Shown: positions 1 to 33,132 of the stretch, one piece after another
Layout of the letters: the number at the start of each line of letters is the position of its first letter
Position numbering within the stretch: position 1 is the stretch's first letter
From: a bacterium
GTDB lineage: Bacteria; Cyanobacteriota; Sericytochromatia; S15B-MN24; VGJW01
Length of the DNA: 33,132 bases
Assembly (NCBI GenBank): GCA_021781555.1
Contig: JAJXWQ010000003.1
Span: 59,723-92,854, forward strand
Direction: 5' to 3'
Program-made: the position numbers and the translations under genes
The notes under the pieces: model-generated
What the model was told of the DNA's origin: nothing
What the model saw: only the letters and a program-made list of their open reading frames with translations
Databases searched by the model: none

Positions 1-2
1 CG

Positions 3-2189
3 ATCGACGTCCCCAAGCGCCAGATCACGGTATTCACCGGCGTCTCCGGCTCTGGCAAGTCGTCGATCGTGTTCGACACGCTGGCCACCGAGGCGCAGCG
101 GCAGCTGTTCGAGAACTTCAGCATGTTCGTCCGCAGCTTCCTGCCCAAGTTTCCGCGGCCCGATGCAGATTCGATCGAGGGCCTCCCGATGGCCGTCATC
201 GTCGATCAGAATCGGCTGGGCGGCGGCTCGCACTCCACGGTCGGAACGGTGACCGACATCTACACCGTGCTGCGCCTGCTGTTCTCGAGGTGCGGCAAAC
301 CCTACCTGGGCAGTGCGGCCTGCTTCTCGTTCAACGATCCCAAGGGCATGTGCTTGACCTGCGAGGGCCGGGGCGAACTGCAAGGGCTCCAGGTCGAGGG
401 CCTCATCGACCTGGACCGATCGCTCAACGAGGGCGCCCTCTCGATCCCGTTCTGGACCAAGGGGGATATACGGGCGTATGCGGGATCCGGCCTCTTCGAC
501 AACGACAAGAAGTTGCGGGACTTCACGCGCGCCGAGATGGATCTGCTCCTGCACGGCTCGGCTCCCAAAGAGGAGCTCGAGAAGAACCACGAGCTCTACG
601 GGGCCTACGGCTTCTACGAAGGGATCCTCGAGAAATTCAACCGCCGGTTCCTCCGGCGCGATCCCAAGTTCCCGATCTCAGAGCGCGCCCTCCAGCAGAT
701 CGAGCCCTACCTGGCGCAGCAGCCCTGCACGACCTGCGGGGGGGCGCGGCTCTCCCAGGCCGCGCTCGCGTGCCGGATCGCCGGGCGGAACATCGCCGAG
801 CTAGCGGCGCTGGGTGTCGGCGAACTGCTGGAGCTGGTCTCTGGGCTAGACGAGCCCGCGGCGGGACCGATTCTCGCCACGCTCGCGGATCGGCTGCAGG
901 CGGTCGTGGACATCGGCCTCGACTACCTGAGCCTCGATCGCGAGACGGACTCGCTTTCCGGCGGGGAGTCCCAGCGGGTCAAGATGGTCAAGCACCTGGC
1001 CAGCAGCCTGGTGGACGTGATGTACGTGTTCGATGAGCCGAGCGTCGGCCTGCACCCCCGGGACGTGCACCGGCTGAACGAGCTGCTGGCCAAGCTGCGC
1101 GACAAGGGCAACACGGTGGTCGTGGTCGAGCACGATCCGGACGTCATCCGGGTCGCGGACCACGTGATCGACATGGGCCCCGCGGCGGGCAGCCGCGGTG
1201 GGCAGGTCGTGTACGAGGGACCGGTCGCTGGCTTGTACCAAGCCCGAACGCTGACGGGCCAGCACCTGGACCGCCAGCGTCCGCTCAAGCCGACCTTCCG
1301 CAAGGCCACTGCCTCCTTCCCGGTACGGAACGCCTCGGTCCACAACCTGAAGGGCGTCAACGTGGACGTCCCGATGGGCGTCCTCACGGTGATCACCGGC
1401 GTGGCGGGATCGGGCAAGAGCTCCCTCGTGCACGGGGCCTTCCTGCCGGCGCATCCCGGGGCGATCGTCATCGACCAGTCCGCGGTCAGTGCCAACATCC
1501 GCTCGACGCCGGCCACCTACACGGGCCTCATGGACGACCTGCGCAAGGCGTTCGCCGCCGCCGGCAAGGTCGACGCTGGACTGTTCAGTTTCAACTCGAA
1601 GGGGGCGTGCGAAGCCTGCAAGGGGCTTGGGGTCATCTACACCGACCTCGCCTTCATGGAAAACGTCAAGCTTCCGTGCGAAGCCTGCGAGGGCCGGCGC
1701 TTCCGGGACGAGGTCCTGGAATACCGGCTCGCTGGACACAACATCAGCGAGGTCCTGGCGATGACCGCAGGGGACGCCCTGACGCACTTCAAGCCAAAGG
1801 AGATCGCCCGCAAGCTGCAGGCCCTGTGTGACGTCGGACTCGATTACCTGACGCTGGGCCAGCCAGTATCCACGCTCTCGGGCGGCGAGTGCCAGCGGCT
1901 CAAGCTGGCCAGCGAGCTCCACAAGAAGGGCGGCCTCTACGTGATGGACGAGCCGACCACGGGCCTGCACATGGCCGACGTCGAGCAACTGCTGGCCCTC
2001 ATGGACCGCCTCGTGGACGCCGGGAATACCGTGATCGTCATCGAGCACAACATGGACGTCGTGCGTCACGCCGACTGGGTCATCGACCTGGGACCGGATG
2101 CCGGAACCCGCGGCGGTCAGGTCGTGTTCGAGGGGACTCCCAGCGCTCTCAAGGCTGCCGCGGGGTCTCTCACGGGGCAGTACATCTGA
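3..2189 (+). CDS. UvrA-like ABC ATPase, class II (5' end cut by window)
   Basis: Excinuclease subunit A family: a DNA-binding tandem ABC ATPase with zinc modules. The frame is open from base 3, and the first Walker A (GVSGSGKSS, bases about 36-65) lies ahead of the first possible internal start (GTG 69), so the true start is outside the window. Visible in order: Cys pairs CLTC (about 352) and CTTC (about 727); ABC signature LSGGESQR (about 953); Walker [11 protein letters not shown]; second Walker [10 protein letters not shown] (about 1399); CEAC pairs (about 1608 and 1678); signature LSGGECQR (about 1877); Walker [10 protein letters not shown]. At least 728 residues with a short N-terminal ATPase half resembles the UvrA2/DrrC-type proteins, which lack the UvrB-binding region of the roughly 940-residue UvrA. 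In that family it protects against DNA-damaging drugs or assists repair; the exact role here is inferred. No strong terminator follows, only a small stem at 2277-2290 (CGAGCG/CGCTCG). Confidence 0.9.
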
Positions 2190-2304
2190 TCGTTGTCCCG
2201 GATGGCGAAGACGGCCTGGCACCCGGAGCGCTCTCCTGGCCGAGGCGAGGCGCCAAATCGATCTCGATGGGCGCGTCGAGCGAACGCTCGCCGGGGGCTC
2301 CGGC

Positions 2305-2334
2305 TTGACAGGGACCGCCGCGACCGGCTTAAAT
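2305..2334 (+). promoter_or_regulatory. Promoter of the regulator-ahcY operon
   Basis: A perfect -35 box TTGACA lies at 2305-2310. After an 18-base spacer, TTAAAT at 2329-2334 matches four of six positions of the -10 consensus. The predicted transcription start is near 2341, inside the dyad described separately. Strength and start point are inferred from sequence only. Confidence 0.6.
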
Positions 2335-2361
2335 TATCCACGCATCCGGATATATGGATAA
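2334..2361 (+). promoter_or_regulatory. Nested dyad, probable operator of the ArsR/methyltransferase regulator
   Basis: A 28-base dyad with two nested palindromes sharing one centre (between 2347 and 2348): TTATCCA (2334-2340) pairs with TGGATAA (2355-2361), and inside them lies ATCCGGAT (2344-2351). Each half reads TTATCCA-N3-ATCC. It overlaps the -10 box and predicted transcription start of the gene for an ArsR-type protein, ten bases before its first start codon. This is the layout of an autoregulatory repressor site. Confidence 0.6.
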
Positions 2362-2370
2362 ATAGTCTTC

Positions 2371-3323
2371 TTGTCAGATCGTTCCGTGGCCCTTCTCGAT
2401 CGCGTCGGGGTGATCGCCGATGCAACGCGTAGCCGGTTGCTGCTGCTCCTCGATCCGCAGGAGCTGACGGTGTCCGAGCTCTGTGCCATCACTCAGCTCC
2501 CGCAGTCGACCGTGAGCCGCCACCTGAAGGTCTTGTCGGATGCGGGCTGGGTCTCGGTCCGTTCGGAGGGGGCCAGCAACCTCTACACGATGCCCCGTTC
2601 GGAGCTTTCCCAGGCAGCCCAGGGCCTGTGGGCGATCGTGCGCGACGAGGTGCAAAGAACGCCCGGAGCCGAGCAGGATGGGCGCCGCCTGCAGCAGATC
2701 CTGGCGGAGCGCCGGGCCAGGTCCCAGGAGTTCTTCTCCTCGGCGGCGGGCCAGTGGGATCGGCTGCGCGACGACCTCTTCGGAGAGCGGTTCCACCTCG
2801 GCGCGCTCGCCGCCCTGGCGTCGCCGGACTGGGTCATGGGCGATCTCGGGTGCGGAACGGGCCAGGTGAGCGCGTCGCTGGCCCCCTTCGTGCACCAGGT
2901 GGTCGCGATCGACGCGTCGCCTCCCATGCTCGCTGCGGCCCGCGAGCGCCTCCGCGCCTTCCCGAACGTCGCGGTCATCCACGGCGAACTCGAGGCCCTG
3001 CCCGTGGCGAGCGCCCAGCTCGACGGTGCCTTGATGGCCCTGGTCCTGCACGTGGTTCCCGAGCCTGCGCGGGTCATCGCCCAGGTCATGCGGGTACTCA
3101 AGCCAAAGGGTCGGTTCATCCTGGTCGACATGCTGCCGCACGACCGGGAGAGCTACCGGCAGAAGATGGGCCACATCTGGCTGGGCTTTTCGGCCGCGCA
3201 GATCGAAGGCCTGCTGGGCGACGCCGGCTTCAAGAACATCCGTGTCGTGGCGCTCGGGCCCGACATCCGCGCCAAGGGTCCCGACTTGTTTGTCGCATCC
3301 GCAGAAAAAGGAGAACAGGCCTC

Positions 3324-3327
<4 letters not shown>
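2371..3327 (+). CDS. ArsR-family HTH fused to a SAM-methyltransferase-like domain (SahR-like regulator)
   Basis: 318 residues. Residues 10-95 form an ArsR-type winged helix (recognition helix in [17 protein letters not shown], 44-60, then a wing). Residues about 115-318 are a class I SAM-dependent methyltransferase fold with motif I DLGCGTGQ (158-165) and the acidic motif II in VVAIDAS (177-183). It overlaps the ahcY start as ATGA (3324-3327), so the two are translationally coupled. In Proteobacteria, SahR regulators have this architecture, bind S-adenosylhomocysteine (SAH) and control ahcY and methionine genes. By family and context this is probably a SAH-responsive regulator of its own operon; it could alternatively keep methyltransferase activity. 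The start is uncertain: TTG 2371 is the first available, GTG 2386 is an alternative, and neither has a clear Shine-Dalgarno. Confidence 0.8.
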
Positions 3328-4826
<1,499 letters not shown>

Positions 4827-4848
4827 TCGCGACGAAGTATTTCCGAGG

Positions 4849-4880
4849 CTCCTCCCGTCTCCGGGAGGAGTCTCTCGTTT
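4849..4880 (+). terminator. Intrinsic terminator after ahcY
   Basis: A 9-bp perfect stem CTCCTCCCG (4849-4857) / CGGGAGGAG (4862-4870) with a 4-base loop, followed by the pyrimidine-rich TCTCTCGTTT. It lies 23 bases after the ahcY stop and just before the ABC-F promoter. Confidence 0.75.
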
Positions 4881-4881
4881 G

Positions 4882-4890
4882 TGGGACAAT
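4882..4890 (+). promoter_or_regulatory. Extended -10 promoter of the ABC-F pair, probably leaderless
   Basis: TGG followed by GACAAT (4885-4890) fits an extended -10 (TGn-TANNNT-like). The GTG start at 4897 comes six bases later, where transcription would begin. No Shine-Dalgarno sequence lies between. Confidence 0.45.
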
Positions 4891-4896
4891 GGCTCG

Positions 4897-6537
4897 GTGA
4901 TCGCCTTCGAAAAAATCACCAAGACCCATGGCAAGCGCCACCTCTTCAAGGAGGCCTCGTTCCAGATCAATCCGGGCGAGCGGGTGGGCCTCGTGGGCCC
5001 TAACGGGGCCGGCAAGACCACCCTGTTCCGCCTCATCGCGGGCCACGAGCGCCCGGATGAAGGCACGGTCACCACGCCCGGCCGCTTCATGATCGGCTAC
5101 TTTTCCCAAGACCCTGCCGCCGAGACCGCTGCCACCGTGTTGCAAGCAACCCTGGCGGGCGCGGGCGACCTGCGGCGGCTCGAGGCCGAGATCGAGGCCA
5201 TGTCCACCCAGCTGGGGGATCCGAGCCTCGGCGCAGACGCGATGGAGCGGATCCTCGACCGGCTCGGAGAGGCTCAAGCGGAGTTCGAGGCCAAGGGCGG
5301 TTACGACCTGGAGACCCGCGCCGAGGTCATCCTGGGTGGGCTCGGGTTTGCCAGGGAGGATCTCGGCAAGCCGGTCGGCACCTTCTCGGGAGGCTGGCGC
5401 ATGCGGATCGAACTGGCCAAAGCCCTCTTGATGCAGCCCGATGCCCTGCTCCTCGACGAGCCGACCAACCACCTCGACGTGGAGTCGATCGTCTGGCTCG
5501 AGGAATTCCTCAGCCAGTTCAAGGGCACCATCGTCCTGACCAGCCACGACCGCGACTTCATGAACCGTCTGGTCAAGCGCGTCGTAGCCCTCGAGTGGGG
5601 GCAGATCACCTCCTACGCCGGCAACTACGACTTCTACGAGCGCGAGTCCGCCCTGCGCCTGGAGAATCTCGAGGCAGCCGCCGAGCGTCAGGAGGCCTTC
5701 CTCGAGAAGGAGGAGAAATTCATCGCCCGGTTCAAGGCCCGGGCTTCGCACGCCTCCCAGGTGCAGTCGCGGGTCAAGATGATCGAGAAGCTCGAGCGCA
5801 TCGAGGTCCCCCGGGAGGCCAAGGCCGTAAACTTCAGGTGGCAGCCATGCGATCGGAGCGGCGAGATCGTCGCGGACCTGGCGGGCGTCTGCAAGCAGTA
5901 CGGGACCCGGCGCGTGCTGGAAGGTGTGTCGTTCAAGGTCGAGCGCCGCGATCGCGTGGCCGTGCTCGGCATCAACGGTGCCGGCAAGTCGACGCTGCTC
6001 AAGATCCTCGCCGGGCAGGTCCAGCCGGATGGCGGCGTCTGCCGCCTTGGCGCCAGCCTGCGTGCCGGCTACTTCGCCCAGCACCATGCCGAGGTGCTCG
6101 ATCCGGACAAGACCGTGTTCGAGGTGGTCCAGGAGGTCCTTCCGACCTTCAACCGGGGGGTCATCCAGAACCTGCTCGGCTCCTTGCGCTTTTCCGGCGA
6201 CGACGTGGACAAGAAGATCTCGGTGCTGTCCGGCGGCGAAAAGACCCGGGTGGTGCTGGCCTGCATCATCGCCAAACCCGTCAACCTCCTGATCCTCGAC
6301 GAGCCCACCAACCACCTCGACATGAAGAGCCGCGCCGTGCTGCTGGAGGCCCTCGGCAGCTTCGAGGGCACGGTGGTCTTCGTGAGCCACGACCGCCACT
6401 TCCTGCGCGAGCTCGCCACCAAGGTCGTGCTGGTGGACCAGGGGCGCACGACCGAGTTCGTCGGCGGTCTCTCCTACTTCCTCGAGAAGTCCGGCCACAA
6501 GCTGCCCGGGTCCGAGTACACGCTCAAGCTCGCATGA
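4897..6537 (+). CDS. ABC-F family ATPase (first of a pair)
   Basis: 546 residues, two ABC domains joined by a charged linker and no membrane segment: the ABC-F plan, whose members act on ribosomes in translation or antibiotic protection. Domain 1: Walker A GPNGAGKTT (34-42), signature FSGGW, Walker B LLLDEPTNHLD, switch SHDR. The Arg/Glu-rich linker (about residues 235-320) corresponds to the P-site tRNA-interaction motif. Domain 2: GINGAGKST, LSGGEKTR, LILDEPTNHLD, SHDRHF. GTG at 4897 is chosen because homology begins at once (IAFEKITKTHG); the frame is open further upstream but that part overlaps ahcY. The stop overlaps the next ATG as ATGA. It resembles the YbiT/YkpA-like branch more than Uup; the subfamily is uncertain. 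Confidence 0.92.
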   Translation: MIAFEKITKTHGKRHLFKEASFQINPGERVGLVGPNGAGKTTLFRLIAGHERPDEGTVTTPGRFMIGYFSQDPAAETAATVLQATLAGAGDLRRLEAEIEAMSTQLGDPSLGADAMERILDRLGEAQAEFEAKGGYDLETRAEVILGGLGFAREDLGKPVGTFSGGWRMRIELAKALLMQPDALLLDEPTNHLDVESIVWLEEFLSQFKGTIVLTSHDRDFMNRLVKRVVALEWGQITSYAGNYDFYERESALRLENLEAAAERQEAFLEKEEKFIARFKARASHASQVQSRVKMIEKLERIEVPREAKAVNFRWQPCDRSGEIVADLAGVCKQYGTRRVLEGVSFKVERRDRVAVLGINGAGKSTLLKILAGQVQPDGGVCRLGASLRAGYFAQHHAEVLDPDKTVFEVVQEVLPTFNRGVIQNLLGSLRFSGDDVDKKISVLSGGEKTRVVLACIIAKPVNLLILDEPTNHLDMKSRAVLLEALGSFEGTVVFVSHDRHFLRELATKVVLVDQGRTTEFVGGLSYFLEKSGHKLPGSEYTLKLA

Positions 6538-8339
6538 GTTCAGCCGCGCCGCTCCTGACCTGCCAGGGGATCCGCAAGAGTTTCGGTGCCAGGCCTCTGT
6601 TCAGTGGCCTGTCGTTCAGCCTGCACGAGGGCGATCGGGTCGGGGTGGTCGGCCCCAACGGCTCGGGCAAGTCCACCTTTTTGTCGATCCTGGCGGGCCG
6701 GGAGCGCCCGGATGCGGGAGAACGGGTGCTCCGCCGGCTGACCCGGCTCGGCTACGTGCCGCAGGATCCAGAGCTTGCCCCCGGAAAGACCGTACGGGAG
6801 ATCCTGCTCGAGGCCCTGGCGGATGATCCGGAGGCCGGGGAACTCGAGAAGCTCCAGCGGGTTGCCGAGGCCACGAGCCGGGGCGGCTTCGCCGAACCAG
6901 AGCAACGGGTCGAGACCCTGTCCGGGGGCTGGCGCAAGCGGTTGGCGATCGTCGCGCAATGGGTGCGGCGCCCGGACGTGCTGCTGCTGGACGAGCCCAC
7001 CAACCATCTGGATCTCGAGGCGGTGCTCTGGCTCGAGGCTCTGCTCGGAACGGCTCGCGGTGCGTTCGTGGTCGTGAGCCATGACCGCTATTTCCTCGAG
7101 CGCGTTGCCACGCGGATGGTCGAGATCAATCGCCGCTTCGACGCGGGAGTGTTCGAAGCCAGGGGACGCTACAGCGACTTCCTGATCGCACGAGAGGCCG
7201 CCCTGGCCAGCCTTGCCGCGCTGCAAGATGCCCTGGCCAACCGCGTCCGGCGCGAGATCGAGTGGCTGCGGCGCGGCCCCCAGGGCAGGCAGACCAAGCA
7301 GCAGGCCCGCATCAAGGAGGCCGGCCAGCTGATCGACCAGCTGGCCGACGCCCGGGAGCGCTCGCGCGAGCGCACGGCAGACATCCGGTTCAGCACGACG
7401 GATCGCAAGACCCGCAAGCTGCTCGAGACTCGTGGCCTGGCCAAGGGATTCGGCCCCCGGGCGATCGTCAAGGACCTCGATCTGCGCATCTCACCGGCCA
7501 CGCGCCTGGGGCTGGTCGGAGCGAATGGCACCGGCAAGACGACGCTCCTGCGGTTGCTCGAGGGCAGCCTGGCCCCCGACGCGGGGGAGATCGTGCGCGC
7601 CGACGGCCTGCGGGTCGTCCACTTCACCCAGAACCGCAGCGCCCTGGATCCGGAGCTTCCCCTGAAGAGGGCCCTGGCCGAAAACGGCGATGCCGTCGTC
7701 TACCAGGGCAGGCCGATCCACGTGGCTTCGTGGGCCAAGCGCTTCCTGTTCGCACCCGAGCAGCTCGAGTTGCCGATCGGCCGGCTCTCGGGCGGCGAGC
7801 AAGCCAGGGTCCTGATCGCCAGGCTCATGCTGCAGCCCGCCGATCTGCTGATTCTCGACGAACCGACCAACGACCTCGACATCCCGACCCTGGAGGTCCT
7901 CGAGGACACCCTGCTCGAGTTCAGCGGCGGGATGGTCCTCGTGACCCACGACCGCTACCTGCTGGATCGCGTCTCGAGCGAGCTCGTGGCACTTGATGGC
8001 ACAGGCGGGGCCGCCTTCTATGCCGACCTCGACCAGTGGCTCGCGGCGAGGACGACCCGGACGCCGGCGCCGGCTCCCGCCCGGCCGGCCATCCCCAAGA
8101 AGACTGCCGCACCCAAGCTGACCTACCGGGAGCAGCTCGAATGGGATGCGATGGAAGGCCAGATCCTGTTGGCCGAGGCAACGGTGGCCGAGTGCGAGGC
8201 AGGCATCGCGGATCCGGCGATCAGCTCGGATGCGGCCGAGCTGCAGAACCGCTGCGAGGCCCTGCACGAGGCCCAGGTGGTGGTGCAGCGGCTCTACGAC
8301 CGGTGGGCGGAGCTCGAAGCCAAGCTGGCATCGAGCTAG
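6534..8339 (+). CDS. uup: ABC-F ATPase, Uup-like
   Basis: 601 residues. Two ABC domains: Walker A GPNGSGKST with LSGGW and LLLDEPTNHLD; then GANGTGKTT, LSGGEQAR and LILDEPTNDLD. Between them lies the Uup-type linker (EIEWLRRGPQGRQTKQQARI). After a Pro/Ala-rich hinge (about 505-525) comes a C-terminal helical coiled coil (about 529-601), the hallmark of Uup, which binds branched DNA in E. coli and has been linked to ribosome function. ATG 6534 overlaps the stop of the preceding ABC-F gene by four bases, so the two ATPases are co-translated. The stop TAG (8337-8339) lies inside the left edge of a hairpin repeat. Confidence 0.9.
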   Translation: MSSAAPLLTCQGIRKSFGARPLFSGLSFSLHEGDRVGVVGPNGSGKSTFLSILAGRERPDAGERVLRRLTRLGYVPQDPELAPGKTVREILLEALADDPEAGELEKLQRVAEATSRGGFAEPEQRVETLSGGWRKRLAIVAQWVRRPDVLLLDEPTNHLDLEAVLWLEALLGTARGAFVVVSHDRYFLERVATRMVEINRRFDAGVFEARGRYSDFLIAREAALASLAALQDALANRVRREIEWLRRGPQGRQTKQQARIKEAGQLIDQLADARERSRERTADIRFSTTDRKTRKLLETRGLAKGFGPRAIVKDLDLRISPATRLGLVGANGTGKTTLLRLLEGSLAPDAGEIVRADGLRVVHFTQNRSALDPELPLKRALAENGDAVVYQGRPIHVASWAKRFLFAPEQLELPIGRLSGGEQARVLIARLMLQPADLLILDEPTNDLDIPTLEVLEDTLLEFSGGMVLVTHDRYLLDRVSSELVALDGTGGAAFYADLDQWLAARTTRTPAPAPARPAIPKKTAAPKLTYREQLEWDAMEGQILLAEATVAECEAGIADPAISSDAAELQNRCEALHEAQVVVQRLYDRWAELEAKLASS

Positions 8340-8440
8340 AGTGCTCCCGGTTTGAATGGATCGAGCCCGATGAGTCAAACGGGGCCCGGTTGCGCAGCGC
8401 AGCGACCGCGCAGAGGGACCCGGTCAACCTGAAAAAGGCC
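8336..8440 (+). repeat. Dispersed hairpin repeat, copy A (full length)
   Basis: About 105 bp, nearly identical to 19076-19180, starting CTAGAGTGCTCCCGG and ending in AAAAAGGCC. The conserved core occupies 8387-8413 on the minus-oriented side. The arms around AACGGGGCCC (8378-8387) and GGGACCCGGT (8415-8424) pair. It fills the junction between convergent genes: its left edge contains the uup stop codon and its right edge encodes the last residues of the DUF362 protein. Confidence 0.85.
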
Positions 8441-9605
8441 CGGCGCCAGCCAGCCAGGCCAGTCGAGGTGCCTGCTTGCGAATGGCGCCTTCCGGGCAGA
8501 CCTCGGCACAGCAGTAACAGCGAATGCACTTGCTGAGCTCGAAGCTCGGCTTGACCGGACTCCCGGCCAGGCTGATCACCCCCACGGGGCAGATCTCGTG
8601 GCACCTCCGGCAGCTGCTGCACCGGCTCGGCTCGAGCCCCGGATGGTCACGGACGAGATCCTGAAGCCAGGGACGGCGCTGGACCCACCGGGACACCGCA
8701 CTGCCGACGAAGGATCCCGAGGCGGGCTTGAAGCGGACCCCGCTCCAGCTGGAAGCCGGGGTGCCGAGCCAGCGGATCCGGTCGAGATCCCCTTCCCCCA
8801 AAGCACGCCCGGCGACCTCCTTGAGCAGGACCAGGCGATCGGGATCCAGCCCCGCCAGCTCGCAGGCCACACGATCCAGGGCCGCTGCATCGGCGGAAGC
8901 GAGGACCGCGCCGAGGTACCTCGGGGTTCCGCCTGGCCCCGGGCCATCGCCCTCCATCGCGACGATTCCGTCGCAGAGGTGGAGGATGCGGGTCCCCTGG
9001 CCGAAATGGCGGTAGACGGCACCGTACAGATCGGCCAGGAGGCCCACGAAGCGGCCCGAGGGCTGGGCCTTGAGGTGCCACTGGGCCTTGTGCGTCCCCG
9101 GGATCAGTCCAAAGAGGTTCTTGAGCGCCACCGTCATGTAGGTGAGCGAATGGGTCTTCAGCTTGGGCAGGTTCAGCAGCACGTCGGCCTCGACGACCGC
9201 ACGGGAGACCTCGAAGCTCTGGCAGACGACCCCGTCGGGATTGTCGAGGACGATCACGTCAGAGAGGTCGGCCACCTCGACCCCTTCTTCTTCCAAAACG
9301 GCCAGGATGCCCGCTTTTCTGAGCGCCGTGCGCGGCTTTGCCACGGCCGGGTTGTCTCCCACGACCGGGATACCGCCCACGCGCCGGATCTCTCGCACCA
9401 CCGCCCGCACGATCTCGGGGTGGGTGGTGACCGCCTGTTCCGGAGCTGCCGGGACCAGGAGGTTCACCTTGCAAAAGACCCTCGCCCCGGAGGGTACGAA
9501 GCGTTCGAGCCCCCCGACGTCGTCGAAGCACTGTCGCACGGCCGCCGCGACGCCGTCTTGCGAGTAGGACGGACAGGACTGCACGGACACGATGGGTTGC
9601 GACAA
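8424..9605 (-). CDS. DUF362 protein with C-terminal 2x[4Fe-4S] ferredoxin domain
   Basis: 393 residues. Residues 1-300 are a DUF362 domain (start PIVSVQSCPSYSQ; LLNLPKLKTHSLTYMTVALKN block). The C-terminus carries two CxxCxxCxxxCP clusters: C329/C332/C335/C339 and C360/C363/C366/C370, with an extra C365. The family is redox-associated and its substrate is not established; some members accompany corrinoid or aromatic-compound enzymes. Start TTG 9605 is chosen because GGAG precedes it by 8 bases and the upstream DOMON gene stops 5 bases earlier; GTG 9590 is an alternative. Last gene of a three-gene coupled operon. No signal peptide seen, so probably cytosolic. Confidence 0.82.
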   Translation of the reverse strand: MSQPIVSVQSCPSYSQDGVAAAVRQCFDDVGGLERFVPSGARVFCKVNLLVPAAPEQAVTTHPEIVRAVVREIRRVGGIPVVGDNPAVAKPRTALRKAGILAVLEEEGVEVADLSDVIVLDNPDGVVCQSFEVSRAVVEADVLLNLPKLKTHSLTYMTVALKNLFGLIPGTHKAQWHLKAQPSGRFVGLLADLYGAVYRHFGQGTRILHLCDGIVAMEGDGPGPGGTPRYLGAVLASADAAALDRVACELAGLDPDRLVLLKEVAGRALGEGDLDRIRWLGTPASSWSGVRFKPASGSFVGSAVSRWVQRRPWLQDLVRDHPGLEPSRCSSCRRCHEICPVGVISLAGSPVKPSFELSKCIRCYCCAEVCPEGAIRKQAPRLAWLAGAGPFSG

Positions 9606-9610
9606 GGCGA

Positions 9611-10162
9611 CTACTCCGCGGTTGCGAGCTGGAGCCCGAAAGCTCCTGGATGATGGAAATCCGGCCGGGGGCCGGGATGGGAAAGGGCCCAGTAAGAGAG
9701 GCGGCCCGTGGGCTCGGCGACCACCGTGGCGATCCCGAGAAGCCAGGGATCGCCCCCCCAATCCAGGCAGGTCATGTCGATGCGAGCTGCCACGCGGCAG
9801 GATCCGGGCTGCCAAGAAACCGAGAAGGGGAGGGCAACAAAGGCCTCCTCCTCCGCCATGCCCGAACGGTAGGCGGCGAAACGAAAGACGTTCCAGTGCC
9901 CGGCCGGGGAAAGATTGAACTCACGGTAGCCGGCTCGCCCCGGAGCCGCCAGGAAAAGCTCGAAGCAGGTCTGCTCCCAGAGCTCGGTCGCTCTCTTGGG
10001 ATCCGCCGCGGCGACAGGGATCGAGAACGCGGAATCGGGCCCCTCCAGCCGCCAGGCGAGCTCGAGCGTCGCTCCGTCTCGCCGAGCCGTGCCAGATACC
10101 CGCACCGCGTCCGGTACGGGCAGCCCGGGATAGGGCTCCAGGACGAAGGCCCGATCGCTCAT
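9611..10162 (-). CDS. DOMON-like domain protein
   Basis: 183 residues. The block ELWEQTCFELFLA...YREFNLSPAGHWNVFRF is the diagnostic centre of DOMON-like proteins, a beta-sandwich related to heme- or sugar-binding DOMON domains. These stand-alone proteins are known mainly as conserved hypotheticals, frequently in cyanobacteria. No signal peptide or membrane segment, so probably cytosolic. Its ATG overlaps the kinase stop (ATGA at 10159-10162) and its TAG stop lies 5 bases before the DUF362 start. The context suggests a ligand- or cofactor-binding partner of the kinase and iron-sulfur protein; the ligand is unknown. Confidence 0.75.
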   Translation of the reverse strand: MSDRAFVLEPYPGLPVPDAVRVSGTARRDGATLELAWRLEGPDSAFSIPVAAADPKRATELWEQTCFELFLAAPGRAGYREFNLSPAGHWNVFRFAAYRSGMAEEEAFVALPFSVSWQPGSCRVAARIDMTCLDWGGDPWLLGIATVVAEPTGRLSYWALSHPGPRPDFHHPGAFGLQLATAE

Positions 10163-11277
10163 CGCAGCTCCCGGACGAGGGCCCGCAGATCCTCGAGGCG
10201 ATCATCGATGCTCCGCGCCAGACTGAGCTGTACGAGGGCGCGGGCCAGATTCTGACCGCGCCGCGTCACCTTGAAATAGACGTCGCCTTCGAGGTGGTCG
10301 GTGAAGAACCGCAATCCCAGCTCGAAGGCGATCAAGCGGACCGATGCAGGCAGAAAGTCGAAGTCGGCAGCATCGAAGAACCCCCGCGCGACCGCCAGGT
10401 AACCCTCCAGCACGGCCCTTCCGAGCACCGGATCGAAGCGGACGTTCTGCCAGCGCTCGGTCTCTTCCCCGTCGGGATTGCACGAGGAGCGCAGGCAATC
10501 CCCGATGTCGTACTGGGCCAGTCCCGGCTTGATGGTATCGAGATCGATCATTCCGATGGCCTGTCCCGTGGTTGCATCGAACAGGATGTTGTTGACCTTG
10601 GGATCGCCGTGGATGGGCCGCAGGCGCAAGAGCCCGCGCTCGCGGGCGTCCTCGAGGACCGGCACCCAGTCCCGGTGCTGCGCGATGAACTGCGAGCACC
10701 AGGTCTCTTCGGCGGACGGCCGGGCGCTGGCGGACCGGGCGACAGCGTCGTAGCGGGCGAGGTACTCGGGGGCGATATGGAACCCCGGCAGGGTGTCCGT
10801 GAGCTCCGAGATGGGTAGGTCGCTCAGCAGCGAGTGGAAGGTCCCGAGGGCAAATCCGACCTCCCGGGCCTGGTCCGGATCTCGAACGGCATCGATCGTC
10901 TGCGATTGCCCGATGAAGCGCAGGGCACGCCAGTACGAGCCATCGCTGGCCAACCAGTGGTCGAGGCCCTCGCCGGTCAGCAGCACGTGGGGAACCTCCC
11001 AGCGGCGCCCGGCGGCGGGCGCGGGGGGCACCGACCGCTTCTCGAGGTGGCGCATGACCGACCGGATGTTCCGCATGACCCGGTCTGGTTGCTGGAACAC
11101 CCTGGTATTGAGTCGCTGCAGCAAGAAGGGCTCGCCCTGGCCGTCCGCCGGAGTCACCAGGAAGGTCTTGTTGATGTTTCCGCTGCCATACTCCTGGATA
11201 TCGGCGGGGCGAGAGGCGGCGCCAAAGCGGGCGGCAACGTCCTGCAGGTAGTCGGTTTGCTGGACCTGTACAGTCAT
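10159..11277 (-). CDS. Aminoglycoside-phosphotransferase-fold kinase, NahK-like
   Basis: 372 residues. Small-molecule kinase of the APH/choline-kinase fold: phosphate-loop-like YGSGNINKTFLV (30-41), catalytic HGDPKVNN (223-230, Asp225) and metal-binding IDLDTIKPG (244-252, Asp245). The INKTFLV, QRLN, VMRNI and IDLDT blocks resemble N-acetylhexosamine 1-kinases (NahK/LnpB) more than antibiotic kinases, so a sugar or amino-sugar substrate is the best guess; the true substrate cannot be read from sequence. ATG 11277 follows GAGAG at a suitable distance; the frame is open upstream but lacks homology. First gene of a coupled operon (kinase, DOMON, DUF362-ferredoxin). Confidence 0.8.
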   Translation of the reverse strand: MTVQVQQTDYLQDVAARFGAASRPADIQEYGSGNINKTFLVTPADGQGEPFLLQRLNTRVFQQPDRVMRNIRSVMRHLEKRSVPPAPAAGRRWEVPHVLLTGEGLDHWLASDGSYWRALRFIGQSQTIDAVRDPDQAREVGFALGTFHSLLSDLPISELTDTLPGFHIAPEYLARYDAVARSASARPSAEETWCSQFIAQHRDWVPVLEDARERGLLRLRPIHGDPKVNNILFDATTGQAIGMIDLDTIKPGLAQYDIGDCLRSSCNPDGEETERWQNVRFDPVLGRAVLEGYLAVARGFFDAADFDFLPASVRLIAFELGLRFFTDHLEGDVYFKVTRRGQNLARALVQLSLARSIDDRLEDLRALVRELR

Positions 11278-11307
11278 GGATTCTCTCGGTTGGTGCGGGC
11301 AGGTTCG

Positions 11308-11337
11308 AGGATACGCCGGCCGCGAGGCGACCGGCAA
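11308..11337 (-). promoter_or_regulatory. Promoter of the kinase-DOMON-DUF362 operon
   Basis: On the minus strand TTGCCG (11337-11332) is followed after 18 bases by TATCCT (11313-11308). Transcription would begin near 11301, giving a leader of about 24 bases that contains the GAGAG ribosome site. The prediction is from sequence alone. Confidence 0.5.
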
Positions 11338-11396
11338 TGCCATCTACGTACCCCAAAGCGCGCCGGGCGTTGGCTTCGCAGCCGGGCTCCCAAAGG

Positions 11397-13379
11397 TCAG
11401 CTCGGACGCAGGTGATAGGTGGGGAAGGTCCCGTAGCCCTTGGCGAGGGGCGTCCGACCCACGTAGTCGCACCGGAAGTCCGGCGCGCGCTCGGCCGCGG
11501 CGAGCACGGCGAAGTCCTCGCTGGCGTATACCTCGCCGGCGGGGGTGATCGGCTCCATCCTGGCGGCCCGGCTGACTTGGGTTCCCGAGCAGTTGAGACG
11601 ACCGGTCACGGGATCGGTGAACATGAACGCCGGCCCCGCGTGCAGCGCGATCCGGAAACTGGTGTGCGCCGGGAGGCCGACGGCGTGCCAGTCGGATCGT
11701 CCCGCCAGACCGCGCAGGGCCAGCGCGAAGGCTCCGGCCTCGGTGGCGGTTCCGAACACCATGTAGAGGGCATCGCCCCACGTGTTGAGGAGCTCTGGCT
11801 GCACCGGTGTCGACGCGATGAGGTCGCCGACCGCACCGAGGAAATGGGTTACGAAGTGCGGGATCTGCTCCTCCTGGAGCGCGCTGTAGCCGACGGCGTC
11901 GGCAAAGAGAAAGGCCTTGAGCTCCCGCCTCAAGCCCGTCGCTGACGGCACCGGCGAGGGACCAGCAGCCGCAACTTCCAGCTCGACGAGCGGTGGACCC
12001 GAAAGCGGCGCGGCAAGGAGCAGTTCAAGCCGAGGCACGGACCCGTCGGTACCCGGCCAGGGGTCAGGGGTACCGGGGCCCAGGACGCGGGCGGTGAGCG
12101 CCGCCAGGTCGATGATCTGGGGCTGGATCTCCGGGGCCAGCCAGCAGGAAACCGGATCCACCGTGCCTTCCGGCGAGCCGTCCCGGACCGCCAGCGCCTG
12201 CCAGTCGGCCTCGAGGGCAGTCGCTCGCAAACGCGAGAGGCCGTCCAGCATCCGGTTGGCGAAGATCCGATCGACGGGGTCCGCGCCCCCCGGGGCACCG
12301 CCAGCCTGCACCACCCGGGCGGCCCGGCCCAGAACCGCTTCGAAGCGAGCGACCCAGCGCAAGTCGCCTCCGATCGCCACGGACTGGGCGACGAAGGCAT
12401 CCCTCGCACAGGGCAACACCACGTGGATCTCCCCGCCCCGATCGAGCATCGCCTCGAGGAACACCAGATCGGCCCCACCCGCGGCAGATGCGTACCCGAA
12501 GCCCGCCTTGACGCGATCCAGCCGCTCGACGATGGCCGCACGGACGGCAGGCTCGAGCTCCGGCGGGAAACCGGGCCGCTGGCGATCCGCCGTATCGACC
12601 CCGTAGCCGGTGAATGCGACCACGGCCGGAACCGCCAGGGCGTGGTCGAAGCGGTGGGAATCCTGGCCCAGGTGCCCCAGCAGGAGCCTGGCCTGGCGCC
12701 TCGTCGAGGCCACATCCGCATGGCGATCGCCAGCCAGCTCCATGGCCCCGAAGTACTCCGTCTCGGCCACCTCCCACTCTCCCAGGATCAAGGCCGCCTC
12801 ACCCAGAGCCGCCCGGGCCCGGTAGTCCTCGGATCGAAACAGGCGCCGATCGCACACGGCCCTGACCTCTGCTGCGAGGCTCCGGGCCAGCGCAGGGTCG
12901 CCAGCCAGCATCGCGGTGGCCGCCGCGTTGATGCCGGTGTCGATCGCCCCGTCGGCGTCGCGCTCGGGATCGGCCGAGCGAAAGCCCTCGAGCCACCACG
13001 CCAGAGAGGCCCGCAAGAACCGCTCCTGGCCGGACTCGAGCCAGGCTTCCCGCTCCACCTGCGCCAGCAGACCGAGGGTCTCGCCATCGCAGCAACCTTC
13101 CTCGTGAAGGCCGGCCAGGATCGTGCGGGCCCGATCCGGTACGCCGCTGCGCAAGAGCGCGAGCGCGAGCACCTGGCGCAGACGCACGTCGTGTCTCAGC
13201 GCGGCATCGGCAAAATGGTCCGCCAGGCCGGCAGCAGCGACATCCTGGGCGAACAGCGGCTCGCCCAGACGCATGAAGCCCTCGGCCAGCTCGACATAGG
13301 CCCCCCCTGGCTCGCCGCCACTGAACTTGAACCGCTCCCAGCGCGCGAGCAGTTCTGCGAAGGGCCCAGCTGCGGTCAT
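11397..13379 (-). CDS. TRAFs-binding/TPR, SLOG-like and class III nucleotide cyclase fusion
   Basis: 660 residues. Residues 25-240: helical TPR-like region with signatures of the MAP3K TRAFs-binding domain (DUF4071): ETLGLLAQVEREAWL and TGINAAATAMLAGD. Residues about 248-360: Rossmann-like segment (VVAFTGYG; SAAGGADLVFLEAMLDRGG, EIHVVLP) resembling SLOG nucleotide-binding domains. Residues 485-660: class III cyclase domain with both metal aspartates (FADAVGYS D494, WGD D536) and the transition-state arginine (AAR, R607). The adenine-selecting Lys is Asn532, the partner Asp is Asn596, and the transition-state Asn is Ser603, so base specificity or activity is probably altered. ATG 13379 has GAGGAA just upstream and a TG-G-TAGGAT extended -10 at 13414-13406. 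Cytosolic. It is divergent to a histidine kinase gene, with 150 bp between. Confidence 0.8.
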   Translation of the reverse strand: MTAAGPFAELLARWERFKFSGGEPGGAYVELAEGFMRLGEPLFAQDVAAAGLADHFADAALRHDVRLRQVLALALLRSGVPDRARTILAGLHEEGCCDGETLGLLAQVEREAWLESGQERFLRASLAWWLEGFRSADPERDADGAIDTGINAAATAMLAGDPALARSLAAEVRAVCDRRLFRSEDYRARAALGEAALILGEWEVAETEYFGAMELAGDRHADVASTRRQARLLLGHLGQDSHRFDHALAVPAVVAFTGYGVDTADRQRPGFPPELEPAVRAAIVERLDRVKAGFGYASAAGGADLVFLEAMLDRGGEIHVVLPCARDAFVAQSVAIGGDLRWVARFEAVLGRAARVVQAGGAPGGADPVDRIFANRMLDGLSRLRATALEADWQALAVRDGSPEGTVDPVSCWLAPEIQPQIIDLAALTARVLGPGTPDPWPGTDGSVPRLELLLAAPLSGPPLVELEVAAAGPSPVPSATGLRRELKAFLFADAVGYSALQEEQIPHFVTHFLGAVGDLIASTPVQPELLNTWGDALYMVFGTATEAGAFALALRGLAGRSDWHAVGLPAHTSFRIALHAGPAFMFTDPVTGRLNCSGTQVSRAARMEPITPAGEVYASEDFAVLAAAERAPDFRCDYVGRTPLAKGYGTFPTYHLRPS

Positions 13380-13405
13380 TGGTTCCTCGTGCGGTCGTAC
13401 GCACG

Positions 13406-13414
13406 ATCCTACCA
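13406..13414 (-). promoter_or_regulatory. Extended -10 promoter of the cyclase gene
   Basis: On the minus strand TGG precedes TAGGAT (13411-13406), an extended -10 with no good -35. The predicted leader is about 20 bases with a GAGGAA ribosome site. It shares the 150-bp divergent region with the histidine kinase promoter. Confidence 0.5.
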
Positions 13415-13510
13415 GAGCCGGAGCCGACCTGACGCGCCGCCACGGTTGCCTGGCACGCAAGGCCAGGGGTCAGGCCACGCGAGATCGGGTAGCCCGGGCA
13501 GTACCCTGAC

Positions 13511-13519
13511 TGATAAGAT
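13511..13519 (+). promoter_or_regulatory. Extended -10 promoter of the phosphorelay operon
   Basis: TGA followed by TAAGAT (13514-13519), an extended -10, lies eleven bases before the ATG at 13530. Transcription would start near 13526, leaving a leader of only a few bases. A GGAG at 13520-13523 would then be outside the transcript unless another promoter is used. Confidence 0.45.
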
Positions 13520-13529
13520 GGAGCACGGG

Positions 13530-15521
13530 ATGGTAACGGGGACGGGGACAGTGGAAGGGAAAGACGGCAGCTGCGAACAGCTCCTGGCCGAGCTGGCCGA
13601 GGCGCGACGCAGGGCTCAGGAGTTCGAGCTCCTGATCAAGGGTGTGGTCGACTACGCGATCATCCGGCTGGATCTCGCCGGGAGCATCGCGAGCTGGAAC
13701 CGGGGCGCCGAGCACCTGAAGGGGTGGACTGCCGCCGAGATCGTCGGCAGCCCCTACGAGGCTTTCTTCACGCCCGAGGATGTCGCGGCGGGAAAACCGC
13801 GCAAGCTCCTCGAGATCGCCCGGACCCGCGGGCACGTCGAGGACGAAGGTTGGCGCGTGCGCAAGGATGGCTCGCGCTTCTGGGCCGACGCCGTGGTCAC
13901 GGCCCTCCGTGACGACCAGGGGGAACTCGTCGGGTACGGCAAGGTGACGCGAGACCTGACCGAGCGCCGCAAGGCCGAGGAGCTGGCCGTCGCCAACGCG
14001 CAGCTCGTGGCCTCCAGCAAGCTCAAGGACGAATTCATGGCCAACATGAGCCACGAGCTGCGCACCCCGCTGAACTCGATCATCGGGTACACGGACCTGG
14101 TCCTCACGGACGAGGAGCAGCCGCTGTCGGAGCTCAACCGGGCCAATCTCGGCACCGTGGTGAAGAACGCCCGACACCTGCTTTCGCTGATCAACGACGT
14201 GCTGGATATCGCCAAGATCGAGGCCGGGAGACTCACGCTGTTCGCCCAGCGCTTCGAGCCGGCCGAGACCGCCCGCGCCGTGGTGTCGATGCTCGAACCG
14301 CTCGCGGCGAGCAAGAATCTGCAGCTTTCGCTGGAAGCCAGCGCAGCTACGGGTTTCATCGTCAGCGACGAGACGAAGGTGCGTCAGATCCTCACCAACT
14401 TGATCTCGAACGCGATCAAGTTCACCCGGCACGGACAGATCTGGGTGCGGGTCGGACCCGAGGACGACCAGCAGTGCCGGTTCGAGGTCCAGGACACCGG
14501 AGTCGGCATCGCTCCAGAGTACCGGGAGCTGGTCTTCGAGGAGTTCCGCCAGGTCGATCCGACCTCCACGCGCGAAGCCGGCGGAACGGGGCTCGGACTG
14601 GCGATCGTCCGCAGGCTCGCGCGGTTGCTCGGGGGCAACATCACCCTCGAGAGCGAGATCGGCCAGGGGAGTACTTTCACCGTGGTGCTGCCGCGAAGAC
14701 TTCCCGAGCACCTCCAGGCGCAGCTCCCCGAGGCGCCCGCTGGCACCCTGCCGGCGCCCTTCGCTGCCGGAGCGGGCAAGGTACCGGTGCTGGCGATAGA
14801 CGACGACCCGGACGCCCTGCGCGTGCTCGCCGGCTACCTCAAGGACGGTCCCTACAAGATCGTGGCCGCCACGAGCGGGGAGTCGGGCCTGGCCCTGGCC
14901 CGAAAGCTCAAGCCCTTTGCGATCACCCTGGACATCTTGATGCCGAAGATGGATGGGTGGATGGTCTTGCACGCCCTCAAGGCCGACCCGCAAACCGCCG
15001 GAATTCCCGTGGTGCTGCTCAGCTTCCTCGAGGAGAAGGCCATCGGCTTTTCCCTGGGCGCCTCCGCCTATCTGACCAAGCCGCTCGATCGCAAGGAACT
15101 CCTGGCGGCCCTCGACACGGTCCGGACTTCCAAGAGGGCTGGCAGGGTGCTCGTCGTCGAGGACGATCCCGAGGCCCGGGCCCTGTACCGGCAGATCTTC
15201 GATCGCGAGCGGATCCCCTACCGAGAGGCCCAAAACGGCGTGGAAGCCCTGGCCGCCCTCGAGGAGGAGGTCCCGGCCGTCGTGATCCTCGACCTGATGA
15301 TGCCCAAGCTCGACGGGTTCGAGGTGCTGTCCTGGATGCGCGCAAGAGCGCAAACGCGGGAGGTGCCGGTCGTCGTGGTGACGGCCAAGGTCCTGATGCC
15401 AGAGGATCTCGAGCGGCTATCGTCCGCCCGCCAGGTGCTGATCAAGGGTGGCAATAGCCCGGATGCCCTGGCGCAGGATCTGAAAGCCCTGCTCGACTCC
15501 CTGCGCGCACCTTCCAGGTAA
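13530..15521 (+). CDS. Hybrid sensor kinase: PAS-HisKA-HATPase-REC-REC
   Basis: 663 residues, no membrane segment, so a cytosolic sensor. PAS domain (about 33-145; DYAIIRLDLAGSIASWNRGAE), HisKA with phospho-acceptor His175 ([10 protein letters not shown]), HATPase (N box NLISNAIKF, G1 DTGVGIAPE, G2 GGTGLGLAI). Then two receivers: REC1 (about 418-530; DDD, Asp468 in LDILMPKMDG, Lys517) and REC2 (about 538-655; EDD, Asp588 in LDLMMPKLDG, Lys639). ATG 13530 is preferred because GGAG lies six bases upstream; ATG 13518 is an in-frame alternative. Two more receiver/kinase genes follow at once, indicating a multistep relay. No DNA-binding output domain is encoded, so the final output is elsewhere. 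Confidence 0.92.
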   Translation: MVTGTGTVEGKDGSCEQLLAELAEARRRAQEFELLIKGVVDYAIIRLDLAGSIASWNRGAEHLKGWTAAEIVGSPYEAFFTPEDVAAGKPRKLLEIARTRGHVEDEGWRVRKDGSRFWADAVVTALRDDQGELVGYGKVTRDLTERRKAEELAVANAQLVASSKLKDEFMANMSHELRTPLNSIIGYTDLVLTDEEQPLSELNRANLGTVVKNARHLLSLINDVLDIAKIEAGRLTLFAQRFEPAETARAVVSMLEPLAASKNLQLSLEASAATGFIVSDETKVRQILTNLISNAIKFTRHGQIWVRVGPEDDQQCRFEVQDTGVGIAPEYRELVFEEFRQVDPTSTREAGGTGLGLAIVRRLARLLGGNITLESEIGQGSTFTVVLPRRLPEHLQAQLPEAPAGTLPAPFAAGAGKVPVLAIDDDPDALRVLAGYLKDGPYKIVAATSGESGLALARKLKPFAITLDILMPKMDGWMVLHALKADPQTAGIPVVLLSFLEEKAIGFSLGASAYLTKPLDRKELLAALDTVRTSKRAGRVLVVEDDPEARALYRQIFDRERIPYREAQNGVEALAALEEEVPAVVILDLMMPKLDGFEVLSWMRARAQTREVPVVVVTAKVLMPEDLERLSSARQVLIKGGNSPDALAQDLKALLDSLRAPSR

Positions 15522-15525
15522 ACCG

Positions 15526-15912
15526 ATGGAAGGCAATCCCAAACTCATGCTCCTGGTCGAGGACGTCGAGGACAATCGCGGAGTCGTCCGGCAACTGGCG
15601 GCACGGATGAAGGTGCGGCTCCTGGAGGCCGCCGATGGCAAGACCGGGGTGGAGCTGGCCCGGAGCCACGGGCCGGACCTGATCCTCATGGACCTCAGCC
15701 TGCCGGTGCTGGACGGGTGGGAGGCGATGCGGCAGCTCAAGGGCGATCCGGCGACCGCGGCCATTCCCATCGTGGCCCTGACGGCCCACGCCATGGTGGG
15801 AGACGAGGCCCGCGCCCGCAAATCCGGCGCAGACGCCTACGTGGCCAAGCCATTCGACATCAGGCGATTGCGCGCCCTCCTGCAGGACCTGCTGGAAGGT
15901 CACCGCCCATGA
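15526..15912 (+). CDS. Single-domain response regulator (CheY/DivK-like)
   Basis: 128 residues, a single receiver domain: acidic pair in VEDVEDN (11-17), phospho-acceptor Asp56 ([12 protein letters not shown]), Thr86 region (ALTAHAM) and Lys108 (AKPFD). The LMDLSLP and LTAHAM blocks resemble DivK-type relay receivers. It starts five bases after the hybrid kinase stop and overlaps the next gene as ATGA (15909-15912). It probably shuttles phosphate between the two flanking kinases. Confidence 0.9.
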
Positions 15913-17096
15913 GCCGGATCCTGGTGGTCGATGACAGGGCGGAGAACCGCGGGATCCTGTGCCAGCTCCTGGCGCGCCTCGAGCACGAGACGGTCGAGGC
16001 CTCGACCGGCCAGGACGCCCTCGATCTGGTCGAGCGGATCCAGCCGGATCTGGTCCTGTTGGACCTGATGATGCCGGGGATCGACGGATACGGCGTGCTC
16101 GAACGCCTGGCCACGCGCCCGGGCTTCCTCCCCGTCATCGTGGTCACGGCGGCGTCCGAGCGCGAGGCGCGCCTGCGCGCCCTGAAGCTGGGCGCCCACG
16201 AGTTCCTCGTCAAGCCGATCGACCTCGAAGAGCTAGGAGTGCGGGTCCGGACGATGCTCGAGCTGAAGCGGGCCCGTGACGCGGCGCAACGCAAGCGTGA
16301 CGAGCTCGAGGCCGAGGTTGCCAGCCGGACGGCGGAGTTGCGGGAGATGAACCAGCGGCTGGTCGCCGCCGATCGCCTCAAGGACGAGTTCCTCGCCGTG
16401 GTCAGCCACGAGCTGAGAACCCCTCTGAATGCCATCTCGGGCTTCGGCAGCATCCTCATGGATGGCCTGCGCGGCCCGCTGAACGAAGCCCAGCGGGCCG
16501 ATCTCGCCCGCATGCTGGTCGGGGCCCAGAACCTCGCAAGCCTCGTGGATGACATCCTGGACCTCAGCCGGATGCAGGCCGGCACATTCTCGATCATGCC
16601 CGTGCCGGTCGATTTTGCCCCGCTCGTCAGGGACTGCCTGGCAGGCCTCGAGCCCGTGGCAAGGCGGGGCAGGCAGCGCCTGCAGCTCGAGGCCGAGGCC
16701 GATCTCCCCCCGGTCTGCGCCGATGCCCCGAGGGTCTACCAGATCCTCCGGAACCTCGTCGGCAATGCCATGAAGTTCTCGGGCGCCGGTACCGAGATCC
16801 GCGTCAGCATCCGATCCGAGATCGGAGCCGTGGCGTGCCGCGTGACGGACGCGGGCCCGGGGATCGCGGAAACCGACCTCGACCGGATCTTCGATCGCTT
16901 CACCCAGCTCGACATGGGGACAACCCGGGTGGCAGGCGGGGCGGGGCTCGGACTGGCGATCGCCAAGTCTCTGGTGGAAGCGCACGGAGGCAAGATCGGG
17001 GTCGAGAGCCGGGTGGGCAAGGGAAGTACCTTCTGGTTCACCTTGCCGCTCGCCGTTCCCGCGCCACCCGGATGCAGCGTGTCGAGCTCGGTCTGA
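15909..17096 (+). CDS. REC-HisKA-HATPase sensor kinase
   Basis: 395 residues. N-terminal receiver (DDRAEN 9-14, Asp52 in [10 protein letters not shown], Lys102), a coiled-coil linker (about 115-155; [18 protein letters not shown]), HisKA with His167 ([11 protein letters not shown]), and HATPase ([24 protein letters not shown]). A receiver ahead of the kinase means its activity is probably set by phosphate from the preceding proteins. No sensory input or membrane domain. The start overlaps the CheY-like stop, so translation is coupled. Third gene of the phosphorelay. Confidence 0.9.
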
Positions 17097-17122
17097 GCGC
17101 TTCGAAGCGAAGCTCGAATCGA

Positions 17123-17160
17123 TTTGCAGCTGGGCCGGGTCCCTCTGCGGCGTGATCGCA
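17123..17160 (+). repeat. Dispersed hairpin repeat, degenerate fragment H
   Basis: The stretch TTTGCAGCTGGGCCGGGTCC followed by CTCTGCG matches the left end of the repeat (TTTGCAGTTTGAACGGGTCC, CTCTGCGCGG) with a few changes, and the core is lost. It lies between the REC-kinase and the aminopeptidase. A small palindrome GCTTCGAAGC (17099-17108) precedes it. Confidence 0.5.
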
Positions 17161-17200
17161 CCGTTACCGGAAGGTAGCCACCGGGTAAAGAAAGCACGCT

Positions 17201-18250
17201 ATGAACTTCTCGCTGCTCAAGACCCTGTGTGAAACACCCGGCATCGCGCACCGGGAGGACCCGATCCGCGAACGTGTGCGTGCCGAGATGGCTCCCCTGG
17301 TAGACGAACTCTCGATCGATGCGATGGGCAACATCATCGGCCGCAAGAAGGGCCGAGGCGGCCCCACGGTTATGCTTGCAGCCCACATGGACGAGATCGG
17401 CTTCATCGTCAAGGCCATCGACGACCGTGGCTTTGTCCGGGTACACCCCATCGGTGGCTGGGATCCGCGGGTGATGATGGCCCAGCGCGTGCACGTGCAC
17501 GGGTTTTCCGGCGAGGTCCTCCTCGGGGCGCTCATGGCCGCAGCCAAGCCGATCCACCTCCTGACGCCCGAGGAGCAGAACAAGCCTCTCAAGGCCGAGG
17601 ATTTCTACTTGGACCTCGGTCTGCCAGCCGAGCGGGTCAGGCAGGTGGTCGAGATCGGGGACATGGTGACGATGGCGCGCACGGCCGAGCAGATCGGCGA
17701 TTGCGTGATCAGCAAGACGCTGGACGACCGGGTGGGCGTCTTCGTGATGCTGGAGGCACTGCGGGCCTGTCGAGAGCACCAGGTCGAGATCCTCGCGGTG
17801 GCGACGACCCAGGAGGAAGTGGGCCTGCGCGGTGCAACGACGGCGGCCTATGCGCTGCAACCCGACGTCGGCATCGCCCTGGATGTGACCCTGGCCAACG
17901 ACCTTCCCGGCCAGCTCGAGCACGAGCAGATCTCACGCCTCGGAGCTGGGTGCGCGATCAAGATCATGGACTCCTCGCTCCTGTGTCACCCCAAGCTGGT
18001 CCGGCATTTCCGAGACCTGGCGGAGCGACACCAGATCAAGCACCAGCTCGAGATCATGACCCGGGGAGGCACCGATGCCGGTGGCATTCAGCGCTCGCGG
18101 GGCGGGGTCCCGAGCTTCGCACTGTCGGTCCCGACCCGCTACGTGCACACGGTCAACGAGATGGCCCACGTGGGCGACATCGAGGCCACCATCGCGCTCC
18201 TGGCTCGCTACCTGGAGGACGCGCATACCCGGGACTACCGCTACACCTAG
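17201..18250 (+). CDS. M42-family metallo-aminopeptidase
   Basis: 349 residues. Di-metal aminopeptidase of the M42 (TET/FrvX/YsdC) family that trims peptides in the cytosol, typically as a dodecameric tetrahedral shell. Metal and catalytic residues: His62 and Asp64 (AAHMDEIGF), Asp175/Asp176 (KTLDDRVG), catalytic Glu205 and metal Glu206 (TTQEEVGLRGA), Asp228 (ALDVTLAND), His316 (YVHTVNE), and the GGTDAGG loop (289-295). Length is normal for the family. Substrate preference cannot be assigned from sequence. The ATG has only a weak ribosome site (AAAGAAAG). Confidence 0.92.
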   Translation: MNFSLLKTLCETPGIAHREDPIRERVRAEMAPLVDELSIDAMGNIIGRKKGRGGPTVMLAAHMDEIGFIVKAIDDRGFVRVHPIGGWDPRVMMAQRVHVHGFSGEVLLGALMAAAKPIHLLTPEEQNKPLKAEDFYLDLGLPAERVRQVVEIGDMVTMARTAEQIGDCVISKTLDDRVGVFVMLEALRACREHQVEILAVATTQEEVGLRGATTAAYALQPDVGIALDVTLANDLPGQLEHEQISRLGAGCAIKIMDSSLLCHPKLVRHFRDLAERHQIKHQLEIMTRGGTDAGGIQRSRGGVPSFALSVPTRYVHTVNEMAHVGDIEATIALLARYLEDAHTRDYRYT

Positions 18251-18256
18251 CCAGTC

Positions 18257-18288
18257 ACCGCCGCAGAGGGACCCGTTCAAGCTGAAAA
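18257..18288 (+). repeat. Dispersed hairpin repeat, truncated copy B
   Basis: Only the right end is present: CCGCAGAGGGACCCGTTCAA followed by GCTGAAAA matches the end of copies A and C. It lies seven bases after the aminopeptidase stop and before the DUF5069 promoter-like TAGACT (18294-18299). Confidence 0.65.
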
Positions 18289-18329
18289 TGTTCTAGACTA
18301 CGCAAGCCGGTGTCGGCAAGGAGGTACCA

Positions 18330-18785
18330 GTGCAAGCCAAGGATCTGACCAAGGAATACCCCCGGAGCCCGCTCGAAGAGGTCGGAGGCTTCGTCTGGCT
18401 CGGACGGCTCATCGACAAGGTGAGGGCCAAGCACGCCGGCACGCTCGGGGAGTACACGGCCTTCCCCTGCGGCTCGGACAAGCGTTTCCTGTCCACCTAC
18501 GGCATCGAGGCCGATGCGCTCGAGCAATTCATCCTGTCGGGAGCCACGGACCCGGAGATCGTCGACTGGTGCAGGCAACACGCCCAGCATCAGCCGGAGG
18601 AGATGGCGGCGTCCCACCGGGCCGCCCTGCTGGCTCCCGTTCCCCCCGAGATCCGCGATCGCCTCGAACAGGTCAAGGCCGAACTCGCGGCCCAGCGCCC
18701 GGACCTCGACCTCGCCGGTGCGGACAGCTTCACCAAGCTGATCCTCCTCGAGGAGGGGCACCCGCTGCCCGCAGGGGTGAGGTAG
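18330..18785 (+). CDS. DUF5069 domain protein
   Basis: 151 residues. The N-terminal half matches DUF5069: DLTKEYPRSP, GGFVWLGRLIDKVRAK, and AGTLGEYTAFPCGSDKRFL. The C-terminal half is charged and helical. The family has no established function; no catalytic motif, signal peptide or membrane segment is visible. GTG start at 18330 is set by the strong AAGGAGGT at 18318-18325. Expressed alone or with the upstream aminopeptidase; a repeat fragment lies between them. Confidence 0.8.
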   Translation: MQAKDLTKEYPRSPLEEVGGFVWLGRLIDKVRAKHAGTLGEYTAFPCGSDKRFLSTYGIEADALEQFILSGATDPEIVDWCRQHAQHQPEEMAASHRAALLAPVPPEIRDRLEQVKAELAAQRPDLDLAGADSFTKLILLEEGHPLPAGVR

Positions 18786-18911
18786 GGCTCCGCGAAGTCC
18801 CGGCGACCCGGGGGCCTGAAATCCGGGCCACCCGAGGCACGAAATCAGCGCTCGCCTCGCGGTTCAACCGCAACGGTTCCCGCCCCGAGGCCTCCGGCGA
18901 ACTGCAGGTCT
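18786..18911. other. Gene-free stretch after DUF5069, possible long 3' UTR or small RNA
   Basis: No convincing reading frame. Several small GC stems occur, for example GCGGT (18859-18863) / ACCGC (18867-18871). The stretch ends at a strong terminator. It belongs to the 409-bp gap 18786-19194, which also holds a hairpin GGCACCC (18967-18973) / GGGTGCC (18983-18989) and repeat copy C. Confidence 0.3.
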
Positions 18912-18950
18912 GGGCGGCAGCTCTTGGTGGAGCTGCCGCCCCCCTCTTTA
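18912..18950 (+). terminator. Strong intrinsic terminator
   Basis: A 12-bp perfect stem GGGCGGCAGCTC (18912-18923) / GAGCTGCCGCCC (18930-18941), loop TTGGTG, followed by CCCTCTTTA. It is 126 bases past the DUF5069 stop. By orientation of its T-rich tail it acts on the plus strand. Confidence 0.8.
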
Positions 18951-19075
18951 TCCCGTGACGACGGCTGGCACCCACGGGGCGGGGGTGCCGCCCCATCGAG
19001 GAACGGACACCCCCTCGTTTCCCTGGCTCTCGCTCGCTGCGCCGAGTCTGACCCGACGCGGATCGCCGCCGTGGT

Positions 19076-19180
19076 CTAGAGTGCTCCCGGTTTGAATGGA
19101 TCGAGCCCGAGGAGTCAAACGGGGCCCGGTTGCGCAGCGAAGCGACCGCGCAGAGGGCCCCGTTCAAACTGCAAAAGGCC
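19076..19180 (+). repeat. Dispersed hairpin repeat, copy C (full length)
   Basis: About 105 bp with the same boundaries as copy A (CTAGAGTGCTCCCGG to GCAAAAGGCC) and only a few differences. Here the arms AACGGGGCCC and GGGCCCCGTT pair perfectly. It sits at the end of the minus-strand peroxiredoxin gene, in the convergent junction with DUF5069. Confidence 0.85.
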
Positions 19181-19194
19181 TAAGGGAGATCGGC

Positions 19195-19734
19195 TCACGC
19201 CGCGCCGAGCGTCAGCTCACCCCGCCTCCAGTTGCAGGGCGTGAGCTGCCCGGACTGGATGGCATCGAGGACCCGCAGGATCTCGTCCACGTTCCGGCCG
19301 ACCGAAAGATCGTTCACGGAAGCGAAGCGGATGATGCCCTCGGGATCGACGATGAACGTGGCCCGCAGGCAGACCCCTTCCTTCTTGTGAAGGATGCCGA
19401 GCGCCTGGGACAGCTCGCGCCTGGTGTCAGCCAGCATCGGGAACGGCAGCTCCCGCAGATCCGGATGACCCCGGCGCCAGGCGAGGTGGACGTAATGCGT
19501 GTCGGTGGACAGGCCCAGGATCTGGGCATCTCGAGCCTCGAAGTCGGAATTGCGGCGTCCGAACTCGGCAATCTCCGTCGGGCAGACGAAGGTGAAGTCC
19601 ATCGGCCACGCGAACACGACCCGCCACTTGCCGGGGTGGCTCTCGTTCGAGATGTCCGCGAACTCCTTCCCATCATCGAGGCTGACGGCGGCCTTGAGGG
19701 AGAACTCGGGGAAGCGATCTCCGACGGTCAGCAT
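19195..19734 (-). CDS. Peroxiredoxin (AhpC-like, mycobacterial type)
   Basis: 179 residues. Thioredoxin-fold peroxidase that reduces hydrogen peroxide and organic peroxides. Peroxidatic Cys51 in DFTFVCPTEI; likely resolving Cys167 in TPCNWRRGE, the region where mycobacterial AhpC has its resolving cysteines; a further Cys lies in KEGVCLRATF. Starts directly with LTVGDRFPEFSL, the usual family start. The leader carries AAAGGA as ribosome site. It follows the Fur-family gene on the same strand with an 81-bp gap holding a hairpin and two TAGA/TCTA-type inverted repeats, so it is probably controlled by that regulator. Confidence 0.9.
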   Translation of the reverse strand: MLTVGDRFPEFSLKAAVSLDDGKEFADISNESHPGKWRVVFAWPMDFTFVCPTEIAEFGRRNSDFEARDAQILGLSTDTHYVHLAWRRGHPDLRELPFPMLADTRRELSQALGILHKKEGVCLRATFIVDPEGIIRFASVNDLSVGRNVDEILRVLDAIQSGQLTPCNWRRGELTLGAA

Positions 19735-19754
19735 GTCTGGTTTTCCTTTCTTGT

Positions 19755-19777
19755 GTCTAGAGCTAGACGTTATCTAG
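19755..19777 (-). promoter_or_regulatory. Inverted repeats before the peroxiredoxin gene, probable Fur-family sites
   Basis: Two overlapping dyads: CTAGA-N5-TCTAG (19763-19777) and GTCTAG-AG-CTAGAC (19755-19768). The first has the same 5-5-5 layout and TAGA/TCTA arms as the dyad before the regulator gene itself (20223-20237). No clear -35/-10 pair is visible here. Confidence 0.5.
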
Positions 19778-19793
19778 TCTCAGGGTCCGAGCA

Positions 19794-19811
19794 AGGGAGG
19801 CGAACCTCCCT
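19794..19811 (-). terminator. Hairpin after the Fur-family gene
   Basis: A 7-bp perfect stem AGGGAGG / CCTCCCT with a UUCG loop on the minus strand, four bases past the regulator stop codon. It has only a weak T tail (TTGCTC), so it may terminate partly or protect the 3' end. Confidence 0.5.
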
Positions 19812-19815
19812 CGAG

Positions 19816-20217
19816 TTACTGACGGCGCCTGCGCCCGCGGGCAACCACCTGGTAGCTGTCGATCTCGAGATCCACGATGGAATCCAGTCCCGTTACCTGG
19901 ACCGCATCCCACGGGATGTCGTAGATGATGCCGGATTCCTCGTCGACGAGGTGATGGTGCTCGGCCACGTTGGGATCGAAGACCACCTTGCCCTCGGCGA
20001 GAATGAGTTCCCTTAGCAACCTCTTGCGAACGAAGAGGTTGAGCGTGTTGTAAACCGTGGCGCGAGAGAGCATCGGGAAGCTCGTCTTGACGCGCTCCCA
20101 GACCTGGTCCGCCGACGGGTGCTCGGTGGTACGGAGCACGTACTCCCCGATGGCGACCCGGTGGGCTGATGGGATGACCCCCCGGCCCCTCAGGCTCTCC
20201 GCGACGTTGCTGTTCAC
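19816..20217 (-). CDS. Fur-family regulator, Irr-like, without cysteines
   Basis: 133 residues. Fur winged helix with SRATVYNTLNLFVRKRLL (51-68) as recognition region, preceded by HPSADQVWERVK. The dimer/sensor half has HHH (87-89) then LVDEESGIIYDIP. There is no cysteine anywhere, so the CxxC structural zinc site of Fur, Zur and most PerR proteins is missing. VVFDPNVAEHHH and the IYDIP segment closely resemble rhizobial Irr, in which the HHH region contributes to heme/metal sensing; PerR-like peroxide sensing remains possible given the peroxiredoxin next door. GTG 20217 start; TACTCT lies seven bases upstream, pointing to a leaderless message. Probably autoregulated and controlling the peroxiredoxin. 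Confidence 0.85.
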   Translation of the reverse strand: MNSNVAESLRGRGVIPSAHRVAIGEYVLRTTEHPSADQVWERVKTSFPMLSRATVYNTLNLFVRKRLLRELILAEGKVVFDPNVAEHHHLVDEESGIIYDIPWDAVQVTGLDSIVDLEIDSYQVVARGRRRRQ

Positions 20218-20222
20218 GGTTT

Positions 20223-20253
20223 TTAGAGTACGTCTAATATTCGACTATGTCAA
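20223..20253 (-). promoter_or_regulatory. Promoter and operator of the Fur-family gene
   Basis: On the minus strand TTGACA (20253-20248), 17-base spacer, TACTCT (20230-20225), then seven bases to the GTG. The dyad TTAGA-N5-TCTAA (20223-20237) covers the -10 region, the expected place for autorepression. Confidence 0.6.
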
Positions 20254-20384
20254 TACAGGGGCCAAGATTTTTCCGTAAAAGGCTTCGAATCTCCTCGAAA
20301 TCGGTGCAGCGAAGCTCGGACGGTCCCGTCGCCCCCTTCACCCTGGCCGCGACAGGTGGGAACATGGCGATCGTCTACCGGATC

Positions 20385-20413
20385 CCGATCCCCGGAGCGG
20401 GATCGGTTTTCTT
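20385..20413 (+). terminator. Intrinsic terminator upstream of the SEC-C gene
   Basis: An 8-bp perfect stem CCGATCCC (20385-20392) / GGGATCGG (20399-20406), loop CGGAGC, then TTTTCTT. It lies 25 bases before the SEC-C start codon in the divergent gap. It could end a short leader RNA (attenuation) or a small RNA starting near 20260-20300. Confidence 0.65.
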
Positions 20414-20437
20414 CCCGGAACGACGAAAGGAACGGCA

Positions 20438-20740
20438 ATGCAAGACGTGCAGGGAACGCGCCAGTCTGCGACCGAGGAAACTTCCGCGGCTCAGACCGAG
20501 GCGAGGCTCCGGGTGAGACGCAAGGAGCCCTGCCCGTGCGGGAGCGGCAAGAAGTTCAAGAACTGCTGCATCGGCAAGCCGGAGTACGAACTCATCGAGG
20601 ACGCGCCGCCTCCAACGCACGCGCCTGGCGAGGCCGAGCTCGTCAAGAGGGCCAAGGCCGAGCTTCCGAGCCGCCAGGCCACCCCGCGGGCCCCGGCGGC
20701 TTCGCGCCCGACCAACGCGATCTTCCGCCGCAAGGTCTAG
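20438..20740 (+). CDS. Small SEC-C motif protein
   Basis: 100 residues. SEC-C zinc motif PCPCGSGKKFKNCC (31-44; Cys32, Cys34, Cys43, Cys44), the same zinc finger found at the SecA C-terminus, where it contacts SecB and ribosomes. Flanks are low-complexity and charged, so it is probably a small zinc protein of unknown role. ATG has AAAGGAA six bases upstream. It is divergent from the Fur-family gene and followed by two repeat copies. Confidence 0.75.
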   Translation: MQDVQGTRQSATEETSAAQTEARLRVRRKEPCPCGSGKKFKNCCIGKPEYELIEDAPPPTHAPGEAELVKRAKAELPSRQATPRAPAASRPTNAIFRRKV

Positions 20741-20801
20741 ACCTTTGGCAGTTTGAACGGGTCCCGCTGCGCGGTCGCTGCGCTGCGCAACCGGGACCCG
20801 T
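20741..20801 (-). repeat. Dispersed hairpin repeat, copy D1
   Basis: Opposite orientation to copies A and C. Core at 20767-20793; outer stem ACGGGTCCC / GGGACCCGT pairs perfectly. It begins right after the SEC-C stop. Confidence 0.8.
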
Positions 20802-20814
20802 ATCTTTATCGCTT

Positions 20815-20882
20815 GGAACGGGTCCCTCTGCGCGGTCGCTGCGCTGCGCAACCGGGACCCGTTTGACTCCTTCGGCCTGATT
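20815..20882 (-). repeat. Dispersed hairpin repeat, copy D2
   Basis: Second unit in the same orientation as D1, core at 20828-20854, perfect ACGGGTCCC / GGGACCCGT outer stem, followed by the TTTGACTC flank seen in other copies. Together D1 and D2 fill the convergent junction between the SEC-C and membrane-protein genes. Confidence 0.8.
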
Positions 20883-20909
20883 CGGCCCGCTGGCGATCGG
20901 ATCCTCGGT

Positions 20910-22205
20910 TCACGGGTGCAATGGCGAGAGGCGAGCAGCGCGGGCGGCCCGGAAGGCGTTTGCCAGCAGCGCCAACCAGCTGAGGAACCCGCATGCGGCG
21001 GCGATCAGCACGACGGGGGCGAGCGCCAGGACGAGGCCGGCAGTCCCGAGGGCGACGGCTGCCTGAGCGGTGGCCCATGTCGTCCAGGACAGCGGCGCGG
21101 AAAGCACCTCCACGGGCTCGGTCTCGTCGTCTTCGCCGCGCACCCGGGTGATGACGAAGCGGATCCCGATGTGGTGCAGGTGCCCGACCACCATCTGCCC
21201 CAGCCAGCCCACCAGCGCGACGTACGCATAGGCGGGGGCAAGATCGGTGCGGCCCGCCAGGACCAGCAGACCCAGCGCGATGGTCACCAGGAGGTAACCC
21301 AGGGAGCAGCCCAGAAAAGCCCTGACGACGGCGTGGGGATCCCGGGAAACCAGCAGCATCCTCCCGGCGTCAACCACGTAGGCGATCAGCGCCAGGGCCG
21401 CCGCCACGGCGCCGGCGCCGGACACGATCGGCGCGCCGATCGCCAGCCCGATCGCCAGGATGGCGATCCCCGCCAGAAAACCCGTGGACGCCGCGACGTG
21501 GAGGATCGGGTGACTGCGCCGGACCCGCGTGATGCGCACCAGGGTGCGCATCGACACGCCCATAACGAGCAGACTCAACCAGCCTCCGGCGGCCAGGTGG
21601 GCATGGACCGCGGCCAACGCGAGCGCCGCAGCCGGCCACCAGCTCGCCAGACCGCCCGCCATGGCCAGGCCGATTCCCGCCGCCAGCAGGAGGGCGATGA
21701 AGACCGAGGCAAAAGCGACGACGAACGGGGCCGCAGGATTCCGGGTCCTGGTGCCACCCTGCCGGGCCCGCGCCCTTCGCTGCGCGATGGCCTGGGTGGC
21801 GACCGCGACGGACAGGGGCACTCCGGTGCCCAGGAGCCCGAGGGTCAACGCGACGCCGCCCCAGGCGATCCACATCGGCTCCGAGCTCCAGAATCCGGCG
21901 ACCAGGACCGCGACACCGCCCATGAAAACCCAGAGCATGCCGCGGGCGAAGCCCTCGACCGGAATCGCCACGTCCATGAAGCCAGGGATCACGTGGAAAA
22001 GGATCGCCAGAGCTGTCAGGGTCAGCCACCCCAGGGCCACCAGGTGGACCCAGGCCAGGGCAGCCAAGGAAGGGGCGAGCGTCTGGCGTGCCGCCAGAAT
22101 CCCCAGCAGCACCCACGAGCTCCCCAGCGCAAGCTGGGCTCCCGCCAGGGCGGCGGGGGGAAGCCAGGGGCGGGCCTTGTCCACGGGAAGCGAGATCATG
22201 TTCAC
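20910..22205 (-). CDS. Polytopic membrane protein, heme-copper oxidase subunit I / NnrS-like
   Basis: 431 residues, about 12 hydrophobic membrane segments. Histidines lie in or next to the segments: His54 and His71 (WVHLVALGWL; FHVIPG), His201/His203 (VHAHLAAGGWLS), His232/His236 (SHPILHVAAS), His342/His344/His345 (GHLHHIGIRF). This resembles short cbb3-oxidase-subunit-I-like or NnrS-like heme/copper membrane proteins, but the full ligand set of a true oxidase is not evident and no oxidase partner is nearby, so it may bind heme without being a terminal oxidase. GTG 22205 is chosen because TACCCT lies exactly six bases upstream with no ribosome site; ATG 22199 is the alternative. Confidence 0.6.
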   Translation of the reverse strand: MNMISLPVDKARPWLPPAALAGAQLALGSSWVLLGILAARQTLAPSLAALAWVHLVALGWLTLTALAILFHVIPGFMDVAIPVEGFARGMLWVFMGGVAVLVAGFWSSEPMWIAWGGVALTLGLLGTGVPLSVAVATQAIAQRRARARQGGTRTRNPAAPFVVAFASVFIALLLAAGIGLAMAGGLASWWPAAALALAAVHAHLAAGGWLSLLVMGVSMRTLVRITRVRRSHPILHVAASTGFLAGIAILAIGLAIGAPIVSGAGAVAAALALIAYVVDAGRMLLVSRDPHAVVRAFLGCSLGYLLVTIALGLLVLAGRTDLAPAYAYVALVGWLGQMVVGHLHHIGIRFVITRVRGEDDETEPVEVLSAPLSWTTWATAQAAVALGTAGLVLALAPVVLIAAACGFLSWLALLANAFRAARAARLSPLHP

Positions 22206-22211
22206 GAGTTC

Positions 22212-22217
22212 AGGGTA
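22212..22217 (-). promoter_or_regulatory. -10 element of the membrane-protein gene, leaderless arrangement
   Basis: TACCCT on the minus strand, six bases before GTG 22205. No -35 and no ribosome site are apparent. Confidence 0.4.
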
Positions 22218-22280
22218 GCGCTCGCGGGAAGTTTCGGGTTTGTTCCGGAACAAGGTCCGCACGCCCCGGCTCGATCTTTT

Positions 22281-22360
22281 TGCAGTTTGAACGGGTCCCT
22301 CTGCGCGGTCGCTGCGCTGCGCAACCGGGCCCCGTTTGACTCCTCGGGCCCGATCCAACC
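22281..22360 (-). repeat. Dispersed hairpin repeat, copy E1
   Basis: Same orientation as D1/D2, core at 22301-22327. Left flank TGCAGTTTGAACGGG, right flank CCCCGTTTGACTCC then TCGGGCCCGATCC. The outer stem has one mismatch (T opposite C). Confidence 0.8.
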
Positions 22361-22462
22361 GGGCCCCGTTTCAATCAAGAACGGGTCCCTCTGCGCGGTC
22401 GCTGCGCTGCGCAACCGGGCCCCGTTTGACTCGTCGGGCCCCGATCCCTTCAAACCGGGAGC
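22361..22462 (-). repeat. Dispersed hairpin repeat, copy E2
   Basis: Tandem neighbour of E1, core at 22391-22417. Its far flank (CCTTCAAACCGGGAGCAGAC) is the reverse complement of the left end of copies A and C, so the element is full length on that side. It lies between the 3' end of the methyltransferase gene and the promoter of the membrane-protein gene. Confidence 0.8.
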
Positions 22463-22465
22463 AGA

Positions 22466-23638
22466 CTATGTCGGGCCGCTCGGGTCCGTCGCGTCGGGCT
22501 CCGGGCGGGGGGGCTTGGGGCCGAAGAACTGGTAGAAGTCACAGCGGATCCGGCCGTTGTAGAGCTTGCGTTTCTTGTTCGATAAGCGGCCGAAGAGCCT
22601 CTCGAAGGCCGGGTGGGCCACCAGGACATAGCAGGACCAGGTGTCGAGCCTGGCAAACACGCGCCCCATCTCCCGATACAGGGACTCGACCTCGGCCCGT
22701 TCGCCGAGCCGCTCGCCGTAAGGGGGATTCGTGATCATGTAGCCGTACTTCTTCTGGGTACGGAACTCGCCGACGGACTTGCGCTCGAAGTTGAGCTCCT
22801 GCTCGAGTCCCGCGAGCTTGGCGTGGTGACGCGCCAGGCCAAGAACCTCCGACGACACATCCGATCCGAAGAGCCCCCGCAGCGTCACCTTGCGGTCGAT
22901 CGCCGACTCGGCCTCCTCGCGGGCGGCTCGCCAGGTGCCCGCCGGGATCACCGGCCAGGCCGAGGCATCGAACTCCCGCAGCAGGCCAGGTGCGATCTTG
23001 CGTCCGATGAGACCGGCCTCGATGAGGATCGTCCCGGATCCGCACATGGGGTCGACCAGGGTCCGATCCGGATTCCACCGGCTCAGCATGACCAGCGCCG
23101 CAGCCAGGGTCTCCCGCAGCGGTGCCTCCGAGACGAGCTTGCGGTAGCCGCGCTTGTGCAGGCCAATGCCGGTGGTGTCGAGCGTGAGCGTGGCGATGTC
23201 CTGCTTGAGGGCCACCTGGATACGGTATCTCGGTCCCGTCTCCTCGAAGCGCTCCCGTCGGTAGCGGCGCCGGAGCGCCTCGACGACCGCCTTCTTGACG
23301 ATGGCCTGGCAAGCCGGAACGCTCGACAAAACAGAATCTTGAGACTTCCCCTCGACCGGAAACAGGGCATCTTCGGGCAATAGATCGTCCCAGGGCAGCT
23401 CCCGGGTGCGATCGAAGAGTTCATCGAAGGTGCGGGCCTCGAATTCGCCGACCCGGATGAGCACTCGCTCGCCGGTCCGCAGCCCGATATTGGCCCTGGC
23501 GACTCCGTCCCAGTCGGCTCTGAAGGCGACCTGACCGTTCGTCACTTCGGCGCCTTCGTAACCGAGACCGGCCACCTCGCGGGCGGCCAGCGCCTCCAGG
23601 CCGAATGCCGTGGGTACGAGAATATCGAGAGACTGCAT
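22466..23638 (-). CDS. THUMP-domain class I RNA methyltransferase (RlmL/YpsC-like)
   Basis: 390 residues. N-terminal THUMP-type RNA-binding region (about 1-165) followed by a Rossmann methyltransferase with motif I VDPMCGSGT (195-203) and catalytic NPPYGE (304-309), typical of guanine-N2 methylation of rRNA. It corresponds to the N-terminal RlmL module or Bacillus YpsC; the C-terminal RlmK domain of E. coli RlmKL is absent, which is normal outside Gammaproteobacteria. The C-terminal tail is Pro-rich. ATG 23638; TAGGAT ends six bases upstream, so the message may be leaderless, although AGGA within it could serve as a ribosome site on a longer transcript. Confidence 0.88.
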   Translation of the reverse strand: MQSLDILVPTAFGLEALAAREVAGLGYEGAEVTNGQVAFRADWDGVARANIGLRTGERVLIRVGEFEARTFDELFDRTRELPWDDLLPEDALFPVEGKSQDSVLSSVPACQAIVKKAVVEALRRRYRRERFEETGPRYRIQVALKQDIATLTLDTTGIGLHKRGYRKLVSEAPLRETLAAALVMLSRWNPDRTLVDPMCGSGTILIEAGLIGRKIAPGLLREFDASAWPVIPAGTWRAAREEAESAIDRKVTLRGLFGSDVSSEVLGLARHHAKLAGLEQELNFERKSVGEFRTQKKYGYMITNPPYGERLGERAEVESLYREMGRVFARLDTWSCYVLVAHPAFERLFGRLSNKKRKLYNGRIRCDFYQFFGPKPPRPEPDATDPSGPT

Positions 23639-23979
23639 CCCTGCATCCTACCCGCTGAACCGCCCGACAGCTGGGGTGTTCATCCGCTCTGCGGGTCGGC
23701 ATCGACCGCTCCAATGGCGGGTCCGTGGCCCAGCGGGCGATCTTGCGCCGCAAAATCGTGATCGCCCGAGCCTGCTACACTGGTCCTGAGCTGAGCTCCA
23801 GCGCCCACCTTCCAACTCGAGCTTGGTCCATCCCCGAGTCCGAAACCCGGCCACAGTGCGGATCGCTCCCTGGCTCGGATGCCACGGTTCCGGGAAACTC
23901 GGTGGGCGGCTTCGTTCAGCAGCCGGTTTATCGACGTCTGGCGCAGGGCAGTTGGGAGCCCGCATCGGGAGAGATGTAG
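23639..23979. other. Divergent intergenic region between the methyltransferase and rmuC
   Basis: 341 bp without a convincing gene. On the minus strand TAGGAT (23650-23645) lies six bases before the methyltransferase ATG. On the plus strand an extended -10, TGC-TACACT (23773-23781), would start an rmuC leader of about 190 bases. No repeat copy and no obvious riboswitch was recognised. Confidence 0.5.
23773..23781 (+). promoter_or_regulatory. Extended -10 promoter of rmuC
   Basis: TGC followed by TACACT, an extended -10 without a clear -35. The predicted transcript start near 23788 leaves a leader of about 190 bases before the TTG at 23980. Confidence 0.45.
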
Positions 23980-25185
23980 TTGGACACGCTGGAAGTCGTC
24001 TTGGCCGCATCGTCGGGATGCGTGGTCGGCGTCGGGGGAACCTGGCTGGTGATGTGGGCCCGCACGAGCGCCCTGACCGAGCGTCTGGCCGGCAGAGAGG
24101 CGCAGCTGGCCGACCTTCACCGGACCCTCGATGCGCGGGATGCCAGGGTCGATGCCCTGATGAAGCTCCAGGCGGGGGCGCAAAGCGATGGCGATGCGCG
24201 CCGGGAAGCCATCGGCGAACTGGTGAAACCGCTCTCCGAGTCGCTGGCCAGGGTCGAGGGGCAGGTCCAGGCGATCGAGAAGGAGCGGATCGCCAGCTTT
24301 ACCGCGCTCAACCTGCACATCGAGACCCTCGCGCAATCCCAGCGCCAGCTCCAGGGCGAGACGGCCAAGCTGGCCAGAGCCCTGCACTCGCCCCACGTGC
24401 GGGGCCGGTGGGGCGAGGTCCAGCTTCGCCGCGTGGTCGAGCTGGCGGGAATGATCGAGTACTGCGACTTCGACCAGCAACCGACCGCCAGCGGGGACCT
24501 CGGGCGGCAGCGGCCCGACCTCATCGTGCGGCTGCCTGGCGGGCGCAATGTCGTGATCGATGCCAAGACGCCGCTGGAAGCCTATCTCGGAGCCGTCGAG
24601 GCCCAGGACGATCCAGAGCGCCAGGCCCGGCTCAAGGAACACGCCCGTCAGGTGCGCACCCACCTGCAACAGCTCGGCTCCAGGACCTACTGGGAGCAGT
24701 TCCAGCCGACGCCCGAGTTCGTGGTGCTGTTCCTCCCCGGGGAGGGCCTCTTCAGCGCCGCCCTGGAGCAAGATCCGGCGCTGATCGAGTTCGGAGTCGA
24801 TCAGAAGGTCCTGGTGGCGACCCCCACGACCCTCATTGCGCTCCTCAAGGCGGTTGCCTATGGCTGGCGCGAGGAGCGGATCGCCGACAACGCCAGGGCC
24901 ATCAGTGCCCTGGGCAAGCAGATGTACGACCGCATCAAGGTGCTGGCGGACCACCTCGAGGACGTCCGCAAGGGCCTGGCCAGAGCGGTCGACTCCTTCA
25001 ACAAGGCCGTCGGCTCCCTCGATGCGCGGATCCTGCCCACGGCTCGCCGGTTCAAGGATCTCGGGGCAGCGACCGGAGACGACATCGCCGACGTGGACGT
25101 GGTCGACAAGGCTCCCCGCGGCCTGGAAGCCCTGCACGATCCAGACCTTGCTGCGCAACCGGGCCCCAGCAAACCGCCCGCCTGA
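23980..25185 (+). CDS. rmuC: DNA recombination protein RmuC
   Basis: 401 residues. An N-terminal membrane segment (about 6-27) anchors a coiled coil (about 30-135), then the RmuC nuclease-like domain: RGRWGEVQLRRVVELAGM (141-158), then PDLIVRLPGGRNVVIDAKTPLEAYL with Asp180, Asp194 and Lys196 fitting a PD-(D/E)xK core. The family limits DNA inversions and rearrangements in E. coli. TTG 23980 is chosen since GGGAGAG lies six bases upstream and the membrane segment follows at once. The last residues (LAAQPGPSKPPA) are encoded by a remnant of the hairpin repeat, and the stop lies inside a terminator stem. Confidence 0.9.
   Translation: MDTLEVVLAASSGCVVGVGGTWLVMWARTSALTERLAGREAQLADLHRTLDARDARVDALMKLQAGAQSDGDARREAIGELVKPLSESLARVEGQVQAIEKERIASFTALNLHIETLAQSQRQLQGETAKLARALHSPHVRGRWGEVQLRRVVELAGMIEYCDFDQQPTASGDLGRQRPDLIVRLPGGRNVVIDAKTPLEAYLGAVEAQDDPERQARLKEHARQVRTHLQQLGSRTYWEQFQPTPEFVVLFLPGEGLFSAALEQDPALIEFGVDQKVLVATPTTLIALLKAVAYGWREERIADNARAISALGKQMYDRIKVLADHLEDVRKGLARAVDSFNKAVGSLDARILPTARRFKDLGAATGDDIADVDVVDKAPRGLEALHDPDLAAQPGPSKPPA
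25149..25168 (-). repeat. Dispersed hairpin repeat, fragment G inside rmuC
   Basis: TGCTGCGCAACCGGGCCCC matches the right half of the repeat core and arm. It is read in frame as part of the RmuC C-terminus, so a copy or fragment has been absorbed into the gene end at this convergent junction. Confidence 0.6.
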
Positions 25186-25200
25186 CGGGGCCAGGCGGGC
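25176..25200 (+). terminator. Hairpin at the rmuC stop codon
   Basis: A 9-bp perfect stem GCCCGCCTG (25176-25184) / CAGGCGGGC (25192-25200), loop ACGGGGC, overlapping the TGA stop. No T tail. Confidence 0.5.
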
Positions 25201-25214
25201 GATACGACGAACTC

Positions 25215-25238
25215 GGTGCGCGAACCATGCCGCGCACC
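25215..25238 (-). terminator. Hairpin at the end of the ribosomal operon
   Basis: An 8-bp perfect stem GGTGCGCG (25215-25222) / CGCGCACC (25231-25238), just past the rpsI stop on the minus strand. No T tail, so termination strength is uncertain. Confidence 0.5.
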
Positions 25239-25245
25239 CCGGAGC

Positions 25246-25662
25246 TCAACGCTTGCTGAACTGGAAGCGCTTGCGGGCGCGCTTGCGGCCGTATTTCTTG
25301 CGCTCCTTGGCGCGGGGATCGCGGGTGAGCAGATCCTCCTCGCGGAGGACGGCGCGATACTCGGGGTCGAGCTTCAGCAGGGCGCGGGCCACGCCGAGTC
25401 GGATGGCGCCGACCTGGCCCGTGATGCCGCCGCCAGCGACATTCACCAGGATGTCGTAGCGGCCCTCATTCTGCGTGGCCTTGAGGGGAACGATGATGTT
25501 GGCGGCCAGAATCGTGCGCCCGCCGAGGTAATCCTCGATCGCACGCTCGTTGATCATGACCTTGCCTTCGCCCGGAACCAGCCGGACGCGAGCGACGGAC
25601 GTCTTGCGGCGGCCAGTGCCCCAGTACTGGACGGTCTTGCCGCCCGAAGTTGCCTTTGCCAT
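25246..25662 (-). CDS. rpsI: 30S ribosomal protein S9 (uS9)
   Basis: 138 residues. Contains [16 protein letters not shown] and ends in the conserved basic tail [17 protein letters not shown], whose final KR-type end reaches P-site tRNA. A short N-terminal extension ([10 protein letters not shown]) precedes the core. It follows rplM by 20 bases, as in most bacteria. Confidence 0.97.
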
Positions 25663-25682
25663 TACTCTCTACTCTCCTGACT

Positions 25683-26171
25683 CTAGGCCTTGTGGATCGC
25701 CGCCAGCTGCTCGCGCCGGGCCTCACCGAGATCCGTGACCAGCGGGTAGACCTGGGGCTTCTGCGCCGCGTGCTCGTGCGTGGGGCCCGCGTAGACCTTG
25801 AGCTTGCGGAAGACGGCACGACCGAGGCGGTTGTGCGGCAGCATGCCCTTGATGGCGTGCTCGATGACACGCTCGGGGTAGCGGTTGAGCCACTCGCGGA
25901 CGGTGGCCTGACGCAGGCCGCCCGGCCAGCCGGTGTGGTGGATGTAGACCTTGTCCTGCATCTTGCGGCCAGTCAGCCGGACCTTGTCCGCGTTGACGAC
26001 GATGACGAAGTCTCCGCAATCGAGGTGCGGCGTGAAGGTGGCCTTGTGCTTGCCGCGAAGCAAGTTAGCCGCGGTGGTGGCGAGACGCCCGAGCGTCTGG
26101 TTCTCGGCGTCGATGAGGAGCCACTGCCGGTTGGCTTCGATCTCCTCAAGCTTTGGCAAATGCGTTTTCAT
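25683..26171 (-). CDS. rplM: 50S ribosomal protein L13 (uL13)
   Basis: 162 residues. Core blocks [28 protein letters not shown] and [26 protein letters not shown] identify L13. ATG 26171 with GAGAGG upstream. The 90-bp gap from truA holds no recognisable terminator, so it is probably co-transcribed. Confidence 0.97.
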
Positions 26172-26261
26172 CGGTAGACCTCTCGCGGATGGTGCCGTCG
26201 GACGGGTGCGTGCCCTCCGCTAGCCGCTCTAGGTACGGCATCGCGGGGCCCGTGCTGGGGG

Positions 26262-27074
26262 TTATCCGCTGGTGGCCCAGCTCCAGGGAGCCGGGTAAGT
26301 GACATCCGTCAAAATAAGACCATGGGCTGGCGCGGTGGGCGCCACGGGATGGGAGCCACCGGGCTCCTCGAGGAACCGCCGGAAATCTGCCGGGGAGAGC
26401 ACGCCCCGGCCGACCGCCAGAGCGGCTCCGACCAATCGTCTGACCATGTGGTAGAGGAAGCTGATCGCCGTGATGGAGAGCAGCCGCTCGTCCCCCCGGC
26501 GCTCCACGTCCGCCGCCGTTACGGTGACGATCGTGCTGCGCTCGGAGCTCCCGGTCGAGCAGAAGGATGCGAAATCGTGAGTGCCGACCAGGCCCTTCCA
26601 CGCGTGGACCATCGACCCCTCGGCGGGGAGAGCGTCCACCCGATGGAAGGTACGCCGACGCATGGGGCACCGGGCCCCCTGCACCAGTACCTGGTAGCGA
26701 TACGAGCGACTAAGGGCCTGGCGCCGGGGATCGAACTCCGGCGCTACCGCCCGGGCCCGAAGAACCGAGACGTCTGCGGGCAAGACCGCGCCGAGGGCCT
26801 TGACCCACTGCGCGGCCGGCCAGTCGCGAAGCGTGGAGAATGTGACGACCTGGCCCATGGCATGGACCCCAGCGTCGGTGCGGCCGGCCGATCGCAGCCG
26901 GATCGCATCGGAATCCTCCCCGGTCACTCGGCAGATCGCAGTCTCGAGCTCGCCTTGCACGGTGCGGGCCTGAACCTGCCGCTGAGAGCCAGCGAAGTCC
27001 GTGCCATCGTAGGAAACCAAGAGGGCGATGGATCGCCGATCCTGGCGATCCATCCCCGCGAGCTGTCCTGACAC
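26262..27074 (-). CDS. truA: tRNA pseudouridine synthase A
   Basis: Converts U38-U40 of the tRNA anticodon arm to pseudouridine. 270 residues. Catalytic Asp67 in RSAGRTDAGVHA and the C-terminal ISFLYHMVRRLVGA block are present. The usual GWQ after YDGTxFxG is GSQ here (YDGTDFAGSQRQ), a mild departure. GTG 27074 gives the longest form; ATG 27053 (MDRQDRRSIALL) is a good alternative because homology begins about residue 15. It lies between rplQ and rplM as in Cyanobacteria and Firmicutes. Confidence 0.93.
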   Translation of the reverse strand: MSGQLAGMDRQDRRSIALLVSYDGTDFAGSQRQVQARTVQGELETAICRVTGEDSDAIRLRSAGRTDAGVHAMGQVVTFSTLRDWPAAQWVKALGAVLPADVSVLRARAVAPEFDPRRQALSRSYRYQVLVQGARCPMRRRTFHRVDALPAEGSMVHAWKGLVGTHDFASFCSTGSSERSTIVTVTAADVERRGDERLLSITAISFLYHMVRRLVGAALAVGRGVLSPADFRRFLEEPGGSHPVAPTAPAHGLILTDVTYPAPWSWATSG

Positions 27075-27089
27075 CGTGCGGTCCGCTGG

Positions 27090-27440
27090 CTAGACCAGCT
27101 GCAAGATGGCCATCGGAGCGCCGTCCCCGCGACGGGGCACGGCCTTGATGACACGGGTGTAGCCGCCGTTGCGCTCCTTGTAGCGATCGACGATCTCGGT
27201 GAACAGGGCCTGACAGACCTCGGTGTCGAAGATCCAGGCCTCGGCCTGCCGCCGAGCGTGCAGGTCGCCGCGCTTGGCCAGCGAGACCATGTGGTCACAC
27301 TCGCACTGCACGGCCTTGGCCCGCGCCTCGGTCGTCTCGATCTGGCCGTAGCGGAACAGCTCGGTCGTCAGGCTGCGCAGGAGCGCCTTGCGCTGATCGG
27401 CCGGCTTGGCCAGGAGGTGCCGCTTCTCTTGATGCCGCAT
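27090..27440 (-). CDS. rplQ: 50S ribosomal protein L17 (bL17)
   Basis: 116 residues. MRHQEKRHLLAKPADQRKALLRSLTTELFRYGQIETTEARAKAV is the standard N-terminus. Strong GGAGG site six bases before ATG 27440; that site overlaps the last codons of rpoA, whose TAA ends one base before the ATG. The frame is open upstream inside rpoA but that part is not coding. Confidence 0.97.
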   Translation of the reverse strand: MRHQEKRHLLAKPADQRKALLRSLTTELFRYGQIETTEARAKAVQCECDHMVSLAKRGDLHARRQAEAWIFDTEVCQALFTEIVDRYKERNGGYTRVIKAVPRRGDGAPMAILQLV

Positions 27441-27441
27441 C

Positions 27442-28425
27442 TTATTCCTCCCACTTTCCGGCGTACTCGGTCGACTCGCCGGGCTCGCCCGCGGCCATCG
27501 TGAAGCCATAGGCGCGCAGGCGCTCGATGACTTCTTCGGCCGACTTCTTGCCAAAGTTCTTGATATCCATGAGCTCGCGCTCGGTCTTCTTGAGCAGGTC
27601 GCCCACCGTGTAGATGTTGGCCCGCTTGAGGCAGTTGTATGCGCGGACCGACAGCTCCAGCTCCTCGATCGACATGTCGGTGGGTTGCGGCCGGCCGACT
27701 TCCTCCCGGACAGCCCTCGAGCCACCGCCGATGGCCTCGCGAGCCAGGTCGGCGAAGAAGTCGAAGTGCTTGATCAGGGTATCGGCGGCGCGGCTGATCG
27801 CCTCGGTGGGATCCGTCGCGCCGTTGGTCCACATCTCGAGGATCAGGCGGTCGAAGTCGGTCATCTGGCCGACCCGGGTGTCCTCGACGGTGTAGTTGAC
27901 CTTGCGGATCGGCATGAAGATCGAGTCGATCGGAATCACGCCGACGGCCTGGTGCGGCTTGCTGTTGGCCTCTGCGGTGCGGAAGCCCTTGCCCTTCTCG
28001 ATCTGCAGCTCCACCTCGAGAGAGGAGCCCGCGTCGAGGGTGGCGATCGGCCAGTCGGCGTTGATGACCTCGACGTCGGCATCCGCGACGATATCGCCGG
28101 CGCGAACCACGCCCTCCTTGTGGACCGAGATGTGGGCAGTCTTGAGGTCGCCGGCGACCAGCTTCACGACGACGCCCTTGAGGTTGAGGATGACGTCAAC
28201 GACGTCCTCGACCACGCCCGGGATGGTGGTGAACTCGTGCGGCACTCCCTCGATGCGGATGGCCGTGATGGCCGCCCCCTCGATGTCGGAGAGGAGGACC
28301 CGCCGCAGCGCGTTACCCAGCGTCGTCCCGTATCCGCGCTCAAGCGGCTCCGCGACGAACTTGCTGTACGTCAGACCTTCTTCCGTCTTGTGGGTCTCGA
28401 CGCACTCAATTTTCGGCTTATCCAT
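27442..28425 (-). CDS. rpoA: RNA polymerase alpha subunit
   Basis: 327 residues. N-terminal assembly domain (LERGYGTTLGNALRRVLLSDIEGAAI) and C-terminal domain that contacts UP elements and activators (LELSVRAYNCLKRANIYTVGDLL, KNFGKKSAEEVIERLRAYGF). ATG 28425 (MDKPKIECVETHK). The in-frame sequence upstream belongs to a hairpin repeat and should not be taken as coding. The ribosome site is weak, and a 77-bp gap with a hairpin separates it from rpsD. Confidence 0.97.
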   Translation of the reverse strand: MDKPKIECVETHKTEEGLTYSKFVAEPLERGYGTTLGNALRRVLLSDIEGAAITAIRIEGVPHEFTTIPGVVEDVVDVILNLKGVVVKLVAGDLKTAHISVHKEGVVRAGDIVADADVEVINADWPIATLDAGSSLEVELQIEKGKGFRTAEANSKPHQAVGVIPIDSIFMPIRKVNYTVEDTRVGQMTDFDRLILEMWTNGATDPTEAISRAADTLIKHFDFFADLAREAIGGGSRAVREEVGRPQPTDMSIEELELSVRAYNCLKRANIYTVGDLLKKTERELMDIKNFGKKSAEEVIERLRAYGFTMAAGEPGESTEYAGKWEE

Positions 28426-28452
28426 ACTAAGGTTTGCTCTCTTCTCCTGTGA

Positions 28453-28495
28453 CGACCGCCCCTGCGCGGTCGCAATGCTGCGCAACCGGCGGTCG
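28453..28495 (-). repeat. Dispersed hairpin repeat, copy F with replaced outer stem
   Basis: Core at 28462-28488 with only three bases changed in the middle. The outer arms are CGACCGCC (28453-28460) and GGCGGTCG (28488-28495), a perfect 8-bp stem unlike the ACGGGTCCC stem of the other copies. It sits in the rpsD-rpoA gap inside the ribosomal operon. Confidence 0.75.
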
Positions 28496-28502
28496 ATGGC
28501 CC

Positions 28503-29135
28503 CTACCGCGAGTAGTACTCGACGATCAGCTGTTCCTTGATGGGAGAGTCGATCTCCTCCCGGGTCGGCACGGAAAGAACCTTGCCCACGAGTTGTTCGT
28601 GGTCGGCGGTCAGCCAGTTGGGAACGCGGGCCGCGGTGCCGGCTGCGACGATGTTCTTGACGAAGTCCTTGGAACCCTCTGCGACGGTGACGACGTCCCC
28701 CGTGCGCACGCGGAAGCTCGGGATGTCGACCCGGCGCTTGATGCCGTTGCGCTCGAGCTGGAAGTGGCCATGCTTGACCATCTGGCGGGCCTGCGGACGA
28801 CTGGCGGCGAATCCGAGGCGCACCACGACGTTGTCGAGGCGTCCCTCGAGGATCTGCAGCAAGGCCTCGCCGGTGACGCCTACCTTGCGGGTGGCAACCT
28901 CGTAGTACCCGGAAAACTGGCGCTCGCCGATGCCGTAGAAGCGGCGGGCCTTCTGCTTCTCCCGAAGACGGATGCCGTACTCGGTCGGCTTCACGCGGGC
29001 CTGGCCGTGCTGACCGGGGCGGTAGTTACGGCGCACGATTCCGCACTTGTTGGAATTGCAGCGCTCGCCCTTGAGGAAGAGCTTGATGCCTTCGGCGCGG
29101 CAAAGGCGGCAGACTGGATCGGTATAACGGGCCAT
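28503..29135 (-). CDS. rpsD: 30S ribosomal protein S4 (uS4)
   Basis: 210 residues. [15 protein letters not shown] with a four-cysteine zinc motif (C9, C12, C26, C31: the zinc-containing S4 form) and the S4 RNA-binding domain ([30 protein letters not shown]). S4 is the primary 30S assembly protein and the alpha-operon repressor in E. coli. It lies between rpsK and rpoA, 11 bases after rpsK. Confidence 0.97.
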
Positions 29136-29146
29136 GATCGCCTCCT

Positions 29147-29536
29147 TTAGACGCGGCGCCGCTTGGGCGGACGGCAGCCGTTGTGCGGAATGGGGGTGAC
29201 GTCCTTGATCAGGCTGATCTCGAGGCCGGCGGCCTGGAGAGCCCGGATGGCAGTCTCACGACCCGCACCCGGGCCGTTGACCAGGACCTCGACCGAGCGC
29301 ATCCCGTGCTCCATGGCCTTCTGGGCGCAATGCTCGGCGGCCTGCTGGGCAGCGAAGGGCGTTCCCTTCTTGGCGCCCTTGAACCCGGCCGTCCCGGCCG
29401 AACCCCAGGAAATCACGTTCCCGACGGGATCCGCGATGGAGACGATCGTATTGTTGAAGGTCGACTGGATGTGGACGACACCCTGGTGGATGTTCTTCCG
29501 CTCCCGCCGACGCGGTTTTGCGGCTGGCTTTGCCAA
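29147..29536 (-). CDS. rpsK: 30S ribosomal protein S11 (uS11)
   Basis: 129 residues. Typical blocks [37 protein letters not shown], and the C-terminal [17 protein letters not shown] 115-bp gap separates it from rpsM; the gap contains small stems such as CCCGC/GCGGG but no clear terminator. Confidence 0.97.
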
Positions 29537-29651
29537 AGTAGCTCACTCCTGGATCGGAACTGCCCGACTCTATCAAGACCTTCATCCCGGGTAGGCAGCA
29601 GCCCGGTTTACGGTCGGGGTCACCCGCTCCTGCGGGCTCGCGAGGAAGACT

Positions 29652-30023
29652 CTACGCCTTCTTCTTACCGGCAACGGTCTTTTTGGCTCCGCGCCGGGTG
29701 CGGGCGTTGGTCTTGGTCCGCTGGCCGCGTGAAGGCAGACCCCGGCGGTGCCGGATGCCCCGGTAGCTCCCGATCTCGATCAGGCGCTTGATGTTCAAGC
29801 TGACCGAGCGACGGAGATCGCCCTCCACCTGGTGGTTGCGGTCGATCTCCTCACGGAGCTTGGCAACCTCGGTCTCGGTCAGATCCTTGACGCGGGTATC
29901 CGGGTTGACGCCCGTCCGCTCGAGGATGTGTTTGGAGGTGGTCAGACCTATTCCGAAGATGTAGGTCAGGCCGATCTCCACCCGCTTTTCGCGGGGAAGG
30001 TCGACACCGGCAATACGTGCCAT
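29652..30023 (-). CDS. rpsM: 30S ribosomal protein S13 (uS13)
   Basis: 123 residues. [26 protein letters not shown] start and the [27 protein letters not shown] segment are diagnostic; the basic Lys-rich tail contacts P-site tRNA. Confidence 0.97.
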
Positions 30024-30049
30024 AGAAGTGGTTTCTCCTGTTTCTCAGC

Positions 30050-30163
30050 TCAGCCTTGCCGCTGCTTGTGCTTGGGGTTCTCGCAGATGACCATCACCTT
30101 GCGATGGCGCTTGATTACCTTGCACTTGTCGCAGATGGCCTTGACGGAAGCACGGACTTTCAT
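30050..30163 (-). CDS. rpmJ: 50S ribosomal protein L36 (bL36)
   Basis: 37 residues, translated by hand from the minus strand: starts [15 protein letters not shown] and ends [10 protein letters not shown]. Zinc ligands C-x2-C, then C and H, mark the zinc-binding form. It lies between infA and rpsM, its usual place. Confidence 0.97.
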
Positions 30164-30176
30164 AATTCCTCCGGTC

Positions 30177-30395
30177 TTACCTCATTCGGTAGGTGATTCG
30201 ACCCCGGGTGAGGTCGTAGGGTGAAAGTTCTACCTTGACGCGGTCCCCGGGAAGGATCTTGATGAAATGTTTGCGGATCTTGCCCGAGATATGCGCCAGG
30301 ACCTGGTGCCCGTTCTCGAGCTCGACCTTGAACATGGCGTTGGGAAGGCTCTCTCGGATGACGCCTTCGACTTCGATGGTGTCGGTCTTGCCCAT
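30177..30395 (-). CDS. infA: Translation initiation factor IF-1
   Basis: 72 residues, a single S1/OB fold: [56 protein letters not shown]. Standard length. Starts two bases after the map stop. Confidence 0.97.
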
Positions 30396-30397
30396 AG

Positions 30398-31306
30398 CTA
30401 GAAGACGTTCCCGGTAGGACGCGTTTCAACCCGCGGGCGCGAGTCGTTCTGGGGGGGGGCGAGGGTGGCGACGATCTCGCCTTCGGACTCGGGCTGGAAC
30501 ACTGCCGGATTGACGCCGACACCCCGGATCTCCGAGTAATCGCGGCCCTCCTCCCACGTGAGGACCTCGGGACGATCCCCGAGCAGGACCGTGTGTTCGA
30601 AGTGGCAGGACAGACGCCTGTCGGTGGTGACGACCGTCCAGTGATCGTCCAGGGTGCGGGTGGCGAAGGTCCCCTGGTTGATCATGGGCTCGATGGCGAT
30701 CGCCATGCCCGCGACGAAGGCAGGTCCATCTCCCCGGACGCCGAAGTTGGGGACCTGTGGCGGCAAATGCAAGGAATCGCCGATGCCATGACCCACAAAA
30801 TCACGAACCACCGAAAATCCATGGCCCTCGGAGTGCCGCTGGACGGCGTCGCCGACGTCGCCCACGTGAGCACCGGGACGCGCCTGGGCGATCCCCAGCC
30901 AGAGGGATTCCTCGGTCACCTTGAGCAGCTCGGCCGCAGCCGCGTCGACCGGGCCGATGGGCACGGTGATGGCCGCATCGCCGTAAATGCCTTCGACGAT
31001 CGCCCCGAGGTCCAGCCCCAGGATGTCGCCCTCCTGCAGCCGGCGCCGGTTTGGAATCCCGTGGACGACTTTCTCGTTCTCGGAGGCGCAGATCGTGTGC
31101 TTGTAACCGTAGATACCCTTGAAGGCAGGCTTGCCGCCCTGGGCAAGGATGAAGGCCTCCGCCGCCTCGTCGAGTTCACGGGTATTGACGCCCGGCTGAG
31201 CCAGCTTGCGCAGGTAGCCCAGGAGCCGGCCCACGATCCGACAGGCCTCCCGCATCGCCAGCTGTTCGCCGGGCGAAAGGACCATGAAGCCTTGCGCCGT
31301 CTTCAT
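30398..31306 (-). CDS. map: Methionine aminopeptidase, type I
   Basis: Removes the initiator methionine co-translationally. 302 residues. Metal ligands in [16 protein letters not shown] (two Asp), GHGIG (His), AIEPM (Glu) and CHFEHTVL (Glu). The core ends near residue 250, leaving a tail of about 45-50 residues beyond the usual end, Pro-rich and probably disordered, encoded across a run of nine G on the plus strand (C in the coding sense, near 30451-30459). Its ATG overlaps the adk stop (ATGA at 31303-31306), and the stop lies two bases before infA. Confidence 0.95.
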
Positions 31307-32001
31307 GCAGAACCCTGCGACGCCCTGTGGGCGACGACGCTCGAGGGGGCCGGACGGTGGGAATCGAGGGCCTCCACCAATGCCTGCTGCACCGCCTCGA
31401 TCGGACGGGTCCCGTCGATCTCGCGGAGCTCACCACGCTTGCGATAGTACTCCGCAAGCGGCGCCGTCTGCCGCTCGTAGAGCTCCAGACGGTGGTTGAT
31501 GGCCGCCGGGGTATCGTCGGCACGGTGAATCAGTTCGACGCCGTCGTGGTCACAGATCCCCGGGGCCTTGGGGGGGTGGGTCACGAGATTGTAGTTGGCG
31601 CCGCACCGGGGACACGTGCGCCGACCGGAAAGGCGGGCCATGAGGACATCCCTCGGCGCCTTGAACAGCACTGCCGCGTTGAGCCGGGTGTTGAGATGAG
31701 CCAGCGTGCCCTCGAGGCCTTCGGCCTGCGCGGTAGTGCGCGGAAAGCCGTCGAGGATGAAGCCAGCCTGGGCGTCCGACTCGGACAGCCGGTTCCGGAT
31801 GAGCGCGAGCATGACATCGTCCGACACGAGGTCCCCGCGCTTCATCAAAGCGCCAGCCTTCTTGCCGATCTCGGTCTCGCGCTTGACCTCGGATCGCAGC
31901 ATCTCACCAGTGGAGAGCGCAGGAATACCGAAGCGGGCGCCCAGGAGAGCCGCCTGGGTGCCCTTGCCGACGCCTTGAGGGCCCAAAAAAATTACGCGCA
32001 T
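31303..32001 (-). CDS. adk: Adenylate kinase
   Basis: ATP + AMP = 2 ADP. 232 residues. P-loop GPQGVGKGTQ (7-16), AMP-site STGEMLR, ILDGFPRT, and a long LID with a zinc site of the three-Cys/one-Asp kind (CPRC, then CDHD). The C-terminal tail (about 15 residues, Ser/Ala-rich) is slightly long. The stop overlaps the map start. Confidence 0.97.
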   Translation of the reverse strand: MRVIFLGPQGVGKGTQAALLGARFGIPALSTGEMLRSEVKRETEIGKKAGALMKRGDLVSDDVMLALIRNRLSESDAQAGFILDGFPRTTAQAEGLEGTLAHLNTRLNAAVLFKAPRDVLMARLSGRRTCPRCGANYNLVTHPPKAPGICDHDGVELIHRADDTPAAINHRLELYERQTAPLAEYYRKRGELREIDGTRPIEAVQQALVEALDSHRPAPSSVVAHRASQGSA

Positions 32002-32014
32002 AATGAGCCCTTCA

Positions 32015-33132
32015 TTATTTCATAAAGCCTTCGTACTGTCGAGCAAGCATATGCGTCTGGAGCTGGTTATAGAGGTCGATCGCGACACCCACGATGATGA
32101 GCAGGGCGGTCGAACCCAGCCCCTGGAAGCTGGTGATGCCGGTTGCCCCCTCCACGATGTTGGGCAAGAGGGCGACCATGCCCAGGAATATCGCGCCGAT
32201 GAAGGTGATGCGGTTGATGAGGCGCTCGAGGTACTCGGCGGTCGGCCGGCCGGGCTTGTAGCCAGGAATGAAGTTGCCGTACTTCTTGAGGTTGTCGGCG
32301 AGTTCGGCCGGGTTGAGAACCAGACTCGAGTAGAAATAAGTGAAGAAGATGATGAGCGCGAAATAGATGGCGTCGTAGAGCCAACCCGAAGCCGTCAGCG
32401 ACATCGTCATCTCGGTCAGCGCGTAGATCGCCGCGTGCCGGAGATCCGCCAGCGAGTGCCAGTGCAGGATGTTCCAGTCCACGGGCACGAGCTTGGCCTG
32501 GTGCCCGCCGCCCAGCATCGACGACAGCGTGATCGGGAAGAGCATCAAGGAGACGGCAAAGATGATGGGCATGACACCGCCCATGTTGACCTTGAAGGGG
32601 ATGTAGCTCATCCGGCCGCCGCCGAAGGCGTTGCCTCCGGCCTGGCGCTTGGCCGCCTGCACGGGCACGCGCCGCTCACCTTCCTGCACGACCACGATCG
32701 CCACCAGGATGGCCATGAAGGCCGCCAGCAGGATGGCCACGGCGATCCAGTTGTAGCTACCCGCCTCGACGCCCTCTTTGGTGAGGTTGAAGTAGCTCGG
32801 CAGGCGGGACAGGATGTTGATCATGATCAACAGCGATGCGCCGTTGCCGATGCCGTTCTCGGTGATGAGCTCACCGAGCCACATCACGAGGACGCTACCC
32901 GCGACCAGCGTCACCGTCGTCGTGGCAAAGAACATGATCGGGAAGCCACCGTGGCCGCTCTGATGCCCGAGCACGATATTGGAGGCCCACAGCCAGTCCG
33001 TGATGGCGACGCCCTGGATCCCCGCCAGGGCGATCGTCAGGTAGCGCGTCCATTGCTGGATCTTCTGGCGCCCGGCCTCGCCGCCTTCCTTCTGCAGTTC
33101 TTCCAGCTTGGGGATGACCGAGGTCATCAGCT
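32015..33132 (-). CDS. secY: Protein translocase subunit SecY (N-terminus outside window)
   Basis: The central channel of the Sec translocon in the inner membrane. At least 371 of about 430-440 residues are visible; the frame stays open to the window edge, so the roughly 60-70 missing N-terminal residues (first membrane segment and plug region) lie outside. ATG 33127 is internal, not the start. Recognised by GELITENGIGNGASLLIMI, VQEGERRVPVQ, GVMPIIFA and NPAELADNLKKYGNFIPGYKPGRPT. It starts 13 bases before adk on the same transcript. Confidence 0.95.
   Translation of the reverse strand, partial: LMTSVIPKLEELQKEGGEAGRQKIQQWTRYLTIALAGIQGVAITDWLWASNIVLGHQSGHGGFPIMFFATTTVTLVAGSVLVMWLGELITENGIGNGASLLIMINILSRLPSYFNLTKEGVEAGSYNWIAVAILLAAFMAILVAIVVVQEGERRVPVQAAKRQAGGNAFGGGRMSYIPFKVNMGGVMPIIFAVSLMLFPITLSSMLGGGHQAKLVPVDWNILHWHSLADLRHAAIYALTEMTMSLTASGWLYDAIYFALIIFFTYFYSSLVLNPAELADNLKKYGNFIPGYKPGRPTAEYLERLINRITFIGAIFLGMVALLPNIVEGATGITSFQGLGSTALLIIVGVAIDLYNQLQTHMLARQYEGFMK

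What the first reader, a model, noticed from the sequence alone, without database searches (positions are those of the whole stretch)
11397..13379. TRAFs-binding/SLOG/cyclase fusion with a changed substrate pocket
A class III cyclase domain with intact metal aspartates (D494, D536) and transition-state Arg (R607) carries Asn in place of both base-selecting residues (N532 for Lys, N596 for Asp) and Ser603 for the transition-state Asn. It is joined to a SLOG-like nucleotide-binding segment and a TPR/TRAFs-binding sensor region. This combination could make or sense an unusual cyclic nucleotide; a stress or defence role is possible, since SLOG domains are frequent in nucleotide-signal conflict systems. 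A phosphorelay is divergently transcribed next to it.
Basis: partly seen in the sequence, partly recalled or inferred. Interest (0 to 1): 0.62.

Follow-up and report, generated by a model that had tools for sequence, protein, structure and literature searches.

The report
TPR-SLOG sensor fused to unusual cyclase
This gene belongs to a widespread, largely unannotated bacterial protein family that joins a stress-sensor scaffold and a DprA-like nucleotide-binding domain to an apparently active cyclic-nucleotide-making enzyme with an altered base pocket; relatives often sit next to TIR immune genes, so it probably turns a danger signal into a second messenger, though in this host the TIR partner is missing and the sensor domain is eroding.

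Summary
Window 11397-13379, minus strand, encodes a 660-aa protein: TPR-S scaffold (PF20308, aa 54-154), a SLOG-fold domain (aa ~250-432; best PDB folds DprA/ShosA, then MCP and LOG) and a class III cyclase (aa ~487-660). The altered pocket is a family trait: among 80 aligned sequences from many phyla the metal Asp pair and the Arg are invariant, the Lys site is Asn in 75 and "NTWGD" is near-fixed; the Asp and Asn sites drift. Seven other cyclases of the same genome are canonical. All 57 full-length relatives aligned share the architecture, and 20 of 79 loci have a TIR gene within 3 kb (0.34 expected). A Priestia relative (cyclase plus TPR-S) lies in one gene run with a Pycsar effector. In this host, a non-photosynthetic Cyanobacteriota, no TIR or PycTM gene was found; the neighbouring phosphorelay is conserved only in the genus sibling, and the SLOG domain is relaxed, and partly deleted in that sibling, while the cyclase is under strong selection. 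Best reading: a sensor-gated active cyclase, product base unknown.

The parts
11397..13379 (-). CDS of the TPR-S/SLOG/class III cyclase fusion, 660 aa (P0001)
12669..13379 (-). TPR-S helical scaffold, residues 1-237 (12 helices in the model); PF20308 match at residues 54-154 (window 12918-13220)
   Evidence: PF20308 E 8.5e-10; model; family profile matches the TPR region of human ASK1/MAP3K5, 5ulm, E 2.9e-7
12084..12632 (-). SLOG-fold Rossmannoid domain, residues 250-432; no Pfam family
   Evidence: models; Foldseek: DprA/ShosA, then MCP, LOG; no Pfam
11934..12038 (-). Low-confidence linker, residues about 448-482; residues about 397-456 are missing in the genus sibling
   Evidence: (pLDDT<50)
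11400..11921 (-). Class III nucleotidyl cyclase domain, residues 487-660
11772..11786 (-). NTWGD motif, residues 532-536: Asn at the Lys/Glu base-selecting site, Trp534, second metal Asp536
   Evidence: N 75/80, W 77/80, D 80/80
11559..11594 (-). Residues 596-607: N596 at the Asp/Cys base site, G599, S603 at the transition-state Asn site, R607
   Evidence: G and R 80/80; site 596 N33/T19/S13; site 603 S48/N26/V6
13518..15521 (+). Divergent hybrid histidine kinase, PAS-HisKA-HATPase-two receiver domains; 138 bp between the start codons
15909..17096 (+). Receiver plus histidine kinase, second kinase of the divergent cluster
10159..11277 (-). Downstream gene on the same strand: APH-family phosphotransferase; not shown to be functionally linked

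Best explanation
The protein is a soluble, sensor-gated class III nucleotidyl cyclase. The TPR-S scaffold and the SLOG domain form the input side: they bind a protein partner and/or a nucleotide-derived ligand and control dimerisation of the C-terminal cyclase, whose two active sites lie between two subunits. The cyclase is catalytically competent (two metal Asp, transition-state Arg and phosphate-side Lys kept) and makes a 3',5'-cyclic mononucleotide; its base pocket (N532, W534, Y539, N596) is remodelled and its substrate base is unknown. In the family at large the input probably comes from NAD+-linked TIR signalling, since TIR genes are the recurrent neighbours, so the typical member would relay a TIR-derived danger signal into a cyclic nucleotide. 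In this host the TIR partner is absent and the SLOG domain is eroding, so input is probably through TPR-S (perhaps with the divergent phosphorelay) and the product would be read by the host's cyclic-nucleotide-binding proteins. Shown: anatomy, folds (as models), conservation, gene association, selection. Inferred: activity, gating, ligand, product, effector.
For: Conserved architecture: TPR-S in 57/57 and Guanylate_cyc in 54/57 aligned full-length proteins. Invariant D494, D536, R607; K647 in 79/80. Cyclase dN/dS 0.04-0.08 against the sibling. Confident model, pLDDT 89, pTM 0.89; cyclase fold matches class III enzymes; middle domain matches SLOG proteins first. TIR within 3 kb in 20/79 loci, 0.34 expected, spread over many branches of the tree. 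PycTM effector next to a Priestia relative. 17 cNMP-binding domains in the host. Thoeris precedent: a TIR-made cADPR variant is recognised by the SLOG domain of ThsA (PMC9503650).
Against: No biochemistry. The window protein scores just below the Guanylate_cyc cut-off. Both base-selecting residues and the transition-state Asn differ from canonical. The window SLOG deviates from the family at several conserved positions (for example Y259 for His, G260 for Met), and no ligand is known. 59 of 79 loci have no TIR within 3 kb, and the host has no TIR. No dimer was modelled.
Confidence: 0.6

Rival explanations
1. An ordinary adenylyl cyclase with a drifted pocket: it makes cAMP, and N532/N596 are a tolerated alternative pair. 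Site 596 is often Thr or Ser in relatives, as in class IIIb adenylyl cyclases, and from my own knowledge Rv0386 uses a Gln-Asn pair and still cyclises ATP.
For: Metal, Arg and phosphate-side residues are intact; the host has 17 cNMP-binding domains and seven canonical class III cyclases, so a cAMP network exists.
Against: The NTWGD motif is almost fixed over many phyla, which is not drift; W534 and Y/F539 are bulky where canonical enzymes, including those of the same genome, have Ile/Met/Thr and Met.
Confidence: 0.4
2. A pyrimidine cyclase: aromatic residues shrink the pocket so that UTP or CTP is cyclised, as in Pycsar.
For: F492, W534 and Y539 occupy the offsets of F60, K104 and F109 of AnPycC (two before metal Asp 1, two before and three after metal Asp 2), the residues shown to be needed for cUMP synthesis (PMC11224242). 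A Priestia relative with NTWGD and TPR-S lies in one gene run with a PycTM effector. PADLOC PycC models match 16 of 57 members weakly.
Against: F492 is also usual in purine cyclases. No PycC structure is among the listed best hits by profile or fold; the window protein has no PADLOC hit; no PycTM in the host; 10 adjacent TIR proteins scanned have no cyclic-nucleotide-binding domain.
Confidence: 0.2
3. A pseudo-cyclase that binds a nucleotide but does not cyclise it, serving as part of a nucleotide sensor.
For: Both base residues and the transition-state Asn are changed; inactive cyclase domains are reported in conflict systems (PMC7159879).
Against: Metal Asp pair and Arg are invariant in 80/80 and the cyclase is the most constrained part; 26/80 relatives retain the Asn.
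Confidence: 0.1

Closest known systems
TPR-S (PF20308) scaffold, related to the TPR region of animal ASK1/MAP3K5
   Same: PF20308 above cut-off; family profile matches the ASK1 structure 5ulm at E 2.9e-7. From my own knowledge, Burroughs & Aravind 2020 (J Bacteriol, not held) proposed the TPR scaffold as a sensor of NAD+-derived signals taken into the ASK signalosome.
   Different: Output here is a cyclase, not a kinase; no ligand has been shown.
SLOG superfamily (DprA, LOG, MCP, ThsA C-terminal domain)
   Same: Rossmannoid fold; best Foldseek hits are DprA and ShosA, then MCP and LOG.
   Different: No Pfam or PDB sequence match; fused between TPR-S and a cyclase; conserved signature (GHM-D, GxDxxFxE, LPF, GGT) partly lost in this protein.
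Class III adenylyl/guanylyl cyclases
   Same: Fold, two metal Asp, Arg, phosphate-side Lys.
   Different: NTWGD motif and Y/F539 in place of the canonical Lys/Glu-x-Ile-Gly-Asp..Met; tree separates the family from the canonical enzymes sampled, 100/99.
Pycsar (PycC with PycTM or PycTIR)
   Same: Cyclase with a non-purine-like pocket; one relative lies with a PycTM effector; TIR neighbours are common.
   Different: Adjacent TIR proteins lack a cyclic-nucleotide-binding domain; weak PycC match only; no effector in this host.
Thoeris (TIR ThsB plus SLOG-containing ThsA)
   Same: TIR gene beside a SLOG-containing protein in a quarter of family loci.
   Different: The SLOG protein carries a cyclase instead of a sirtuin; no TIR in this host.

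Membership tests
Class III nucleotidyl cyclase | Two metal-binding Asp | tested here: met
   D494 and D536, 80/80
Class III nucleotidyl cyclase | Transition-state Arg and Asn | tested here: inconclusive
   Arg607 80/80; the Asn site is Ser here (S48/N26/V6 in the family)
Class III nucleotidyl cyclase | Base-selecting Lys/Asp(Thr) or Glu/Cys pair | tested here: not met
   N532 and N596; a defining feature of the adenylyl or guanylyl subtypes, not of the superfamily
Class III nucleotidyl cyclase | Cyclase fold and family profile | tested here: met
   Foldseek best hits are class III cyclases; Pfam 54/57 in the family at E<=0.01, the window protein just below its cut-off
Class III nucleotidyl cyclase | Cyclase activity | not testable with these tools
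   needs an assay
SLOG superfamily | SLOG Rossmannoid fold | tested here: met
   AlphaFold2 pLDDT 89; the 13 PDB hits with E<1e-3 are all DprA/ShosA, TM about 0.4
SLOG superfamily | Conserved nucleotide-site motifs | tested here: inconclusive
   present as family consensus, partly lost in the window protein
TPR-S | PF20308 above curated cut-off | tested here: met
   39.6 bits against 27.6
Pycsar | PycC family match | tested here: not met
   no PADLOC hit for the window protein; weak in 16/57 relatives
Pycsar | Linked PycTM or CNBD-TIR effector | tested here: not met
   none in the host for PycTM or TIR; met only in the Priestia relative
Pycsar | cUMP or cCMP product | not testable with these tools
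   needs an assay
TIR-SLOG signalling (Thoeris-like) | TIR gene next to the SLOG protein | tested here: not met
   absent in window and host; present in 20/79 family loci

The most novel reading that the evidence does not exclude
The family is a signal converter: the SLOG/TPR-S module senses a TIR-made NAD+ derivative (such as a cyclic ADP-ribose variant) and switches on a cyclase that makes a non-canonical (pyrimidine) cyclic nucleotide, joining TIR/Thoeris-type and Pycsar-type signalling in one protein; the window's genus keeps the cyclase but is losing the SLOG input.
Probability: 0.13. Interest if true: 0.8.

Novelty: new variant of a known kind. Interest (0 to 1): 0.5.

Why it matters
The parts are known, but the family as a fixed three-domain unit with the NTWGD cyclase signature has no NCBIfam or PADLOC entry of its own, its SLOG domain has no Pfam family, and no held paper contains the motif. 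Its repeated placement beside TIR genes gives a testable idea of how an NAD+-linked danger signal could be turned into a cyclic nucleotide, and the Trp/aromatic pocket makes substrate choice directly testable with one purified protein. The TPR scaffold is related to that of animal ASK1, a stress kinase.

Tried and rejected
A scan of genome contigs with the full protein found nothing; the cyclase-domain alignment then gave 257 relatives, best 80 kept. Sequence searches for the SLOG domain in Pfam and PDB were negative; only the fold search showed it. A BLAST cluster of neighbours in 24 loci first looked like nSTAND1, but strict motifs confirm it in only 3 loci, and genome-wide PF20703 hits were not mapped to the cyclase loci, so I claim no general STAND link. 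The divergent phosphorelay as a conserved partner was rejected: only the genus sibling shares it at matching offsets; other loci with kinases nearby are few. 'Unique pocket mutation' was rejected: it is a family trait. Full membership of Pycsar was rejected. Held papers do not use the term TPR-S; the paper that I recall as introducing the scaffold (J Bacteriol 2020, PMC7685563) is not held, so it may already describe TPR-S/cyclase fusions. The Rv0386 precedent is from memory; the one paper found did not treat it.

Full report
Observation. The ORF at 11397-13379 on the minus strand encodes 660 aa. The start is supported by the genus sibling, whose homologue begins at the same place. Base composition by codon position (76/53/83% GC) and dN/dS of 0.12-0.20 show a real, selected gene. 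Pfam finds TPR-S (E 8.5e-10, above cut-off) and the cyclase domain at E 4.3e-4, just below its cut-off.

Folds. AlphaFold2 with 57 homologues gives pLDDT 89.3 and pTM 0.89: twelve N-terminal helices, a Rossmannoid domain at about 250-432, a disordered linker and a class III cyclase (that model's numbering is one less than the protein's). Foldseek of the whole model finds class III cyclases. The middle domain modelled alone (pLDDT 89.1) finds DprA and ShosA as all 13 PDB hits with E<1e-3, followed at weaker scores by the Moco carrier protein and LOG among other folds. TM-scores are only about 0.4, so this is superfamily-level resemblance. No Pfam family and no PDB sequence match covers the domain.

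Family. A search of one genome per species with the cyclase domain gave 257 relatives, of which the best 80 were kept. In an alignment of 80 sequences including the window protein, D494, D536, G599 and R607 are invariant, K647 is kept in 79, the Lys site is Asn in 75, position 534 is Trp in 77 and position 539 is Tyr or Phe in 72. The Asp site is N33/T19/S13 and the transition-state Asn site S48/N26/V6. So the pocket change is a family signature, and the fixed part of it is N532-W534-Y/F539. All 57 full-length proteins aligned carry TPR-S, 54 the cyclase, 49 MAP3K_TRAF_bd and 16 a RyR domain. The family profile matches the ASK1 TPR region (5ulm, E 2.9e-7). Plasmid relatives include a Priestia protein with cyclase then TPR-S, next to RyR and PycTM genes on one strand, and a Caballeronia protein with the same domain order as the window. 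Seven other class III cyclases of the host have the canonical Lys, Ile/Met before Gly-Asp, Met after it and the transition-state Asn, an internal control. A tree separates the family from the canonical enzymes sampled with 100/99 support, with a long-branch warning for several rows, Priestia and Rhizobium among them.

Base pocket. In AnPycC, a uridylate cyclase, F60, K104 and F109 set pyrimidine choice and D62/D106 bind metal (PMC11224242). By offset from the metal Asp residues these correspond to F492, W534 and Y539. Phe at the first place is common in all class III enzymes, so only W534 and Y539 are informative. This is an inference by offset, not a structural superposition, and does not settle the substrate.

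Neighbourhoods. TIR domains are the commonest Pfam class among immediate neighbours (13 of 122). With a TIR profile, 20 of 79 loci have a TIR gene within 3 kb, many within 150 bp or overlapping. The background in 38 of the same genomes is 154 listed TIR domains in about 185 Mb, which predicts 0.34. TIR-linked members lie in Acidobacteriota, Chloroflexota, Thermodesulfobacteriota, Verrucomicrobiota, Spirochaetota, Planctomycetota and Pseudomonadota branches, so the link arose or was kept repeatedly. Ten adjacent TIR proteins scanned carry TPR, Sel1 or other extensions but no cyclic-nucleotide-binding domain, so the TIR is more likely the source of a signal, or a contact partner, than a cNMP-gated effector. 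Caveats: the loci are the 80 best matches, gene calls are crude and relatives are not independent. A cyanobacterial protein (L107) has TPR-S and SLOG behind a different N-terminal domain, which I take (by eye only) to be a nucleoside-hydrolase-like domain, so the sensor pair appears to be reused.

This host. Same-phylum genomes carry photosystem II D1 genes, while own-class genomes do not: a non-photosynthetic class of Cyanobacteriota (inference: probably Sericytochromatia). The genome has one TPR-S protein, no TIR_2 match, no PycTM and 17 cNMP-binding domains. The divergent gene 138 bp away is a hybrid histidine kinase followed by a receiver gene and a receiver-kinase, syntenic in the sibling. 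dN/dS against the sibling is lowest in the cyclase (0.04-0.08), then TPR (0.14), and highest in SLOG (0.23-0.40); the sibling lacks the end of the SLOG domain, about residues 397-456, and the window protein departs from SLOG positions that are conserved in the family. The cyclase is what this lineage keeps.

Conclusion. An apparently active, sensor-gated class III cyclase of a widespread TIR-associated family. Product base, ligand and effector are open. I rate it a new variant of a known kind: known parts and a known theme of nucleotide-signal conflict systems, in a fixed, largely unannotated combination with a distinct catalytic pocket.

Noticed in passing
window 8336-8440, 19076-19180, 20752-20881, 22286-22444: A dispersed repeat with core GCGCGGTCGCTGCGCTGCGCAACCGGG occurs in both orientations between genes, sometimes in arrays of 60-104 nt spacing; the host genome (3.8 Mb) holds 343 copies with at most one mismatch, none of the reversed control. 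REP-like; no Rfam match in the window at gathering thresholds.
   Followed up: partly
L010 3118-7744 (Priestia aryabhattai plasmid NZ_CP128553.1): Five genes on one strand: PycTM effector, two unassigned proteins, NTWGD cyclase fused to TPR-S, RyR domain protein; looks like an undescribed Pycsar-type operon.
   Followed up: partly
L107 (Cyanobacteriota genome G108): TPR-S plus SLOG behind an N-terminal domain starting HAFVVMPFG, perhaps nucleoside deoxyribosyltransferase-like, with no cyclase in the frame read: the sensor pair seems reused with another enzyme.
   Followed up: no
L009 5980-7053 (Rhizobium beringeri plasmid): NTWGD-type cyclase fused to a C-terminal NUDIX domain, with a separate NUDIX gene downstream.
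   Followed up: no
L015/L003 (genus sibling): In-frame loss of about 57 residues covering the end of the SLOG domain while the flanking domains stay intact.
   Followed up: yes
16 of 57 family proteins (alignment A3): A RyR domain is fused to the TPR-S/SLOG/cyclase protein.
   Followed up: no

Follow-up and report, generated by a model that had tools for sequence, protein, structure and literature searches.

The hairpin in the gap between rpsD and rpoA probably belongs to a REP-like family of mobile, non-autonomous palindromes, as an old copy that has become fixed and now sits in its operon as a passive intercistronic hairpin. We refer to this hairpin as copy F and to the whole 33,132-nucleotide stretch of DNA that was analyzed as the window. 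Members of the family carry a conserved 26-nt core on an outer stem; the stem sequence differs between lineages and the arms stay complementary. The family appears to be caught at two ages in sister species, with hundreds of copies in one and a handful in the other, and an older subfamily seems to survive at one conserved operon site. It also illustrates clearly how a stem can covary around a core that is conserved in sequence. For rpoA itself, the comparison provides a lead, not a result.

Copy F lies directly behind the rpsD stop codon and ahead of the rpoA ribosome-binding site, all on the minus strand. The 77-nt rpsD-rpoA gap (28426-28502) houses the hairpin together with that ribosome-binding site (AGGAG). 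Upstream in the transcript, rpsD (28503-29135), encoding ribosomal protein S4, ends with a TAG stop at 28503-28505 immediately before copy F; downstream, rpoA (27442-28425), encoding RNA polymerase alpha, starts with an ATG at 28425. As transcribed, copy F reads CGACCGCC, the core GGTTGCGCAGCATTGCGACCGCGCAG, a single G, and GGCGGTCG. An earlier reading made from the sequence alone had described a perfectly paired stem at 28453-28495 around an almost unchanged loop core, and both descriptions are accurate. The arm CGACCGCC (28453-28460, minus strand, the 3' arm in the rpsD-rpoA mRNA) and the arm GGCGGTCG (28488-28495, minus strand, the 5' arm) form 8 of 8 pairs with 28461 as a single unpaired base, and the conserved 26-nt core of the repeat family (28462-28487, minus strand) differs from the commonest core in the window at 3 of its 26 bases. 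This core contains a loop and an inner helix, which is either TTGCGC/GCGCAG or, alternatively, GGTTGC/GCGACC.

Folded as RNA, the 45-nt hairpin reaches -25.2 kcal/mol (z -2.44, with 4 of 200 shuffles equally good), and folded as DNA it reaches -15.7 (z -2.62, 3 of 200 shuffles). Scanning 28380-28560 for intrinsic terminators, defined by a T run after a hairpin, gave 0, and no promoter-like site was seen near copy F. Since hairpin F has no U-run, it is not a terminator. Rfam 15 gave 0 matches within the window at the gathering score. By eye, the core segment CGACCGC within 28453-28474 can also pair with the 3' arm GCGGTCG, which gives an alternative small hairpin in F; a hairpin of the CGACCGC/GCGGTCG type is possible in the sister species too, with one G-U pair.

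The repeat family was searched for in 59 genomes, including the 3.82-Mb genome that holds the window (G000), a sister species of the same genus (G001), and a member of another genus of the same family (G004). The pattern TGCGCGGTCGC-N(0-8)-TGCGCAACC, which defines an exact core, occurred 359 times in G000, where the reversed control pattern occurred 0 times; there were 5 exact cores in G001, 2 in G004, and none in 56 of the 59 genomes. The covariance model R1 gave at least 150 matches in G000, 30 in G001, 7 in G004, and 2 in G002, with no match in 16 others of 20 genomes. The nearest relatives of the RpsD protein are those of isolate DBS2-1.bin124 (98%), a groundwater 'Cyanobacteria' MAG (77%), and a Tanganyikabacteria MAG (70%), which would place the genome near Candidatus Tanganyikabacteria/Sericytochromatia, a group that we take to be the non-photosynthetic side of Cyanobacteriota. 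We found no description of this repeat family in the literature, as far as the accessible parts of the papers extend.

Besides copy F, the window contains six full copies of the bulk type. Two lie on the plus strand: the copy at 8377-8425 has the stem ACGGGGCCC/GGGACCCGG with 7 of 9 pairs (two mismatches), and the copy at 19117-19165, within a CTAG-bounded unit of about 100 nt, has the perfect stem ACGGGGCCC/GGGCCCCGT. On the minus strand, the copy at 20755-20803 has the perfect stem ACGGGTCCC/GGGACCCGT and is in tandem, at 61-nt spacing, with the copy at 20816-20864, which has the same stem; the copies at 22289-22337 and 22379-22427 each carry one stem mismatch. The stem ACGGGTCCC/GGGACCCGT, which had been taken as the reference from which F departs, is thus correct for two of the six (20757 and 20818), but the other four differ from it. 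Two inverted copies of the right half of the repeat, at 17122-17152 and 18259-18289, lie 1.1 kb apart and flank an M42 aminopeptidase gene (17201-18250). They were considered as transposon ends and rejected, the enclosed gene being a peptidase.

To what extent the stem is held as a structure was assessed in two alignments. Alignment A1 contained 78 of the 81 distinct copies, the 3 with another core length being excluded. Both-side changes occurred in 8 of 15 pairs, and the covariation score was 0.114 versus 0.055 for shuffled alignments (0 of 500 as high) and 0.010-0.048 when the partners were slid. Because the slid versions themselves reach 6 to 9 both-side-changed pairs, it is the score and the paired cells that carry the covariation argument. 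In alignment A2, with 18 copies hand-picked for diversity, 7 pairs showed both-side changes and the score was 0.285 versus 0.099. Shuffling whole right arms among copies gave the same picture. For 26 rows from G001, G004, G002, and copy F, 192 of 234 cells were paired versus 155.5 (sd 5.4) after shuffling (0 of 2000); the rows exclude 8 of the 30 G001 matches (not 49 nt, or cut) and include 2 of the 7 G004 and 1 of the 2 G002 matches. G001 alone (22 rows) gave 162 of 198 cells versus 142.2 (0 of 2000). For G000 (69 rows), 502 of 621 cells were paired versus 481.6 (largest 497; 0 of 2000), and without F the figures were 494 versus 478.9 (largest 493; 0 of 2000). The effect in G000 is small; a G-A mismatch at arm position 5 (counted from 0) is frequent among bulk copies, being present in 76 of 126. 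None of these controls removes the kinship among copies.

Re-paired stems were also seen directly in the relatives: CGAGCCCC/GGGGCTCG, GATGGGCCC/GGGCCCATC, ACGCT/AGCGT, and CCGCC/GGCGG. The inner helix GGTTGC/GCGACC showed no covariation, and the core is conserved as sequence. Since the outer arms covary while the core sequence is conserved, the fold is constrained. The sequence-only reading had argued that the folded form is selected, and the pattern found was covariation (8 of 15 pairs, 0 of 500) and not mismatches placed at random, which leaves that argument standing. Selection on pairing holds for the family as a whole, in which the arms covary; the G-A mismatch in 76 of 126 copies speaks against a stem that is always paired.

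The stem of copy F is not private to this genome. The orthologous gap of the sister species (stretch L115) carries the same 16 stem bases, the arm CGACCGCC being identical, with a changed loop (ACACAGCGATC for CATTGCGACC). With the same stem at the same site in both species, the element most likely entered the rpsD-rpoA gap in an ancestor of both, and the stem would have stayed unchanged after they diverged. In G002, G003, G004, and G009, the rpsD-rpoA gap is much shorter and has no element. The F stem can be recognized by the 14-mer CGCCGGTTGCGCAG. G000 and G001 contain it once each, at F itself and at the F orthologue, respectively; elsewhere it occurs six times in G004, five times in G002 (two of them element-like), and once in G009. 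Four of the 14 matches (3 in G002 and 1 in G009) were set aside as chance, with no core after the pattern. Its stem marks copy F as a relic of an older subfamily with CGCC stems, the form seen in two other genera; the GCCC-stem bulk would be a later, genus-level expansion, to which the copy numbers and the empty sites described below point. Copy F is without the left half of the bulk unit, and its own insertion boundary is therefore not visible.

These comparisons bear on two other origins for the F hairpin. If a bulk-type copy at the rpsD-rpoA locus had changed its stem by stepwise compensatory mutation, the outcome would be the same core on a wholly different and perfectly paired stem, as in F. 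We consider this route very improbable: the sister species has the same stem, G004 and G002 likewise have CGCC/GGCG as their inner stem bases, and F is without the flanking halves of the bulk unit. The earlier proposal that the stem was swapped at this locus is therefore not supported, given the 16 identical stem bases in the sister species and a CGCC stem that is the form of other genera. A chance palindrome unrelated to the repeats might come to mind for a short element in a G+C-rich genome; its probability is negligible, as the core scores 59.7 bits against the family model (F being one of that model's 18 sequences) and an orthologous element is present in the sister species. In the core of the G001 orthologue of F (L115 1141-1190) lies GCGATCGC, which is the cyanobacterial HIP1 octamer.

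Filled and empty sites in the sister species show how other copies are distributed. Copy F alone, of the window copies examined, is common to G001. The copy at 19119 corresponds to a clean gap between matching flanks in G001, where there is no copy, and the pair at 22291 and 22381 likewise corresponds to a clean gap (63 nt there versus 227 nt here). For the remaining copies only one flank aligns: at 20757/20818 the matching G001 gene end is followed by unrelated sequence with no copy, and at 8379 there is no copy beside the matching G001 gene. The reverse case is found in the nusG-rplK gap. G000 reads CTATCTAGGAGCAC, and G001 splits these bases by about 102 nt that carry the element (L265, L266), the insert sitting between CTATCTAG and GAGCAC. 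The filled site has CTAG on the left and ATAG on the right, and the empty site has a single CTAG. Taken as a sign of target-site duplication, this pattern comes from one pair only, and it also fits a target motif of the IS200/IS605 type.

The units of the bulk type were characterized in a sample of the window's own genome that comprised, in addition to the window, 34 stretches totaling about 563 kb of the 3.82 Mb. All were picked for holding exact-core copies, except two on the window's own contig, and genes were called with a home-made hexamer caller. The bulk hairpin is part of a longer, CTAG-bounded unit of about 100 nt. Of 126 copies, 34 have CTAG at position -52 relative to the core and 29 have it at +26, and no other position has it in more than 4; over the whole 595,550 bases the tetramer was counted 297 times. 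Among 79 left-facing cases, 25 had a gene's stop codon at the edge of the unit, as did 14 of the 70 right-facing ones. These stops were TAG in 34 of 39, versus 200 TAG stops at 491 called gene ends. The bulk units thus insert at CTAG sites, often at the TAG stop codon of a gene, a site at which insertion need not break the gene.

With respect to neighboring genes, 33 of the 126 copies lie in convergent and 11 in divergent gaps; among codirectional gaps, 32 copies have the same and 23 the opposite orientation, showing that the family keeps no fixed strand relative to genes. The remaining copies are inside gene calls (17, several of them at gene-call edges) or at stretch edges (10). Copies in both orientations and at gene ends are the behavior expected of a mobile DNA repeat. 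Of 42 pairs of close copies, 41 are arranged head-to-tail; most are spaced 59-63 or 104 nt apart.

As to how these units move, in the reading that we favor a trans-acting mobilizing enzyme would recognize the folded single strand and read the core, and the pairing of the stem would be maintained by this enzyme and not by regulation of rpoA. No mobilizing enzyme was identified in the genome, in which the only Y1 transposase gene (L193:1456-1884 and L192:1456-1884; also L191 and L190) is not flanked by the element. This IS200-like gene is single copy and lies beside a gene that resembles, by eye, a nucleotide-sugar epimerase gene in both G000 and G001, with no element within about 1.5 kb in G000, G001, or G004. 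The first His of the HUH motif is replaced by Q in G000, G001, and G002 and is intact in G004. The protein scored 63.2 bits against NF033573 (transpos_IS200; cut-off 55) and 29.4 bits against NF047646 (REP_Tyr_transpos; cut-off 80). A RAYT was considered and rejected as mobilizer: Y1 is below the RAYT cut-off, it is not flanked by copies, and its gene is also present in G002, with 2 element-like matches only, and absent in G003. Alternatively, the units could be miniature derivatives of a classical DDE transposon that has terminal inverted repeats and duplicates a 4-bp CTAG target, and not parts of a single-strand (REP- or IS200-like) system. The units are bounded by CTAG on both sides, and by eye there is subterminal inverted similarity (GGTTTGAAYGG/AGTTTGAACGG). 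However, this subterminal similarity is all that was seen of MITE-type terminal inverted repeats, there is no match between AGTGCTCCC and GCCTTTTGC at the outermost ends, and the stretches examined showed no parental transposon. We consider this mode of movement rather unlikely.

The element works like a REP or a miniature element but, by the definition in PMC8266576, is not classed as one. Like a GTAG REP or REPtron, it is a high-copy, mostly intergenic palindrome of the 20-50 nt class (359 exact cores here, with 17 of 126 copies inside called genes). Preference for convergent and unidirectional gaps and termini that supply TAG stops to genes are shared with GTAG REPs, as these are described in the available portion of PMC3733652. 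Stems that change yet stay paired are likewise known from REPs (available portions of PMC2817692 and PMC3116915), and clustering of copies is common to both. Unlike GTAG REPs, the hairpin has no GTAG at its foot: GAGTCAA precedes the bulk stem and GGGCCAT precedes F, where the nearby TAG is the rpsD stop; in G004 and G002, the short stem follows a GGAG. Unlike REPtrons, there is no RAYT above the NCBIfam cut-off and no transposase gene flanked by copies. The tandem arrays are head-to-tail (41 of 42 close pairs) and not alternating as in REPs, and sequence conservation lies in the core, not in the stem. REPINs share the compensatory changes across a hairpin of which another part is conserved (PMC3116915, in the part available), but REPINs conserve their inverted REPs around a variable spacer, whereas the present family conserves an inner core within a variable flanking stem.

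Non-autonomous elements of the IS200/IS605 type resemble the unit in two respects, a hairpin close to the ends and a short invariant motif (here CTAG) on either side. They differ in that the single Y1 gene found here is unlinked to the element and has its HUH motif altered in G000, G001, and G002. The small dispersed repeats (SDR) of cyanobacteria, reportedly very small mobile repeats of the same phylum, would be comparable in kind.

Copy F would have spread like the other copies and would now be only a passive hairpin in the alpha-operon mRNA. Such a hairpin might protect the 3' end of rpsD and mildly separate the translation of rpsD and rpoA, as E. coli REPs do. Two observations are not predicted by a purely passive role. 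Identity across the gap between G000 and G001 (72 of 77 aligned bases) exceeds that of third codon positions (182 of 211 in rpsD and 271 of 328 in rpoA, or 83-86%). In addition, the four copies in gaps of translation genes are all in sense orientation; besides F, these are in nusG-rplK (G001), in rpsB-tsf (G004), and before rpmF (G004). The latter gene presumably is rpmF, the name being taken from its first residues and a plsX-like neighbor.

The alternative is that F was co-opted as a regulatory RNA, acting as a decay barrier, a processing site, or a translational uncoupler that sets the rpsD:rpoA ratio. The sequence-only reading had likewise suggested RNA processing or differential expression of rpoA, with a loop that a protein or ribosome-associated factor might recognize. 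Apart from the sense-strand hairpins in the other translation-gene gaps, this would fit the stable RNA fold without a U-run and the 16 stem bases kept in the sister species while the loop changed. Intercistronic hairpins stabilize upstream mRNA in E. coli operons, according to the accessible text of PMC5927463, and F could protect the upstream message in the same way. An effect of such an mRNA hairpin on rpoA is plausible. Against such a role, only two sequences are compared, and at 84% identity, the local value for third codon positions, all 16 stem bases would be kept by chance in about 6% of cases, so that the retention is weak evidence. The rpsD-rpoA gap of G002, G003, G004, and G009 has no element, the rpsB-tsf gap has none in four of the five genomes examined (G000, G001, G002, and G003), and the family as a whole has no fixed strand relative to genes. 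We therefore regard co-option as unlikely. In a further version, one dedicated factor, common to these Sericytochromatia-like bacteria, would read the 26-nt core with its two mutually exclusive inner helices, and ancient copies would be kept as sense regulatory hairpins in rpsD-rpoA, nusG-rplK, and rpsB-tsf and before rpmF. If true, a mobile DNA repeat would have turned into an operon-tuning RNA with an exchangeable stem and a fixed head; we consider this quite unlikely, and a passive hairpin left by an old mobile element remains the reading that we prefer.

The two G004 sites have their own arrangements. In the rpsB-tsf gap (L260), the element lies directly behind the rpsB TAG and has an expanded inner region, and a truncated second copy follows before the tsf ribosome-binding site. 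At L213:23-120, two tandem short-stem copies (ACGCT/AGCGT) lie directly upstream of the start of the rpmF-like gene.
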